From positions 62,001-126,000 of the forward strand of contig JABWCP010000008.1 of the NCBI GenBank assembly GCA_013360215.1: DNA of 64,000 nucleotides, read 5' to 3'. Positions 1 to 64,000 of this stretch are shown piece after piece. The notes under the pieces are model-generated. The model did no database searches and was not told the DNA's origin. It was given only the letters and a program-made list of their open reading frames with translations. The position numbers and the translations under genes are program-made. The DNA comes from a bacterium. GTDB lineage: Bacteria; CLD3; SB21. Within the stretch, counting starts at the first letter, position 1. Each line of letters starts with the position of its first letter.

Positions 1-59
1 ACCGGAACTCCTGACCGAAGTAGTCTGATCAGATAATTTTCTCTCGCGGAGACGCAAAG
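1..59. repeat. Long direct repeat, copy 1 (left end of GxxExxY unit)
   Basis: These 59 bases recur at 608-666 with one mismatch (position 10 against 617). The last 18 bases (42-59, TCTCGCGGAGACGCAAAG) are the shared end motif of a repeat family that also occurs at 45478 and 49261 with a single G-to-A change. The copy begins at base 1, so the repeat may continue outside the window. Confidence 0.9.
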
Positions 60-559
60 AAGCTGTATCAAACAAACTTTTTTTGATGCTATACAGATAA
101 AAAGGTTGTTTTTTATTGATCAATGAAATACCTGAAAACGCTATTTCAACACAAATAATAGATGCTTGTTTTAAAATACATTCTACATTGGGACCAGGAT
201 TACTCGAATCGGTTTATGAGAACATTTTGTGTTACGAGTTAGATAAGAGGAATCTTCATTTTGAAAGACAAAAAACGATTCCTCTGCGCTATGAAAACAT
301 GCAATTTGAATCGGCACTTCGCTTAGATTTAATTGTAGAAAATAAAGTTATCGTCGAAATTAAATCGGTAGAAACAGTTTTACCTTTACACAAAAAACAA
401 TTGCTGACTTATCTGAAAATTTCAGGTTATAAACTGGGCTTGCTGGTGAATTTCAATTCGGCGTTAATCAAAGACGGTATAACAAGAATCGCTAATAACT
501 TGTAACTTGGTTCATTATGCTCGCTTATAAACTCCTTTTTTTCTTTGCGACTTTGCGAG
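42..559. mobile_element. Putative repeat-bounded unit carrying the GxxExxY gene
   Basis: The left end (42-59) and right end (542-559, TCTTTGCGACTTTGCGAG) are imperfect inverted repeats matching at 15 of 18 positions when one is reverse-complemented. Between them lies only the GxxExxY gene. The right end including its leading T-run (534-559) matches 691-716 of the neighbouring short unit at 23 of 26 positions. That both ends are conserved in a copy without a gene indicates a discrete unit. No transposase is present, so movement would have to be in trans or through the GxxExxY protein; this is inference. Confidence 0.55.
116..505 (+). CDS. GxxExxY family protein
   Basis: This 129-residue protein is the full usual length of the GxxExxY family. 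The signature is at G28-E31-Y34. A PD-(D/E)xK-like core follows: D71, then E81-I-K83 in a beta-hairpin context, which suggests a small nuclease fold; activity in this family is not established. The start is TTG at 116, because the nearby ATG at 124 is out of frame and no in-frame ATG precedes the conserved helix; there is no clear ribosome binding site. The gene lies alone between imperfect inverted ends (42-59 and 542-559). A gene-less copy of the same unit follows at 649-716, so the gene is probably cargo or driver of a mobile repeat. Family call is firm; function is unknown. Confidence 0.85.
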   Translation: MINEIPENAISTQIIDACFKIHSTLGPGLLESVYENILCYELDKRNLHFERQKTIPLRYENMQFESALRLDLIVENKVIVEIKSVETVLPLHKKQLLTYLKISGYKLGLLVNFNSALIKDGITRIANNL

Positions 560-607
560 TAAATATTTGAAATATGACTCTTATTCAACTAAACAACCAA
601 TGCCGCG

Positions 608-716
608 ACCGGAACTGCTGACCGAAGTAGTCTGATCAGATAATTTTCTCTCGCGGAGACGCAAAGTACACGACGTCGTTCCGGTTTGTACCTTTTTTTC
701 ATCGCGTCTTTGCGAG
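608..716. repeat. Gene-less copy of the GxxExxY repeat unit
   Basis: 608-666 repeats 1-59 with one mismatch, and 691-716 repeats 534-559 with three. Only 24 bases separate them, so this copy has both ends but no gene. It resembles a miniature derivative of the unit at 42-559. It sits directly upstream of the SDR gene at 735 and may contribute to that gene's leader. Confidence 0.75.
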
Positions 717-734
717 CAAACACTATGAATAGAC

Positions 735-1523
735 ATGAATCTCAATCTGCAAAATAAAACCGCCTTAGTATGCGGCAGTACGCAAGGCATCGGTAAAGCC
801 GCCGCAATGGCGCTGGCCGGTCTCGGTGCGCGAATCATACTTTGTGCACGTAACGCCGAGGCGTTGGAAAGTGTAAAAAACGAACTGCCCCAACCGGCTT
901 CGGCGCACCATACTTATCTGGTGGCAGATTTTTCAAAACCGGAGACGCTTCAGCGAATCCTCCATACGTTTACCGAAAAATCAGGCCCGATACACATTCT
1001 CGTCAATAATACCGGCGGTCCCGCGGGCGGCCCGATCGCGGATGCAGCGACCGATGCGTTTGAGCAAACCTTTCGCCAGCATTTGATTTGCAATCACATC
1101 CTCGCACAAGCGGTAATCCCCGGTATGAAATCATCGGGTTTTGGTCGCATCATCAATGTGATCTCGACTTCCGTCAAACAACCGCTCAAAGGTTTAGGTG
1201 TATCCAATACCATTCGCGCCGCGGTGGCCAACTGGGCGAAGACACTATCGGTCGAACTTGCTCCGTTTGGAATAACGGTAAATAACGTTTTGCCCGGAGC
1301 CACCCTCACACAACGCTTGACCACTCTCATCGCCAACCGCGCCAAACAAAGCGGTCGCCCGGAAGAGGCGATTCAAAAAGAAATGGTGACCGAAATTCCC
1401 GCCGGACGCCTTGGGCAAGCAGAAGATATTGCTGCCGCCATCGCTTTCCTCGCCTCACCCGCGGCCGGATATATCAATGGTATCAATCTGCCCGTGGATG
1501 GCGGAAGAACGGGATGCTTATAA
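735..1523 (+). CDS. SDR family oxidoreductase with atypical active site
   Basis: This 262-residue protein has a complete Rossmann fold. The nucleotide-binding motif is GSTQGIG at residues 14-20, followed by the NNTGG variant of NNAG and a C-terminal PVDGG segment. The usual YxxxK catalytic pair is missing: the aligned stretch reads S157-N-T-I-R161. Some beta-ketoacyl-reductase-like SDR subfamilies share this change, so the protein may be a divergent reductase rather than a dead one. It heads a run of close genes (SUFU protein 3 nt downstream, hydroxylase, aldehyde dehydrogenase, RidA). SDRs of this type often accompany the lower kynurenine pathway in Bacteroidota; substrate cannot be read from sequence. 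Confidence 0.85.
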   Translation: MNLNLQNKTALVCGSTQGIGKAAAMALAGLGARIILCARNAEALESVKNELPQPASAHHTYLVADFSKPETLQRILHTFTEKSGPIHILVNNTGGPAGGPIADAATDAFEQTFRQHLICNHILAQAVIPGMKSSGFGRIINVISTSVKQPLKGLGVSNTIRAAVANWAKTLSVELAPFGITVNNVLPGATLTQRLTTLIANRAKQSGRPEEAIQKEMVTEIPAGRLGQAEDIAAAIAFLASPAAGYINGINLPVDGGRTGCL

Positions 1524-1526
1524 ATC

Positions 1527-2111
1527 ATGATCTCCGCGCCTGAACCCTCCGAGCTGCTACGTAAAGTTTTCGCTGCGCATACGGAAAATTACGGTGACCC
1601 CGATGTACAGTTTCGCTTCGATCAGCAAAATTCAACGCTGACCGCGCTCAACTACCTTGACGTGTTTGTTTGGGAACCGACGGAAGAAATCCCCATGACG
1701 ACGTTTTCCACCATAGGTATGGCTGAACGTGCAATGCCGGAATGTCCGCATCGCGCCGAAATTCACTGGACACTGCGCGGTAAACTGACGGAAGCACAAG
1801 AGGAAGAAGCCGCTGTTTTTTTACTTAACCTTGCCGCGCTGCCTTTTGTTAAAAATACTTTTTTAGATCATTGGCATGTATTACCCAACCTCAGAATTCC
1901 CCATTTTGGCGGTTGCTCGGCCGGATTGATGCACCCTTCGTTTGTGGATGGCGGCTGGGATCACATGCACGCCGAAAATACCATCGTAAAATTTCTTAAT
2001 TTTGTCCCGCTGACGCAAAGCGAATTAGACATGGCGCGTACGATGGGGGTTCGTCGTATGCTTAATGCGTTGTATGAAAGTCAGACGGATATTTTTTCCG
2101 ATCGAATGTAA
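1527..2111 (+). CDS. Suppressor-of-fused (SUFU) domain protein
   Basis: This 194-residue soluble protein has no signal peptide. The pattern of the middle and C-terminal half (PMTTFSTIGMAERAMP, HWTLRG, then VKFLNFVPLT and a closing IDIF-like segment read as TDIFSDR) resembles bacterial SUFU-domain proteins. Their role is poorly known; some are immunity proteins in polymorphic toxin systems, but no toxin gene is next to this one. The ATG lies 3 nt after the SDR stop and the next gene begins 12 nt downstream, so it is co-transcribed with catabolic genes. Assignment rests on pattern recognition and is moderate. Confidence 0.6.
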   Translation: MISAPEPSELLRKVFAAHTENYGDPDVQFRFDQQNSTLTALNYLDVFVWEPTEEIPMTTFSTIGMAERAMPECPHRAEIHWTLRGKLTEAQEEEAAVFLLNLAALPFVKNTFLDHWHVLPNLRIPHFGGCSAGLMHPSFVDGGWDHMHAENTIVKFLNFVPLTQSELDMARTMGVRRMLNALYESQTDIFSDRM

Positions 2112-2123
2112 CAGGGAACGCTC

Positions 2124-3008
2124 ATGGAAGAACTGCTTCAGATCGTTTCAGACGCCTACACGGGTTATTCCAATTATCTTTACATGGAAATGACAGGGGC
2201 CTCCGTCCCTTGGTATCGTAATTATTTCTACGGTCTGATCGCAATTTCCCTTGTCGTATGGGCATTTGAAATCATCATCCCGTGGCGTAAAAATCAGCCC
2301 GTGTTTCGCCGCGATTTTTGGCTCGATGGTTTTTATATGTTTTTTAATTTTTTTTTGTTTTCACTGATCGCGTACAACGCTTTATCCAATGTATGCGTCG
2401 TATGGCTGGATCGCGGATTGGAAACTATCGGCGTCGGCAGTCTGTCTTTTATTAAAGTAAACACATGGCCGGTATGGCTACAGTACATACTTATGTTTGT
2501 CGTGGCGGATTTTATTCAGTGGAATATACACCGCTTACTGCACCGCGTTCCGTGGCTTTGGGAATTTCACAAACTGCATCACTCGGTTAAAGAAATGGGA
2601 TTTGCGGCGCATTTGCGGTTTCACTGGATGGAAACAGTGATTTACAAATCGCTTCAGTATATACCCCTCGCTTTTTTTGGTTTTGGGTTGACGGATTTTT
2701 TTATGCTGCACATGATTGCACTTGCGATCGGGCATCTCAATCATGCCAATATTGCATGGACGTGGGGTCCGCTCAGGTGGCTGCTCAATAGCCCGGCTAT
2801 GCACATCTGGCATCACGCCAAACATCTTCCGGGATCGTATCCGTATGGCGTCAATTTTGGATTATCACTGAGCGTATGGGACTATCTTTTTAAGACGGCA
2901 TACATACCGCATGACGGGCGCGATATCGAACTTGGTTTTGAAAATGAAGAACCTTTCCCGCGCGGCTTCTTTAAACAAGTAATATATCCCGTCGGCAAAC
3001 AAAATTGA
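2124..3008 (+). CDS. Sterol desaturase / fatty acid hydroxylase family protein
   Basis: This is a 294-residue integral membrane di-iron oxygenase. Hydrophobic segments lie near residues 30-50, 65-90 and 110-130, and again around 180-205. The histidine boxes of the superfamily are present: H136-R-L-L-H140, H149-K-L-H-H153 and H227-I-W-H-H231. These ligate the two irons. Family members hydroxylate or desaturate lipids and carotenoids at the membrane; the substrate is unknown here. ATG follows an AGGGAACGCTC leader 12 nt after the SUFU gene. Length is normal for the family. Confidence 0.88.
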   Translation: MEELLQIVSDAYTGYSNYLYMEMTGASVPWYRNYFYGLIAISLVVWAFEIIIPWRKNQPVFRRDFWLDGFYMFFNFFLFSLIAYNALSNVCVVWLDRGLETIGVGSLSFIKVNTWPVWLQYILMFVVADFIQWNIHRLLHRVPWLWEFHKLHHSVKEMGFAAHLRFHWMETVIYKSLQYIPLAFFGFGLTDFFMLHMIALAIGHLNHANIAWTWGPLRWLLNSPAMHIWHHAKHLPGSYPYGVNFGLSLSVWDYLFKTAYIPHDGRDIELGFENEEPFPRGFFKQVIYPVGKQN

Positions 3009-3109
3009 AATCTGTACGCATCACGCATCTGTACCTTAAAGAAGTGATTTTACTAAGCGACCGTATCCGATGGATTTTTTTTTTACTATGCTAACCAACC
3101 GTGATTTTT

Positions 3110-4552
3110 ATGAAAACTATTTCGAACTACATTGACGGAAAACTCCAACCCGCACTAAGCGGAAAAACTTTGGATAACTATGAACCGGCGGTGGGCGCCG
3201 TTTATGGTACGATACCGGACAGCGATGAGCGCGATGTCGCGATGGCCGTTGATGCGGCGGAAAAAGCTTTTCCTGCGTGGTCTTTGACGCCCGCCGAACA
3301 GCGTGCGCGGTTACTTTTCAAACTTTCGGAACTGATCGATCGGGATATGGAAAAACTTGTCCGCGCCGAATCCATAGACAACGGTAAGCCGCTGGCCCTT
3401 GCGCGCGCGATGGACATACCGCGGGCTTCGAGTAACTTTTATTATTTTGCTTCGGCAATCCTTCAGTTTTCCAGCGAAGCGCATGCGATGGAAAATACGG
3501 CGATCAATTATACTTTGCGTCAGCCGATCGGTGTCGTGGGCTGCATTTCACCGTGGAATCTGCCGTTGTATCTTTTTACCTGGAAAATCGCCCCGGCGCT
3601 GGCGGCGGGAAATTGTGTGGTGGCCAAGCCGTCGGAGATAACACCGATGACTGCATTTATGCTGTCTGAATTAGCCATCGAAGCGGGGTTTCCTAAAGGC
3701 GTACTGAATATCGTTCACGGTCTTGGTCCGAAAGTAGGCGCAGCAATCACGACACACCCCGCGATCACGGCAATTTCTTTTACCGGCGGCACGAAAACCG
3801 GCGCCGAGATTGCCCGTGTGGCCGCACCGGTATTTAAAAAACTTTCGCTCGAACTGGGCGGTAAAAATCCCAACATCATATTTGATGACTGCGATTACGA
3901 TGAAATGCTGACGCAAACCATGCGCTCTTCTTTTGTCAATCAGGGGCAAATCTGTTTATGCGGTTCGCGCCTATTGGTCCAACGCGGGATATACGATCGT
4001 TTTCTCAAAGATTTTTCCGTGCGCACCAAAAAACTCGTGGTCGGCGACCCCTTGGACGAATCCACGCAACAAGGGGCGATCGTATCGCAAGCGCACATGG
4101 AAAAAATATTATATCACATTGACCTTGCACAAAAAGAAGGTGGACGCATCGTGACGGGCGGTCATCCCGTAAAATTATCCGGCCGCTGTGCCAACGGTTG
4201 GTTCATCGAGCCGACGATCATCGAAGGTTTGGGCGCCCAATGCCGCACCAATCAGGAAGAAATTTTCGGCCCCGTCGTGACCGTGATGCCGTTTGACACT
4301 GAAGAAGAAGCGTTAGCACTGGCCAATAGTACTTCGTACGGACTGGCCTCCACCATATGGACCCGCGACCTGCAGCGTGCGCATCGTATCGGCGGCGCGA
4401 TCAAGTCCGGCATCGTATGGGTCAACTGCTGGCTGTTGCGCGACTTGCGTACGCCCTTCGGCGGTGTCAAAAATTCCGGCGTCGGACGCGAAGGCGGTTT
4501 CGAAGCCCTGCGCTTTTTTACGGAAACAAAGAATGTGTGTGTGAAGATTTAG
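3110..4552 (+). CDS. Aldehyde dehydrogenase, 2-aminomuconate/2-hydroxymuconate semialdehyde type
   Basis: This 480-residue NAD-dependent aldehyde dehydrogenase contains the oxyanion-hole segment SPWNLPL, catalytic Glu in LELGGKNPN, and catalytic Cys in NQGQICLCGSRL. The C-terminal NCWLLRDLRTPFGG and SGVGREGG segments are typical of the semialdehyde dehydrogenases that oxidise 2-aminomuconate or 2-hydroxymuconate semialdehyde. I chose ATG at 3110 over an in-frame GTG at 3101. The gene ends where an S23-type insertion begins, and a RidA-type deaminase follows, which fits consecutive steps of tryptophan/kynurenine breakdown. The ring-opening dioxygenase and decarboxylase are not in the window. 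Confidence 0.88.
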   Translation: MKTISNYIDGKLQPALSGKTLDNYEPAVGAVYGTIPDSDERDVAMAVDAAEKAFPAWSLTPAEQRARLLFKLSELIDRDMEKLVRAESIDNGKPLALARAMDIPRASSNFYYFASAILQFSSEAHAMENTAINYTLRQPIGVVGCISPWNLPLYLFTWKIAPALAAGNCVVAKPSEITPMTAFMLSELAIEAGFPKGVLNIVHGLGPKVGAAITTHPAITAISFTGGTKTGAEIARVAAPVFKKLSLELGGKNPNIIFDDCDYDEMLTQTMRSSFVNQGQICLCGSRLLVQRGIYDRFLKDFSVRTKKLVVGDPLDESTQQGAIVSQAHMEKILYHIDLAQKEGGRIVTGGHPVKLSGRCANGWFIEPTIIEGLGAQCRTNQEEIFGPVVTVMPFDTEEEALALANSTSYGLASTIWTRDLQRAHRIGGAIKSGIVWVNCWLLRDLRTPFGGVKNSGVGREGGFEALRFFTETKNVCVKI

Positions 4553-5030
4553 AATTTAGAATTTCGGATCGTTGATTTTCGAACGTTTACAAAATACACA
4601 TAGTTTTATGAATTCGACGGACTTTAAGTTAAGAACAAAAGATTTTGCAAAACGTGTTATCGCCGTATGCCGGGCATTACCTCCCAATCGCGAATCACAG
4701 TTGATACAACGCCAATTGTTCCGATCGGGAACATCCGTCGGAGCGAATTACCGTGAAGCCTGCAGAGCACGATCTACGGCTGAATTTATAGCGAAATTAG
4801 GTATCGTAGAAGCCGAAGCCGACGAAACACTGTACTGGCTGGAACTTATTGCAGAACTGGAATTACTTCCTAAAATTAAACTCAAACAGCTAATTATCGA
4901 AAATCACGAGATCATCGCTATGGCAGTTGCGTCAATTAAAACATTAAAACAAAACAAAACGGGAGATACAAAAACCGACACTCCCCAATCCCCAATCCCA
5001 AATCCTAAATCGGGAATCCTGAATTCCTCC
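4549..5030 (+). mobile_element. S23/IVS-type four-helix-bundle insertion in the 5' end of ridA
   Basis: The stretch between the dehydrogenase stop and the first RidA-like residues encodes a four-helix-bundle protein and has AT-rich repeated ends. The left end reads TTAGAATTTAGAATTTCGGA at 4551-4570. The right end (about 4981-5027) is a series of CCCAATC/AAATCCTAAATC/GAATCC words that reverse-complement to similar GATTTAGGATT units. Such imperfect inverted ends are the hallmark of intervening sequences first described in 23S rRNA genes. Exact boundaries are uncertain by about 20 bases. Confidence 0.6.
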
Positions 5031-5423
5031 AAAGCACCGGAACCGGTCGGCCTGTATCCGCATGCGCGGCGCGTGGGCAATCTATTATTCCTTTCGGGCG
5101 TCGGACCGCGAGAACGCGGGAAAAAAACCATCCCCGGCGTTACACTGGATGCCAAAGGTAATATCAAAAAATACGATATCGCCAAACAATGTCATTCCGT
5201 GTTTCGCAATATACGCTATATCCTTGAAGATGCCGGTTCGTCCTGGGATAATATCGTGGACGTCACGGTTTTTCTGACCAACATGAAAGACGATTTCCCG
5301 ATTTATAATAAAATTTACGCGGAATATTTTAAAAACAATAAACCCTGCCGCACGACGCTGGAGATCAACGCGCTGCCTACACCCATCGCGATCGAACTTA
5401 AAGTCATCGCAACAATTGATTAG
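4608..5423 (+). CDS. In-frame fusion: S23-type four-helix-bundle protein + RidA family (aminomuconate deaminase-like)
   Basis: Residues 1 to about 120 of 271 form a four-helix-bundle (S23/IVS, Avd-like) protein: DFKLRTKDFAKRVI, then QLFRSGTSVGANYREA and the AEADETLYWLELIAE helix. A low-complexity linker rich in T, P and S follows, encoded by the insertion's right end. From about residue 136 a complete RidA/YjgF domain runs to the end, beginning SSKAPEPVGLYPHARR, with LFLSGVGPR and the ligand-binding Arg in CRTTLEI. RidA proteins of this type act as 2-aminomuconate deaminases or imine hydrolases, which fits the upstream dehydrogenase. I chose ATG 4608 over an in-frame TTG at 4572. The RidA part has no ATG of its own, so it can only be made as the fusion. 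Whether the linker is cleaved is unknown. Confidence 0.85.
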   Translation: MNSTDFKLRTKDFAKRVIAVCRALPPNRESQLIQRQLFRSGTSVGANYREACRARSTAEFIAKLGIVEAEADETLYWLELIAELELLPKIKLKQLIIENHEIIAMAVASIKTLKQNKTGDTKTDTPQSPIPNPKSGILNSSKAPEPVGLYPHARRVGNLLFLSGVGPRERGKKTIPGVTLDAKGNIKKYDIAKQCHSVFRNIRYILEDAGSSWDNIVDVTVFLTNMKDDFPIYNKIYAEYFKNNKPCRTTLEINALPTPIAIELKVIATID

Positions 5424-5495
5424 TTGAGATGGTAACTTTAAAGGCTACCGTGCGTAAAACGATACATTAAAACTCTATTAGTGAGAGAGCACTGC

Positions 5496-7031
5496 ATGAA
5501 AAAATTCATTTCGCCCTTACGCATTCTTTGGTTTTGCGTGTTAGCACCGATGCTTCCGGCCCAGACCAAACTGGATACGGATAGTCTTTCCCGTTATGCA
5601 AACGCCGCGCTCGCGCAGTGGAATGTACCCGGGATGGCCATTTCCGTCGTACTCAACGACTCGATGATTTACGCCAAAGGCTTCGGTGTAAAAACCGTCG
5701 GAAAAAATGATCCCGTAGATGCCAATACTAATTTTTCGATAGCCTCGCTAACTAAAGCCATGACGGCGGCGAGTATGGGCATTCTGGTGGATGAGGGCCG
5801 AGTCCGTTGGGATGACCCGATGTCCAACTATCTTCCGGAATTTAAAATGTACGACCCTTACGTCACGCAGTCCATGACCATCCGTGATTTATTGTGCCAT
5901 CGGAGCGGTTTGGAAACATTTAGCGGCGATCTGGTGTGGTATGGTACTCATTATGACCGTTCGGAAGTGCTACGCCGGGCAAGATATTTGCAACCCAAAT
6001 ATGGTTTCCGTGCCAAATACGGTTATCAAAATATCATGTATCTCGCCGCAGGAGAAGTCGTAGGACGCGTATCCGGTAAAGGTTGGGATGATTTTATTCG
6101 TGAACGTATTTTTATCCCTCTGGGTATGACCCGGACGATTACACGTTTTGCCGATATCCACACGATGACCAATCTTGCTACGCCGCATGCGATCGTGGAT
6201 TTCAAACCCGTGCCTGTCGAATATCGTAATTGGGATAACGTCGCACCGATGGGCTCCACCGTTTCCAATGTGGTAGATATGGCACAGTGGATGCGCCTCC
6301 AGTTGGGACGCGGCACTTACGAAGGGCGCACTATTTATAGTGCCGCCGTCGCGCGTGAAATGTGGCAACCGCATACGCTGATGGATATTTCAGAAAATGG
6401 AGAACGCGCTATGCCGTCCCGGCATTTTTTAGCCTATGGTTTAGGCTGGACTATGCACGACTACCACGGTAAAAAAATTCTAACTCACTCCGGCGGTGCC
6501 GACGGTATGGTTTCACGGCTGGTTCTTATCCCCGAAGACCGTTTCGGTTTTGTGATACTCACCAATAGTATTAACGGGCTCACCACACCGATGATCTATC
6601 ACATCATAGATATGCACTTGGGTAAAAACGAAAAAGACTGGGATGCTTTTTATTGGGAATTCAATAAACGCGCCGAACTGAAAGAAATTGCCGATAGAAA
6701 AAAGACCGACAGTCTGCGCGTGAAAAACACCAAACCGACGCTCAAAGCCGAAGCGTATGCCGGTATTTACGGCGGAGAACTCTATGGTGACGTCGAAGTC
6801 AAAACGGAAAAAGACAAACTGACGATTCGATTTTTGCCGACGTCCACTTTCACCGGAACGCTCACGCATTGGCACTACGACACGTTTCAGATCACGCTTC
6901 AGGATAAAAATCTACCGACCGGATTTGCCACCTTTACGTTGGATGCCACCGGCAAACCGGATGAACTGAAAATTGACATCCCCAACCCGGATTTTGATTT
7001 TACGGAATTGAAATTGAAACGAAAGAAATAA
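5496..7031 (+). CDS. Serine hydrolase, beta-lactamase/PBP4-like fold, exported
   Basis: A signal peptide occupies residues 1-23 (KK, hydrophobic core, PAQ cleavage). The class C beta-lactamase-like domain has S84-L-T-K87 (nucleophile and base), Y177-Q-N179, and H331-S-G-G334 in place of KTG. A C-terminal beta-rich domain of about 100 residues (from EAYAGIYGG) resembles the DUF3471/lipocalin-like tail found on such hydrolases. Substrates may be peptidoglycan peptides, D-amino-acid peptides or esters. ATG at 5496 gives a better signal peptide than the in-frame GTG at 5481. It stands alone on the plus strand, and the next gene has its own promoter-like sequence. Confidence 0.9.
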   Translation: MKKFISPLRILWFCVLAPMLPAQTKLDTDSLSRYANAALAQWNVPGMAISVVLNDSMIYAKGFGVKTVGKNDPVDANTNFSIASLTKAMTAASMGILVDEGRVRWDDPMSNYLPEFKMYDPYVTQSMTIRDLLCHRSGLETFSGDLVWYGTHYDRSEVLRRARYLQPKYGFRAKYGYQNIMYLAAGEVVGRVSGKGWDDFIRERIFIPLGMTRTITRFADIHTMTNLATPHAIVDFKPVPVEYRNWDNVAPMGSTVSNVVDMAQWMRLQLGRGTYEGRTIYSAAVAREMWQPHTLMDISENGERAMPSRHFLAYGLGWTMHDYHGKKILTHSGGADGMVSRLVLIPEDRFGFVILTNSINGLTTPMIYHIIDMHLGKNEKDWDAFYWEFNKRAELKEIADRKKTDSLRVKNTKPTLKAEAYAGIYGGELYGDVEVKTEKDKLTIRFLPTSTFTGTLTHWHYDTFQITLQDKNLPTGFATFTLDATGKPDELKIDIPNPDFDFTELKLKRKK

Positions 7032-7050
7032 GCCCGTACCGGTTTTTAGG

Positions 7051-7079
7051 TTGACATAACGGTACTTAGCGTTTATTTT
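7051..7079 (+). promoter_or_regulatory. Sigma70-like promoter before the acetyltransferase gene
   Basis: TTGACA at 7051-7056 and TATTTT at 7074-7079 are separated by exactly 17 bases. The gene's ATG is at 7088, only 8 bases after the -10-like box, so a transcript from here would be nearly leaderless. Confidence 0.4.
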
Positions 7080-7087
7080 GCGCGGCG

Positions 7088-7618
7088 ATGGAATCTCCGA
7101 TCATAACTGAAACGCCGCGTCTGTTGATTCGCCCCATGCACACATCGGATGCGGAAATGTTCTTTGATTTATTCGGCTCCGCGGAAACGCTGATCCATTT
7201 TCCGCGTGCGTACACCCGTGACGAAGTGCATCGGTTGATCCGTCGCCAGCAAGAACGCTACACATCACGCGGTTATGGCCTCTGGACTTTGGTGGCGCGC
7301 GACTCCGGAGAGATTATCGGGGATTGCGGGTTGATACCTCAGCGCGTCGATGCATGCGAGGAAGTAGAACTGGCTTACCATCTCCGCAAAAAATTTTGGC
7401 ATCAGGGTTATGCCACGGAAGCCGGTGCCGCGGTCATCACATGGGTCGAAGCCCATAACCATGCCGCTTCGCTCATCGCACTGATCAGGCCCGAAAATGT
7501 ACCCAGCCGCCATGTTGCGGAACGGCTCGGCTTTAAAAAAGACACGACGATTTTTCACGCCGGACTGCTGCATGACGTATTTCGTCGTGCGATAGTCCCA
7601 CAGCCGGTGAGCGTATAA
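7088..7618 (+). CDS. GNAT family N-acetyltransferase (RimJ/RimL type)
   Basis: At 176 residues this is standard length. It begins with the ETPRLLIRPMH strand typical of RimJ/RimL-like proteins. The acetyl-CoA binding turn is around KFWHQGYATEAGAAVI (about residues 98-113), and the closing segment VPSRHVAERLGFKK is characteristic of the family. RimJ/RimL relatives acetylate ribosomal proteins, but most members act on unknown amines. It stands between a hydrolase and cysS with separate intergenic regions, so no pathway link is seen. Confidence 0.88.
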   Translation: MESPIITETPRLLIRPMHTSDAEMFFDLFGSAETLIHFPRAYTRDEVHRLIRRQQERYTSRGYGLWTLVARDSGEIIGDCGLIPQRVDACEEVELAYHLRKKFWHQGYATEAGAAVITWVEAHNHAASLIALIRPENVPSRHVAERLGFKKDTTIFHAGLLHDVFRRAIVPQPVSV

Positions 7619-7670
7619 TTTTTTGACATAATATTATTGCATTATCCATTTTATACCCGATACAACACCC

Positions 7671-9062
7671 ATGCCTTCATTACAACTTTTTGACACGTAC
7701 ACCCGCGCATTGCGGAATTTTGAACCGCTCCAACCCGGCGAAGTCGGCATGTACACATGCGGCCCTACGGTTTATGACTACGCGCACATCGGCAATCTAC
7801 GCACTTACATTTTCGAAGACATTCTGCGACGTGTACTTGAATACAACGGGTACAAAGTTCATCATGTCATGAATATCACTGACGTCGGGCATCTCACATC
7901 GGACGCGGATACCGGCGAAGATCGCATGGAAAAAGGCTCCCGTCGTACCGGTAAAACAGCATGGGAAATCGCCGCGGAATATACGGAAGAATTCAAAAAA
8001 GATATGAAACGGTTAAATATAACCGAGCCACATACTTGGTGCAAAGCGACCGATCATATACCGGAACAGATCGAATTTATTCGCGGCATCGAAAACAAAG
8101 GATACACCTACCGCACATCGGACGGCATTTATTTTGACACATCCAAACTCGATGACTACGGATATATCGCGCGGCTCAAAGTCGAAGGTCTCGAAGCGGG
8201 TTCGCGCGTAGAGATCGGCGAAAAACGCAATATCACCGACTTTGCGCTGTGGAAATTCAGCAAACCCGAAGAGCAGCGTCAGATGGAGTGGGACAGCCCG
8301 TGGGGCAAAGGTTTTCCGGGATGGCATATCGAATGTTCCGCCATGTCGGCGAAGTATCTCGGTTCATACTTTGACATTCATTGCGGCGGTGAAGATCATA
8401 TCATGGTGCATCACCCCAATGAGATCGCGCAGACGCAGGCTTGTTACGGAACGCGTTTGGCCAATTTTTGGATGCACGGTTATTTTCTTCAGATTGATAA
8501 TTCGCGTATGGGTAAATCCGTCGGCAATTTTTTACGTGTGCAGACGCTTATTGATCAGGGTTACGATCCGATCGTGTGGCGCATGTTTTGTCTTAGCGCG
8601 CATTACCGTACCAAACTCAATTTTAACTGGGAAAGCCTCGACGGTTCGGCAACGGCGTTACAACGTCTGCGCACGGCAGTGTTCGAATGGGGCGCGGCAG
8701 GCACACCGGATGAAGCGACGCTCACGCAGTTTCGCACGTTTATCAATGATGATCTCAATATTCCCCGTGTACTCGCGCTGGTGTGGGACCTTGTAAAAAG
8801 CGACAAAACTCCGGCTACAAAAAAAGCAACCGTATTGGAAATGGATCGCGTGCTGGGGCTCGGTTTGGCGGCGTGGGTTCCTGCGGTCGAAGAGATTCCG
8901 GCCGAAATCCAAGCTTGGGCCGATGCCCGCGTACTGGCACGCAAAGAAAAACGCTGGGCCGATGCCGACGCGTTTCGCGATAAGATCACTGCCGCGGGTT
9001 ACGATATCAAAGATACCCCGCAAGGCATCAAAGTCGAAAAACGTAAAACACCGGGCGCCTGA
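7671..9062 (+). CDS. cysS: Cysteine--tRNA ligase
   Basis: This 463-residue class I synthetase attaches cysteine to tRNA-Cys. The HIGH-type signature is TVYDYAHIGN near residue 33-41, with the first zinc Cys in TCGPTVYD. The other zinc ligands are in WHIECSAM and the CGGEDHIMVHH segment. The KMSKS-type loop reads RMGKSVGN, an accepted variant. The C-terminal DALR-like part is present through to VEKRKTPGA. The stop overlaps the next gene's start by one base, so cysS and dus are translationally coupled. Length is normal. Confidence 0.96.
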   Translation: MPSLQLFDTYTRALRNFEPLQPGEVGMYTCGPTVYDYAHIGNLRTYIFEDILRRVLEYNGYKVHHVMNITDVGHLTSDADTGEDRMEKGSRRTGKTAWEIAAEYTEEFKKDMKRLNITEPHTWCKATDHIPEQIEFIRGIENKGYTYRTSDGIYFDTSKLDDYGYIARLKVEGLEAGSRVEIGEKRNITDFALWKFSKPEEQRQMEWDSPWGKGFPGWHIECSAMSAKYLGSYFDIHCGGEDHIMVHHPNEIAQTQACYGTRLANFWMHGYFLQIDNSRMGKSVGNFLRVQTLIDQGYDPIVWRMFCLSAHYRTKLNFNWESLDGSATALQRLRTAVFEWGAAGTPDEATLTQFRTFINDDLNIPRVLALVWDLVKSDKTPATKKATVLEMDRVLGLGLAAWVPAVEEIPAEIQAWADARVLARKEKRWADADAFRDKITAAGYDIKDTPQGIKVEKRKTPGA

Positions 9063-10105
9063 TGAATATAGATAACGTCAACATACATGATTTTCCCGTC
9101 TCGCTGGCTCCGATGGAAGATGTCACCGACATTGCCTTTCGGATCGTATGCAAAAGGCTCGGCGCCGATATTCTTTATACGGAGTTCACTTCCAGCGAAG
9201 CCTTGATCCGCGATGCCCGCAAGGCTTTACGCAAAATCCAAGTCGCCGACGAGGAACGCCCCGTAGCCATACAGCTTTTCGGCGGATTGGATACGTCTAT
9301 GGAAGGCGCGGCGCGGATTGCTGAAAAAGCCAATCCGGATTTTATAGATATCAACTGCGGCTGCTGGGTCAAAGATGTCGCCATGCGCGGCGCCGGGGCC
9401 GGTCTGCTCAAAGATCTGCCGCGTTTCGAAGCGATCGTACGCTCCACCGTGCGGGGTACGCAACTTCCGGTCACCGTAAAAACCCGGCTGGGCTGGGACA
9501 AAAATACGATCAACATTCTCGATGTCGCACGTATGGTCGAAGACGCAGGCGCAAAGGCGCTGACCGTGCACTGCCGCACACGCGATATGGGGCACGACGG
9601 TTCCGCCGACTGGCATTGGTTGGAAAAAATAAAAAAAGTGATTTCGATTCCTTTATTCGGCAATGGCGATGTCAAAACGCCGCAGGATGCCAAACGTATG
9701 CTGGAGACCGGTTGTGACGGCGTGATGATCGGCCGAGCCGCTATCGTCAATCCGTGGATTTTTCGCGAATCGCGGCACTACATAGATACCGGTGAACTCC
9801 TACCTCCGCCCGATGCCGAAGAACGATTACGGGTCTGTATCGAACATCTGCGCCTGTCGGTGGAGTACAAAGAAGAAAAATACGGTGTGCTGGAATTTCG
9901 TAAATATTACTCCGGCTATCTCAAAGGCCTTCCCTATATCGGCAAACTGCGCGCCGAACTGATGCAGTACACGGCACTGCAACCCATTCTCGATCGCCTC
10001 GCCCAATACGGCGAAGAGATGAAACAATGGCAAGCTTCCGAAGGTCGAGACGCCATGCTTCCGCAACTCGGCGGTCTCATCGGCACGCGGCATGAGACGG
10101 TTTGA
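9062..10105 (+). CDS. dus: tRNA-dihydrouridine synthase
   Basis: This 347-residue FMN enzyme reduces uridines in the tRNA D-loop. The N-terminal barrel starts with SLAPMEDVTDIAFR. The catalytic Cys lies in INCGCWVKDVAMRGAGAGLL. FMN-contacting segments are VTVKTRLGW, LTVHCRTRDMGHDG and FGNGDVKTPQDA, followed by DGVMIGRAAIVNPWIF. A helical C-terminal domain completes the DusB-like architecture. It overlaps cysS by one base. No terminator hairpin is evident downstream. Confidence 0.93.
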   Translation: MNIDNVNIHDFPVSLAPMEDVTDIAFRIVCKRLGADILYTEFTSSEALIRDARKALRKIQVADEERPVAIQLFGGLDTSMEGAARIAEKANPDFIDINCGCWVKDVAMRGAGAGLLKDLPRFEAIVRSTVRGTQLPVTVKTRLGWDKNTINILDVARMVEDAGAKALTVHCRTRDMGHDGSADWHWLEKIKKVISIPLFGNGDVKTPQDAKRMLETGCDGVMIGRAAIVNPWIFRESRHYIDTGELLPPPDAEERLRVCIEHLRLSVEYKEEKYGVLEFRKYYSGYLKGLPYIGKLRAELMQYTALQPILDRLAQYGEEMKQWQASEGRDAMLPQLGGLIGTRHETV

Positions 10106-10149
10106 GTAAGTATATTTTTTATTGGTAAATTTTCTATCGGATTTACGCG

Positions 10150-10455
10150 ATGAGCACTAAATTTTTTACTAACGAAGAAGAGAACACGCTTCTCACCAAG
10201 CTCGAAGGTGTCTTTCGCCATCGGAATATCTACTATTTTGATGCACTGGTAGGCTTTTTTCGTGCATCGGGCTATTTCAGAATTCGCAAATTCATCGGGA
10301 AAGTATCCAAAATTCGAATATTGGTAGGTATCAACATAGATCGCTTAGTCTTTGAAGCCCACGAAAAAGGATTGGAATTTGGGCAAGATGAGAAACAAGC
10401 ACGCGATGGACTCTTCACCATGAAGGCGGGACTGAGCAATGCAATGGCGTTCTAA
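10150..10455 (+). pseudogene. N-terminal remnant of a PLD-domain helicase-type protein
   Basis: The 101 residues match the very start of large helicases that begin with a phospholipase-D-like domain: a TNEEENTLLTKLEGVF opening, FFDALVGFFRASGYF, then KIRILVGINID. The HxK catalytic motif and the helicase domains that should follow are absent. The reading frame ends at 10455, where it runs tail to tail into the restriction helicase, and the two stop codons share bases 10453-10454. The simplest reading is that the downstream island replaced the rest of this gene. It might still be expressed as a short protein. Confidence 0.7.
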
Positions 10456-13007
10456 TTCCTTTCAACCACCGTATCATAGAGTCCGAAATGCGATAAACCT
10501 TCATGACTTTCGATGCCTGTATAACGGAGCGAAGCATCTTCATAGCGACGGAAAGCAAACACGGCTTGATTCATTTGCTCGGTATTGAAAACTTTTAGAC
10601 GCACAAGCAGATGAAAGTCATTCACCGTCAAACCGGTGACCGTCAGAAACAAGTCAGGTTCCAGTTTCGTGATGACATCTTGCAGCGTATTCTCTCGAAA
10701 ATCAGTCAGATACATGAACGCCGGTATGCGCGTGGCGAACTTTATCAATTTTTCCTGCACCAGCTTGCGCTTCGACTTAAACTCCTTCTCTTCTTCGGTG
10801 AGTTGCTTCATCTCCTTTGCCGACAAGTCCTTCTTCTTCGCCTTGTTCTTGAGCGCTTTGATCTTCTCGCTCTTATTAATGATGGTTTCGATGATATTAT
10901 CGCCCAATGCGCGCCAGCCCTCAATTCGTTCAACGGCAGCCATTGCCTCTGCGTTGTCCAGTATGCGGCGGAGAGTGTCATTATCCACGTTGACCAGCAA
11001 TGCGCTTTCCCATTTGCGTGCGAGTAACGTGGCCGAAGTGCCGGCCATCGCAATGTCGAGGATGCCGCCCGCGTCGATCTGTGTCATATTCGCGCCGTCG
11101 TAGGCCAAAACGGGAAGGAACGACACAAGCTCCTTGACGGCGTTCTCCGGATTCGGTTCACCGGGCGAAAGCCCGATGCCGTATTCGGAAAGTTGGCGCA
11201 GCGCACGCGTGGGAGCGAAATCGAAAACGAAACAAACCGGCTTCAAAATTTCCTCCGCGTTCGGGTCGTCACCGTTGGGATTCTTGATGGACCACGGCGA
11301 TTGCACGCGAAACGCCGACTGAAAATAGGTTTCCGGCGACTTCAGGTTTCGGAGCATAAGAATAGACGACCATTGGGGCACCGTGACACCCGTGGTAAGC
11401 TTGCCGCAAGACAATGTGATGGTTTTGGTTTCAAAACCGCTCCCAATAGCCTGTCGCACGGGCGGCAACGCATCAAGCCCGATTCCGGCCGCTGCGCCGG
11501 CAGCTACTATCACATCGTAATCTCGCCAAAACACATTGTGTTTTTCAGCCAGCAGATTTGCCATGGCGTGACATGCCGCAACATCAGGGAGGAACCAGAA
11601 CGAGTGTTGAAGATACGGCAGCAGTCGCACATCCGAATAGGGGAACGGAGGACGAGTACCCGTCTTGAGATGCTCCACGGACTTGGGTATGTACCCGCCG
11701 CGGATGATGTCCAGCCACTTCTGCACATCGCTTTTATGTTTGAACTGTGCCTTCGTACCCGTGCCCGATGCTTCGAAAAACTCATTCAAGTCAAACTCAT
11801 TGAATTCCCCGGCACTAGCAATCGCGACGAGTTCGTCGGGCATCTGATAGGTTAGCAGGCGCATCTGTGGCAATGCGCCATAAGGATTCCACCGGCCGGG
11901 ATTCTTTTTCTCGAATTCTTCTTTCGCGCGCTGCTCGTCCGTGTAGGTCCAGTTGAATATCTGCTCTTCGATGAATTCTCCCGTGGCCAGTGATTTGAAT
12001 GGAGTGCCGGAGAGATAGAGGTAAGCCTTCGTCGTAATAGGAAGAAACTCGCTTTCGTTCTCCAGGCGTTGTTGCAGATCGGCGATCTTTTCTTTCACCT
12101 TATCGGCTACATTTTTTTGTTCTTTTGCGGCTTCGATTTCCTCTCTGGCGATTCTTTCTTCTTCGTCTTCGACAAGTTCTTTGGATGAATCACGCCATGC
12201 ACCGAAATGGTATTCATCGAAAACGACCAAGTCCCATTTGACCTTATGAATCCACTTGTTCTTTGGTTTAATATTTCCCGTGGCTTTATCGCGTCCCAGC
12301 AAGTCTTGCAGTGAACCAAAATAAACGAGTGGCGTGGCTGCAGGAATTTTTGTCGGGTCGTCATCGGAACCACGCATTAGAAATTGCCAACCGTCAAAAT
12401 CAACATGGGATTCGAGGTCCGTTTGCCATGCGTCGGCCACGGCGGGTTTAAAGGTCATCACCAGTACCCGACTGGCCTTGAGTTTCTTCGCAAGCTGATA
12501 GGCTGTAAAGGTTTTGCCGAAACGCATCTTGGCGTTCCACAAGAAACGCGGAGCTGCTTTCTTGTTCTCGGCCCAGATAGAGTTGTAGTAGTCAAAAGTC
12601 TTTTTTACCGCCTCGGATTGCTCCCTGCGCAACGCGAACGTTTCAGCGTGCGTACCGCTGAACTTCTGGCCGGTCCGTAATTCAGCTAGGACGGTTTTCA
12701 GATCCTTGAGCGTGCAACGCATCCATTCCAGTTCGGGATTCGCGAAGCCTTTCCGGACGAGAGCGGCGCGTACCTCATGATCGGTGAATGTCGTGCCGTC
12801 TTCGCGCTCGGCGACCTCATCAAGAACGATTTTGTAGTTCTTGATGTTGGCGGTCTTGAGCTGTTCGGCGACGCGCTGCTTTACGTCGCGCGTGGTCTGG
12901 CCTACCTTGAGCCGTCCCGCATGCGCCTTGTCGTCGATCGTGTAAGCGTAGATGCGCGGCCGTAACTCCGGCTTCGGCGCGAGTATTTCTTCGATGGTCT
13001 TACTCAT
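10452..13007 (-). CDS. GIY-YIG/T5orf172-type nuclease fused to DEAD/DEAH helicase (restriction effector)
   Basis: In this 851-residue protein, residues about 15-100 look like a T5orf172/GIY-YIG domain: IYAYTID at 19-25, KVGQTTRDVKQRV at 34-46, and a DHEVR segment at 76-80 that may supply the catalytic Glu. A superfamily 2 helicase/translocase follows. Walker A is AKMRFGKT at 159-166, with Met-Arg in the usual variable slots; DEYH is at 264-267 and SGTPF at 333-337. Motifs V and VI lie in KLTTGVTVP and QSAFRVQSPW. The protein probably cuts or translocates unmodified DNA as partner of the upstream methyltransferases. Its ATGAGTAA start overlaps the stop of the Bro-N gene. Confidence 0.8.
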   Translation of the reverse strand: MSKTIEEILAPKPELRPRIYAYTIDDKAHAGRLKVGQTTRDVKQRVAEQLKTANIKNYKIVLDEVAEREDGTTFTDHEVRAALVRKGFANPELEWMRCTLKDLKTVLAELRTGQKFSGTHAETFALRREQSEAVKKTFDYYNSIWAENKKAAPRFLWNAKMRFGKTFTAYQLAKKLKASRVLVMTFKPAVADAWQTDLESHVDFDGWQFLMRGSDDDPTKIPAATPLVYFGSLQDLLGRDKATGNIKPKNKWIHKVKWDLVVFDEYHFGAWRDSSKELVEDEEERIAREEIEAAKEQKNVADKVKEKIADLQQRLENESEFLPITTKAYLYLSGTPFKSLATGEFIEEQIFNWTYTDEQRAKEEFEKKNPGRWNPYGALPQMRLLTYQMPDELVAIASAGEFNEFDLNEFFEASGTGTKAQFKHKSDVQKWLDIIRGGYIPKSVEHLKTGTRPPFPYSDVRLLPYLQHSFWFLPDVAACHAMANLLAEKHNVFWRDYDVIVAAGAAAGIGLDALPPVRQAIGSGFETKTITLSCGKLTTGVTVPQWSSILMLRNLKSPETYFQSAFRVQSPWSIKNPNGDDPNAEEILKPVCFVFDFAPTRALRQLSEYGIGLSPGEPNPENAVKELVSFLPVLAYDGANMTQIDAGGILDIAMAGTSATLLARKWESALLVNVDNDTLRRILDNAEAMAAVERIEGWRALGDNIIETIINKSEKIKALKNKAKKKDLSAKEMKQLTEEEKEFKSKRKLVQEKLIKFATRIPAFMYLTDFRENTLQDVITKLEPDLFLTVTGLTVNDFHLLVRLKVFNTEQMNQAVFAFRRYEDASLRYTGIESHEGLSHFGLYDTVVERN

Positions 13008-13869
13008 GCTTCTTCAATCTTTTCGTCGTTTTGCCCGGCGGCAGGAAGTTCTCCCCGGTTACCACGCTCTTGCCCGTCTTTTGTTCGAGTTCGCGACGTG
13101 CCTTCTTGGCGATGCCGCCGCCCTTCCGCCCGGCGTCCGCGTTTTCGCCCATACCGGTCGCCTGCTCGCTCTCGGCGATCTGGCGGGTGGACAGTTCCGC
13201 CAAGGCGGTAAAGATCAACTCCGCTTCGCTCATATGGTCGCGCAGGTTCTGCTGTTTGAGTCCCTTGAGATGCTTGTGCGCTTTGACTGAAACGCCGCTC
13301 CATTCCTGATGAATGATGTTGGTGAGGATTGCGAATTCCTCCTCGCCTTGGATGTCGTGATCCTTCCAGTAGTCGGTGAGCTTGTTGCGCGTCTCCTGAC
13401 CCATCATCCGTTGTTGGATCCACTTCGCACTGCGGCCATGCTTCTGCCAGTACTCGCGGGCGCGGTCAAGGGAACGGGCCGGGTCGCTCATGTCCTGAAT
13501 CCGCTCGTAGCCCACCTTGGCCAGCCACTGCTTGAAAGGCTCGGCTTTGGGTGAAGGGATGGACTGAATCAGGCGAAGCAAGGTTTCCGTGTCGGCCATG
13601 TCGGTCAGGCGCATTTTTCCGTCGACTGACGGCATTTTCAACCCGTTACATTTTGTAACGGTTTCACCCGCACCTTCGTCCTTCAGACGCTTTTTCAGCA
13701 CTCGCCAGTAAACCGCCGGATTCGCGCTCTCCGTCAGCGCCGCCACCACATCCACCACGGAAAAGTACCAGGTTTCAGATTTCTCGTCGAAATACCGACG
13801 AATCGCATGTTTCTCAAACGCCACCAAAGCTTGTCTGCTTTTCACAATTACATCTCCTTTATGATGCAA
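13000..13869 (-). CDS. Bro-N domain protein (DinD/antirepressor-like)
   Basis: This 289-residue protein opens with a Bro-N fold (IRRYFDEKSETWYFSVVDVVAAL, residues about 17-45). It continues with a helical region like that of DNA-damage-inducible protein D, and ends in a basic tail. Relatives occur in phage antirepressors, baculovirus Bro proteins and DinD; DinD interacts with RecA filaments. Sitting inside a restriction operon it may control expression or sense damage, but that is inference. The stop overlaps the helicase start within ATGAGTAA. A truncated second copy of its N-terminus lies directly upstream. Confidence 0.8.
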   Translation of the reverse strand: MHHKGDVIVKSRQALVAFEKHAIRRYFDEKSETWYFSVVDVVAALTESANPAVYWRVLKKRLKDEGAGETVTKCNGLKMPSVDGKMRLTDMADTETLLRLIQSIPSPKAEPFKQWLAKVGYERIQDMSDPARSLDRAREYWQKHGRSAKWIQQRMMGQETRNKLTDYWKDHDIQGEEEFAILTNIIHQEWSGVSVKAHKHLKGLKQQNLRDHMSEAELIFTALAELSTRQIAESEQATGMGENADAGRKGGGIAKKARRELEQKTGKSVVTGENFLPPGKTTKRLKKHE

Positions 13870-14092
13870 CAGGCCGTTTCAGTCGGTTACATTTTGTAAC
13901 CGACTCGCTTCCCTCCTTCTTCAACCGGTTCTTCAGCACTTTCCAATAGTTCCTTGCGGCTTGATAGTCCGGCTGCTGAATCAACGCTGCAACAATGTCC
14001 ACCACGGAAAAATACCAGACTTCCGACTTCTCATCGTAAACCCGGCGTATATCATGTCTCTCAAATGCCACCAAAGAGCGTTCATTTTCCAT
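13859..14092 (-). pseudogene. Truncated duplicate of the Bro-N gene
   Basis: The 77 residues are a homologue of the first part of the next gene. Both have the YDEKSEVWYFSVVDIVAAL type segment, then a WKVLKNRLKKEG stretch and VTKCNRLK. The copy stops just after VTKCNRLKRP, exactly where the intact copy continues VTKCNGLKMPSVDGK. It is in a different frame and overlaps the intact gene by 11 bases. It could still make a free Bro-N domain, but a degraded tandem duplicate is the simpler explanation. Confidence 0.7.
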
Positions 14093-14196
14093 AATGACAA
14101 CCTTCTTATTTTACCGGCACTTTCAACCGGTTACAAATTGTTACGGTTGATCTATTTGTTGACTCATCATCCGATCCTTCCCCGTCTGTCTCCATC

Positions 14197-14253
14197 GATA
14201 CGCGGCCACAGCTCCGGCTTCGGCGCGAGAATTTCTTTGATGGCCTTACTCAT
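14197..14253 (-). pseudogene. Scar copy of the helicase gene start
   Basis: These 57 bases match 12951-13007, the first 19 codons of the GIY-YIG helicase, at about 49 of 57 positions. The ATG at 14253 opens a short frame reading SKAIKEILAPKPELWPRID before diverging, with a stop about nine codons later. As at the real helicase start, the ATGAGTAA overlaps the stop of the gene upstream, here the methyltransferase. This shows that the helicase once followed the methyltransferase directly, and that the Bro-N block entered between them with a duplication or by recombination with a related operon. Confidence 0.8.
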
Positions 14254-15871
14254 CGTCGGAATCGTCGAGGCTCATAGGACGGACAACCTTCTCGATGAAT
14301 GCAATCTCATTAGCCGAGATGCCATATTTTTTGTAGAGTTCCTCGTCCGTCCACTTCTTGGTCCACTTTTGTTTCGGAACAAATGTATAAACTCTGCGTG
14401 TTGTATCTTGCGATGGCTTGTGCAAGAGAATTAGGAAGCGTGTCAGCCGACAGGTAAGGTAGGACAAGACACTCTCGGCTTCAGATTTCGAATCGAACGG
14501 CCCTATAAACATATACGTCCATGAAGATATGCTTCCAGGCTCGCCAAGGAAAGGTGTGCTGACGATCTTGTGAGGATAGGTGTCTTTGTTGCCCGTGCCG
14601 GGTGCAGCACGACCAATAAAAACCTTCCACTTGTCGAAAACGTCACGCTCCTTGGCGATTTCAGATCTTGCGATATATCCGACACCTCCATTCCTGTAAA
14701 CCTTGAGGTCGTTTTTTGACTTTTGATCTTTGCCCCGAAAGGTGCTTTCAAGCCCAAATGCACCGATTGAACTGACCAATTGCATGAACATCTTCGATTC
14801 AGGAAGCTCCAAGGACTTGGTGTTACCTGTTTCCACTGCAGCAACCTTTTTGAGGATTGACAGTCCTTCATTAAATCGGATGAAAACGTCAGCGCCTTTT
14901 TCAAGAAGCGGACGAGTTACTGTCGAGACAGGCCAGTCTTTGAAATGGGTGGAGACTTTGCATGTTCCTGGATTATCGCGATCCCAGAGAAAGTAGCAGA
15001 TGCCGCCCTTGCCCCCCATGCCTCCTTGAAACACTTCAGATGCGCTGAGATAGTCGTCAATTGAGCGCAGGCGATCATCGGTGAGCATCGATTCCCGAAA
15101 CTCATCAAGGCCCATGCCTCCCGAGAACCACCGCGAGGGAATCACAAATGACATGTAGCGTGGTTCGAGCTTTTTGGCTTGAAGAACGAAATCCTGATAG
15201 ATTGGGCGCGCCTGCGTGCCGAATCCATCTGTGTTAAGTTGATACGGCGGATTTCCGATGATTACGTCAAATTGCATATTGCCTCCAAAAATCTCGGCAA
15301 GCCGAGTTTTGATGTTATCGGTGTGAATGAACGCATAAGCGTGAGTTTCAAGTCCTTCCGCCCGGTCGAAGATGGATTTAGGTGCACCGCAAAATTTGCA
15401 CTTGGTTTCATCCCATGTGTGTTCTATTCGCCTGAACCAGATGTTGCCATCCTTGCTAGTGAAGGATTTGACGATGGAGTGTTTACCGTTGGCCTGCTTG
15501 GAGCAATAGACGCTGCGCCGCGCGAGCAGACTGGTGATCCGCGTGATGCCGATGCCGAAAACCTGCCGCGTCAGGATGTGATCCACGCGTTTCTGCAGAT
15601 CGGGAATTTGCGCCTCCAGTCCTTTCGTGAGCCGGCTGGTGATCTCGCGCAGAAATACGCCGGACTTCGTACAGGGATCAAGGAACTTCACTGTCTTGTC
15701 TTCCCAGAGATTCGCTCCCTTGTTATTTGCCGCCCACGCCTCGGCCAGCGTGTCGAGCATCCGGTTGGCGAGTTCAGGCGGTGTGAATACTTCGTCGTTG
15801 GAAAGGTTTGCGATGCATGTCAGTACGTCCGGATTGCGCCCGCGTAAGGTAAAACCCGCTTTGTCACTCAT
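14246..15871 (-). CDS. Eco57I-type DNA methyltransferase subunit with NPPY motif
   Basis: In this 541-residue protein an NDEVFTPPELANRMLD segment near residue 25-40 is the conserved opening of N6-adenine methylases. The SAM-binding motif I is degenerate, reading FLDPCTKSGVFL instead of a D/E-P-x-x-G-x-G loop. Catalytic motif IV DVIIGNPPYQL lies near residue 205. A YCSKQ and CKFCG pair between them may bind zinc. The C-terminal half probably recognises DNA. Overlap of 4 bases with the smaller upstream subunit suggests that the two act together, the partner supplying a canonical motif I. Partner effector is the GIY-YIG helicase downstream. Confidence 0.8.
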   Translation of the reverse strand: MSDKAGFTLRGRNPDVLTCIANLSNDEVFTPPELANRMLDTLAEAWAANNKGANLWEDKTVKFLDPCTKSGVFLREITSRLTKGLEAQIPDLQKRVDHILTRQVFGIGITRITSLLARRSVYCSKQANGKHSIVKSFTSKDGNIWFRRIEHTWDETKCKFCGAPKSIFDRAEGLETHAYAFIHTDNIKTRLAEIFGGNMQFDVIIGNPPYQLNTDGFGTQARPIYQDFVLQAKKLEPRYMSFVIPSRWFSGGMGLDEFRESMLTDDRLRSIDDYLSASEVFQGGMGGKGGICYFLWDRDNPGTCKVSTHFKDWPVSTVTRPLLEKGADVFIRFNEGLSILKKVAAVETGNTKSLELPESKMFMQLVSSIGAFGLESTFRGKDQKSKNDLKVYRNGGVGYIARSEIAKERDVFDKWKVFIGRAAPGTGNKDTYPHKIVSTPFLGEPGSISSWTYMFIGPFDSKSEAESVLSYLTCRLTRFLILLHKPSQDTTRRVYTFVPKQKWTKKWTDEELYKKYGISANEIAFIEKVVRPMSLDDSDDE

Positions 15872-16512
15872 ACGGCAATCTCCTGAGCCGTCGCTGCGAG
15901 CTCAACTACAGTCATCGGATGATAAGTTTTGGTCGGCGTAAAAATTTCATGTTTGTCAAGATGAGCGAAAAGAGTACCCTCCGCGCTGAAGGCCGATGAC
16001 TGCGTGAGGCTATCGTAGCGAAAGTCCCGACGTTGGAATTTTCCCTTGCCCAGATAGCCCCATTCTGCAAAGAGGATCGGGGAACCGTCATGCGCACGCA
16101 TTTTCATAGCGTCGCCGTGGACAAGGTTTTGCGAAAGCACGTATGATGCGGCACGATACAGATCGTCCGATGGATCGAGATTCAAGTACTCGGCAAAGAT
16201 ATCCAGCAGGTTCGCGCGGCACTCACTGATGTTGTCCGGCAGAAGTTCAATCCCATAAATGCACATCAGAGCAAGCAACGCGTAGTGTCGTTTTTCAAAA
16301 TCGGACTTCCCGAATTTCAGCTCTACAGCAGCAAGTTTGCGTCGCAGAATCTGAACAAGGAAGTTTCCGCTCCCGCACGCCGGCTCCAAAAAGCGGGAAT
16401 CAATACGCTCGGATTCGTCTTTGACGAGATCGAGCATCGCTTCGACCATCCACGCGGGAGTAAAGACCTCTCCGTGGTCAGCGATACGTTGTTTAGATTT
16501 GGTGAGGTTCAT
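15868..16512 (-). CDS. Small N-6 methylase-type subunit (SAM-binding half)
   Basis: The protein is 214 residues long. It starts with HGEVFTPAWMVEAMLDL, and canonical motif I follows as FLEPACGSGNFLVQIL (about residues 42-57). No NPPY catalytic motif occurs anywhere, and the protein is far shorter than a complete methylase. A C-terminal repeat of the theme (HEIFTPTKTYHPMTVVE) resembles the EVFTP opening. It overlaps the next gene by 4 bases. Either it is one half of a split enzyme or a SAM-binding accessory; a truncated methylase is the alternative. It is the first gene of the island's operon. Confidence 0.75.
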   Translation of the reverse strand: MNLTKSKQRIADHGEVFTPAWMVEAMLDLVKDESERIDSRFLEPACGSGNFLVQILRRKLAAVELKFGKSDFEKRHYALLALMCIYGIELLPDNISECRANLLDIFAEYLNLDPSDDLYRAASYVLSQNLVHGDAMKMRAHDGSPILFAEWGYLGKGKFQRRDFRYDSLTQSSAFSAEGTLFAHLDKHEIFTPTKTYHPMTVVELAATAQEIAV

Positions 16513-16609
16513 TAAATTTTATCAAAAAATCATTAGTTAAACTAACGACATTAATCACGGAATACAACGGGCTTTTTTTTTGGATTTTTCTAATATTACG
16601 TTTGCCTCC

Positions 16610-16822
16610 ATGGCCGCTGCAGACCAGTCGCTAAAAGAAAAACCGTGCCTTAATAAGAACAAGATCGAGATGGATTTTGTAAATATGAATGCCGATGTAA
16701 CCGAAATGCTTAATCGCGTATCAAAGAATACCCAAAAAACAGTATCCGAATTGCGCAATACAGAGATGGATCAACATAAAATGATTTCAGTGCTTAGTCG
16801 GTTGTTTCATAAAACGATTTAA
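16610..16822 (+). CDS. Possible small hypothetical protein
   Basis: The reading frame gives about 70 residues from this ATG (80 from an in-frame TTG at 16580). It is charged, probably helical, with a VTEMLNRVSKNTQKTVSEL stretch that could form a short coiled coil. I do not recognise a family. There is no ribosome binding site. It is the only plus-strand candidate in the 507 bases between the methylase and the EamA transporter; the rest (16823-17019) holds nothing I can name. It may be spurious. Confidence 0.3.
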   Translation: MAAADQSLKEKPCLNKNKIEMDFVNMNADVTEMLNRVSKNTQKTVSELRNTEMDQHKMISVLSRLFHKTI

Positions 16823-17019
16823 ACAGTACGATAAAGATTGGAATCATAACTGTTTTTGCTCTTTTTCTATCCTCATTTAACCCTTGTTGTGAGATTCATC
16901 TCCCAAGATTTATAGTTTCGCCAATCCTCATCATTTTGACGCGCATTCTCGTTGCATTCTTTTTTTTCATAACGTTCAAATCATCGGATCGCGCTGAATG
17001 CGATAGTTTCGTTTTCCCC

Positions 17020-17874
17020 TTACACGTCCGTCGGTACGCTTGATCCGGTACGTGCCGCGCCGACACTTGCCGCTACTACCGCACCGATCGCAATACATTG
17101 GGACAGCGTGAGGTATTCGTCGAGCAGCAAAAAACCGATCACCGCAGCGTACGCAGGTTCCATACTCATCAGTATGCCAAAAACTTTGGGAGGCATACGG
17201 CGTAGTGCTTCGATCTCAAAACTGAACGGAATCACCGAGGACAAAAACGCAACCACTAAAGCAAAAGGCAGTACGGGAATGATATTGAGCCACTGGGGTG
17301 CGTCGGCGATTTTGACGGGTATCAGCACCAAACTGCCTACGCACATCGCGATCGTGAGACCGACAGAGCCCGAAGTCGCACTGCCCAACTTCTCACCGAG
17401 TATGATGTACAAACCCCAGCATGCACCCGCCACCAGGGCCAATACAAAACCGACCGGGTCCACATGCCCGCTAAACGGATTGAGTAAGGCTATACCAAAC
17501 GCGGCCAGCGCCACCCATACGAAGTCCAGCGCCCGGCGACTGTGCCAAAGCGCCACTGCTAAAGGACCGATAAATTCGATAGTGACGCACAAGCCGAGCG
17601 GCAAACGCTCCAGCGATAAATAATAGGTGACGCTCATTGCGACCAGCACGATGCCAAAAACAATACTAACCTGCCACTCGTGACGACGGATCGCTCGAAA
17701 AACCGGACGGACCATAATGAGCAGCATGATGGCAGCTAAGGTGACGCGCCAAAAAACTACCGTGATCGCACCAAATTCCGCAAAAAGGGATTTTGCAAGC
17801 GCGGCGCCCCACTGTACGCTGGTCATTGCACAAATAACCAAAAGAATCGGAGGAAAACGTTGGAGAAGTTTCAT
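17020..17874 (-). CDS. EamA family transporter (RhtA-like)
   Basis: This is a 284-residue inner-membrane protein of about ten predicted helices in two EamA repeats. The first repeat has WGAALAKSLFAEFGAITVVFWR and the second ACWGLYIILGEKLG, followed by a SSVIPFSFEIEALRRMP segment very like that of threonine/homoserine exporter RhtA. Such proteins export amino acids or metabolites down a proton gradient. It is the last of several minus-strand genes but is separated from the next by about 250 bases, so it is likely transcribed on its own. That gap (17875-18123) shows only a small GATCAC/GTGATC inverted repeat near 17942-17956. Confidence 0.88.
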   Translation of the reverse strand: MKLLQRFPPILLVICAMTSVQWGAALAKSLFAEFGAITVVFWRVTLAAIMLLIMVRPVFRAIRRHEWQVSIVFGIVLVAMSVTYYLSLERLPLGLCVTIEFIGPLAVALWHSRRALDFVWVALAAFGIALLNPFSGHVDPVGFVLALVAGACWGLYIILGEKLGSATSGSVGLTIAMCVGSLVLIPVKIADAPQWLNIIPVLPFALVVAFLSSVIPFSFEIEALRRMPPKVFGILMSMEPAYAAVIGFLLLDEYLTLSQCIAIGAVVAASVGAARTGSSVPTDV

Positions 17875-18123
17875 CGTTGTTTATGTTTTAGAGCGTTTGA
17901 TATCTGACGTGTTTCTAAAGCCGTCATACCGGAATCATGCACGATCACATCGTGATCCCATCCGTAAGAGCGAGAAGCCCTGCAAGTGTACGTACTCACG
18001 CAACGTTTGTCAAAGGGAATATTACATGTATAGATTACGGGAATGACGTCCCGATTGAAAAGATACATCTATACCACAGCCGACAGGTTTTACTTTTTCA
18101 ATTCTTAACAAAATTCATCAGCG

Positions 18124-18795
18124 CTACGAAACCGGCTTCTCGTACACACCTTTGATCAAAAGCCACACACCCAGCGGAATCTCGAAAAGCGCCATCGGAA
18201 TCCACGTATATTGTGCCGTAGAACTTGAAATGAATCCTGCTAAACTAAGTGGCATGCTAAAAATTAGCAGTACCGATGCAATGACTCCCAACCATGCTAA
18301 CATCGTCGGTATCATTTTTCCGCGCAACATCAGTCCGCAGAAAAATAAACTTCCGATGGCAAATAATGTCGCTGCGATCGTGACATTCCATTGACGAATT
18401 TTCTGCAAAAGCGATGCAAATGTTTGTACGGCGGCATTGCTTGTCACGACCTGATCCGATGAACTTAACCACAAAAGGCTCAACGTTGCTGTCATACCCA
18501 ATACACCCAAAAAACTTTCTGCTAAACGAAATGCCAACCCCAAACGCGCAATATCCTGATCTTCATCGCGTGTAATGGCGTATTGCGTGATGGCCAAGGT
18601 TACAGCGACAATAATAACTACAAACGTTAGCAAAAAATTGATCCTGATACGTGCGGCATGCTCGGCCATCAGAATCATACGTTGAGTGATTTCGTCTGCA
18701 GTCGTCACACCGGCGATCATCATCATGGCAATCCCAATGATGATATACAAAAGAAATGCAGCTCCGGCAACACGGGCGTTGGTTTGACGTGTCAT
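18124..18795 (-). CDS. DUF4386 family membrane protein (copy 1)
   Basis: This 223-residue protein with about six membrane helices begins RQTNARVAGAAFLLYIIIGI, the usual N-terminus of DUF4386. Function of the family is unknown. A GGAG ribosome binding site precedes the ATG at 18795. It is the last of three tandem paralogues on the minus strand (with 18832-19386 and 19433-20155), which share the ending GVWLLIKG-type helix preceded by an IPL/ITLGFWLL segment. All three probably form one transcript. Confidence 0.8.
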   Translation of the reverse strand: MTRQTNARVAGAAFLLYIIIGIAMMMIAGVTTADEITQRMILMAEHAARIRINFLLTFVVIIVAVTLAITQYAITRDEDQDIARLGLAFRLAESFLGVLGMTATLSLLWLSSSDQVVTSNAAVQTFASLLQKIRQWNVTIAATLFAIGSLFFCGLMLRGKMIPTMLAWLGVIASVLLIFSMPLSLAGFISSSTAQYTWIPMALFEIPLGVWLLIKGVYEKPVS

Positions 18796-18831
18796 AAGTT
18801 TATCTCCAAGGATTATTCATACCTGATCAGT

Positions 18832-19386
18832 TTATTTGTTCGTCAACGATTCCCATGCATTCATATCCAATCCTTTGATCAATAGCCACAGGATCAGTAC
18901 ACCTTCACCGAGCATTCCGGGAATCATATTAAATGGATTTAGTGATCTGGCAAACTCGGGATGAATAAATGTCAACCAACCGACGCCGGCAAACATCATA
19001 AGTGCACCTACGATCTTGGGAAGATACATCGAACGGAATATCAAATAACCGAGTATGAAACAATGACCACCAAAAAAAACTAAGGATTGTATGTAGATCG
19101 TCGCTGCTAATCCAAACAGACTCACGATGCATCCGGAAACCCCGAATAGCGCCGCTGTCAACGACATTGTTTTGTTTATCGGACGGAGAAGATAAAAAAA
19201 TAAAATCGAAACTACGATGTAACATACGGATGCCGTTTTATCCAATACGAAGCCGGTCGTCGTATTTCTAAAAGCCAATGATACCGAACCCATCAGAAAT
19301 ACCAGCAGCCAAAAAAATCCGGCCCATCGTGCTTGATGTTGCGGTGATGATAAATATCTCATTGTTGGCATAGGCTTACTTTCCAT
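18832..19386 (-). CDS. DUF4386 family membrane protein (copy 2)
   Basis: This 184-residue, multi-helix membrane protein is shorter than its neighbours. It opens with HQARWAGFFWLLVFLMG and ends with EGVLILWLLIKGLDMNAWES, matching the first and last helices of DUF4386 proteins. It sits 36 bases from copy 1 and 46 bases from copy 3. Being the shortest, it may lack one helix pair, but the frame is intact. No catalytic motif can be seen; a role in membrane physiology would be a guess. Confidence 0.75.
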   Translation of the reverse strand: MESKPMPTMRYLSSPQHQARWAGFFWLLVFLMGSVSLAFRNTTTGFVLDKTASVCYIVVSILFFYLLRPINKTMSLTAALFGVSGCIVSLFGLAATIYIQSLVFFGGHCFILGYLIFRSMYLPKIVGALMMFAGVGWLTFIHPEFARSLNPFNMIPGMLGEGVLILWLLIKGLDMNAWESLTNK

Positions 19387-19432
19387 TTTTTTAACTACCG
19401 TTTATTACCGATCATCAATGTTGGTATCCGGT

Positions 19433-20155
19433 TTATAAAATCGTCTGAGCAGCCTCCGGTATTCTTAATCTCTTGAACAACAACCAAAAGCCTAACGTTA
19501 TTTCAAAAATCACCATCGGAGAGTCGAACCACATGGGGTGAACCGTATTCTGAAAATCCGGATAAACGAGAAACACAAAAGCGCAGAATACGCACCATAA
19601 AGACGATACGATGCCGAAAACAGCCAAACCTTTCGGAATATATTTTGACTTAAACCAAAGGTAGCTGCAAATCGTTGACGCTATGGTCCAGAACGGTAAT
19701 CCGATATAGTAAGCGTTGTAACCGGCATCAAGGTGATGGCGCGCCAAAGCTTGGATTTGCTCTACTTCGAAAACATTCAAATACGGTTTTCCGCTCAAGA
19801 GTTGTAACGCAGCAAGCATATTGAGGGCAGTAATACACCACATCACCATCACTACCGATCTGAAAAAAGCCGCAATTAAAGCCAGAATAAAATTGACGGG
19901 TTTGAGAATCACATAAATCGCCGTGAGAAGTATGCCGATCGTTGCGCCATAGAGCAAATTGCAGGCAACATTTAGTCTGAATAATGTTTCATGCGCCGTA
20001 ATATTTCGTGCGGTTTCTACCGCATTGCCAGGAATGCTAAGACGAAAACTGATACCATAATTTGCAAGTACGACGATCACCATTGCAAAAAGGAAGGTGA
20101 AACCAGCCACTTTTGCAGCTTTGTTTTGCATTCCATCGTTATTTACGGAGAGCAT
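19433..20155 (-). CDS. DUF4386 family membrane protein (copy 3)
   Basis: This 240-residue protein is predicted to have six membrane helices. KAAKVAGFTFLFAMVIVVLANYG is the first helix, and a conserved DAGYNAYYIGLPFW loop/helix follows in the middle. The ATG at 20155 is preceded by a strong AGGAG site (20159-20163 read on the minus strand), making this the likely first gene of the three-gene DUF4386 run. Function unknown. It follows a TPR protein gene on the same strand by 34 bases, so the TPR gene may head the same operon. Confidence 0.8.
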   Translation of the reverse strand: MLSVNNDGMQNKAAKVAGFTFLFAMVIVVLANYGISFRLSIPGNAVETARNITAHETLFRLNVACNLLYGATIGILLTAIYVILKPVNFILALIAAFFRSVVMVMWCITALNMLAALQLLSGKPYLNVFEVEQIQALARHHLDAGYNAYYIGLPFWTIASTICSYLWFKSKYIPKGLAVFGIVSSLWCVFCAFVFLVYPDFQNTVHPMWFDSPMVIFEITLGFWLLFKRLRIPEAAQTIL

Positions 20156-20189
20156 TATTCTCCTCCCGATTTACGCGATTGTTTGTTAC

Positions 20190-21161
20190 TCAGTTTTTTA
20201 TTTTCTCTCGGGCTTCATCCGATTTGGAACCGGAGGGAACCAGAGCTATGTAGCGCCGATACTGCGCTTTCGCTTCTTCTATCATGTTTTTCTTTTCGTA
20301 GCACTGCGCAAGATTGAATACCGACGCTGAAAACGTTGGATCCAGTGCGACGGCTTTTTTAAAACTTTCGATGGCTTCGTCTAATTGGTTATTCGCGATA
20401 AAGCCGTCACCAAGACTATCAAATGAATTGGCATTCGTCGGATCCACTTCGGTCAATTTTTGGAATTGTTTCACCGCATCAGCAGGACGTTTTAGTTTCA
20501 CGTAAAGATAACCCAACTGATGATAAGCGCCGGGAAGCGACGGATCGGCCGCTATAGCTTTGAAAAAATAATTTTCGGCAGACGCATCGTCTTTTTCATT
20601 GGTTGCGATCTGCGCATACGCTATGTACCCCCGCGCAGCATTATACTTGACCAGCGCTCCCGCTTGCGCCTTAGCTTTTTCGATACTACCACCCATAAAT
20701 CCGGGCGCCATGATGTAAAATTGAATTAGATTATAACGCGCATCCACGTGTGTCGGTTCAAGTTCGATTGTTTTTTCCAATTGATTGCGGATTTTTGTCG
20801 CCAGATAGGCTTGCTTAATGGGGTTACTGCGCATGGCTCTGACTCCCAGAACGCCGGAATATAAAAAGTGGTATTGCGCGTTGGACTCGTCGTTTTCCGT
20901 GGCCGTCTCGAGAAGTTCACTCGCTTTGTCAAGATCACCGACATAGCGCCAATAAATCATACCCAAGTAATAGTTGGCCTCAGCGTTTTTTTCATTCCCA
21001 TTGAGAATTCCTTCGAATATGGGTTTGGCTTCGCTATACCGCTTATTTTTAAATAATTCGCGACCCCGTTCGATATCCGATTGTGCAGTAACCACAGTGA
21101 TTCCGGAGAGCAGCAGGAGTCCAAACAAATACAACCAAGAGCTGGTAACTTTGAAGTTCAC
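20190..21161 (-). CDS. Exported tetratricopeptide-repeat protein
   Basis: This 323-residue protein has a GTG start preceded by AGGA. A signal peptide covers about residues 1-26 (LYLFGLLLLSGITVVTAQ). At least six TPR units follow, for example ANYYLGMIYWRYVGDLDKA, YHQLGYLYVKLKRPADA, FDSLGDGFIANNQLDEA and VFNLAQCYEKKNMIEEA. It presumably acts as a periplasmic or outer-membrane scaffold. The 70-base gap upstream contains ATTATTCGTAATT (21180-21192), identical to part of the repeat before padR, so expression may be linked to the PadR regulator. Confidence 0.88.
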   Translation of the reverse strand: MNFKVTSSWLYLFGLLLLSGITVVTAQSDIERGRELFKNKRYSEAKPIFEGILNGNEKNAEANYYLGMIYWRYVGDLDKASELLETATENDESNAQYHFLYSGVLGVRAMRSNPIKQAYLATKIRNQLEKTIELEPTHVDARYNLIQFYIMAPGFMGGSIEKAKAQAGALVKYNAARGYIAYAQIATNEKDDASAENYFFKAIAADPSLPGAYHQLGYLYVKLKRPADAVKQFQKLTEVDPTNANSFDSLGDGFIANNQLDEAIESFKKAVALDPTFSASVFNLAQCYEKKNMIEEAKAQYRRYIALVPSGSKSDEAREKIKN

Positions 21162-21179
21162 GACGATTTCCTTTCGATG

Positions 21180-21192
21180 ATTATTCGTAATT
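21180..21192. promoter_or_regulatory. Candidate PadR-type operator before the TPR gene
   Basis: ATTATTCGTAATT is identical to 24242-24254 in the repeat before padR, and a second ATTATTCG-like word follows at once (21191-21198, TTATTCG). It lies 19 bases upstream of the GTG start. The motif is AT-rich, so a chance match is possible. Confidence 0.35.
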
Positions 21193-21230
21193 ATTCGTTG
21201 AATATCTTACGAAAGCCGCATGAAAATGTT

Positions 21231-23840
21231 TTATTCCGTTCTCAATCCTTCTACGGGATTCGATTTCAGAATACGGTGTATCTGAATCAAAAGCGACAAC
21301 GCCAGAACAAGAACCAGTGCAAGCGCAGCAATGAAAACACCGGTATAGCTGACGGGCATGTGATACGGGTATGAAGCGACAAGCAAATGCGTTGCAAACA
21401 AATAACTCAATGGCATGCCAACTAATAGCGCTGCACCGTAAAGCAGCGTATAAGGACGCGAAAGAAGAGCCGATATCGAAAAAGCTTCGGCGCCAAGTAC
21501 TTTGCGAATGCTGAACTCTTTTATACGCCCCGTAACATTATAGGTGATAAGGCCATACAGACCGAGTCCTGCCATAGCCACTGCAAAAAAAGCAAATATG
21601 CGCCAAACCAATCCATGAATTCCGATCGTTTCATAATACCGGCCCCAAACATCTTCCTGATAACCGCCATCAAAGGGTATTTCAGGAAACAGGGATGACC
21701 AATGATTTTTTAAAATGCGATACATCTCAGGCTGTGTACCCGGCCGCACTTTAACGGACAGAAAACGCGTAATGTCCGGTGAGGCAACGCGAAATAATGT
21801 CGGCCGTATTGCCGAAGAAAAGTCGTACACGTGGATGTCCTGTGTTACGCCGATCACGCTATACTCCGTACTATCAATACGTAATTTATGGCCGATGGGA
21901 TTTTCTAAATTTAAGTGCTTCACCATGGTCTCATTGATCACGATACTGCGCTGATCGGCTTGGGCTTCGTCAGGAAAATATCGGCCTCTGCTGATGGGAA
22001 TTCCCATGGTCTGAAAATAATGCGCATCAACAAATAATTGATCCACCTCATAAGCTCGTTCCGGTCTCTGAATAAGCGTAGTCACGTGTTTTTTGCCGAG
22101 GTGGTGTGTCGAGCCCGAAATCGAGAGTACATTAGGTTCTTGTAATAACTTAGACCGTAATTGTTCAAATGCGGATCGGTCTGGAACGGCAGTGTATAAT
22201 ACTTCACGATTTTCATATCCCCAACTGCGGTTCGACAAAAAATCAGTATTCCGCGTGAAATCAACGGCACAGGTCATAAACATGCATGCCAGTACCAACT
22301 GGATGGACAGGAGTACTTTAGTGAGAGGATTATTTTTACCAAACCGCACAGAGCCTTTCAGAATACCGGCAGCATGAAACCGTGAAATATACAACGCAGG
22401 ATAAATGCCCGATGCGATACTCGTGACTACTAAAACGACCGCCAAAAAAATCCAAAGCTTGGGATCTAAAAATTCGAAGCCCATACTGAAATGCCAGAGA
22501 TATTCGAATCCCGGAATAAAAATATGTGTCGCGAGAATATAGCCGCCAATCATGGCGAACAATGTGATTACCAAATTTTCAGCTAAAAACTGTACGGAGA
22601 TAACACTGCGCGTGGCGCCGATAGATTTTCTAATACCGATCTCTTTCAATCGTTTGGCAGCGGATACGATCGCAATGTTGATATAGTTAAAGCATGCTAA
22701 TGCCAGCATCAATAAAGTGATCGCCGTGAGATAATAGATAGTAGTGTAGTTATCTTCCGTACTGCGGGAAATATCGTCTCGGATTCGGTGCGCACGCTGA
22801 TGAAGCGTAGCCAAAGGTTCAAAAACAAATGATGTGATAGCCCAGTCGCGGGAAGCGGCAGCATTATGCGCGTTTTGATATGCCGCCATGTTTCGCTGTA
22901 CTATGGAAACATCTTCCGGATGTTCGATGCGTACCAGTGTTGCCTGTACCATAGTTTTCCAATCCGTCACATCGTATGAAGGATCAGCCGATTGGAGGTT
23001 TTCAAAGCGAACCAGAAAATGAAAACTGATCGTACGTGCTTTCGGAAAGGCTTCGGCGACACCACCGACGGTAAAAAGTCCGCTGCGCTCCCCGTCAAAC
23101 TTGATCAGCATGGTTTTACCGACGGGGTTTTCCGATCCGAAATATTTGACGGCCATTTCTTCACTCAGAATGATGCTATTCATATCCCGTAGCGCATTAG
23201 TCTGTCCCCATTTAAGCGGAAACGTCAGCATTTCCAAAAATTCCGGATCGACAAAACGCAGACGTTCATTAAACACCAGATCACCGTATTTGATAATTAC
23301 ATTTCGATCTTCGACGCGACAGGTTTGTTTTATCTGCGGAAAATCTTTTCGGAGTACGGCGCCGAGCGGAGCCGGCGAACGGCCAAACTGCTGATCGGAT
23401 CCGTCCCTATTGGCATAAAACGTGGTGAGATACACTTCATTTTTATGTGTATGAAACTGATCCATACTATAAGTCCAGCGCGAAAAAGCGTACGTGAAAA
23501 TACAAATCCCGATCGCCGCCGAAAGCCCGAAAATATTGATAAACGACTGAAACGGCTGACGCATCAGACTACGGAATGAGATTTTGAAATAATTACGAAA
23601 CATCGCCGGGTGATGCTGGATATGAAATGAACCGATGTGTCTGAGAAGGGACGGCCTGACAAGCGTTAACGCATTCCATATAAAATACATCCGGGCTTTG
23701 AACGCCGACATTTGTTCGATATCGTCGGCAAAAAGTTCTTCCAGATCGCCTTCTATTTCTTCGAGGTATTCTTTTTTTAGAAGAAATCGCAGTACAGTGA
23801 TCGGCCAACGCGGCGGTTGAATGGATTCGGGTGTATGCAT
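21231..23840 (-). CDS. MacB/FtsX-type ABC transporter permease with permease-prefix domain
   Basis: The protein has 869 residues from ATG 23840; an upstream in-frame extension overlaps padR and is unlikely. Residues about 1-60 form the permease-prefix domain (PPRWPITVLRFLLKK, then EIEGDLEELF). Two copies of the MacB periplasmic domain plus FtsX transmembrane domain follow. The first FtsX block contains RLKEIGIRKSIGATR and the second RIKEFSIRKVLGAEA, both typical cytoplasmic loops. Such permeases work with a separate ATPase, which is not in the window. The ATG lies 7 bases after the padR stop, so the two are an operon. Confidence 0.9.
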   Translation of the reverse strand: MHTPESIQPPRWPITVLRFLLKKEYLEEIEGDLEELFADDIEQMSAFKARMYFIWNALTLVRPSLLRHIGSFHIQHHPAMFRNYFKISFRSLMRQPFQSFINIFGLSAAIGICIFTYAFSRWTYSMDQFHTHKNEVYLTTFYANRDGSDQQFGRSPAPLGAVLRKDFPQIKQTCRVEDRNVIIKYGDLVFNERLRFVDPEFLEMLTFPLKWGQTNALRDMNSIILSEEMAVKYFGSENPVGKTMLIKFDGERSGLFTVGGVAEAFPKARTISFHFLVRFENLQSADPSYDVTDWKTMVQATLVRIEHPEDVSIVQRNMAAYQNAHNAAASRDWAITSFVFEPLATLHQRAHRIRDDISRSTEDNYTTIYYLTAITLLMLALACFNYINIAIVSAAKRLKEIGIRKSIGATRSVISVQFLAENLVITLFAMIGGYILATHIFIPGFEYLWHFSMGFEFLDPKLWIFLAVVLVVTSIASGIYPALYISRFHAAGILKGSVRFGKNNPLTKVLLSIQLVLACMFMTCAVDFTRNTDFLSNRSWGYENREVLYTAVPDRSAFEQLRSKLLQEPNVLSISGSTHHLGKKHVTTLIQRPERAYEVDQLFVDAHYFQTMGIPISRGRYFPDEAQADQRSIVINETMVKHLNLENPIGHKLRIDSTEYSVIGVTQDIHVYDFSSAIRPTLFRVASPDITRFLSVKVRPGTQPEMYRILKNHWSSLFPEIPFDGGYQEDVWGRYYETIGIHGLVWRIFAFFAVAMAGLGLYGLITYNVTGRIKEFSIRKVLGAEAFSISALLSRPYTLLYGAALLVGMPLSYLFATHLLVASYPYHMPVSYTGVFIAALALVLVLALSLLIQIHRILKSNPVEGLRTE

Positions 23841-23847
23841 ATTTACC

Positions 23848-24174
23848 TCACGTATGAACAAGTCGGGGCATGGAATTCCACAGCCCGGCCCGAATGGATT
23901 TGAGTTCCGATAACACGCGGTGTGCTGCCGGAGTCGCCGTATAAATACGTTTACGTTTACCGCCTCGTTTCTGCGTAGGCTCACCAAATACGGAAGTGAG
24001 ATAACCTTTCTCCTCCATCCGCTTTAGAGCGGATTGGATCGAACCGACGCTCAATGTTTCGTTCAGGCGTTCTTCCAGTTCTCGTTTTATTTCCACACCG
24101 TAGGCATCCTTGCGCAATGCGATCACGGTAAGCAATACCAATTCTTCAAATTCGCCGAGTTTCGTTTTTTTCAT
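23848..24174 (-). CDS. PadR family transcriptional regulator
   Basis: This 108-residue winged-helix protein shows the family hallmarks: LGEFEELVLLTVIAL, AYGVEIKRELEER, then SIQSALKRMEEKGYLTS for the recognition helix and wing, and GGKRKRIYTATPAAHRVL. It is of the size common for PadR proteins paired with prefix-domain permeases. It probably represses itself and the permease, and may act at the direct repeats just upstream (24191-24208 and 24241-24258). Confidence 0.9.
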   Translation of the reverse strand: MKKTKLGEFEELVLLTVIALRKDAYGVEIKRELEERLNETLSVGSIQSALKRMEEKGYLTSVFGEPTQKRGGKRKRIYTATPAAHRVLSELKSIRAGLWNSMPRLVHT

Positions 24175-24190
24175 GATGTTAATGTCTTTA

Positions 24191-24258
24191 TATTATTCGC
24201 AATTGCAGACAATATAAATATACAATATCGAATTGCAATATATTATTCGTAATTGCAG
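24191..24258. promoter_or_regulatory. Paired direct repeats upstream of padR (candidate operator)
   Basis: TATTATTCGCAATTGCAG at 24191-24208 and TATTATTCGTAATTGCAG at 24241-24258 differ at one of 18 bases and start exactly 50 bases apart, about five helical turns. Between them are further AATTGCAAT words. The location just upstream of the padR ATG (24174, minus strand) fits autoregulation. Confidence 0.55.
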
Positions 24259-24652
24259 TTAAAATGTTTCAAAAATTATTTTCTCGTTTTACAGATGCAC
24301 AGATTTTAAGTTGTTTTCAAAATTTAGCCGATTGCTTTAATTATTCTTATAGAGGCGACGTGAAAACCTGTGCGAATTCATAGATATAAATACTGATACA
24401 GATCGTCATACGACTTATAAATAATAATTTTATTCAGAACCAAAATAAATAAGCGAAAAACACACCGATCTATTGTTTTTATAGTGTTTACATGTTTTTT
24501 ATTTTATATTAGGATTAAGGACTCTTTTATATGATTTATATCATTTTTACCTCTTACTTATTTACATACTTTCGATTGTTATTACTCTTCCATTACCATT
24601 CATATCGAAATTAAAATCGTTAAGCATACATACCATATAAGATAGATGTATC
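24259..24652. other. AT-rich intergenic region before the nap operon
   Basis: No gene is visible. The region is strongly AT-rich and should contain the nap promoter. The only clear element is the FNR-like palindrome at 24531-24544. There is no convincing ribosome binding site before the NapD ATG at 24653. Confidence 0.5.
24531..24544. promoter_or_regulatory. FNR/Crp-like palindrome upstream of nap genes
   Basis: ATGAT-TTAT-ATCAT has perfectly inverted half-sites and matches the FNR consensus TTGAT-N4-ATCAA at 8 of 10 fixed positions. It lies about 110 bases upstream of the NapD start, a plausible site for anaerobic activation. The inference rests on sequence only. Confidence 0.4.
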
Positions 24653-24919
24653 ATGCCTGTTAAAAGTTATTTAGCATATCCGATGCAAGATCAACGCGAA
24701 GCGCTTGCCCAAGCGCTGAAAGAATTGCCAAACTGCGAAATAGTTCCATCGGATAATTACGATGTTTTTGTCATCGTAACCGATACATCCGATGATGCGC
24801 AAGAAAAAGAAATAGAAGAAAAATTACTTAAAATCGAAAGCATCCGGTTTCTGAGTTTGGTTTCCGGATACGAAGACCGCACCACTACGAATACGAATAT
24901 GCAAGGAGGCTTGGCATGA
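24653..24919 (+). CDS. napD: NapD-like chaperone for nitrate reductase
   Basis: This 88-residue protein has a ferredoxin-like alpha/beta fold size and layout. Residues 1-10 are a beta strand (VKSYLAYP), followed by a helix, then DVFVIVTDT, a second helix and a strand LSLVSGYED. NapD binds the Tat signal of NapA and delays export until the molybdenum cofactor is inserted. Sequence identity to classical NapD is not obvious to me. The assignment leans on size, fold pattern and a 4-base overlap with napA. Confidence 0.65.
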
Positions 24920-27228
24920 ACCGCCGGGAACTGCTGAAGCACATGGCTACTGTCGCTGCTATGTCCGCAGCCGCATCGTTTTTTCCGGGAATTGTATTTT
25001 CCGGCGAACAAGGTATCGAACGTTTTTTGCCGGATGAAAAATTGGACTGGAAAAAATCGCCTTGCCGTTTTTGCGGAACGGGTTGCGGGCTTCTGATCGG
25101 TATTCAAAACGGTAAAGCCGTCGCTGTCAAAGGCGACCCGGCCAGCGCCGTCAATCGCGGCTTATGCTGCATCAAAGGTTATCACTCTGTGATGGCGTTG
25201 TACGCCAAAGACCGCCTTACCAAACCGCTCATCCGGAAAAACGGACAGCTTGTCGAAACTACAATGAAAGAAGCGCTCGATCTCATCGCGCAAAAGATGA
25301 ATGAATGCATTGACAAAAACGGTAAAGATTCGGTGGCCATTTACGGTTCCGGTCAGTGGACCGTACCGGATGGTTATGTCGCCTCCAAATTTATGAAAGG
25401 CGGTATCGGCACCAATAATCTTGAGTGCAACGCACGTCTGTGTATGGCCAGCGCCGTAACCGGTTTTATGACGACATTCGGTCAGGATGAACCGATGGGT
25501 TGCTATGAAGACATTGATCATGCCGATGTGTACATCCTCTGGGGCAACAATATGGCCGAAATGCATCCGGTGCTTTTTTCCCGAATGCTTGATAACCGCC
25601 TCCGCCGCGGCGCCAAAATTATTGATTTCGCCACACGTACCACACGTACCAGTATGGCCGCCGATAAATCAATCTTATTCAAACCGCAAACCGATCTTGC
25701 TGTCGCCAATGCCATCGCCTACGAACTGATACGCACAGGCCGTATCAATCAGAATTTTATTCAAAAACACACGACGTTCAAAAAGGGTAAAACGCAAATA
25801 GGATATGGTTTAGAAGATAAGTTTGCATTCCAAGATGAACCGCAGGGTGCTTCGTTGGAGGAATACAAAAAATTTCTTGAAGACTATAAACCCGAAATCG
25901 TAGAAAAAGTTTCCGGGGTTTCGGCATCCGATATTCGTTATCTGGCGTCATTCTATGGCAATGCCAATAAAAAGGTTACCAGTTTTTGGTGTATGGGAAT
26001 GAATCAACATACACGCGGCACATGGATTCAAAACCTCGTTTATAACATTCATTTGCTGACAGGAAAAATATCTACGCCGGGAAACAGTCCCTTCTCGCTC
26101 ACCGGCCAGCCCAGCGCCTGCGGTACGGCCCGTGAAGTCGGTTGTTTTACACATCGTTTGCCGCACGGCGAAGTAACCAATGAAAAAGACCGTCAACACG
26201 CGGCTGAAATCTGGAAAGTTCCCGTTGAAAAAATCCCTGCCAAACCTACATATCACACCGTTGAAATGTTTCGCGCTCTGGATCGCGGGGATATCCGTTT
26301 TATGTGGATACAGGTTACCAATCCGATGGTGACCATGCCCAAACTGAAACGTTATCGCGACGGTGCCAAAAAAGAAGATCGTTTTATCGTCGTCTCCGAC
26401 GTCTATCCGACGCCGACCACCGACATCGCCGATGTGATTTTGCCCAGCGCCATGTGGATTGAACGCGAAGGCATGTTTGGTAACTCCGAACGACGCACGC
26501 AGCATTTCGAACAAATGCTGCAACCTCCGGGCGAATGCATTGCGGATGCATGGGCGATGATCGAAGTAGCTCGTCGGCTCGGTTACGGCGCGTTGTTTCC
26601 GTGGGATTCGAAAAACTATGTTGAAGAAATATGGAAAGAATATACGCAGTTTCATCACGGTAAAGATCACGAGATGGCTACGTACGAAATGCTCAAAGCC
26701 AATCCCGGCGTTCTTTGGCCATGTCCCGAGGGCAAAGAAACGAAGTGGCGTTACCATGCCGCCTACGATCCTGCAGCCAAAGGCGATGCGTGGGATTTTT
26801 ACGGCAAACCTGAAGGCAAAGCTTGGATATGGATTCGACCGTATGAACCGCCGCCGGAAATGCCGGACGATGATTACCCGTACTGGCTCAATACAGGGCG
26901 CGTTTTGGAACATTGGCACTCCGGTTCGATGACACGCCGCATCCCTGTATTGCATCAGGCCGTTCCTTCTTCCTACGTGGAACTCAATCCCGACGATGCC
27001 AAAGAACTTGGTATTCGTCATGGCGACAAAGTGCGCCTGACATCGCGTCGTGGCAGCATCGTTATGAGTGCTTCGATCAATGAACGTGGTGTCCCTCCGC
27101 ACGGCATGGTATTCGTTCCGTTTTTTGACGAGTCCCACCTTATCAACGAATTAACTCTGGATGCCTTTTGTCCTATTTCGCGGCAGCCGGATTTCAAAAA
27201 ATGCGCCGTAAAGGTGGAAAGAGCATGA
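24916..27228 (+). CDS. napA: Periplasmic nitrate reductase catalytic subunit
   Basis: This 770-residue molybdopterin oxidoreductase reduces nitrate to nitrite in the periplasm. A Tat signal occupies residues 1-32 ([11 protein letters not shown]). The 4Fe-4S site is C-R-F-C-G-T-G-C near residues 53-59, with the last Cys in [11 protein letters not shown]. The Mo-coordinating Cys is in [10 protein letters not shown]. The C-terminal domain with [13 protein letters not shown] and [10 protein letters not shown] binds the pterin. The length and Cys ligand suit NapA rather than a formate dehydrogenase, which would carry Sec/Cys in a different context. It overlaps napD and the napB-like gene by 4 bases each. 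Confidence 0.9.
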
Positions 27229-27923
27229 ACCTCAAGAAGCTTTTGCTCCCTGAAAACCGCGTGATCTTTATCTCACTGAGCGCGCTTCTGATGCTGTGCG
27301 TCATCGTGATCGTGGGACAAAGCGTCATCCAGTCCGGAGCGGAAGCCTACACACCTTCGGTAAAAACACCGGGCGAAGCGGTGCTTCCGGATGAAGCCGG
27401 TGTTTTTAAACAAAGCGATCAGGCGCTTTATTATCTTGAGACACTCCATCAACAGGGTTCTCGCACACTTGCTGCGTTTTATGAGCGCCGGGCGTTTGAC
27501 GGTGCGCCGCCGGTAATACCTCACGAAGTGACAGATGAACGCAGTGTCGGTGGTAACACCTGCTTGCAATGTCATGAAAACGGCGGCTTTGTACCCAAGT
27601 TTAACGCTTATGCTCCGGTATCGCCGCACCCGCAGTTTTTGAGCTGTCGTCAGTGTCACGTACCGGTTACGACGCGCAACGTATTTCGCGCATCGGGATT
27701 TACGCCGGTGAAACCGCCGGCTATCAATCGTTCCGCTCTGACCGGTGCACCGCCGCAAATACCGCATGACCTTCAGATGCGGGAAAATTGTCTGGCGTGT
27801 CACGGTGGGCCGGCCTCCGTTCGCGAAATACGTACACCGCATCCGGATCGCGTCAACTGCCGCCAATGTCATGGAGCTATCGAAGATAATACCGCCTGGA
27901 TCCGTCCGGCGCCAACTCCGTAA
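27225..27923 (+). CDS. Tetraheme NapB-like cytochrome c (tandem duplication)
   Basis: This 232-residue protein has an N-terminal membrane anchor (about residues 12-32). Four heme motifs are present: C113-LQ-C-H117, C141-RQ-C-H145, C189-LA-C-H193 and C212-RQ-C-H216. The first half ([13 protein letters not shown], then SCRQCHVP) looks like diheme NapB. The second half repeats the theme ([13 protein letters not shown], then NCRQCH). Ordinary NapB has two hemes, so this seems to be a NapB duplication. It should pass electrons to NapA. The ATG overlaps the napA stop. Confidence 0.8.
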
Positions 27924-27941
27924 TCGCTTAACAAAAAAATT

Positions 27942-28595
27942 ATGCGACAACACATGTTGTTTTCTGCGAATACGCGCATTTCCGAAATTCTACGCACTAT
28001 GACCAGTGCTTGTTTGGTTGTAATTTTTGTTTCTTGCGGGCACGATCACACACAAGGCCTTTTGGAAAAACTAGATACCGCGCCCGCATGGTCGGATTCG
28101 GCCTATATGCATGTCCCTCCGACCACAGATACCTCGGCTTTGCATGCCGTACCACTTGTAGAACGACCTCTGTATGTCGTACCCCGCACGCCGCTAATCA
28201 AAAAATATCCCTGTACGGAATGCCATACCAAGGCTTTGGGACAGATGAAATCTAGCGATCCCTCGGGCCGAAAAGCGCACTGGGATAAAAACCTACAGCA
28301 TGCGACGACCAACGTTCTGCAATGCACTGTTTGTCACGATGAACGAAATTTGAATAACCTGCGCAGCATCACCGGTGCAGTCATCGCTTTTAACGATAGT
28401 TATCAGTTGTGCCAACAATGTCATTCGCGTCAATTCAACGATTGGCAGGGCGGTGCACACGGCAAACGTGTCGGCGGTTGGGCGCCTCCGCGCACCGTAG
28501 CGTTATGTGTCGAATGCCACAATCCGCATCAGCCGCGTTGGGATATACGTTGGCCGGCGCAGCCCAGTCTGACGATGCAACGATTGATCAAATAA
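27942..28595 (+). CDS. Tetraheme cytochrome c lipoprotein
   Basis: The protein has 217 residues. A lipoprotein-type signal ends in VIFVSCGHD, so the Cys near residue 32 is the likely lipid anchor. Four CxxCH sites follow: CTECH, CTVCH, CQQCH and CVECH. The C-terminal part (LCQQCHSRQFNDWQGGAHGKRVGGW, then CVECHNPHQPRW) resembles small multiheme proteins found with NrfD-type quinol complexes. It likely bridges the membrane ferredoxin/NrfD module and NapB. It starts 18 bases after the napB-like stop. Confidence 0.8.
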   Translation: MRQHMLFSANTRISEILRTMTSACLVVIFVSCGHDHTQGLLEKLDTAPAWSDSAYMHVPPTTDTSALHAVPLVERPLYVVPRTPLIKKYPCTECHTKALGQMKSSDPSGRKAHWDKNLQHATTNVLQCTVCHDERNLNNLRSITGAVIAFNDSYQLCQQCHSRQFNDWQGGAHGKRVGGWAPPRTVALCVECHNPHQPRWDIRWPAQPSLTMQRLIK

Positions 28596-28613
28596 TTTTA
28601 TAACGGATACAGC

Positions 28614-29753
28614 ATGTCACATTGCCAATGCCAACATACGCCGGATCCGCGCCGAGAAGGTCTGCGTGATTTACTTGCAGAAAATGTTCTCTCCGACTGG
28701 CTCAAACGAGACACCGAATGGGACTATCTGCGTGCGACGCCGTCGCTCGAAAATGTCATGCGCTGGAGTCAGTACCGCGATGACCATACGTCGGTACGAC
28801 CTGATCCCAAAGCAACAGCCGCTGATCACGTGTTAGAACAATCCATGGATCGCCGTTCTGCCTTACAAAATATGGCCGCGGCATTCGTCGCCGGCTTAGG
28901 ATTACTGCAAACCGCCTGCAATCCGCTTGCTCCGGCAGAAGATCGTGAAAAAGCACAACTGGCGTGGGATGATTATTTTCAGGGCAATTTTCGGATGATG
29001 AGTGACGCGGAAAAAAGAGAGGCCGTTAGCCGTCTGGAACGCATGTATGAAATGCATACCGGAAAACACGCACACATTTCCGATCAGGGCCCGATTCCCG
29101 GCGTACTTTACGGTTATGCATTCAATATTTCCAAGTGTCGCGGTTATCTGGAGTGTATCCGCGGATGCATCAAAGAAAATAATCAGGATCGCCGTTCCGG
29201 TATGCAGTACATCACCGTGCACGAACATAAAAAGGGCCGGATGGACTTTAGCGATGCACCGGACAATTTTTATCACGAAGTCCCGATGGAAGGTCATTTT
29301 TATATCGGCACGCAATGCATGCACTGCGAAAACCCGCCCTGTGTGGACGTTTGCCCTGTTCAAGCAACATGGAAAGAACAAGACGGCATCGTCGTAGTGG
29401 ACTATAACTGGTGCATCGGTTGCCGCTATTGCGCCGCAGCGTGCCCTTATGATGCGCGCCGTTTTAACTGGCAGGATCCGGTCGTACCGGAAAATGAGGT
29501 CAATCTTAATCAACACTATCTCGGTAACCGCCTTCGCAAAAAAGGCGTGATGGAAAAATGCACGTTTTGCATTCAGCGTACCCGTAACGGGAAAAATCCG
29601 GCTTGCGTCGAAGCATGCCCCACCGGCGCACGTATCTTTGGTAATTTGCTCGACCCTTCCAGCGAAATCCGCTGGGTTCTTGCCAATAAAAAAGTATTTC
29701 GACTAAAAGAAGATTTGGGAACCGAACCCAAATTCTGGTACTTCATGGATTAG
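28614..29753 (+). CDS. 4Fe-4S ferredoxin subunit, NrfC/PsrB type, with long N-terminal extension
   Basis: Of 379 residues, roughly the first 130 are an extension ending in DRRSALQNMAAAFVAGLGLLQTAC. This looks like an internal Tat-type or lipobox signal, as found when such subunits are exported. The iron-sulfur part has SKCRGYLECIRGC, then CENPPCVDVCP, then WCIGCRYCAAACPYDAR, then KCTFC with CVEACPTGAR. That is the standard four-cluster arrangement. It should pair with the NrfD subunit encoded 3 bases downstream to oxidise menaquinol. Confidence 0.88.
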   Translation: MSHCQCQHTPDPRREGLRDLLAENVLSDWLKRDTEWDYLRATPSLENVMRWSQYRDDHTSVRPDPKATAADHVLEQSMDRRSALQNMAAAFVAGLGLLQTACNPLAPAEDREKAQLAWDDYFQGNFRMMSDAEKREAVSRLERMYEMHTGKHAHISDQGPIPGVLYGYAFNISKCRGYLECIRGCIKENNQDRRSGMQYITVHEHKKGRMDFSDAPDNFYHEVPMEGHFYIGTQCMHCENPPCVDVCPVQATWKEQDGIVVVDYNWCIGCRYCAAACPYDARRFNWQDPVVPENEVNLNQHYLGNRLRKKGVMEKCTFCIQRTRNGKNPACVEACPTGARIFGNLLDPSSEIRWVLANKKVFRLKEDLGTEPKFWYFMD

Positions 29754-29756
29754 ACT

Positions 29757-31052
29757 ATGGAACATCTTGTTACGCCTGATCTGCCGCATCAAGCGGGAAA
29801 AATAACCGATGACATCCGTCCCGTCATCGCGCGTTCGTTTATTCGCGACGCGTTTGACAGCATCACACGCGGGAGGCCCGGTTATCATATCTGGATGGGC
29901 ATACTGACATTTTTTATGTTGGCCGGCGCCTATGCTTACTCCGTGCAGTTAAGCGAAGGCTTGGCCGTCACGGGTATGAACGATCGCGTGAGTTGGGGTT
30001 TTTATATTTCCAATTTCACCTTTCTTGTCGGTGTGGCGGCGGCCGCGGTGATGCTGGTGTTACCGACGTACATTCTCAAGGATGTTGATTTTTCTAAAGC
30101 CGTCCTGATCGGTGAAGGTCTCGCCGTTTCGGCGCTGATCATGTGTCTTGCTTTTGTGACAGTTGACCTCGGCGGCCCGGGTCGTGCATGGCACTTGATC
30201 CCCGGCATCGGTCGCTTCAACTGGCCAAGCTCAATGCTTACGTGGGACGTACTTGTACTCAACGGTTATTTATTTCTCAATCTTACAATCCCGTTTTACA
30301 TTCTGATGTGCCATTATCAGGGAAAGCATCCCAATCCCAAAGTTTATGTACCCGGTGTCATTATCAGCGTATTCTGGGCGTTCTGTATTCACTTAGTTAC
30401 GGCATTTCTGTACGCCGGTTTGCCGGCGCGACCGTTTTGGAATTCATCGCTTTTAGGTCCGCGATTTTTGGCGTCGGCTTTTGCGGCCGGTCCGGCGCTA
30501 ATCATCATTGTTTTATCCGTCATTCGCCGCTATACGACATATAAGGTTGAAAATGTAACACTGGGAAAAATAGCACTGATCGTAACCGTCGCCGCACAAA
30601 TCAATTTGATCATGCTCGGTTCCGAACTTTTTAAGGAATTTTACAAACCGACGCATCACAGCGAAAGCGCCGTCTATCTGTTCTTCGGATTACATGGTTT
30701 CGGTGCGCTAAAGCCGTGGATATGGACAGCCATCGGATTAAATCTTATTGCTACCGCCATTCTTACACTGAATCCGTTACGCAGTAATCACAAATGGCTT
30801 TTGCCCGCATGCGCTTTGCTTTTTCTAAGCATCTGGATCGAAAAAGGAATGGGTTTGATCATTCCGGGATTTATTCCCGGACCGTGGGGTAAAATCGTCG
30901 AATATGCTCCGACGTGGGTTGAAATTTTCGTCGCGCTCGGTATTTGGGCGATGGGCATGTTTATTTTTACATTGCTCGTCAAGATCGCTATTCCCATCGA
31001 AACCGGTGTTCTGCGATATCAGCCTGCGAAACCTTCACAAACCAAAAATTAA
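29757..31052 (+). CDS. nrfD: NrfD/PsrC-type quinol-oxidising membrane subunit
   Basis: This 431-residue inner-membrane protein is predicted to have about ten helices. It starts on the cytoplasmic side with GRPGYHIWMGILTFFMLAGAYAYS. Polar residues inside helices in VSWGFYISNFTFLVG and LDLGGPGRAWHL-type loops match NrfD/PsrC and alternative complex III subunits. It oxidises menaquinol and hands electrons to the ferredoxin subunit. No NapC/NapH is present, so this module most probably feeds nitrate reductase. Confidence 0.88.
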   Translation: MEHLVTPDLPHQAGKITDDIRPVIARSFIRDAFDSITRGRPGYHIWMGILTFFMLAGAYAYSVQLSEGLAVTGMNDRVSWGFYISNFTFLVGVAAAAVMLVLPTYILKDVDFSKAVLIGEGLAVSALIMCLAFVTVDLGGPGRAWHLIPGIGRFNWPSSMLTWDVLVLNGYLFLNLTIPFYILMCHYQGKHPNPKVYVPGVIISVFWAFCIHLVTAFLYAGLPARPFWNSSLLGPRFLASAFAAGPALIIIVLSVIRRYTTYKVENVTLGKIALIVTVAAQINLIMLGSELFKEFYKPTHHSESAVYLFFGLHGFGALKPWIWTAIGLNLIATAILTLNPLRSNHKWLLPACALLFLSIWIEKGMGLIIPGFIPGPWGKIVEYAPTWVEIFVALGIWAMGMFIFTLLVKIAIPIETGVLRYQPAKPSQTKN

Positions 31053-31056
31053 ACGT

Positions 31057-31398
31057 ATGCCACGCGTTACAAAAAAGAATACACCAAAACGTGCTATCCC
31101 AAAACGTTTCCAGCGTTTTCTGAAGGAGTATCCCGAAGTCGGTAAAGCCTATTCGGCATTGAGTCATGCCGTACAAGATGCCGGCCCGCTAAATGAAAAA
31201 ACCCGAACGTTGATCAAGATCGGTATTTCTGCTGGTTCGCGTCAGGAAGGAGCGCTCCATTCCCATGTACGCAAAGCGCTTGATGCAGGCGCTACGCCGG
31301 AAGAAATTCGCCACACCATTCTCCAATGCCTTCCTACCATCGGTTTTCCAGGCATGATGGCCGCCATGAGCTGGGCGGATGATATTTTGAACGGATAA
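31057..31398 (+). CDS. Carboxymuconolactone decarboxylase/AhpD-like family protein
   Basis: This 113-residue all-helical protein starts at ATG 31057, only 4 bases after nrfD. The family segment EGALHSHVRKALDAGATPEEI is clear. The redox CxxC of AhpD is not present at its usual place before that segment; only one Cys (ILQCLP) occurs. It may bind small molecules rather than act as a peroxidase reductase. Its place at the end of the nap operon suggests co-expression but no known role. Confidence 0.8.
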   Translation: MPRVTKKNTPKRAIPKRFQRFLKEYPEVGKAYSALSHAVQDAGPLNEKTRTLIKIGISAGSRQEGALHSHVRKALDAGATPEEIRHTILQCLPTIGFPGMMAAMSWADDILNG

Positions 31399-31676
31399 GC
31401 CTATCAAAAAAACTTCGCCGAAATCCGTTCCGCACCAACTTTGCTTCTTTATTTTCATCATGATTTTTTGATCTAATGTTTTATTATGTGGCTTCAAAAA
31501 TTTGCCACTCAAACAGAATCCAATCCAACCCTTAAACTACTCTAATCTCAATTGCCTGCCTCTTTGCAGTAAACATCAAAGCGCAAAAATACTTTACTAT
31601 GTCGTAACGGTATGGCACTGCACTTGATTATCTGAAAAACTATCCTCAGATTCCTCCAAAAACAAAGGGAAAAAGA

Positions 31677-32678
31677 ATGCCCGGCACCGTACGCATTGAA
31701 GTTTTGACAAGCGAAGTTTTGCAAAACAACCCGCTCAATGATCCGCACCAGCGCAAATTGGTCGTGTATTTGCCGCCTTCCTATATGACAGACCCCAGCC
31801 GGCGGTTCCCGGTTATTTACCTCTTGAGCGGATTTATGGGCTACGGTACGATGATGCTGTCACCGCAAGCCTGGGGTTATGCGATAGACGAACGTTGTGA
31901 TAAACTCATCGCCGAACACGCGATGGAAGAATGCATCGTCGTCATGCCGGATTGTTTTACCCGTTGGGGCGGTGCGCAGTATATGAATTCGCCCGCCACC
32001 GGCAATTATGAAGATTATATCATTCGCGAAATCATCCCGTACATAGATCGTACATTTAGCACACAGACCGAGCGAAATCACCGGGGTATCATGGGCAAAT
32101 CCAGCGGCGGATTTGGTGCGCTACGTCTTGCCGTAAACTACCCGGAATTATTTTCCGCTTTTTTTTGCAGCGCCGGCGATATGTATTTCGAATACGGATA
32201 CAAACCCGATATTCCCAAAACCTACAATGCACTGTATAAAACCGGTGGCCTGGACGGATTTTTAAAAAAATTTTTTGAAGCCCCAAAAAAATCCGGCGAA
32301 CAGATCACGGCTATCAATATCATCGCCATGGCGGCGGCTTATTCGCCGCAAGCATCCGAACCTTACGGTATCGAATTGCCTTTTGATCTGCAAACCGGCG
32401 CGCTCAAAGAGACCGTATGGCAACGCTGGCTCGCCCACGATCCGGTTTTTTGCGTGGATCAAAAAGCCTGGCGCGAGAATCTTTCTAAGATCAATCATGT
32501 TTTTTTAGATTGTGGTGCCCGTGATGAATACCATCTTCACATCGGTGCGCGTATATTTACGGATAAACTTCGTAACTATAGTATCCCGCATTGGTATGAA
32601 GAATTTGACGACGGCCACATGGGTACAAGTTATCGTTATGACGTATCACTTTCCAAATTAAGCCGGAGTATTGCATGA
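31677..32678 (+). CDS. Esterase, alpha/beta hydrolase (esterase D/feruloyl esterase type)
   Basis: In this 333-residue protein the nucleophile elbow is G-K-S-S-G-G (residues about 140-145). It is preceded by IIREIIPYIDRTF, which is typical of esterase D-like proteins. The acid and base are probably an Asp in FLDCGARDEYH and the His in DDGHMG near the C-terminus. There is no signal peptide. The stop overlaps the TPR gene start by 4 bases. In-frame sequence continues upstream without an ATG, so the start is slightly uncertain. Confidence 0.85.
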   Translation: MPGTVRIEVLTSEVLQNNPLNDPHQRKLVVYLPPSYMTDPSRRFPVIYLLSGFMGYGTMMLSPQAWGYAIDERCDKLIAEHAMEECIVVMPDCFTRWGGAQYMNSPATGNYEDYIIREIIPYIDRTFSTQTERNHRGIMGKSSGGFGALRLAVNYPELFSAFFCSAGDMYFEYGYKPDIPKTYNALYKTGGLDGFLKKFFEAPKKSGEQITAINIIAMAAAYSPQASEPYGIELPFDLQTGALKETVWQRWLAHDPVFCVDQKAWRENLSKINHVFLDCGARDEYHLHIGARIFTDKLRNYSIPHWYEEFDDGHMGTSYRYDVSLSKLSRSIA

Positions 32679-34969
32679 AATCATTGTTTTTTATTTTTGT
32701 TTTTGGCTTTTCCGGCTTGGTATCCGCGCAATCACTGCCGGTAACATTGTGGCTGGATGTACAAATCCAAGAACCGCTCGCATCCGACTCCAATGCATGG
32801 ACGGCACGGGCGCTCCACCGTTCTCTGGCACCCGCCTTGGATAAATCCTCTTATTTCAAAATCCATCCGTCCGCAAACGGAGCACCCGAATATTATGACG
32901 GCGTCATCCGTGTCGTGTGCGGTTATGAAAAAAATGAACTTCGCTTTCAGATGACCGTGCGCGATACACTGCATAGCCTTCAAAAAGATTTTTCATATAA
33001 AACCAAACCGGGACAACTTCGTGCGACGCATGAAAAAATGATGACCGATATTTTTTCATCCTTTAATATCGCCGATAAAAAAGCCCTCGAAACGGTAAAA
33101 AAAGATTTACAAAATATTCGCTCCGATGAAGCGTACACGATGCTTCAGCAAGCGTTTGCCGCATGGTCGGATACGCGAACCGCAGACAGCTGGATACAAA
33201 AAGCGTTACAAAAGGAACCGCGCGCTTCGCTCTTGTACGAACGCGCCGGTGAATTGGCCGCGGCGCGCAACGAATACGATGCCGCCATTAGTTATTATCA
33301 CAAAACTCTCGAGCTGGATTCGGCGCGCTTTTATATCTATCGAAAAATAGCGGATGTGCACTACGATCATAAAAACAATCTCAAGTCGGCAAAGGCTAAT
33401 TATTTTGAAGCCACGCACCGCGATCCGACAGACGCTGCAAGTTGGTTACAATTGGGTTACTGCGCTTATCTGGAAAAAGATTATACGATTGCACGTAACT
33501 ACGCCAATAAAGCCGTCGAAGTATGGCAGAAAAAATTCGGTAAAACCGTTTACCGGGAAACCGCTACGGCATGGAATCTGATCGGTAATGTCGCGGTCGC
33601 CGAACGTGATACAGCCGGTGCGCGCGAATATTTCGAAAAAGCAACGAACACCAATCCGTATGATATCATGGCGCGCAAAAACCTGGCGCGTTTATACGAA
33701 TTTGACCGCCGCTGGGACAAAGCCGTATCCATGTACGGTCAGGTATTAACTCTGGAATCGCAAGACATCACCGCGCGATTATCCTTGGCCAATCTCATGT
33801 ATCAGAAAAAACGGTATGTTGACGCCGCACGGTATTATGTCAGTGCCGTGATGATAAAACCCGAGTCAGAAAACCAACGTGAGAATCCGATACAAATCCT
33901 GCAGTGGATGTCCGCCAACCGCAAAGACATCAAACCTCTGCAAACACTGATGGATTCCGTAGATGAACGCATTCTTGACGACGCCACCGATCCCAAAAAG
34001 CAGTTCGAACTGCGCATCACTTCCGGTTATGTATATTTGTATTATTTGCAAAAACCCACCGAAGCCATCCATGAATTCAAATCCGCGCAATCGTTGAACC
34101 CGCGCGCATACCGGTTGGACTACTACCTCGGTGAAGCCTATTTTCAGGTCGGCTCGTATGATCTTGCATTACCTTTCCTGCGCCGCTATGCCGAGCATGC
34201 CGAAGACAGCTATACCTACGCCAAAGTATTTTTGCTGCTCGCCAAAACGCTTAACAAGCTCAAGCGGTACGAAGAAGCGCAAATCGAAATCATCAAAAGC
34301 ATTCGTGTATACCCCAATGCCGAATCGTATTACGTTCAAGGTATCGCGTTTCGCGGCACACAAAACAACGAAGAAGCTGTTCGCGCATTTGAACGGGCCG
34401 TCAAAGTATTTCCCAACTACACACAGGCGCATTACGAATTAGGCCGCGCCCACATGGCGCTTCGCAAATACGACAAAGCGCTCCCGGAGCTACAAAAAGC
34501 GGTCGAACTGGATTCGTCCAACTATCAGTACCGCCAGACTCTCGCACGCTGGTACAGCACGCTCGAGCGATGGGAAGAGGCCGATGCGACGCTGGCTGCG
34601 ACGGAGCGACGAATGTTAAGCGCCGGTGTCAAAGACCCCACGGTGTATGAAGATTGGGGCGAGCAGTATTTTCAGCAAAAGAAATACGATGTTGCCTCGC
34701 AAAAATATACTCTCGCCTACGGCGCCGATACGACGACGATCCAGGCTTGTTTTCGATTGGCCAGTATCGCCGCATCCCAGCATGACGGCACGTCCGCCCT
34801 GCGATGGCTGAGTCGTGCTTTCAGAAATCGTTTTGTGGACTTTAACGCGTTGCTCAAGGATAAAAACTTTAACGCCTTGCGTCAGACTCCCGAATATGTC
34901 GAACTGGTCGGCACCTATGAACGCGCTTACAACGAAGAAGTACAGAAAAAAATAAATTTGACCCGATAG
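32675..34969 (+). CDS. Large exported tetratricopeptide-repeat protein
   Basis: This 764-residue protein has a signal peptide at residues 1-19 (SLFFIFVFGFSGLVSAQ). A short alpha/beta domain of about 110 residues comes next. Then about fifteen TPR units cover most of the protein, for example AWSDTRTADSWIQKAL, YHKTLELDSARFYIYRK, YYLGEAYFQVGSYDLAL and HYELGRAHMALRKYDKAL. It presumably works as a periplasmic scaffold. It overlaps the esterase gene by 4 bases and lies 8 bases upstream of mazG, so these genes form an operon. Confidence 0.88.
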   Translation: MKSLFFIFVFGFSGLVSAQSLPVTLWLDVQIQEPLASDSNAWTARALHRSLAPALDKSSYFKIHPSANGAPEYYDGVIRVVCGYEKNELRFQMTVRDTLHSLQKDFSYKTKPGQLRATHEKMMTDIFSSFNIADKKALETVKKDLQNIRSDEAYTMLQQAFAAWSDTRTADSWIQKALQKEPRASLLYERAGELAAARNEYDAAISYYHKTLELDSARFYIYRKIADVHYDHKNNLKSAKANYFEATHRDPTDAASWLQLGYCAYLEKDYTIARNYANKAVEVWQKKFGKTVYRETATAWNLIGNVAVAERDTAGAREYFEKATNTNPYDIMARKNLARLYEFDRRWDKAVSMYGQVLTLESQDITARLSLANLMYQKKRYVDAARYYVSAVMIKPESENQRENPIQILQWMSANRKDIKPLQTLMDSVDERILDDATDPKKQFELRITSGYVYLYYLQKPTEAIHEFKSAQSLNPRAYRLDYYLGEAYFQVGSYDLALPFLRRYAEHAEDSYTYAKVFLLLAKTLNKLKRYEEAQIEIIKSIRVYPNAESYYVQGIAFRGTQNNEEAVRAFERAVKVFPNYTQAHYELGRAHMALRKYDKALPELQKAVELDSSNYQYRQTLARWYSTLERWEEADATLAATERRMLSAGVKDPTVYEDWGEQYFQQKKYDVASQKYTLAYGADTTTIQACFRLASIAASQHDGTSALRWLSRAFRNRFVDFNALLKDKNFNALRQTPEYVELVGTYERAYNEEVQKKINLTR

Positions 34970-34977
34970 GAGATGCG

Positions 34978-35802
34978 GTGGAATCTTCACACGAAACCGA
35001 AAAAATAGTATTGGATGATGACGCTTCGACAGAAGCCGTGCGTACGCAGTTTGGCCGCCTGTACAATATCATGCGTGAGTTGCGTGCCAAATGCCCTTGG
35101 GATAAAGAACAAACGCACGCCTCACTGCGACAGTACCTTTTGGAAGAAGCCTACGAGACCCTCGAAGCCTTAGATGAAAATAATTATACCGAGCTGCGCA
35201 AAGAAATGGGCGATCTCATGCTGCAAATTCTTTTTCATTCGCGCATTGCCTCCGAAAACAATCATTTCGATCTGGTGGATGTATTGCGAACCATCAACGA
35301 TAAACTGATTCGCCGCCATCCGCACGTATTCGGTGACATCGAAGCCAAAACCGCCGATAAAGTGCTGGAGAATTGGGAACAGATCAAACTCAAAGAAGCC
35401 GGCCGCACCTCGGTATTGGACGGTGTGCCCAAAGTTTTACCCGCACTGGTACGGGCGTATCGCGTACAGGAAAAAGCCTCACGTGTCGGTTTTGACTGGG
35501 GTCACGTGGACGAAGTATGGAAAAAAGTACACGAAGAAGTAAAAGAATTAGAAGAAGCCGCACGATCCGGACAACTTCAAAAAATGGAAGATGAGCTCGG
35601 TGACGTACTTTTTTCCGTCGTTAATCTCGCACGTTTTATGCCCATCAATCCCGAAGATGCGCTCCGCGGTACGATCGAAAAATTTACCCGCCGTTTTCAA
35701 TATGTCGAACGGAAGTATGCCGAAAATCAAAAGGATATGAAAACCGCTACGCTCGAAGAAATGGACCAATATTGGGATGAAGCGAAACGACTCGGCTACT
35801 GA
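34978..35802 (+). CDS. mazG: Nucleoside triphosphate pyrophosphohydrolase MazG
   Basis: This 274-residue protein has two MazG domains. The first has CPWDKEQTHASLRQYLLEEAYE with the EExxE-type metal ligands and a following KEMGDLMLQILFH. The second has EEVKELEEAARS and EDELGDVLFSVVNLARF. The enzyme hydrolyses NTPs and aberrant dNTPs to monophosphates. The start is GTG at 34978 after an AGGAG site. An N-terminal extension of about 20 residues is less conserved. Confidence 0.94.
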   Translation: MESSHETEKIVLDDDASTEAVRTQFGRLYNIMRELRAKCPWDKEQTHASLRQYLLEEAYETLEALDENNYTELRKEMGDLMLQILFHSRIASENNHFDLVDVLRTINDKLIRRHPHVFGDIEAKTADKVLENWEQIKLKEAGRTSVLDGVPKVLPALVRAYRVQEKASRVGFDWGHVDEVWKKVHEEVKELEEAARSGQLQKMEDELGDVLFSVVNLARFMPINPEDALRGTIEKFTRRFQYVERKYAENQKDMKTATLEEMDQYWDEAKRLGY

Positions 35803-35843
35803 GATGAACCTTCCATTTTAAAAACACGAAATTTTATCAACGC

Positions 35844-36485
35844 ATGCATCATTCTACTTTTTCTCCCGATCGCGAATTCCTTGTTACCGACGAGGACACA
35901 CTAAAAAAATTATACGGCACGCCCAGCGAAGCATCGCTCGCTAAAGAAACCGATTACATTCATCCGCATTATCGCCGATTTATCGAGGTGTCGCCTTTTT
36001 TTGTATTAGCGACCTCCGGCCCGGACGGGCCTGATGCGTCACCGCGCGGGGATAAACCGGGTTTTGTGACTGTAGAAAATGAAAAAACACTTTTGATACC
36101 GGATCGCCGCGGCAATAATCGCATGGACAGCCTGCGTAATATCATTCACAATCCTTCCGTAGCGCTTTTTTTTCTGATACCGGGTATCGGCGAATCGCTT
36201 CGTGTCAACGGGCGCGCACAGATTACCGTCGATCCGGCATGGCGATCACGATTTGAAATGGAAAACAAACTTCCGGCGACCGTTTTAATCGTTCACGTCG
36301 AAAAAGTATTTTTCCAATGCGCCCGCGCCATCCAACGTTCCGGCCTGTGGGATCCGTCTTTGCATATCACCCGCGATCAACTCCCCAGCACGGGTACTAT
36401 TTTGGAAGACTTGAGTGCGCAACGCATTACCGCCTCGGAGTATGACCGGGACTTGTATGGGCGCCAGAAAAATACGTTGTATTAA
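35844..36485 (+). CDS. Pyridoxamine 5'-phosphate oxidase family flavoprotein
   Basis: The protein has 213 residues. The FMN-binding split barrel is recognisable from FFVLATSGPDGPDASPRGD, then LLIPDRRGNNRMDSLRNI and VALFFLIPGIGESLRVNGRA. The closing CARAIQRSGLWD matches the subfamily annotated as MSMEG_1061-like PPOX flavoproteins. Substrate unknown; it is not PdxH. It lies between mazG and an RDD gene on the same strand with short gaps of 41 and 9 bases. Confidence 0.88.
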   Translation: MHHSTFSPDREFLVTDEDTLKKLYGTPSEASLAKETDYIHPHYRRFIEVSPFFVLATSGPDGPDASPRGDKPGFVTVENEKTLLIPDRRGNNRMDSLRNIIHNPSVALFFLIPGIGESLRVNGRAQITVDPAWRSRFEMENKLPATVLIVHVEKVFFQCARAIQRSGLWDPSLHITRDQLPSTGTILEDLSAQRITASEYDRDLYGRQKNTLY

Positions 36486-36494
36486 TATCGAAGC

Positions 36495-37298
36495 ATGAAT
36501 ACGGAACCGCACATCGAATCGCATTTGATCGTCGAAACGCCCGAAAATATTTTTTTGGAGTTCGAATTGGCCGGCCTTGGCTCTCGTTTTTTAGCGTATT
36601 TGATTGATACGGCCATGCAGGCGATTTTTTTTATTATTTTGGTTTATGTTTTAGCCATAGCTTTCGCGTTTATCGGCGGCTTGTTACATATCGAAGAAAT
36701 TTCCGATGGATGGCGCAATGCACTTTTGGCCATCGGTATTTTCTTGCTTTATGAAGGATATTTTATTTTTTTTGAAACCGTCTGGCGCGGACAGACGATC
36801 GGAAAAAAAATCCTCCGCCTCCGCGTCGTCAAAGATGAAGGATACCCGATCACTTTCATGGATGCAGCTATTCGCAATCTGATGCGCATCGCCGATGCTT
36901 TGCCCACATGGTTTTATTTTCCCAGTTACGGGCTCGGCAGCGCGGTTTTGATCGGTAATCCGCAAGGTAAACGGCTTGGCGATTTTGCCGCCGGAACATT
37001 GGTGATCAAAGAACGTACAACGACCGGATTTGAAAACTTCGGGTTGCTGCATCTCAATCCCGAAATGGTTCGGGGTATCACGCTGCCCAATCTGAACCGG
37101 ATCAACGATGATGAGTATTTTGTGCTGCGCTCTTTTTTTTACAGAAAAAACGCATTCGAACCGATGCGTCGAATGGCGCTCGCCAAAACAATTGCGGCAC
37201 ATTTTCGTACAAAACTGAATATTTCCCAAGATGCCTGGCCCAACGATATCCGGCTTTTGGATACGATGATGTTATTAATCGAAGAAAAAAAACGATAG
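36495..37298 (+). CDS. RDD family membrane protein
   Basis: This 267-residue protein contains an RDD domain at about residues 25-175. The Arg of the motif is in GSRFLAYLIDTAMQ (the second D being Asp of LIDT), and TM helices follow. GQTIGKKILRLRVVKDEG and RLGDFAAGTLVIKE are typical. The C-terminal 90 residues are soluble and helical. The family is poorly understood; some members transport ions. It ends 8 bases before the M14 peptidase gene. Confidence 0.88.
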   Translation: MNTEPHIESHLIVETPENIFLEFELAGLGSRFLAYLIDTAMQAIFFIILVYVLAIAFAFIGGLLHIEEISDGWRNALLAIGIFLLYEGYFIFFETVWRGQTIGKKILRLRVVKDEGYPITFMDAAIRNLMRIADALPTWFYFPSYGLGSAVLIGNPQGKRLGDFAAGTLVIKERTTTGFENFGLLHLNPEMVRGITLPNLNRINDDEYFVLRSFFYRKNAFEPMRRMALAKTIAAHFRTKLNISQDAWPNDIRLLDTMMLLIEEKKR

Positions 37299-37306
37299 AG
37301 GAAATC

Positions 37307-39076
37307 ATGAATCAACTTGTCCTGCGACTTCTTATGTTATCGGTAGTACTCCTTGGCGCATGTGCACCCAAGTCGGCGCGCGTGGAAGAATGGCTGACGT
37401 ATTACGAAAAATCCAATCACCTCGAAACCCCGCGTTATGACGAAACCGTCGCTTACCTTCAGCGCCTTGAGCAGGCCTCGCCTTGGATCAATCTGACGTA
37501 CTTCGGCGTCAGCCCGCAAGGCCGTATGAACCCGCTTGTCATCGTGGATAAGGATCGCCGTTTCAATCCCCAGGCGGCCCGCCAAAGCGGAAAGAATGTA
37601 CTTTTGATTCAAGCCGGCATTCATGCCGGTGAAATAGACGGTAAAGATGCCGGAATGATGCTGATTCGTGATCTCGTGATTTTTAAGAAAAATCCGGAAC
37701 TGCTGGATCATACCGTGATTTTATTTATGCCTTTTTTCAATGTTGACGGGCACGAGCGTTTTGGTCCGTACAACCGAATCAATCAGAACGGCCCCAAAGA
37801 AATGGGTTGGCGTACCACTGCGCAAAATCTGAACCTTAACCGCGATTACATGAAAGCCGATGCACCCGAAATGCGCGACTGGCTCAAACTGTTTCAGGCG
37901 TGGAAACCCGATATCTTATTGGATTGCCATGTCACCGACGGCGCCGATTATCGGCATGCGGTGACGTATGCTATCGATCAGTCGCAAAATCTCGCTCCGT
38001 CAGTGCGGTCGTTTACAAAAGACATCTATATGCCTGAATTGAAAAACGCCATGGCGCAATCCGGTTTTCCGATGTCACCGTATGTCAACCTCGTCGAAGA
38101 GCGCGATATCGCCCAAGGTTTGATCGGTGGCAATTCCCCGCCGCGATTTTCGACCGGTTATGCCGCTCTGCAAAACCGTATCGGTTTTTTGATCGAAACG
38201 CATATGTTCAAAGATTACAAAACCCGCGTGGACGGCACGTACAATATCATCCTGCACACCCTTGAGACCATGCATCGTCATGCACCCGAACTCAGACAAA
38301 CCATGTTGGATGGAGATGCCTCGGCGGAACGCATGACCGGATCTTATTTACCGATTACTTTCCGTTGGTCCAAAGCGGATACGATTGATTTTCTCGGATA
38401 CAATTTCCGCATGGAAAAAAGCGCCGTGACGGGCGAATCGTTTGTGTATTGGGAAAACGTGCCTATTGATTACCGCTTACCTTTTTATGATCAGGTATCA
38501 ACTACCGATTCTGCATTGGTACCGTATGCATTCATCGTTCCCCAGCAGTGGACATCCGTATTGGAAAGACTGGAAGCGCACGGGATCGTAACGGAAAAAC
38601 TGGACAGAGACCGCGATATCAAAGTGATCTCATACCGATTTTCCAATGCAAAATGGTCTGAAAATCCGTTTGAAGGCCGTTTGTCGATAAATTATAAAAC
38701 CTCCGAATCCGAAGAAACACGCCGCTTCAAAGCCGGTGACCGGATTGTGAAACTCAATCAACGCACGGCACGTGTGATCATGCATTTGCTCGAGCCACGC
38801 GCTCCTGATGCCTTAGTCCAATGGGGATTTTTTAATGCGATCTTCGAACAAAAAGAATACGGCGAAACCTATAAACTGGAACTGCTGGCGCGCGATATGC
38901 TGGCCAAAGACAGCACGCTGCGCGCAGAGTTTGAAAAACGCGTCAAAGAGGATAAAAACTTTACCGGATATAATCGGCTCAATTGGTTTTATGAACGCTC
39001 ACCATGGTGGGATAAAAATGTAAATCTGTATCCGGTGGGTAAAATATTAACCGCCGAGGATATTTCCGGATTTTAA
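37307..39076 (+). CDS. M14 family zinc carboxypeptidase-like lipoprotein
   Basis: The protein has 589 residues. The lipoprotein signal ends in LLGAC at residue 19, pointing to membrane anchoring. Zinc ligands of the M14 fold are visible as H-A-G-E in GIHAGEIDGKDAG and the His of LLDCHVTDGADY. A catalytic Glu should be that of GFLIETHMFKDY. A C-terminal domain of about 230 residues is beta-rich. Members cleave C-terminal residues or peptidoglycan stem peptides. It is the last gene of the mazG-RDD run. Confidence 0.88.
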   Translation: MNQLVLRLLMLSVVLLGACAPKSARVEEWLTYYEKSNHLETPRYDETVAYLQRLEQASPWINLTYFGVSPQGRMNPLVIVDKDRRFNPQAARQSGKNVLLIQAGIHAGEIDGKDAGMMLIRDLVIFKKNPELLDHTVILFMPFFNVDGHERFGPYNRINQNGPKEMGWRTTAQNLNLNRDYMKADAPEMRDWLKLFQAWKPDILLDCHVTDGADYRHAVTYAIDQSQNLAPSVRSFTKDIYMPELKNAMAQSGFPMSPYVNLVEERDIAQGLIGGNSPPRFSTGYAALQNRIGFLIETHMFKDYKTRVDGTYNIILHTLETMHRHAPELRQTMLDGDASAERMTGSYLPITFRWSKADTIDFLGYNFRMEKSAVTGESFVYWENVPIDYRLPFYDQVSTTDSALVPYAFIVPQQWTSVLERLEAHGIVTEKLDRDRDIKVISYRFSNAKWSENPFEGRLSINYKTSESEETRRFKAGDRIVKLNQRTARVIMHLLEPRAPDALVQWGFFNAIFEQKEYGETYKLELLARDMLAKDSTLRAEFEKRVKEDKNFTGYNRLNWFYERSPWWDKNVNLYPVGKILTAEDISGF

Positions 39077-39170
39077 TGAGGCCTACACAAATGTGTAGTG
39101 TTTGAAACATAGTTCGCTTTATTGCGTTGTGGATTGCACATAACACTATAACAACAAATAAAAGGAACAC

Positions 39171-39881
39171 ATGAAACAACGTCTTTTTTTCGGTATGATG
39201 CTTTTGGCAACTTGGTATAATACGGCATTTGCGCAGTCCGGTAATCCCGTGTACGGTGCATCGTTTTATCGCCTATGGACGAGCAGTGACAAAATCAGTG
39301 AATACGCATACGCCTTGCGCGTGGAATCATCGAAATACGGTTATGGAGTTTTTCATTGGGGAACGCGATCCAAAGATCCTAATGAATCTTATAAAGGCCC
39401 ATCCTCTGATCCGTTCGATGCGGCCCACATGACCGGATGGTTTTTAAGACCCAATATTTGGCCATTCGGCGCACGAAAGATACCCGTTTATGCGCATTTG
39501 GGTTATACGTCACGAAACTATAATTCGGATGTGATTGATGAAGGGTTGAATGGCGATTTGTCCTCGCATGATTGGTCTTTCGGATTATTTACCAAAAATG
39601 AATATCAGATAAAGCAGCGCGTGGATTTGGCTCCTGAGTTTGGCGTGTATCACATCACACGAACCGCCAAACCTTACGGTGATTTGTCAGCAGGAGACAG
39701 CCGGGGTTGGGTCTATGAAGCGAATTTAAGAATCGGCGTTCGTCTTATAAGCGGGCTTAGCCTGATCACTGATCTTGGTTGGTCGGACGAATTCGCTACA
39801 AACGGAAAACACAGTTGGCTTCAGGGCGAATATCCGGGTAAAATCAATGCCGGTGCCGGTATCGCCTACTATATCCGGTAA
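39171..39881 (+). CDS. Predicted outer-membrane/exported protein
   Basis: This 236-residue protein has a signal peptide to about residue 22 (WYNTAFAQ). The mature part is rich in Tyr, Trp and Gly with alternating strands (SSKYGYGVFHWGTR, INAGAGIAYYIR at the C-terminus). A C-terminal aromatic or Arg-ended strand suggests a small beta-barrel. I do not recognise a named family. It is monocistronic, and a strong hairpin follows. Confidence 0.65.
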   Translation: MKQRLFFGMMLLATWYNTAFAQSGNPVYGASFYRLWTSSDKISEYAYALRVESSKYGYGVFHWGTRSKDPNESYKGPSSDPFDAAHMTGWFLRPNIWPFGARKIPVYAHLGYTSRNYNSDVIDEGLNGDLSSHDWSFGLFTKNEYQIKQRVDLAPEFGVYHITRTAKPYGDLSAGDSRGWVYEANLRIGVRLISGLSLITDLGWSDEFATNGKHSWLQGEYPGKINAGAGIAYYIR

Positions 39882-39900
39882 ACCGCAATAGTTGACTTTG

Positions 39901-39960
39901 AAAAACCATCGCATAAGTCTCGTATAGATACGAAAGCTCATGAGATGGTTTTTATTTTAT
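39901..39960 (+). terminator. Intrinsic terminator after the outer-membrane protein gene
   Basis: AAAAACCATC (39901-39910) pairs perfectly with GATGGTTTTT (39944-39953), and T-rich sequence follows. An inner TCGTA/TACGA hairpin lies between them. The A-run at the 5' side would let it act on both strands. Confidence 0.75.
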
Positions 39961-40052
39961 ACCGATGAAATATTCATTGCCCGATTGCGTTTAAGCCATT
40001 ATATTGCCGCGCAATTTTTGATAACTTTTGAAAATAAAATAAGTAAAAACCG

Positions 40053-40439
40053 ATGGTCCGTACGATATTTCGCGCTAAAATTCACCGTGCCCGTGTCACT
40101 CAACTTGATCTCAACTATCACGGGAGTATCACTATTGATCAGGATTTGCTGGATCTCGTAGATATTTGGCATAATGAAAAAGTGCAGATCGTTAATGCCA
40201 ATAACGGCGCCCGTTTGGAAACGTATGTGATCGCCGGAAAACGCGGAAGCCGCGTTATCGGTCTCAACGGGCCGGCCGCTCGTTTAGCCATGCCCGGTGA
40301 CGTGATTTCCATCATAGCTTATGGCGCGGCGGAAGAATCCGAAGCACGGACTTTTCATCCTAAAGTAGTGCTTCTAAATCAAAATAATGAAGTCGTCGAA
40401 TCGCATACAATCCCCTCGCACGATGATGTAAACCGTTAA
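40053..40439 (+). CDS. panD: Aspartate 1-decarboxylase
   Basis: This 128-residue pyruvoyl enzyme forms beta-alanine for pantothenate and CoA. The self-cleavage site Gly-Ser is visible in the YHGSITID segment (about residues 23-29), with catalytic Lys in FRAKIHRA. Segments [12 protein letters not shown] and [12 protein letters not shown] are highly conserved. Length is normal. It sits 50 bases before folC; the rest of pantothenate synthesis is not in the window. Confidence 0.95.
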
Positions 40440-40489
40440 AACGCGGTATCCCGACCTTGTTTTTTCATATATAGTGACGTCACACGCGC

Positions 40490-41767
40490 ATGCAGGACAT
40501 CCGAACCACCCTTACGTATCTGTACGACCTCCAGTTTTTCGGTATAAAGTTCGGCCTCGAAAATACCCGCGCTCTTTTGCAGTTTGTCGGCAATCCTCAT
40601 AAAAAATTCCCTGTCATTCATGTGGCCGGCACCAACGGAAAAGGTTCCGTCTGTGCGATGCTGGCTTCCATATTTGAAGCCGCCGGTTTACGTTGCGGGT
40701 TATACACGTCACCGCATATCGTTCATTTTTCAGAACGCATCCGCATCAATAATATTGAAATCTCTGAAAATGATATCGTTCGTTTGACGCGTCTTTTACA
40801 ACCGGAAATTGATCGTTTGCAATGTACGTTTTTTGAAGCGACGACCGTGATGGCCTTTCAGTATTTTGAAGAGCAGCATGTGGATATCGCCGTCATCGAA
40901 ACAGGCCTTGGCGGACGCCTTGATGCAACCAACGTCGTCGAACCCGAAGTATCCGTCATCACTACGATTGATTTTGATCACATGGCTTACCTCGGTGATA
41001 CGTTGGAAAAAATCGCCTCCGAAAAAGCCGGAATAATCAAACCGGACAAACCCGTCATCGTAGGCAACGTACTGCCCGAAGCATTCTCCGTGATGCAAAA
41101 AAAAGCGCACGAAAACCGATCGCCGCTATATGTGCTGGGTACACATATAACAATTCAAAATTCTGAAGTCGGTATTGATGGCGGATGCATGGACGCGCAG
41201 TGGCGATTTTCCGATAGTCAGGGCACGATCACAAAAATCAATATACCTTTGATCGGTGAACATCAGTTGGACAATGCCGCATTGGCCGTGGCCGCCGCAC
41301 GATTACAAACCCGTTTTTCCGTTTCGGATGACGATATCCGTAAAGGAATACGCGCGGTGATCTGGAAAGGCCGTTGTTTTATAAAACGCAAACGGCCGTG
41401 GGTTATCGTTGACGCGGCGCATAATCCGGCAGGTATGCGTTCACTGGCCCGGTCTATAGCTTTACTGCATAAAGAAATTACCGGTCAGAAAATACTGATG
41501 ATCGGAATGCTTTCCGACAAAGACAGCCGAAACGCTTTGCATGAAATCGTACCGCTGTTTGATCGGGTGGTCGCAGTGACACCGCCCAACCCCCGCGCTC
41601 TACCGGCCGATGCACTCGCCGCGTTGATTCATCAAACAGGAAAACCGGTGGAAGTGATCCCCGATACGGTGTCGGCCTACGATACCACACTACAAAAACT
41701 AAAAGCCGATGACCTTTTGGTGGTCACCGGCTCATTCTACGTCTTACAGGATATTCTTTTACGCTGA
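40490..41767 (+). CDS. folC: Folylpolyglutamate/dihydrofolate synthase
   Basis: This 425-residue Mur ligase-family enzyme adds glutamate to folates. The P-loop is HVAGTNGKGSVCAML (about residues 46-60). The family motif SPHIVHFSERIRIN follows, then FDHMAYLGDTLEKIASEKAGIIK, which includes the carbamylated-Lys region. The C-terminal domain has VDAAHNPAGMRSL. It overlaps the convergent ferredoxin gene by 9 bases at the stop. Confidence 0.95.
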   Translation: MQDIRTTLTYLYDLQFFGIKFGLENTRALLQFVGNPHKKFPVIHVAGTNGKGSVCAMLASIFEAAGLRCGLYTSPHIVHFSERIRINNIEISENDIVRLTRLLQPEIDRLQCTFFEATTVMAFQYFEEQHVDIAVIETGLGGRLDATNVVEPEVSVITTIDFDHMAYLGDTLEKIASEKAGIIKPDKPVIVGNVLPEAFSVMQKKAHENRSPLYVLGTHITIQNSEVGIDGGCMDAQWRFSDSQGTITKINIPLIGEHQLDNAALAVAAARLQTRFSVSDDDIRKGIRAVIWKGRCFIKRKRPWVIVDAAHNPAGMRSLARSIALLHKEITGQKILMIGMLSDKDSRNALHEIVPLFDRVVAVTPPNPRALPADALAALIHQTGKPVEVIPDTVSAYDTTLQKLKADDLLVVTGSFYVLQDILLR

Positions 41768-42118
41768 TCCGTTTTTTCGGTGAGGACATGCCGACGTATT
41801 AAGACAGCTGTCCGGCAAAATCCGGTCGGACGCGTGGTTGCCTTCGGCCATAGCACGAACGATATTTTCCACATCGCCGTCCTTTACAAAACCATACCAC
41901 ACATTATCGGGATAAATCACGACGTTAGGGCCGTGTTCGCATTGATCCAGACAGCCGGCTTTATTGGCGCGCACTTTTCCTTTGAGGTCGTATTTTTTCA
42001 GCGCCTCATTAAAAAGTTTTTGCAGATTGTTCGTTCCGCCGGTATTACAACTTCCGCGCGGATGTCCGTCTTCCCGCGTGTTGGTACAAATAAAAATATG
42101 ATGTTCAAATTTAGCCAT
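41759..42118 (-). CDS. Thioredoxin-like [2Fe-2S] ferredoxin
   Basis: This 119-residue protein has the thioredoxin-like ferredoxin pattern: Cys in HIFICTNTR and RGSCNTGG, then AGCLDQCEHGPNVVIYPD. The four Cys ligate a 2Fe-2S cluster as in the NuoE-like Shethna-type ferredoxins. The C-terminal tail has two more Cys (DSCLNTSACPH), which is unusual and may be redox active. It follows clpP by 16 bases on the minus strand. Confidence 0.9.
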   Translation of the reverse strand: MAKFEHHIFICTNTREDGHPRGSCNTGGTNNLQKLFNEALKKYDLKGKVRANKAGCLDQCEHGPNVVIYPDNVWYGFVKDGDVENIVRAMAEGNHASDRILPDSCLNTSACPHRKNGSA

Positions 42119-42134
42119 GTCGTATTCTCTCCTC

Positions 42135-42770
42135 TCAGATTTTGCTGAGACCGGTTACGGTTTTTGAAATCATGCCATACGCTTTGGCTTCGTCGGCGGT
42201 AAACCAGTAATCGCGATTGGTATCCTGCGCAACTTTTTCGACGGGTTGCCCGGTTTCACGCGCTAAAATTTCGTTGAGCTCTTGTTTGAGGCGAACGATT
42301 TGCTGCGTACTGATTTCAATGTCTTTGGTGGAACCGCGCACACCGCCGAGCGGTTGGTGAATCATGATGCGGGAATGCGGCAAGGCCAAACGGTTTTCTT
42401 TTTTGGCCGCAACAAGGATGATCGCGGCTGCACTGGCAGCCAATCCGCAGACGATGGTTTTGACCGGTGCGTCAATCAATTTGATCAAATCATAAATAGC
42501 CAAACCGTCATCCGCTACGCCGCCGGGCGAATTGATGAAAATTTTGATTTCTTTTTTGGGATCCTGTTCGTTGAGAAACAAAAGCTGCGTGATCACACGG
42601 CGCGTGACTTTGGGACTGATCTGTTCAAAAAGCAAAATCGTACGCGATTGCAGAAAAAATTCCGCCATCTTTTTTCCGAGCGGATCTTCTTTTTGCGGCT
42701 CTTCGGTTTCTTTTTCTTCTTCCTCTTCGTCTAAACGTTCGATGAGATCGTACATCGTCATAGAATGCAT
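42135..42770 (-). CDS. clpP: ATP-dependent Clp protease proteolytic subunit
   Basis: The protein has 211 residues from ATG 42770, which follows an AGGAG site; the longer frame to 42854 lacks one. The catalytic Ser is in GLAASAAA, His in MIHQPLGG, and Asp in QDTNRDYW. The Ser context is AASAAA rather than the common AASMGA, though other residues are conserved. An unusual acidic insert (EEEEEKETEEPQKED) sits near the N-terminus. It is flanked by pdxJ and the ferredoxin with 16-base gaps. Confidence 0.93.
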   Translation of the reverse strand: MHSMTMYDLIERLDEEEEEKETEEPQKEDPLGKKMAEFFLQSRTILLFEQISPKVTRRVITQLLFLNEQDPKKEIKIFINSPGGVADDGLAIYDLIKLIDAPVKTIVCGLAASAAAIILVAAKKENRLALPHSRIMIHQPLGGVRGSTKDIEISTQQIVRLKQELNEILARETGQPVEKVAQDTNRDYWFTADEAKAYGMISKTVTGLSKI

Positions 42771-42786
42771 ATATACTCCTATTGGA

Positions 42787-43491
42787 TTATTTTTTGATGA
42801 GTGTTGCAAAATCGCGCACGGCCTGATCGAGGCCCACAAACAGCGCCCGCGCAAAAACAGAGTGACCGATATTGATTTCTTCGATTTCTTCGATGTCCAG
42901 AAGCTCGCGGATATTATTGTGATTGATGTGACCTGAAAGCGTAACCGATAGCGTCAGTTTTTTGGCGGCCATCGCCATCGCTTTCATGTTTTCGAGTTCC
43001 TGCTCCATCAGCGTCAGACTCGCAGCGCCCGTGTATTTATCGGTATTGAGCTCGACGTAGTCGCAACCCATGCGGGCCGCCGTGCGCAATTGATTGGCAT
43101 CGGTATCTACGAGCATGTTTACAACGATACCGTTCGTTCTCAGAAAACTTACGATCGGAGCCAATAGGGCTTCTTTTTCAACGGCATTGACACTGCGGAT
43201 GGAGGTACTGTCACGGTCAATCATGGTCACCATCTCCGCTTTGGCCTGAATAGCGGCCTGCGCGTTTTCCATGGTCGGTACCAAACGCAGGTTAAAATGC
43301 GAATGGATGGTTTCTTTGAGCATGCGCAGATCGCGCTCTTCTGCCGCGCCCGCCTGCATCATGGTATATACGATACTATCCACGCCGGCCATTTCCAGCA
43401 TGGATATTACATGCAATGGATCGGGCGTTTTGCCGCCGCCCATCTGACGAATGGCTACTACGGCATCCAGCAATATTCCAAGTCGTTTCAC
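42787..43491 (-). CDS. pdxJ: Pyridoxine 5'-phosphate synthase
   Basis: This 234-residue TIM-barrel enzyme condenses 1-deoxyxylulose 5-phosphate with 3-amino-2-oxopropyl phosphate. Typical segments are RLGILLDAVVAIRQ, DPLHVISMLEMAGVD, LRLVPTMENAQ and the C-terminal EEINIGHSVFARALFVGL. The usual GVNIDHVA opening is replaced by GILLDAVV, a change also at the active-site His. It is first of the pdxJ-clpP-ferredoxin run. Confidence 0.92.
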   Translation of the reverse strand: MKRLGILLDAVVAIRQMGGGKTPDPLHVISMLEMAGVDSIVYTMMQAGAAEERDLRMLKETIHSHFNLRLVPTMENAQAAIQAKAEMVTMIDRDSTSIRSVNAVEKEALLAPIVSFLRTNGIVVNMLVDTDANQLRTAARMGCDYVELNTDKYTGAASLTLMEQELENMKAMAMAAKKLTLSVTLSGHINHNNIRELLDIEEIEEINIGHSVFARALFVGLDQAVRDFATLIKK

Positions 43492-43701
43492 GCTGTCATT
43501 CTCCGAAAAATTCGATAATTACCGCTAAAGATTGATAAATCCTGCGTTAATTTCAACGCAAATTGCATACGGAACGCTTTTGTTTTTTAGAGAGAACCTC
43601 TATATTGATTTACGCAGCGCGGCTTATTAACTATAAATGCACTGCAACCGAAACCCTACTTCACCGTATTATGTTTTAATTCGTATGCTAATGGAGAATA
43701 T

Positions 43702-44955
43702 TTGATGATTTCGTTTAACGGAATATTGATCATTTTAGCCGTCATCCTCGTTTTGTGGTTGATTGATAAGTATGTCGCATCCGGTTTGCGTGCACTTGTT
43801 AGGGATTGGAAAAAATCGCACATCATCATCCGCAGCTTTTGGGTGGCCAATGTGCTTATGTACGTCCTTGTGACGACCGGCATGTTGTTTTTTATGCTTC
43901 GCTTGGGGCCCATGCCGCTGCGTGCGACGATCATGGGATTATTTGTCGCCTTGCTCGTGCCAAAGCTTGTATTGGTGGCGCTGCTGCTGGCTGAAGATGC
44001 GACGCGTTGGTTACGTAAAGCTTGGTCTGTCGTCCGGCGCACAAAAACTAAGGAAGAAACTTTTTTGCCTTCGCGGCGCAAATTTATCGCGCAGATCGGA
44101 TTTGGTCTGGCCGCGATACCTTTTGGTTCGATTCTCTACGGTATTACCCGAGGAAAATATGATTTTACCGTGCACCGCACCGATGTTTTTATCAAAGATC
44201 TTCCTTCGGTTTTTGACGGTTTTACGATCACCCAGCTTTCCGATATTCACGCCGGCAGTTTTGACGATGCCGATGCCGTCAAACGCGGCGTTGATCTGGC
44301 CAATGCGCAACGCTCGGATTTGCTGGTATTTACCGGTGACATGGTCAATAACCGTGCGGAAGAACTTACGCCGTGGCTGAATATTTTTAAAACATTGAAT
44401 GCGGATTACGGGAAATACGCCACGCTGGGCAATCACGATTACGGAGATTATGTATTCTGGCCTTCGCCGGAAGCTAAAGCCGAAAACCTTGCGTGGCTCC
44501 AATCTATGCATGCCGAGATGGAATTTACGATGCTCAATAATGCCCACACGGCAATTTCCAAAAACGATGCGCACCTCGCTTTAGTCGGCGTAGAAAACTG
44601 GGGTCTGCCGCCGTGGCCGCAAAAAGGCGATCTGAAAAAAGCGCTGGAGGGTATAGAACCGGCGGCGCCAAAGATATTGCTCTCGCACGATCCTACGCAT
44701 TTTGAAGGAGAAGTTTTGCAACACGCATCGCGTATTGATCTGACGCTATCCGGTCACACGCACGGTATGCAGTTCGGTGTGGAAATTCCCGGATTCCGAT
44801 GGAGTCCGGTGCAGTATCGCTACCCGCGATGGGCCGGATTATACACTGAAAACGGGCGTGCATTGTATGTCAATCGCGGATTCGGATTTATCGGCCTGCC
44901 CGGACGCGTAGGCATCTGGCCGGAGATCACGGTGATCACACTGCGTTGCGGGTAA
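43702..44955 (+). CDS. Membrane-anchored metallophosphoesterase
   Basis: The protein has 417 residues. Three or four N-terminal helices occur in about residues 1-100. The calcineurin-like domain starts with QLSDIHAGSF (metal Asp and His), then VFTGDMVNNRAEE, TLGNHDYGDY and LLSHDPTHFE. TLSGHTHGMQFG supplies the last metal ligands. Close relatives are YkuE-type phosphodiesterases. It is divergent from pdxJ over a 210-base gap, and no terminator is evident. Confidence 0.9.
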   Translation: MMISFNGILIILAVILVLWLIDKYVASGLRALVRDWKKSHIIIRSFWVANVLMYVLVTTGMLFFMLRLGPMPLRATIMGLFVALLVPKLVLVALLLAEDATRWLRKAWSVVRRTKTKEETFLPSRRKFIAQIGFGLAAIPFGSILYGITRGKYDFTVHRTDVFIKDLPSVFDGFTITQLSDIHAGSFDDADAVKRGVDLANAQRSDLLVFTGDMVNNRAEELTPWLNIFKTLNADYGKYATLGNHDYGDYVFWPSPEAKAENLAWLQSMHAEMEFTMLNNAHTAISKNDAHLALVGVENWGLPPWPQKGDLKKALEGIEPAAPKILLSHDPTHFEGEVLQHASRIDLTLSGHTHGMQFGVEIPGFRWSPVQYRYPRWAGLYTENGRALYVNRGFGFIGLPGRVGIWPEITVITLRCG

Positions 44956-45042
44956 TTGTGGGATAAAGGATATGGTGTTTTGCAATACCCATATTTACTA
45001 GATGAATTTGTTCCGATAAAATTAATCCCCAACTATCTTCAT

Positions 45043-45321
45043 TTATTTCAAATTTCTTTCTTTCAATAATCTTTCTAAAATTTTTGATCTGATGTTTTTC
45101 GGATCGTTAACCAACTTATAGATGAAGTATACAGGGATCAGAGTAAAAAACCCCCAGGCGTTTTTTGCAGCGCTATAAATAATAATTCCCGCGATAAACC
45201 CGACAAACAAAGCGTTATTAATGGAAAAGGATTTCATTTTTTTCGCTTCAACCAACAACTCCTGATCTGTTAGCTGAGATAGCTCTTTTTCGGCCGATTC
45301 CGACATTTTTTTTTGTTTCAT
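45043..45321 (-). CDS. Small membrane protein, unknown
   Basis: This 92-residue protein has a charged N-terminus (EKELSQLTDQELLVEAKKMKS), then two hydrophobic segments (NALFVGFIAGIIIYSA and FTLIPVYFIYKLV). The end is basic. Similar small proteins occur in Bacteroidota with no known role; I do not recognise a named family. It is isolated and marks the beginning of an AT-richer stretch. Confidence 0.55.
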   Translation of the reverse strand: MKQKKMSESAEKELSQLTDQELLVEAKKMKSFSINNALFVGFIAGIIIYSAAKNAWGFFTLIPVYFIYKLVNDPKNIRSKILERLLKERNLK

Positions 45322-45864
45322 TTTTCTTAATATTTGATGGTTTAGTGTTCAATGCGTTTGTTTATAGATATGCTTTTACAATTAAAAAATATCAAAACAC
45401 TACAAAGCGTTCAACTTCTTTGGAATTTGATTTTAAATTATAAAATAAACTTTCGAACTTTTAATCGAAAAAACCAATCTCGCAGAGACGCAAAGCTAAA
45501 TACAAATCAGAATTCTTAGCGGCTTTGCGAGAGTATTCGGTTTGTATTGCGCGACGCTTCGCAATCTTAGTCGCTCATACGTCTATTGAGAGGCCAAGGT
45601 GATGTTGTTGTGTTGCGGGTAATAGGAGCTTTGAAATGAAATCTGCTTGTATGCTTTAACTTCTACTTGTTTCAAATATTAAGTTTCGACGGCTAATTGA
45701 ACGATATTTTTTTCTCTATTACAGACTATTTAAATCAACGAAGATTGTAAAAGCTCTTGACTTTCAAAATGAAATCGAATATGATGATCCATTGTTGTTT
45801 TCTAAAAAAACTCTAAGTATTACTAAGTCTCTCGGCAGTCAGATATTAACTAATGAGGTAATCT
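45322..45864. other. Intergenic region with repeat copy
   Basis: No convincing gene is present in these 543 bases. It contains the 78-bp repeat at 45478-45555, a 12-base word AGTCTCTCGGCA (45826-45837) that recurs inverted at 47185-47196, and a GAGG site just before the ATG at 45865. Confidence 0.6.
45478..45555. repeat. 78-bp direct repeat, copy 1 (GxxExxY-repeat family)
   Basis: All 78 bases are identical to 49261-49338. The first 18 (TCTCGCAGAGACGCAAAG) differ by one base from the ends of the GxxExxY units at 42 and 649. An inner GCGGCTTTGCGAGAG forms the inverted partner, so the unit is palindromic in outline. It bounds the lipoprotein cassette on the left. Confidence 0.9.
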
Positions 45865-47158
45865 ATGAATCAGCATCGTAAAATGTGGGGGGGGGGTAGC
45901 GCTTATTCTTGGGTTGTTTTTCACTTCCTGCGAAAAATCCAATCAAACTGCATCTGAAGTGAAATCCGACAAAGGAAATCTCTCCCGGCAGGACGCGCAT
46001 CTCTATCTTGAAAATTTATCCAAACAAATTGCTCTGAATGGCAATGCCGGCTCTCTATCTAAGTCTTTGTCCGTAACGGGAACGCCCTTTCTCGCCAAAA
46101 TAGCAAAACAAGGCCATGTGGCTATTGATGAAGTGACCGACGTTTCTTCAATTATTACAGTAGAAAATCAGTTACACGAAATTCGAATGGAAGTATTCAA
46201 TCCGCAAAAGGCGGAAGCTATGTCCAAAAGCGCGGCGGTAGCTTCCGGAGATTTATATGGCGTTTATGCGGATCCGATTGATTACTACGACGGCTCCTCT
46301 GATCATGTCAACTTCCCTGTTCAGATCGTATCTGTCAATAACGGAGAGTATTCAAGCCGCGAAGAAATATGGACTGCACCTTATTCCGCTGATATTGATC
46401 AAATTGATGACGAATTTAATCAATATATCAGCTCTCTACGCGAGAATACGCCGTATCCTTTGTACGCATTGACAATAGAAAATATCGAAGAAGACCCACA
46501 AGACGGAAATTTAAATAAAAGCGCGGCGGCCGGCCCGTATCTTGGATTTGAAGGAGTATATCTTAAAGTCGAACGGGATGGGTTGACGAATGAAGAGTTC
46601 GAATTGTGGTGGACTGAGCCGGCCGTATCAAACCTCATCCACAAACGCGATATGTTCAACGGTCATCATCACACGGATGAAAGCGGGGCCAATGTTTATT
46701 TTCCGGATGTCAATCACAAAGGAAACTGGGAACAACTCGGCGATGAGTTTACTACTCCGATCCGACTGATCAGCCTAGCCGACGGCATTGTCAAAGCTTT
46801 AACTCCGTGGGAAGATGATGCGACCGCAGGTAGCATGAAACGTTTTAATGATCATCCTGAACTCTATAACCCGGTAATTGATGGTGTACAAACCGGCGCA
46901 TGGGCTGATATCAAGAAATATGATGATGCGTTTAATTGCGAAACCAATATAGTAGATGACAATGTCGGATTACACTATCTGCTTGATGGTTTTACCGGAG
47001 CAGACGAAGACGATCCGTATTCCGAAGGCGCTGTATATCGTATCTCTGCTGTGAGTATATTTAACCGGGCACCCAATGGGGTAAGATTTGAAACAAATCA
47101 AGCTTTGAATCACGATCTTGATGATATCAACTATCGTTTCAATTACTATTCGAACTAA
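45865..47158 (+). pseudogene. Surface lipoprotein gene, out of frame at a G10 tract (probable phase variation)
   Basis: ATG 45865 follows a GAGG site. Its frame enters a run of ten Gs (45887-45896) and then leaves the protein frame. If the run had nine Gs (or six, or twelve), the frame would read MNQHRKMWGG followed by VALILGLFFTSC, a perfect lipoprotein signal, joining directly to the 414-residue frame that starts at 45914. The rest is intact and has no recognised family. It is rich in acidic residues, with FEGVYLKVERDG in the middle and FNRAPNGVRF near the end. This may be phase-variable expression by slippage or a sequencing indel. It is first in the cassette between the 78-bp repeats. Confidence 0.75.
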
Positions 47159-47223
47159 TAATTTATAATTTTGAATCAATCGGTTGCCGAGAGACTGATT
47201 TATTTAAAATTAACGGGACATGT

Positions 47224-48156
47224 ATGAAAAAATTAATCATTTGTTTGTTTTTCCCTTTGGCGATGTCCTGCCAATCGTGTTATAAAGAATATAATACAGA
47301 CTCCCGCCTTCAGGAAGAAAGGGATATCGTATTGAGCGTTTTAGCTCCGGACACGTCTAATGGGTTCATTCGGGAAAATGCCATCGAAGTTTTTGTGGGT
47401 AAGATCGTACCTACGGATATTCATAATAAATATTCCGTGTATGGTATGCAGGATTCGCTATTAAAAGAATTGATGATCAATACCCGGCAGTTTTACATCG
47501 CTTATTACAAATACGATCCCAACGCCATCGTCTCCATTGAAGGTAATGGTCAGAATGTTATTTTGGAATATACGGATCGTGGAATATACAGAGATATAAA
47601 TCGTAGCCTCAAAATCAAACCCTCCGCTCGGTACAAATTAAAAGTAAAAAAAAAGGATGGTCGAGTTTTCACGTCTGAAACAGTAATTCTGAATACTTTA
47701 TCAATTCAAAATGACTTTTCAGATACTGTATTGATCAAACCTTATCGAGAAGCCGGTTTGTTTTATGCAGATACAGTATTACTTAAATCAAGTACTTTGC
47801 TTAATGCAATTTATTATGTGTTTCAAGAGAAATCTAGTAATATTTCATTTTCGGTAAGCACTTATACATTCCAAAACAATGCTTATGACGCTGTAATATT
47901 CACTAAGAGTGAATTTGATACGACCCGAATAGACTTTGTTACAGTAAATTATGAATTCCGCGCCATAGATAGCGCATACGGCATGTTTCACCAGCCTCAC
48001 GGGCATAGTATGACAGCCGAATTTGGCGATTGGGATATTACCCTTTACGATATCCCCATCGAAAAACGCTCTAATATCAAAGGAAAAAATGTTGTCGGCG
48101 TATTTGGTAATTATTCCGCCGATCGAAAAAAAGTAACTTATAAAGCAGATTGGTGA
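47224..48156 (+). CDS. DUF4249-like lipoprotein
   Basis: The protein has 310 residues. A lipoprotein signal ends in FPLAMSCQSCY, so the Cys at about residue 16 is lipidated. The first strand motif RDIVLSVLAPDT and the repeated beta pattern through to KVKKKDGRVFTSE resemble DUF4249 proteins, which often sit beside TonB-dependent receptors. No receptor gene is nearby. It starts 66 bases after the preceding gene and ends 5 bases before the barrel gene. Confidence 0.6.
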   Translation: MKKLIICLFFPLAMSCQSCYKEYNTDSRLQEERDIVLSVLAPDTSNGFIRENAIEVFVGKIVPTDIHNKYSVYGMQDSLLKELMINTRQFYIAYYKYDPNAIVSIEGNGQNVILEYTDRGIYRDINRSLKIKPSARYKLKVKKKDGRVFTSETVILNTLSIQNDFSDTVLIKPYREAGLFYADTVLLKSSTLLNAIYYVFQEKSSNISFSVSTYTFQNNAYDAVIFTKSEFDTTRIDFVTVNYEFRAIDSAYGMFHQPHGHSMTAEFGDWDITLYDIPIEKRSNIKGKNVVGVFGNYSADRKKVTYKADW

Positions 48157-48160
48157 TTTT

Positions 48161-48691
48161 ATGAAAAAACTTATCCTTGTCTTACTTTTCAGTAGTATTT
48201 CATTGCAAGCGGTTGCTCAAGAAAATAACCGGGAACGTCCAAATATTATAATCGGAGCGGACGTTTCACCCTTAAGCCGTGGTTCCGGCACGGAAGATCA
48301 TTTTTTCATAGCCGGTAATTATCCTATTAACCAAAAAATCCATGTCGGTCTGAGTTATGGTTTTCTCGCGAAAGATGCGGTTTCGATCAATCACGAAAGA
48401 CTCCACCAAATCGGCAGTACCCTATGTTATCGTCTTGGACAATCGGGAAGTTTCCGGTTTTTTGCTAAGACGGATCTCAGTTTTTTTTATAAACCTGATG
48501 CCCAAAAGCTAATAGATAAGAGTTTCTTCAGGCATACCGTGGGTGGAGGAGTATGGACTCGACTGACGAACCGTTTTTTTCTGAATACAGAAATAAATAT
48601 TGGTGGTTTTTTCTATGGTCGCAATGAAGCCGTCAAATATCAATTTTATAATGCCGCTGACATAAAAGCAGGTATAGGGTTTCAGTTATGA
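48161..48691 (+). CDS. Small outer-membrane beta-barrel protein A
   Basis: The protein has 176 residues. The signal peptide ends near residue 20 (LQAVAQ). The mature part consists of alternating strands such as KIHVGLSYGFLAKDA and FRFFAKTDLSFFY, and ends ADIKAGIGFQL with the C-terminal hydrophobic residue typical of barrels. It is a paralogue of the next gene: both share an FFKTD(x)SFF strand, an FFRxTxGxG segment and a GFYYG/GFFYG strand. The stop overlaps the next start by 4 bases. Confidence 0.75.
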   Translation: MKKLILVLLFSSISLQAVAQENNRERPNIIIGADVSPLSRGSGTEDHFFIAGNYPINQKIHVGLSYGFLAKDAVSINHERLHQIGSTLCYRLGQSGSFRFFAKTDLSFFYKPDAQKLIDKSFFRHTVGGGVWTRLTNRFFLNTEINIGGFFYGRNEAVKYQFYNAADIKAGIGFQL

Positions 48692-49197
48692 AAAAAATTA
48701 TATTTTTTCTTCTACTATCCTATGCCGCATCAGCATTTTCGCAGGATTTGGGATGGCAGAGAGTTCGTTTGATCTGCGGCTCTGCGTGGTCATTTACATC
48801 CGGTGACGAATATTTATATACGACTATTCAAATTCCTGTTACAAAAAAAATATTTGTCGGGCTTTGTGGAGGATATCGGCCTCAAGATGTAAAAACCGTC
48901 CATGCGGATTTTACTGTGGGTTACGACTTGGTTACATCAGGACCCAACCGGTTATTTTTTAAAACAGATGGTTCTTTTTTCGTACGGGAAGGCAGTTTTA
49001 TTTTTGACGGACGTTTTTTTCGTCAAACAATAGGATTAGGCTACACATCGTTCATTCTTAAAAAAGTAGTTATAACGACAGAAGTAGCCTTTTTGGGATT
49101 CTACTATGGCAGTCGGAAGGATCCGCCACCGAGCAAAAGACATCCCTCAGTTTTTGGCGCCGGTGAGTTAAAAATAGGCATAGGTTATAAGTTTTAA
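48688..49197 (+). CDS. Small outer-membrane beta-barrel protein B
   Basis: The protein has 169 residues. Signal peptide to about residue 19 (AASAFSQ). Like protein A it has strands KKIFVGLCGGYRPQD and LFFKTDGSFFV, then FFRQTIGLGY and GFYYGSRK, and ends ELKIGIGYKF with a terminal Phe typical of outer-membrane barrels. The overlap with protein A and shared pattern indicate a tandem duplication. The two may form a matched pair. Confidence 0.75.
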   Translation: MKKIIFFLLLSYAASAFSQDLGWQRVRLICGSAWSFTSGDEYLYTTIQIPVTKKIFVGLCGGYRPQDVKTVHADFTVGYDLVTSGPNRLFFKTDGSFFVREGSFIFDGRFFRQTIGLGYTSFILKKVVITTEVAFLGFYYGSRKDPPPSKRHPSVFGAGELKIGIGYKF

Positions 49198-49260
49198 TTC
49201 ATTTTGTTTTAGAGTTATTTTCCATGCCATTTATCAATACGCTTTACAAAGCGTACGTAA

Positions 49261-49338
49261 TCTCGCAGAGACGCAAAGCTAAATACAAATCAGAATTCTT
49301 AGCGGCTTTGCGAGAGTATTCGGTTTGTATTGCGCGAC
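49261..49338. repeat. 78-bp direct repeat, copy 2
   Basis: Identical over 78 bases to 45478-45555, and same orientation. Scattered similarity continues beyond (TCTTAGTC in both). It closes the cassette of four surface-protein genes. The distance between copies is 3783 bases. Confidence 0.9.
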
Positions 49339-49389
49339 ATCCCGTAGTCTTAGTCACGCACGCATTATACCGAAGATCACAACGATCAC

Positions 49390-49410
49390 ACCACGGGGCT
49401 GTGGTTTTTT
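49390..49410 (+). terminator. Probable intrinsic terminator after the cassette
   Basis: ACCAC and GTGGT form a five-base stem with a six-base loop and are followed by a run of Ts to 49410. It lies about 190 bases after the last barrel gene, beyond the repeat. Confidence 0.5.
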
Positions 49411-49433
49411 AGAACAGAGATTCAAACCTGTAT

Positions 49434-49733
49434 TTAAACCCAAATCATAGTTTTAATATTTTTATTCAGCTCAAGTTTCTCTTTTTTTCGAATTTCGGAC
49501 TTGAGCGGAAGTATGTACGTTTTGTGTTTGGTGTCAAACCATATCGCAGTTTCCCATTCCGTATTTCCGATTTTCGCCGTCGCTTTCAGTCGTCCCCAAC
49601 CCTCTTCCTGCCGCTTAAAGTTTTCTCTAATTTCTTTGGCCATTTTGATCGGCAGAGAAACAAAGTGCCAACCGTTGGGTGAAGGATGTTGCCAGGTTTT
49701 GGCTGAAAATTCGTATTTGATTTTACCGTTCAT
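49434..49733 (-). CDS. DUF1905 domain protein
   Basis: This 99-residue protein has KYEFSAKTWQHPSPNGWHFVSLP, then GWGRLKATAKIGNTEWETAIW and TYILPLKSEIRKKE. This is the DUF1905 fold, found alone or fused to YdeI-like domains. Function unknown. It stands alone on the minus strand, next to the repeat and terminator. Confidence 0.8.
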   Translation of the reverse strand: MNGKIKYEFSAKTWQHPSPNGWHFVSLPIKMAKEIRENFKRQEEGWGRLKATAKIGNTEWETAIWFDTKHKTYILPLKSEIRKKEKLELNKNIKTMIWV

Positions 49734-49897
49734 AGTCTGATTTCGATTAGGGTATAAGATATATGCTGACGATTTTGGGTTTGGTGATCGCGCGAAGGTT
49801 CAAAGCACCCATCGTAAAATGAATCCATAGAAGACCGGATAACAACCGACACAAACCGCCGTATTAGATCAATTCTGATTCTAAAATATCTATGACT

Positions 49898-50785
49898 TCA
49901 TTTGCAGATTATATGAGGGTCATTGTATGTTTTTTTACCGATCCATAAATCATGAGGTAATACATCCCATATCAAGTGCAAATGTCTGGCTTGAACATCA
50001 TCTATATCGCCCTGATATTCCCAAAATCCATAATCAAAAGTACCTTGATCCGGATGCGAAACAACTAAATCACCATTAGTATAAACGCACTGACAACCAC
50101 TATTCTTACCTGTGCCTCGATATGAATTATTAAAAAGTCCATGATAAAACCAACCTTTTATTCCTTCTTTTACCCAGGTATTACCCTCACAGTCTTTACC
50201 GTTTTCCGGTTCTTTCATCGGGCACTTATTATATGAATTTCTGCCCAAATCGCCGCTCTTTTTAAGATGATATACATTTACGGTAAAATCACCGCTATTA
50301 TTCGAATAGTCTACATCATTAATTTCAAAAGAAATATTTCCTGAAGTGTCTGAAAAAAAATACAGACACGGTAAATAGTTACCGTCCGTCAGCTTTGCAA
50401 AATCTACCAACTGATAATAAATCGGATGGCGAAACAGTGAAATGGTTGTCATGCCATGATCTTTTCCGGCAACCAATGTAACTACCGAACCGTGTTTGTA
50501 GTTATACTTATTTTGCTTTGAGTATCCTGAAATGCCGTCACCATTGGTAAGGCCACCGTCCGAGCCAAGATGTATCGCACCTAAAACTTCAATGAAGACA
50601 AAATCTCCTCGCTCAACCGAAATACCCGTTTCAATCGGTACGCCAGAACTGCCATTTATTTGAAAAGAGTGCGTTTGGTAGTTTTCATTGGACAATCCTT
50701 GCACATGTAAAAGTACTCTTTTTTGATGAGCACAGGATGAAAGTGTCAAAATAGACAAATAGAGAGTAATGATCTTTTTCGTCAT
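49898..50785 (-). CDS. Lipoprotein of unknown function with Cys-rich C-terminal part
   Basis: The protein has 295 residues. The lipobox is LTLSSC at residues 13-18. The N-terminal half has beta-sandwich character (GVPIETGISVERGDFVFIEVLGAIHLGS-like layout of a galactose-binding or LecA/PA-IL type domain). The C-terminal part has Cys in NKCPMKE, GKDCEGN and GCQCVYTNG, and ends HLHLIWDVLPHDLW. No family recognised with confidence. A surface or secreted carbohydrate-binding role is possible. The gene is AT-rich like its neighbours. Confidence 0.55.
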   Translation of the reverse strand: MTKKIITLYLSILTLSSCAHQKRVLLHVQGLSNENYQTHSFQINGSSGVPIETGISVERGDFVFIEVLGAIHLGSDGGLTNGDGISGYSKQNKYNYKHGSVVTLVAGKDHGMTTISLFRHPIYYQLVDFAKLTDGNYLPCLYFFSDTSGNISFEINDVDYSNNSGDFTVNVYHLKKSGDLGRNSYNKCPMKEPENGKDCEGNTWVKEGIKGWFYHGLFNNSYRGTGKNSGCQCVYTNGDLVVSHPDQGTFDYGFWEYQGDIDDVQARHLHLIWDVLPHDLWIGKKTYNDPHIICK

Positions 50786-51157
50786 GCAGGTTTCGTTGAA
50801 TTTATATTATAAGAAAGCAGTTATATCAAAAAATTAAAACCTCTGGCCTGCATATTGCGTTTGTAAAAAATGGATGATATAAAAAATCGGTTCGCTATAT
50901 ATAAATTGGCAATTTCTTTATACAAAAAATAGTTCAATTTTTGTGAGATTAACTGTAAAATTTTTCCCGGCATCTTTTTTGAATGCACTGAAATCTGTCA
51001 GTTATCTCCATTCCGCAAAGGATTTCGGCTCATAACTTTCTTATATAGTTACGTCGAATTTTTTTATCCAAAAAACTTGGATTCGTAATAAGAACCGTTA
51101 AATTTATAGCATTCATCTATTGAATCCCATCACGAGCAAGCCCACAGGAGAAGCATT
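50786..51157. other. AT-rich intergenic region before acs
   Basis: No gene is seen in these 372 bases. The leader for acs ends with AGGAG at 51146-51150, eight bases before ATG 51158. No operator could be named with confidence. Confidence 0.6.
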
Positions 51158-53068
51158 ATGAATACCGGCAACAATAAACCCATATCCAATCAGGAAATGT
51201 ACCATCCTTCCAATGACGTCATCGCCAATGCGCATATCAAAGATTATGAAACGCTGTACCGACGTTCCGTCACGGACCGCGAAGGTTTTTGGGCCGAAGA
51301 GGCCGGAAAACTCGAGTGGTATAAATCGTGGGACCGCGTACTCGATGACAGTAAAAAGCCTTTTTACAAATGGTTTACCGGCGGTAAAACAAACATCATT
51401 CTCAACGCGATTGATCGGCATTTGAGAGACTGGCGCCGAAACAAATTAGCCATCATCTGGGAAGGCGAACCCGGCGATGTGCGAACCTATTCCTATCATG
51501 CACTCAATCGCGAAGTATCCAAGTTTGCCAACGTCCTCAAAAGCATGGGCGTACGCAAAGGCGAAATCGTGACGATCTATATGCCGCAAATACCGGAACT
51601 TGTTTTCGCTATGCTGGCATGCGCCAAAATCGGCGCTGCGCACAGCGTGGTGTATGGCGGCTTTAGCGTGGAAGCATTGGCCGCTCGGATCGAAGATGCT
51701 AAGAGCCGCGTACTCGTTACGGCCGACGGCGGATGGCGGCGCGGAAAAATCAACGATCTCAAAACCATCGCCGACGAAGCCATCAAACGTTCCCCCACGA
51801 TCGAGGTATGTATCTGTGTCAAGCGCACCGGCCATGAAGTGCGCATGGAAAACGATCGCGATTTCTGGTACCACGACCTGATGAGTTTGCCCATCGCCAA
51901 TCCCAAGTGCCCTACCGAAGTCATGGACGCCGAAGATATGCTTTTCATCCTTTACACGTCCGGTACGACCGGGAAACCCAAAGGTTTGGTGCATACGCAC
52001 GGCGGCTACTCCGTATATACATCCACGACCCACCGGTACGTTTTTGATATCAAAGACGAAGACCGCTGGTGGTGTGCCGCCGATCCCGGATGGATCACGG
52101 GTCACAGCTACATCGTCTACGCGCCGTTGATCAACGGTGCGACGGTCATGATGTACGAAGGCGCACCCAATCATCCGTACCCCAACCGCTGGTGGCAGAT
52201 CATCGAAAAATACGGTATCAGCATTCTCTACACTTCACCCACGGCGATCCGCGGTCTGATGCGGTTTGGCGAACAATGGCCCAAACGTCACGACCTGAGT
52301 ACGCTCCGGCTGTTGGGGTCGGTCGGCGAGCCGATCAATCCCGAAGCGTGGAAATGGTATTATCGTAATATCGGACAAGAGCGCTGCCCGATCATGGACA
52401 CGTGGTGGCAGACAGAGACCGGCGGCTTTATGGTAACACCGCTCCCGGTAATTCCGCTCAAACCCGGCTCCGCAACAAAACCCTTTTTTGGAAATGAAAT
52501 CGCCGTCGTGGATGATCACGGCAAAGAAGTCGCGGCAGGCGAAGAAGGTAAACTGATCATCAAATCACCGTGGCCGGGTATGGCACGTACGATCCTCGGA
52601 GATCCCGCACGCTTTGTGGAAACGTATTGGAAAGAATTTGAAAAACAAGGTTGGTACAAAGCGGGCGATTCGGCCCGTCTCGACGAAGACGGCTATCTTT
52701 GGGTGATCGGACGCATTGATGACGTGATCAAAGTCAGTGGATATCGCCTCGGAACGGCCGAAATCGAAAGTGCGTTAGTAAGCCATCCGGCTGTCTCGGA
52801 AGCTGCGGCTATCGGGCTTCCGCATGAAGTCAAAGGTCAAGCTATATACAGCTATGTGATCCTGCGCGCCGGACAGACGCCGAGCAAAGAACTCGAAGAG
52901 ACGCTCAAAGAACATGTCGCCAAAGAAATCGGTCCGATCGCGCGGCCGGAGAGCGTTACGTTTCTGGATGTGCTGCCTAAAACGCGCAGCGGCAAGATCA
53001 TGCGCCGCGTACTCAAAGCCCGCGCTTTGGGCTTAAATGAAGGCGATGTGTCCACGTTAGAGGAATAA
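51158..53068 (+). CDS. acs: Acetyl-coenzyme A synthetase
   Basis: This 636-residue AMP-forming enzyme activates acetate to acetyl-CoA. Signatures in order: KLAIIWEGEPGD, YGGFSVEALAARI (CoA site region), YTSGTTGKPKG P-loop, WWCAADPGWITGHSY, DTWWQTETGG, YKAGDSARLDEDGY hinge and KTRSGKIMRR, whose Lys is the usual acetylation site. A clear AGGAG precedes ATG 51158. Length is as expected. It is monocistronic. Confidence 0.96.
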   Translation: MNTGNNKPISNQEMYHPSNDVIANAHIKDYETLYRRSVTDREGFWAEEAGKLEWYKSWDRVLDDSKKPFYKWFTGGKTNIILNAIDRHLRDWRRNKLAIIWEGEPGDVRTYSYHALNREVSKFANVLKSMGVRKGEIVTIYMPQIPELVFAMLACAKIGAAHSVVYGGFSVEALAARIEDAKSRVLVTADGGWRRGKINDLKTIADEAIKRSPTIEVCICVKRTGHEVRMENDRDFWYHDLMSLPIANPKCPTEVMDAEDMLFILYTSGTTGKPKGLVHTHGGYSVYTSTTHRYVFDIKDEDRWWCAADPGWITGHSYIVYAPLINGATVMMYEGAPNHPYPNRWWQIIEKYGISILYTSPTAIRGLMRFGEQWPKRHDLSTLRLLGSVGEPINPEAWKWYYRNIGQERCPIMDTWWQTETGGFMVTPLPVIPLKPGSATKPFFGNEIAVVDDHGKEVAAGEEGKLIIKSPWPGMARTILGDPARFVETYWKEFEKQGWYKAGDSARLDEDGYLWVIGRIDDVIKVSGYRLGTAEIESALVSHPAVSEAAAIGLPHEVKGQAIYSYVILRAGQTPSKELEETLKEHVAKEIGPIARPESVTFLDVLPKTRSGKIMRRVLKARALGLNEGDVSTLEE

Positions 53069-53293
53069 TCGAAAACGGTTTAGTGCATGGCGATAAAGTT
53101 TTGGGGTAGGAAATTAATATTTGAATTACAGATTTCCGGATAGAGCGTAGGGACGGTTCGAGGACTGATGAGAATGCCGAATATGATGCAATAACTTTCG
53201 TTAAAATCGTATTAGACACGAAATATTCGTGTTAATCAACCATAGAATTACACGTACGATCAAAAGGGGTTTTCAGTTTACAACTCACAGTTC

Positions 53294-54259
53294 TTATAAG
53301 TTTATCATCCAGTCACAAATAGCCGTAAGTTGATCGTCATTTGTCAAATTAGCGGTACCGTTCAACGTGCCTGTTTGAAGTTGTTTGTATATCTCAATTG
53401 CCATTGCATTTTCGATAGCGGCGCCGATAAAAAAAGTTTGTGGATTCAATTTTTTCTTTTTAAAACTTGTCCGAATTCTATTGAGTGCTGAGTTTGCAGT
53501 TTTCCAATGCTCATCAGCACCCGCTGGATCAATACCTCCTTTTAATTCTCCCAACGCAATGAATTTGCCTGGTTGACGAATGATGGATTGATTATCGTCT
53601 TTTAATTCTTCTACCTTCGCCTGAAGGATTGAGACGTCAACGTTTTTATTCACCAACGGAATATTAGTATTAAGCACCATAAGACGATCTTGATTCTTTT
53701 TCCAGTAGATTGCTTTGATGCGTTTCTCAACGTTGGCATCCTCTTGAGGTTTATCGAGCCAAGTATTTGTATGGCTATCTTTCCATTTGTATTTGATACC
53801 TGAAAGATTGAAAACTGAAATCAGGGATCTTAAAAACTTTCTTTCGCCAAGGGAACCAGCAAGATTTCTCGCTTTACCTCCAAGTGCATCGCCCTTAGTA
53901 AGTAAATATCGGTATACCAATTCGTCAATGAATCCTTTCCCTGCTGGCTCTAGAAATTTCTCAATCAGACCATTGATAGCAATAGTTCTGTCATCATCAT
54001 TCAAATAATTCAATGATTTATCAGAAAGGCCCGACGCAGTAAGTAGTCCAGCCCTTAAATCTTTTACTTTCAAAAGATCTTTTGGTTCTTTCACTTGTGA
54101 AGACAATGCTTTCAACGCTTTCGCTTCTTCGATGTAGGGAACGGCAATGTAGTTTTTCTCTAACGCCATTGCGATAAAGCCTGCCCGGGTTTCTTCTTTT
54201 GAAGTGATTAAATCGACAGCAGATTTAATGATTGAGTTTTTTATTAGTTTTTTTGCCAT
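53294..54259 (-). CDS. Type II restriction endonuclease, AvaI/BsoBI-like
   Basis: This protein has 321 residues from ATG 54259; a longer start at 54271 adds four. The C-terminal core holds LGELKGGIDPAGADEHWKTA, whose Glu-Leu-Lys gives the ExK of a PD-(D/E)xK nuclease; an upstream Asp in NKNVDVSIL may complete it. The whole resembles AvaI/BsoBI enzymes that cut CYCGRG. The start lies inside the end of the methyltransferase gene, as expected for a coupled pair. Recognition site is not certain from sequence. Confidence 0.72.
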   Translation of the reverse strand: MAKKLIKNSIIKSAVDLITSKEETRAGFIAMALEKNYIAVPYIEEAKALKALSSQVKEPKDLLKVKDLRAGLLTASGLSDKSLNYLNDDDRTIAINGLIEKFLEPAGKGFIDELVYRYLLTKGDALGGKARNLAGSLGERKFLRSLISVFNLSGIKYKWKDSHTNTWLDKPQEDANVEKRIKAIYWKKNQDRLMVLNTNIPLVNKNVDVSILQAKVEELKDDNQSIIRQPGKFIALGELKGGIDPAGADEHWKTANSALNRIRTSFKKKKLNPQTFFIGAAIENAMAIEIYKQLQTGTLNGTANLTNDDQLTAICDWMINL

Positions 54260-55680
54260 AGGTAAACACATTTACGGACTTCAGTTCTTCCAAAGCTTCC
54301 CATTTGTTGGCTACTATTGCCTTTACCTTTGGGTAACACAAAAATCTTATTTATTTTGAAACCAAAGTTTTCTGCAAACTCCGATAGAATTAAGTCAACA
54401 GGAATTTCTTCTCCCCCATAACGAACATTATCATTCACCATTACACAATAACCACCGCTTTTTGTAACCCTAGCCATTTCATAAATCACAAAACACATTT
54501 CAAGAAAATAATTTCTCACCATTCTTGTAATGTTCGCATTGTTGAGTTTATCCAACTTATTTAGCTCACCAAGGACAGAATTTATTTCGGACATCGCGTT
54601 ACAGTTTTTATAAACATCCATTACTCGGTAAAAAGTCTCTTCTTTGCCAAGCGACGAATAAATTCGACTTAAGAAATCTATTTTTTCTTTGTTCTCTACT
54701 GTACAAGACAACATTGCTTGCCGCAGATTACGAACCTGCTCACTGCTATTCCCAAGGTAAACCAACTCTAATGCGTATGTCCTCGTGTAATCGTAACGAT
54801 TGCAGTAGGGAGGCGAAGTGACAATGAAATCAAAAAAATCTTCATTGAGTTTCGGAAGTTCTTCCAAACACGAACCTGCAGTAATTTTAACAGGATGTGA
54901 TTTGTGTCTATTATCACTCCTATTGTAAGGATTCTGCTCAAACAAATTTATTGGCTGGCTTGGTAAAAGATCAGAAACTATTTGATTGAGTTTGTGCTTG
55001 AGTGCTTCATCGAAAGAGAGTATTCTTCCCTTATCAAAGGGTTTACCAAAAAGGTTCCTCTTGCTACGATAATCCCAACGCAAATACTGTCCGTCTTTTC
55101 TGGTGAAGCTTATCTCCTCTAAAACGGAGAAAGCAGCAAAGCGTAAAACTGTTTGCGTTTTTTGGTCTTTAATTTTTGAACAATAGCTTAAAAATTTATT
55201 TAGTAGAATTTCCGTTTCATCCGCAAAAGCATCTTTGGTAATCGAAATGTGATTTATATGGATTTCGTAATTCTCAATCTTTGCAAGCTCCTTCCAAAGA
55301 TCCCCTACTGTTGAACGAAGTGTATCAATATCAATACCCTTTAACGCTTCCCTTGTCTCCATTACGAAAACACCTACCGGAAGAATTTCGATTCCATAAG
55401 ATTCCCAACCAAGCTCCTGTCCACCAAAAAGTGTTGTTCCTGCACCAGCAAATGGATCTAAAAGTTTACCCGGCTTCTTTGCATATTCTGTCAAAAAGTA
55501 TTTGACAAGCGATGAAGAAAAACCTTCTTTATATTTGAACCAACGATATATCGGTTCTTCTTTGTTCGCCTGAAAACTAACTACTTTCCGATTTAGGTGA
55601 TAAGCTGTTTCTAACCTGTCGACAAATCGACTGTGTAAAAGTTGGCGTTCAGTCGGTAATAATTCTTCTGTTAATGTCAT
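54244..55680 (-). CDS. DNA methyltransferase, partner of the AvaI-like nuclease
   Basis: The protein has 478 residues. SAM-binding motif I is LLDPFAGAGTT at about residues 72-82. The catalytic motif IV is TSPPYCNRYDYTRTY near residue 290. The S/T-PPY motif suggests N4-cytosine methylation, and the long interval between the motifs holds the recognition domain. It protects host DNA from the nuclease whose gene it overlaps. AT-rich composition compared with acs suggests acquisition. The start has no strong upstream site. Confidence 0.85.
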   Translation of the reverse strand: MTLTEELLPTERQLLHSRFVDRLETAYHLNRKVVSFQANKEEPIYRWFKYKEGFSSSLVKYFLTEYAKKPGKLLDPFAGAGTTLFGGQELGWESYGIEILPVGVFVMETREALKGIDIDTLRSTVGDLWKELAKIENYEIHINHISITKDAFADETEILLNKFLSYCSKIKDQKTQTVLRFAAFSVLEEISFTRKDGQYLRWDYRSKRNLFGKPFDKGRILSFDEALKHKLNQIVSDLLPSQPINLFEQNPYNRSDNRHKSHPVKITAGSCLEELPKLNEDFFDFIVTSPPYCNRYDYTRTYALELVYLGNSSEQVRNLRQAMLSCTVENKEKIDFLSRIYSSLGKEETFYRVMDVYKNCNAMSEINSVLGELNKLDKLNNANITRMVRNYFLEMCFVIYEMARVTKSGGYCVMVNDNVRYGGEEIPVDLILSEFAENFGFKINKIFVLPKGKGNSSQQMGSFGRTEVRKCVYLWQKN

Positions 55681-55930
55681 TGCGCGAGGATACGTTCTTT
55701 CTTTTTTAGTTTTAAATCGGTTCCCTACATTAGGTTCAATTCAATTGAATAATCAAGTATATTACTAGTAAAACATAGAATACGTATAAATTGTATATTT
55801 CCTAATTAAAAAGGTAGTCTCTTTTTTCAAGAGAAAAACTAATAAAGCTCATGATGACATAACTTCACAGAATTGATTATACATAATTGACAGGAAATAC
55901 ACCCGCACCAGTATTCAAAACGCCTCCACC

Positions 55931-56449
55931 CTAACGTTTCATCCAATCTTCCCGCTTCAGTTCATACACAAAGCAGTCATCTTCTCCGAATCGTTGTTCG
56001 CGTACAAAACGAAATCCCAGACGTTCGTAAAACCGGTGCGCCCGGACGTTATCCGCCAGCGGGTCTATGATCACGGTATGCACATCCTCTTCGGTAAAAC
56101 AGCGTTCGATGGCCTGGTGCATCATCGCAGTTCCATAACCTTTGCTCAGATTTTCGGCTTCGCCGATCCATATATCAAGCGCACGATAGCCACTACCGAT
56201 CGCACCCCAGTATTGGGTTTCTTCCCGTTGCGGATCAATGATCTGTATAAAGCCGATAGGTTTCCCGTCAAGCTCGGCGATGAGCTGTTCCCGCCACGAC
56301 GGTTCGCGCTGCAGTTCCTCTTCCCAGTGCCAGTCATCGTTGGGATCGGACTCTATGACGTGCGGCTGTTCATCCCAAAACCGGAGGATAATCGAATCCG
56401 CAGAAGTCGCTTTTCTCAGCGTGACGTATTTTCGTTGGTGATCCGTCAT
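55931..56449 (-). CDS. GNAT acetyltransferase, AAC(6')-like
   Basis: This 172-residue protein starts from ATG 56449 (MTDHQRK). It begins with VTLRKATSADS, then IESDPNDDWHWEEELQR and PIGFIQIIDP. The acetyl-CoA loop is GEAENLSKGYGTAMMHQAIER. ADNVRAHRFYERLGFRFV closes the fold. The pattern resembles aminoglycoside 6'-N-acetyltransferases of the Ib type, but many relatives are not resistance enzymes. No resistance claim can be made from sequence alone. Confidence 0.8.
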   Translation of the reverse strand: MTDHQRKYVTLRKATSADSIILRFWDEQPHVIESDPNDDWHWEEELQREPSWREQLIAELDGKPIGFIQIIDPQREETQYWGAIGSGYRALDIWIGEAENLSKGYGTAMMHQAIERCFTEEDVHTVIIDPLADNVRAHRFYERLGFRFVREQRFGEDDCFVYELKREDWMKR

Positions 56450-56545
56450 AGCTAAGGACGATAAAGTAAATAACGAATGGTGTGGACGCTGATTGTGCAG
56501 CAACCACACCTGAATTAAAAAATAAACCAAATCGGATATGTGAAG

Positions 56546-57061
56546 TTACGGAATTATCGGTTGGAAATACAGTATGTTTTCATCCTGATGGATGGTACCC
56601 GCCTCTGTTTTTTTGTAACCGTGCGTTTCACGGTATTTGCTCAAAGCGGCATCCACTTTGATGTATCCGACCAAATACGACATCGGATTTCGGTAAGGAA
56701 AACCGGTCGTCATACAGCGCTGTTCCGGAATATATCGGTATTTTAAAAGCGAGTCTGTGGTGATAATCGCCTCCACGCGTGCATCGTCGGCCATGAAACC
56801 AATGTGATTGGGCTTCTGGTCGGTAAAATAAATATCGAGCGGCGCAATATTTGTAAAACCATTGTTGGTCAATAAAAGCCGCAATTCGGTCGTTATCTTT
56901 CCGACCTCTCTGGCATCCGTTCCGTGCATCTCTTTGTAAATAAAATGATACGGACCAATACGCTGCTCACGTATGGTAATGGATACAAAAACGCCCATAT
57001 AAACTGCATAAATCGCCAATCCCGATACGACAACCGCACCGATAATGAGTAAAATTTTCAT
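56546..57061 (-). CDS. Membrane-anchored GyrI-like domain protein
   Basis: This 171-residue protein has one N-terminal helix (ILLIIGAVVVSGLAIYAVYMG). The rest has the layout of a GyrI-like small-molecule-binding domain: VSITIREQRIGPYHFIYKEMHG, ITTELRLLL, then TDQKPNHIGFM and YRYIPEQRCMTTGFPYRNP. Such domains sense or bind ligands. It follows the AraC regulator on the same strand and may be part of its circuit. Family call moderate. Confidence 0.65.
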   Translation of the reverse strand: MKILLIIGAVVVSGLAIYAVYMGVFVSITIREQRIGPYHFIYKEMHGTDAREVGKITTELRLLLTNNGFTNIAPLDIYFTDQKPNHIGFMADDARVEAIITTDSLLKYRYIPEQRCMTTGFPYRNPMSYLVGYIKVDAALSKYRETHGYKKTEAGTIHQDENILYFQPIIP

Positions 57062-57151
57062 AACACCCTTTAATGTTTGATAAAAAAAGAAAATGATCGG
57101 GTAAAATAATCTCTTTATCGGCGGGAATCGCTCAACTTTATAAAGTCGGAC

Positions 57152-58288
57152 TCAATTTTGAGGTTTATTCAGGCTTTTTTTATACTCCAGCGGGGTAATT
57201 CCTTCAAATTTTTTGAATACGGCATTGAATGTAGATTTACTGTTGAAACCGGATTCTAGCGCTATGCCTAATAATGTCATTGTGTTTACATCCGGTTGTG
57301 CCAAACGACGTTTGAACTCAGCGATACGTAGTGTATTGATATGATCAAAAAAATTATGCCCGTAGTGCTGATTGATCAGCTGCGATACAAGATGCGGCGA
57401 GGCATTTATTTTTTTGGCAACATCGGCTAATTTTAAATCGGGTTGCAAATACATTTTTTCATCATCAAATGCGCTGCGAATAGCTTCCGTATATTCGGAC
57501 ATTTCCTCTGAACTTAGAACGACGTTTTTGTATTTTTGGGTAAATCCGCCGGTAACCGCATCGGGATTATTAAATCCGTAATACATCGCAAAATACATGA
57601 TCGCCGATAAAGCCAACGTGTAAGCATAATTAGCATCCGGCGAAAACACCCCGCTATAGAACACCTGTATCACCAACCCCGAAACCAGTATCAGGTACGC
57701 ACAAAAAAAGCCGATGAGGAATTTAATCCATTTTAATCGTCCGGTAATATCCTCCTGATACATGCGATCAAGCAGTTGTTGCTTTTCTATGCGAACAGAA
57801 CGCAAAGACAAAAGCATATACGTCGTAAAATGAATCACCTGTAAAACGAAGATCACGTAGTCTATGACCCGTAACGGCAAGTGGCCCGAAATAAAAACCT
57901 CGATAAATGCAACTTTGGCCCGGTGACCTAAAAACCAAAGCGGCCACGATACTCCGCAAAACAATAAATAAGGCACGCAATGAAGCGACTGGATTTTTGA
58001 TATCTCGAACTCCGCATCCGTGAGGCTGCGGCTGTATAACCACATCAGTGGCCCAAAAAGAAGCATGAATCCGTTTGAAATGCCAAAGAAATGAGAAAAT
58101 GCCGTGTACGCGCCTGAAGCGATAAAAAGATATTCGGCATTCGCCAGTATCAACAGTATGAATATGACAAAAAGAATACGTGCCGAGCCAGAGCGCCGCA
58201 ACTTGCCCGCCGTCAGTATCGTAAAAAAAATACCATGTGCCGTGCTGATCAAAAGTAAAAAACTTACCATAGTGAGCGAAATTTGCAT
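57152..58288 (-). CDS. AraC family regulator with membrane sensor domain
   Basis: The protein has 378 residues. The first 230 contain about seven hydrophobic helices, starting ISLTMVSFLLLISTAHGIFF. The C-terminal 110 residues form a double helix-turn-helix: LKLADVAKKINASPHLVSQLI for the first and LLGIALESGFNSKSTFNAVFKKFEGITPLEYKK for the second. Such proteins are common in Bacteroidota and likely act from the membrane on nearby promoters. The GyrI-like gene lies downstream. Confidence 0.88.
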   Translation of the reverse strand: MQISLTMVSFLLLISTAHGIFFTILTAGKLRRSGSARILFVIFILLILANAEYLFIASGAYTAFSHFFGISNGFMLLFGPLMWLYSRSLTDAEFEISKIQSLHCVPYLLFCGVSWPLWFLGHRAKVAFIEVFISGHLPLRVIDYVIFVLQVIHFTTYMLLSLRSVRIEKQQLLDRMYQEDITGRLKWIKFLIGFFCAYLILVSGLVIQVFYSGVFSPDANYAYTLALSAIMYFAMYYGFNNPDAVTGGFTQKYKNVVLSSEEMSEYTEAIRSAFDDEKMYLQPDLKLADVAKKINASPHLVSQLINQHYGHNFFDHINTLRIAEFKRRLAQPDVNTMTLLGIALESGFNSKSTFNAVFKKFEGITPLEYKKSLNKPQN

Positions 58289-58339
58289 ACGTCAGCACAT
58301 AAGTTGGTTATACATTGCGAAACAATATTTGTATTTCAG

Positions 58340-61300
58340 TTAGCCGATGCCTTTGCCCAGATAGGGACGCAGTCTGGGCGGTACGACGGTACGAATCAGC
58401 GCTTCGCGCAGCACCCATTCTTCATTTTCGGGTACTTTGACGAGCGTACGAAATGCGCCGCTTTCCAATACAGCGATGGGCACACCGTTTTGATACAGCA
58501 CACGGTTTTGTGCGAGCGCGGCCACTCTATCGCCCGGGATGACGCTCCCCAAAAGATTGAGCGGATCTACGGCCGAGAGCGCGACCATCGCCTGATCCGG
58601 TTTTTCACGACGGATCGCACGCAGTTTGGTCACCGCTTCGGGTAGTGCAAACTGTTCACCGGAAATGCTCTCCACAAAACGTCCGCCGCGGATTTCTCCG
58701 CGCGCTTCCATTTTGCGCAGCATCCGCACGAGGTCCCGCCACGGCGGCGTCCACGCTTCGCGCTCGACCAATCGGCGAAACACAACCCCGTAGCGTTTGA
58801 GTAGCCGATCGGCTGAAAACTGTAACGCAGTTTCTTCGGCAACCGGTATCGCATCCGTAAATGTCGTTTGGATCAAGCCCCAACGGCCCGCATTGTCCAT
58901 CGAAAAAGGCGGCAGTTTACGATGATGTGCCGATTGCGTTTTATATTTGGCCGGTACTAAAAGCGCCCGCAATCCGTTGAAACTGTCGGCCGTCACCAGC
59001 CCGAGCGCGACCAGCTCTGCCATACCGTCCTCCGCCTGCGAACGCAGTACGCCCGCGTACTCCGCCACTTCATGAAAAAATGACGCGCCGCGTTGCTTGA
59101 GAAAATCATACACTGCCTGCGCCGCATGGGATAACGCATCGCTGCCCGTATGATCTGCGGATGTGATCGCGTGCCACAATCCGATATGTTTGCGCTGCTG
59201 CAGCACGATCGGTGTGGACTTGACCGGCCCGCTCCCGCCGGAGGTGCGCGCATACCGCACACGCCCCCACACGATGCGTCCGGACAGACACGCCATATCC
59301 AACATGGCCGGATCGTACTCTGCGATACGCAGCGGAAGGATATCGCTTTCCCATGCTACCGCCGCCGCTTCGTAGCCTTCCATTTGTTCGATGATCGTAA
59401 GCAAAGCCTCCGGTCCTTCTAAGCGATCCGCCGATCCGGCGTGCTGCCACACTAAAAGAAAACGCATAAAATCCGACAGCGGCACGGCTTCGATTTCTTT
59501 ACGCAGTCGCTCCATCGTATAGCGATGAATGCGCGCCAGCAAACGCCGTTCACACCATTCGACCGCCGATGCGGGATCGGTAAAAGAACCGCGAAATACA
59601 AAACCTTCGTTTTCCAATGTTAGCAGCGCGATGTGCACTTCCGACTCGGCGATGGTCAGATCCTGCGCGAGACGCGCGGTTGTGACCGGACCCAAACCTT
59701 CGAGGCGACCGCGTACGATCTCGACGAGCGCTTTGTCGCGTTCCCAGGTTTTGCGAAGTATTTTTTCAGGAATGATAAGGTCGGTCGGATGCACCACTTC
59801 AAACCCGCAGGTTTTAAACTGAGGCATACGTTCGACACTAGTATATACGGCATGCGATCCGCCGGACGAAATTTTAGCGACACGTTTTTGAGCGATCAGC
59901 AGGTCGGCTAATTTTTGGAACGGACGTATCTCCTGTCCCGTCATGCATCCGATCAGCGTCAGTGCATCATGCAGTTCGTCCGTATTTTCCGGCGACGGCC
60001 ACGCTTCACTGCGTACGCGTTCAATAGCTTGGATATCTAGTTTACCGAGGTCGGCCGCTTCGGAAGGATCAGTCCAGCGACGATTGGCAATTGCACGCGT
60101 GCGGCGTTCTTCCAGCGGTGCCGGATCCAAAAAGGCATAGGGCCGGGCGTTGAGTATTTCCTGCGCAAACGGCGACGGTTCCCTCAGATCACGACCTATG
60201 CGACGGATTTGTGCATTCTCCATTTGCCGAAGCAAATCTTCCAGCGTTTCGATATCCATCGCTTCGTACAAACAATCTTCGATCGTCTGAGCGACCAAAG
60301 GATGATCCGGGATTTCGCGTTCTCCGACGATATTCTCCAAACACGCCAACTGATCGGGAAATACCAACGCGACGAGATCCTGCGCTTGCATGCGCTGTAT
60401 TTGCGCCGGTACGCGTTTACCGTTGCGGGTGCGCTGCATCGCCAGCGAACGCGTGGCATTCCATCGCCAACGGATTTCAAACATCGGCGAATCGAATACG
60501 GCCTGGATCAGCGTGTCCCGCGCAATTTTGGAATTGAGGTAGTCAAATACTTCTTCGATGGGAAAACTGTGCGTCGAACCGAGGGATAATACGATGGCAT
60601 CGTCGGTGGCAGCCGCCTGCAATTCAAAATTAAATTTACGGCAAAATTTTTTGCGCAACGCCAATCCCCACGCACGATTCATCCGATTGCCAAACGGAGC
60701 GTGAATGACCAAATGCATGTCGCCCGCTTCATCAAAAAAACGTTCGAGGATGATCGTATCCTGCGTGGGCATCGCTTCCAAAGCCAAATACCCCGAAGCG
60801 ACGTAATGCACCAGTTGTTCCGCCGCGCCCAATCCCAGTCCGAGCTCCGAACAAAGCCATTGCACGGCCGGTTGCATCCACGGTGTTTTTCCCGGCACGG
60901 CCGGACCGTCGGGATTTTGCCGAACCGACGCACTGAGCACCTGCGGCTTGAGCATTTCGACCGAACCCAACTGTTCACCGATTTTTTCGCGTAAGCGTGC
61001 GACCGCTTGGGATAATTCGATTGTGCGCCCCGGCGCTTCGCCGAGCCAAAACGGAATCGAAGGCGGCGCCTGTCCGGCATCCACGACGCGCACGACACCG
61101 TCATTGACGCGGGTGATTTTCCAGGAATGATTGGCTAACTGGAAAATATCGCCGGCTGAACTTTCGATGGCAAAGTCTTCGTTGAGCGTACCGATAAACG
61201 TATCCGTCGGTTCGAGACGGACGTCGTACTCAAAATTATCCGGGATGGCTCCACCGGATGTCAAAGCGACGAGCCGTGCGGCAGGACGTGCGCGCACGAC

Positions 61301-62740
61301 ACGATGAACCATATCATGATGGAGATAAGCGCCCCGGCGACCGCGGCGTGTCGTAAATCCTTCCGAAAGCATGGTGAGTATTTCGTCAAACGTTTCGCGC
61401 TTCAGGTTACGAAAGGGATAAGCCTTTTGACTCAGAGCGAATAATTCATCTTCGGTGCATTCGCGGCAGGATGTTTCGGCGATGATTTGCTGAGCCAAAA
61501 TGTCAATCGGTTGTTCGGGCATCAGAATCCGGTCCAGTTCACCTCGGTACACGGCGTCCAGCAAAGCCGTACATTCGACAAGTTCGTCCCGCGTGAGCGG
61601 AAACAAGCGTCCTTTGGGCGTGCCATGAATGCTGTGACCCGAACGGCCTACACGCTGCAGGAACGCCGCGATCGAACGCGGTGAACTGATCTGGCATACG
61701 AGGTCAACGGAGCCGATATCAATACCCAGCTCCAGCGAAGCCGTAGCGATCAAAGCGCGGAGCGATCCCGATTTGAGTCGCTGCTCCGCGTCGAGGCGAT
61801 GTTCTTTGGACATACTGCCGTGATGCGCGCGTACAACATCCGCACCGAGGCGTTCAATGAGTTGAAACGAAAGCCGCTCTGCCAATCGGCGCGTATTGAC
61901 AAAAATAAGCGTCGTGCGGTGTTCGGAAATCAGCTCGACCAAGCGCTCGTAGATTTCGTCCCACACTTCGCTTTCCATCACGGCGCCGAGCGGCGAACGC
62001 GGTATTTCGATACCGAGATCCATCGCACGCCGATGACCGACGTCAATGATCGTACACGGCGCAGCACCGGGCTCCAAGCGGCCGATGAGAAAATCGGCAA
62101 CTTGGGTAAGTGGTTTTTGCGTTGCAGAAATGCCTATCCGAGTCAACGGTCGGGAAACCAGCGATTGCAGGCGCTCGAGCGACAAGGCGAGATGCGATCC
62201 GCGTTTACTGCCGACCAAGGCGTGGATTTCGTCCACGATAGCGATACGCGCGGATTGGAGCATCTTGCGACCACCGTCGCTGGTGAGCAAAACGTATAAT
62301 GACTCCGGCGTAGTGACGAGAATATGCGGCGGCGACTTGAGCATGGCGGCACGTTCGCCTGCCGGTGTATCGCCCGTACGCACTTGCACACGTATCTCCA
62401 CGCGGGGCAATCGCAGCGATTCCAATTCGTCCTGTATAGCCTGCAAAGGACGTTGAAGATTTTTTTCGATATCGTTGGAAAGCGCTTTGAGCGGAGATAC
62501 GTACACGATGCGCGTTTCTTGCGGAAGCCCGCGTTCAAGGCCTTCGATGACTAAATCATTCACAATTGCAAGAAACCCGGCCAAGGTTTTACCGGAACCC
62601 GTGGGTGCGGCGATCAGCGTATGCTTTTTTTCTACAATGGCAGCCCATGCCTGCGATTGGACTTCGGTCGGTTGCCGGTATTCACGGACAAACCAGCGTG
62701 CAATGGCCGGATGAAAATTTCGCGGGATCGAAGCGTCCAT
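58340..62740 (-). CDS. lhr: Lhr-type superfamily 2 helicase
   Basis: This 1466-residue protein is close to the size of Lhr. The N-terminal helicase core has APTGSGKTLAGFLAI (Walker A) and DEIHAL (Walker B). The SAT motif is in GISATQKPL, and motif VI reads RVGRSGHS. Winged-helix and beta-barrel Lhr-core domains follow, then a long C-terminal extension of winged helices like the Lhr-CTD. Lhr is a DNA-repair helicase acting on branched nucleic acids. It is transcribed on its own on the minus strand. Confidence 0.93.
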   Translation of the reverse strand: MDASIPRNFHPAIARWFVREYRQPTEVQSQAWAAIVEKKHTLIAAPTGSGKTLAGFLAIVNDLVIEGLERGLPQETRIVYVSPLKALSNDIEKNLQRPLQAIQDELESLRLPRVEIRVQVRTGDTPAGERAAMLKSPPHILVTTPESLYVLLTSDGGRKMLQSARIAIVDEIHALVGSKRGSHLALSLERLQSLVSRPLTRIGISATQKPLTQVADFLIGRLEPGAAPCTIIDVGHRRAMDLGIEIPRSPLGAVMESEVWDEIYERLVELISEHRTTLIFVNTRRLAERLSFQLIERLGADVVRAHHGSMSKEHRLDAEQRLKSGSLRALIATASLELGIDIGSVDLVCQISSPRSIAAFLQRVGRSGHSIHGTPKGRLFPLTRDELVECTALLDAVYRGELDRILMPEQPIDILAQQIIAETSCRECTEDELFALSQKAYPFRNLKRETFDEILTMLSEGFTTRRGRRGAYLHHDMVHRVVRARPAARLVALTSGGAIPDNFEYDVRLEPTDTFIGTLNEDFAIESSAGDIFQLANHSWKITRVNDGVVRVVDAGQAPPSIPFWLGEAPGRTIELSQAVARLREKIGEQLGSVEMLKPQVLSASVRQNPDGPAVPGKTPWMQPAVQWLCSELGLGLGAAEQLVHYVASGYLALEAMPTQDTIILERFFDEAGDMHLVIHAPFGNRMNRAWGLALRKKFCRKFNFELQAAATDDAIVLSLGSTHSFPIEEVFDYLNSKIARDTLIQAVFDSPMFEIRWRWNATRSLAMQRTRNGKRVPAQIQRMQAQDLVALVFPDQLACLENIVGEREIPDHPLVAQTIEDCLYEAMDIETLEDLLRQMENAQIRRIGRDLREPSPFAQEILNARPYAFLDPAPLEERRTRAIANRRWTDPSEAADLGKLDIQAIERVRSEAWPSPENTDELHDALTLIGCMTGQEIRPFQKLADLLIAQKRVAKISSGGSHAVYTSVERMPQFKTCGFEVVHPTDLIIPEKILRKTWERDKALVEIVRGRLEGLGPVTTARLAQDLTIAESEVHIALLTLENEGFVFRGSFTDPASAVEWCERRLLARIHRYTMERLRKEIEAVPLSDFMRFLLVWQHAGSADRLEGPEALLTIIEQMEGYEAAAVAWESDILPLRIAEYDPAMLDMACLSGRIVWGRVRYARTSGGSGPVKSTPIVLQQRKHIGLWHAITSADHTGSDALSHAAQAVYDFLKQRGASFFHEVAEYAGVLRSQAEDGMAELVALGLVTADSFNGLRALLVPAKYKTQSAHHRKLPPFSMDNAGRWGLIQTTFTDAIPVAEETALQFSADRLLKRYGVVFRRLVEREAWTPPWRDLVRMLRKMEARGEIRGGRFVESISGEQFALPEAVTKLRAIRREKPDQAMVALSAVDPLNLLGSVIPGDRVAALAQNRVLYQNGVPIAVLESGAFRTLVKVPENEEWVLREALIRTVVPPRLRPYLGKGIG

Positions 62741-62799
62741 AAAAAATACAATGCCATTTCTACATGGGGGTTTGCAAACGGTCGTTAACGGAAAACATG

Positions 62800-63405
62800 T
62801 TAAGCGCGCTTTCGCGCATAAACATTAGCCGATTTCCTGCGGTTACCGCAGGTTTTCATACTGCACCACCGCCGCGTTTTGTTTTTTCCTTGGTCGTAAA
62901 AAAACAAACGGCATCGGGGATTCGCACACTGTTTTATGCGCGACGGATCGCCGGATTCCAAGAGGTCAACCAACGAAACGGCTAGGGGTACTACAAAATG
63001 TTCCGGCGATTGGAATGCGTACGCGGCTTGTTTTTTAAAACCCGACGGCGATTCCTCAAGCCGTAGCACCATGCCTCCGGATGACAAAATAAAATTTATC
63101 TCATCCGTGGCCGTTTTCGGTACAGGTTTATGTGCCATGATACAGCTTAACACTTCAAAACATACCCGCCGAAATTTATGAACTTTTCGCAACACGGCTT
63201 CGGATTCGGGTGAATGGGTCCATATGCGATTCAGTTCATTACGACGCGCATGCGTGAGTATACCCGCCTCCTCCATCCATACCAAAATATCTTTGTTATG
63301 CTGCAATGTTTCTACAGTGCTGTTTTTCTGAAGATACACCGTATTGACAAAATCCATTACGGTATGACCGCCTAAAAAAATAAAAGATGGGGATGCGTTT
63401 TTCAT
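62800..63405 (-). CDS. CGNR zinc finger / ABATE domain protein
   Basis: The protein has 201 residues. The N-terminal ABATE domain starts FLGGHTVMDFVNTVY. The C-terminal zinc finger shows CANPRCRLFFYDQGKNK followed by RRWCSMKTCGNRRKSANVY, giving the CGNR signature and four zinc Cys. The family is thought to regulate transcription, with the N-terminal domain sensing a small molecule. Typical length. It starts 6 bases from a T-rich stretch and has no operon partner. Confidence 0.9.
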   Translation of the reverse strand: MKNASPSFIFLGGHTVMDFVNTVYLQKNSTVETLQHNKDILVWMEEAGILTHARRNELNRIWTHSPESEAVLRKVHKFRRVCFEVLSCIMAHKPVPKTATDEINFILSSGGMVLRLEESPSGFKKQAAYAFQSPEHFVVPLAVSLVDLLESGDPSRIKQCANPRCRLFFYDQGKNKTRRWCSMKTCGNRRKSANVYARKRA

Positions 63406-64000
63406 TTGTGATCTTTGAAAATATGTGATCAGATAGCCAATTTTCGCAGTTTGATACGAGTGTATGTCAAAGTTTACGTTAAGAAAAAACTATGGACGAA
63501 AACAATCGAGTACCACCAATTAATCGTAGCATGAAACCGAACCTAATGTAATCGGTTATCAACTATGCATTTTAAACATAGTTGTTCATTGATCAGTTTA
63601 AGCAGTGCGTTCCTATTGTACAAGGCATTTTACTACGCTTCGCTCGTGATATTACAGTCTAATATGAAATACTATTTGGGGAAATATTAATCGACGTGAT
63701 CTTTATCGTGTTTTACGATAATTTAGAATAAGCTTGAGGTTGGGGCGCATACTTACAGTCCTGTAAAAAAGAAAATTGTTTTAGTTAATTAATCCTTCAT
63801 TTTTAAACAACAAATACTCTATAGGCACCAAAGAGAAAATAGAATTAACATCGTGTGTATATATCTAAAATGAGATTTATAGAAAGCAATCTGAATCAAA
63901 CCTTACAAGACAGCCGCAATGGCGATTTTATTTTCTTCACTTTCTCATTCGCATTCACAAGAATCCCTCAAAACTTTCACTACAAAGTTTGTCTTCACCG
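63406..64000. other. Non-coding AT-rich end of window
   Basis: No gene was found in these 595 bases. One clean hairpin (63560-63584) is noted separately. A gene may begin beyond base 64000. Confidence 0.6.
63560..63584. repeat. Short perfect inverted repeat
   Basis: CAACTATG and CATAGTTG form a perfect eight-base stem around a nine-base loop. No T-run follows, so it is not a standard terminator. Purpose unknown. Confidence 0.5.

Follow-up and report, generated by a model that had tools for sequence, protein, structure and literature searches.

Candidate poly-G phase variation in a pair of paralogous envelope lipoprotein genes of an uncultured bacterial lineage

Two paralogous genes for envelope lipoproteins in an uncultured bacterium (GTDB lineage CLD3; SB21) each carry, near the 5' end, a run of guanines that leaves the start codon and the body of the protein in different reading frames. 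The best explanation, and one we consider probable, is slipped-strand phase variation at these poly-G tracts, with both genes in the OFF state in the assembly. One gene lies in the window, by which we mean the whole 64,000-nucleotide stretch analyzed here (contig JABWCP010000008.1, positions 62,001 to 126,000); the other lies elsewhere in the same genome. A sequence-only reading of the window had proposed a switch at the first gene, and the anatomy, the OFF assignment and the lipoprotein signal on which it relied all stand; we infer that the tract slips, that slippage is reversible, and that some cells make the protein and expose it at their surface.

The window gene comprises the following elements.

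45855 to 45858, forward strand: GAGG, a Shine-Dalgarno-like motif read in the sequence, 6 nt 5' of the ATG.
45865 to 45957, forward strand: the ATG frame as assembled (the OFF product), 30 codons, MNQHRKMWGGGSAYSWVVFHFLRKIQSNCI, then TGA.
45887 to 45896, forward strand: the G10 tract, proposed slipped-strand switch and sole G tract of at least 9 in the genome.
45869 to 47158, forward strand: the lipoprotein body frame, 429 codons open, with no usable start before the signal's hydrophobic core.
45929 to 45931, forward strand: the lipobox cysteine codon (FFTS-C), read in the sequence.

The ten guanines, the ATG and the GAGG were found as claimed, and the reported one-base offset of the long frame was borne out. 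The distance from the ATG to the tract is 22 nt. The ATG frame closes early, encoding MNQHRKMWGGGSAYSW...NCI* with its stop codon at 45955-45957, and the body frame remains open; termination after 30 codons supports the view that the assembled copy is OFF. The earliest usual start (ATG, GTG or TTG) in the body frame is a TTG at 45914, within the hydrophobic core of the signal, and the 414-residue ORF beginning there would therefore lack a signal. An ATC at 45869 was considered as an in-frame start and rejected, as it is not a usual start codon and is overlapped by the ATG with its better-spaced Shine-Dalgarno motif.

Nine guanines had been said to restore a lipoprotein signal. This is correct, and it extends to any tract with a length divisible by three: frame arithmetic then fuses the ATG to ...GGVALILGLFFTSC-EKSN. 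Judged by inspection of this in-phase reading, the N terminus is a normal lipoprotein signal, with n-region MNQHRKMW, core GGVALILGLFF and lipobox TSC; as MNQHRKMW-GGVALILGLFFTS-C, it has the charged n-region, hydrophobic core and lipobox cysteine of a signal peptidase II substrate. The locus thus presents three hallmarks of phase variation: a homopolymer of at least 7 G (here G10) close to the 5' end of the coding region, unit length changes that toggle the full-length ORF (a stop after 30 codons versus a 429-codon open frame), and an intact downstream body of 414 codons without a stop.

A search of the genome for relatives of the body protein identified four paralogs, giving five family members with the window gene. 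A comparison with other poly-G genes, which the sequence-only reading had advised, revealed that the paralog on contig C30 has a similar tract in the same place and with the same frame offset.

G000:C30:25836-25842: G7 tract of the paralog, with a Shine-Dalgarno sequence and ATG 43 nt upstream.

The ATG frame of this paralog begins MISILKTRKLAWNLR..., reaches the tract and is followed by VALALVLSFVAC, for which the window counterpart is VALILGLFFTSC. Spacing from the tract to the lipobox cysteine is identical in the two genes (V, 10 residues, C), and the C30 body frame runs 424 codons without a stop and is +1 relative to its ATG, as in the window gene. Each ATG frame contributes an n-region that contains K/R, as expected of a true signal. 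The two proteins share 28% identity over their matched part. Recent gene conversion of the 5' ends is not supported; alignment of the DNA found no homology beyond the tract and signal. In the other three paralogs, as well as in homologs from G002, G004, G005 and G006, a standard signal is in frame and the G tract is missing. A run of at least 7 G within about 75 nt 5' of the lipobox therefore characterizes 2/5 family members in the genome, where 0.0013 would be expected (P about 8e-7, if independent). The placement of the tracts in this lipoprotein family is not chance.

Comparison with the G002 ortholog, to which the window protein is 62% identical in amino acids, shows divergence falling mostly at third codon positions (0.32/0.20/0.58). 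This bias points to long-term purifying selection on the body, a conclusion that does not date the frameshift. In the G002 and G004 orthologs the tract is absent and the frame is continuous from the ATG. We found no Pfam relative of the lipoprotein body and no credible relative in the PDB, and structure prediction from two sequences reached a mean pLDDT of 35. Among GTDB contigs, a single-sequence query found no relatives and an alignment query found one related locus (L044). An Rfam search of the lipoprotein family loci returned nothing real.

The tract lipoprotein is the first gene of a four-gene operon, in which a second lipoprotein and two small outer-membrane proteins follow.

47224 to 48156, forward strand: gene 2, a lipoprotein that resembles DUF4249 and is not a member of it (25 bits, below the Pfam gathering score of 28.5 used as cut-off).
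48161 to 48691, forward strand: gene 3, an outer-membrane beta-barrel protein (PF13505), conserved in G002.
48688 to 49197, forward strand: gene 4, a second small barrel-like exported protein, conserved in G002.

Contig C59 of G002 keeps the gene order of the operon and G004 keeps its first two genes; in both, gene 1 is in frame and has no tract.

We counted G tracts throughout the genome (3.72 Mb, 56 contigs) and found 25 distinct tracts of at least 7, five of at least 8 and one of at least 9, along with about 110 exact G6 tracts. An independent-base expectation for tracts of at least 10 G is about 3 genome-wide. This figure is misleading because real G runs are depleted about nine-fold (25 tracts of at least 7 versus 224 expected); extrapolating the observed fall-off of tract counts gives roughly 0.2 tracts of at least 10 G, and length alone is therefore only mildly surprising. 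Within the window, the next-longest G/C runs after the tract of 10 measure 6. GGG accounts for 9% of glycine codons there, so runs of GGG are not a default codon choice. Exactly-G7 tracts number 7 to 19 per genome in four relatives, and since the total of 25 is similar in order, there is no genome-wide excess. In support of a switch, the genome's longest G tract is located where a change in length toggles a whole lipoprotein.

Many of the 25 tracts sit in envelope genes, which is the distribution expected of contingency loci. Such recurrence, a further hallmark of phase variation, is seen on contigs C30, C37 and C41 and in a polysaccharide cluster on C15. The lipoprotein signals at the genome's G tracts were identified by inspection. 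On C41, an in-frame G7 lies inside the lipobox region of a lipoprotein (LWIILCSGGSGC), and on C37 one lies just 3' of the cysteine. The C15 cluster (L089), composed of polysaccharide and glycosyltransferase genes at 37% GC, contains four tracts of G7-8 within 12.3 kb (4933, 12526, 15480 and 17253), where a post hoc count gives 0.08 expected; all four are in frame. On C4, a G8 occupies the Shine-Dalgarno position of an exported-protein gene (L091:2820), and a G7 is found at the same position of an exported-protein gene in G003 (L192:1502, contig C2). Length changes at these two sites would alter translation initiation. The only G9 of G003, which represents a sister genus, is found in a lipoprotein gene leader (L054:1466-1558, contig C22); it ends a 15-codon upstream ORF that has a strong Shine-Dalgarno sequence and lies just 5' of the lipoprotein gene.

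The reading frame is broken at 3/25 of the tracts of at least 7 G, namely those of the window lipoprotein, the C30 lipoprotein and a barrel protein on C13. When 60 exact-G6 tracts were sampled with their flanks, 47 sat deep within intact ORFs; the remaining 13 lay close to an ORF end or a contig end or between genes, and none of these showed a broken frame on inspection. Moreover, 151 kb of the genome contain 133 A/T runs of 7-10 inside intact ORFs. Because the 60 G6 tracts are unbroken and these A/T runs lie in intact ORFs, a general homopolymer error is unlikely. Assembly error and a fixed frameshift, the two outcomes that the sequence-only reading had named as fatal to a switch, are both made less likely. 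Among 30 G7 tracts in the four relatives, we found no clearly broken lipoprotein signal; at one locus in G004 (L182), a short lipoprotein-like ORF ends soon after its G7 tract.

The broken gene on C13 (L028:1342-2019) encodes an exported beta-barrel-like protein and is interrupted twice, first at a G7 and then at a T8; its ortholog in G004 (L102) is intact. We considered this gene as a third switch and rejected it on account of the second frameshift at the T8. It may be a pseudogene or a double tract, and a pseudogene is more likely than a switch.

In the switch that we propose, slipped-strand mispairing at replication would cause guanines to be gained or lost in the G10 tract. Whenever the number of guanines is divisible by three, ribosomes starting at the ATG at 45865 would read into the lipoprotein signal, and a 400-residue surface lipoprotein would be made and anchored (ON). 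Other lengths, including the assembled G10, would yield a 30-residue dead-end peptide, and the first protein of the four-gene envelope operon would be missing (OFF). The C30 paralog would carry the same switch, a G7 in the same place, and would also be OFF. Several observations count against switching. At G7, the C30 tract sits at the lower limit of hypermutable lengths. An identical OFF offset in the two copies is compatible with reversible switching and is not predicted by it. Finally, the total of tracts of at least 7 G is not above that of the relatives, and those of the C15 cluster preserve the frame.

Among the alternatives, the one that fares best is a recently fixed loss-of-function frameshift at a mutable G run, which would make these genes early pseudogenes with no regular switching back; we consider it unlikely. 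Orthologs lack the tract, which is therefore not an old conserved switch, and the C13 barrel gene, broken at G7 and T8 versus an intact G004 ortholog, demonstrates that homopolymer pseudogenes exist in this genome. However, the window gene retains 414 codons without any other lesion, two paralogs would need to have lost function at one and the same position and by an identical offset, and 0/60 of the sampled G6 tracts are broken.

Somewhat less probable is recoding, in which the +1 offset is constitutive and some protein is made through +1 ribosomal frameshifting or RNA-polymerase slippage on the G tract. Two diverged paralogs share the offset and its place, their tract lengths of 10 and 7 both being a multiple of three plus one, and homopolymers of at least 8 are typical sites of transcriptional slippage (PMC3711429). 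Yet there are two examples only, the orthologs are plainly in frame, and G7 is short for polymerase slippage. In addition, no stimulatory RNA structure was found near the tract (45815-45960), where the fold z-score is +1.75, less stable than shuffles. The authors of GeneTack use conservation of the site and offset to tell programmed shifts apart from phase variation (PMC3711429). Here the slippery site and offset are common to two paralogs only, being absent from all orthologs and the other paralogs, and two are too few to decide by that measure.

Least probable of the three, and in our view doubtful, is a tract length locally miscounted in sequencing or assembly, with the gene simply in frame: G10 is the genome's hardest homopolymer, but the frame is unbroken at the A/T runs of 7-10, at every one of the 60 G6 tracts sampled and at nearly all G7/G8 tracts, the few breaks are all in envelope genes with two in one small family, and a G9 in its stead would remain the genome's longest G tract in the same place.

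A second feature of the locus, a private inverted repeat, brackets the window gene.

45826 to 45837, forward strand: 5' arm of the repeat, AGTCTCTCGGCA.
47185 to 47196, forward strand: 3' arm of the same repeat, TGCCGAGAGACT, within an intergenic hairpin loop.

An exact inverted repeat of 11-17 nt brackets 5/5 genes of the closer clade: those of the window, C30, G002:C59, G002:C9 and G004:C56 (loci besides the window, L081, L082, L099 and L044). The 5' arm is 33-46 nt before the ATG and the 3' arm 11-34 nt past the stop. The sequences differ by locus, with arms matching over 11-17 nt within a locus and 5-9 across loci, and such lengths were reached by at most 4/2000 shuffles. No bracketing repeat was found at five more distant paralogs. 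The 3' arm lies in a hairpin loop in the window and G004, and less clearly so in the other loci. This maintained arm complementarity suggests either mRNA 5'-3' pairing, as in icaR, or a DNA-inversion segment; if the bracketed segment were invertible, the gene would have two switches. The repeat is possibly more novel than the G tract. A combined reading, to which we give as little credence as to a local error in tract length, would treat the shared +1 offset as constitutive poly-G recoding that limits lipoprotein amount and, with the leader/post-stop inverted repeat, as two-layer post-transcriptional control.

More distant paralogs carry a different element 5' of the lipoprotein ATG, a leader hairpin of ~80 nt of the form GGGAAG..ATATTACC..(inner stem)..GTAATAT..CTTCCC (L084, L092, L093, L096, L097, L098 and L099). 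It occurs also at L179, L177, L174, L178 and L180, and other exported proteins are among its carriers. The hairpin has 13 matches at E about 3e-4 or better in five genomes, and no Rfam match. In G002:C2 it precedes three small cysteine-rich genes (MGKKLKLKLEDLKVQSF...), the predicted products of which resemble RiPP precursors. Separately, the contig ends at L125, L137 and L162 (C14, C20 and C13) terminate in one common sequence of ~35 nt, TCTATCCAAAGGGGGGTACGATGTTGCTTCCGTTTCCC; the assembly is presumably interrupted there by a dispersed repeat or a CRISPR-like unit.

Most documented cases of poly-G phase variation come from host-adapted pathogens and commensals; HpuA of Neisseria meningitidis, considered below, is a lipoprotein. 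If slipped-strand switching does operate at the two lipoprotein genes, phase-variable envelopes are suggested in a little-studied uncultured lineage whose family comprises seven species-level genomes, and selection for a switching envelope would probably come from phages or grazers. A practical consequence is that gene callers will annotate tract lipoproteins without a signal or as broken.

Known systems offer parallels to both features of the locus. For the inverted repeat, the closest is 5'UTR-3'UTR pairing in icaR of Staphylococcus aureus, where the arms lie before the start and after the stop, as they do here (PMC3868564). In contrast to icaR, the 3' arm at our locus falls between operon genes, the arms are locus-specific and RNA pairing is a candidate only. 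For the G tract, hmbR and hpuA of N. meningitidis have poly-G inside the frames of outer-membrane proteins, as here (PMC3786947); unlike those receptors, the present lipoprotein belongs to a different protein family. The nearest counterpart is found in Campylobacter, where tracts are by convention counted from 7 G upward and most often measure 9G or 10G (PMC6321876). Every tract of at least 8 was seen to vary in C. jejuni NCTC 11168 (PMC6321876), and the poly-G switching rate in Campylobacter is near 1e-3 per division (PMC4965091). Our case differs in having one G10 plus shorter tracts, in family orthologs that have no tract, and in coming from an uncultured lineage. It shares with C. jejuni G runs on the coding strand toward the 5' end of envelope genes and lengths in the 9G/10G range, at which the reading frame decides between ON and OFF (PMC6321876, PMC4965091).
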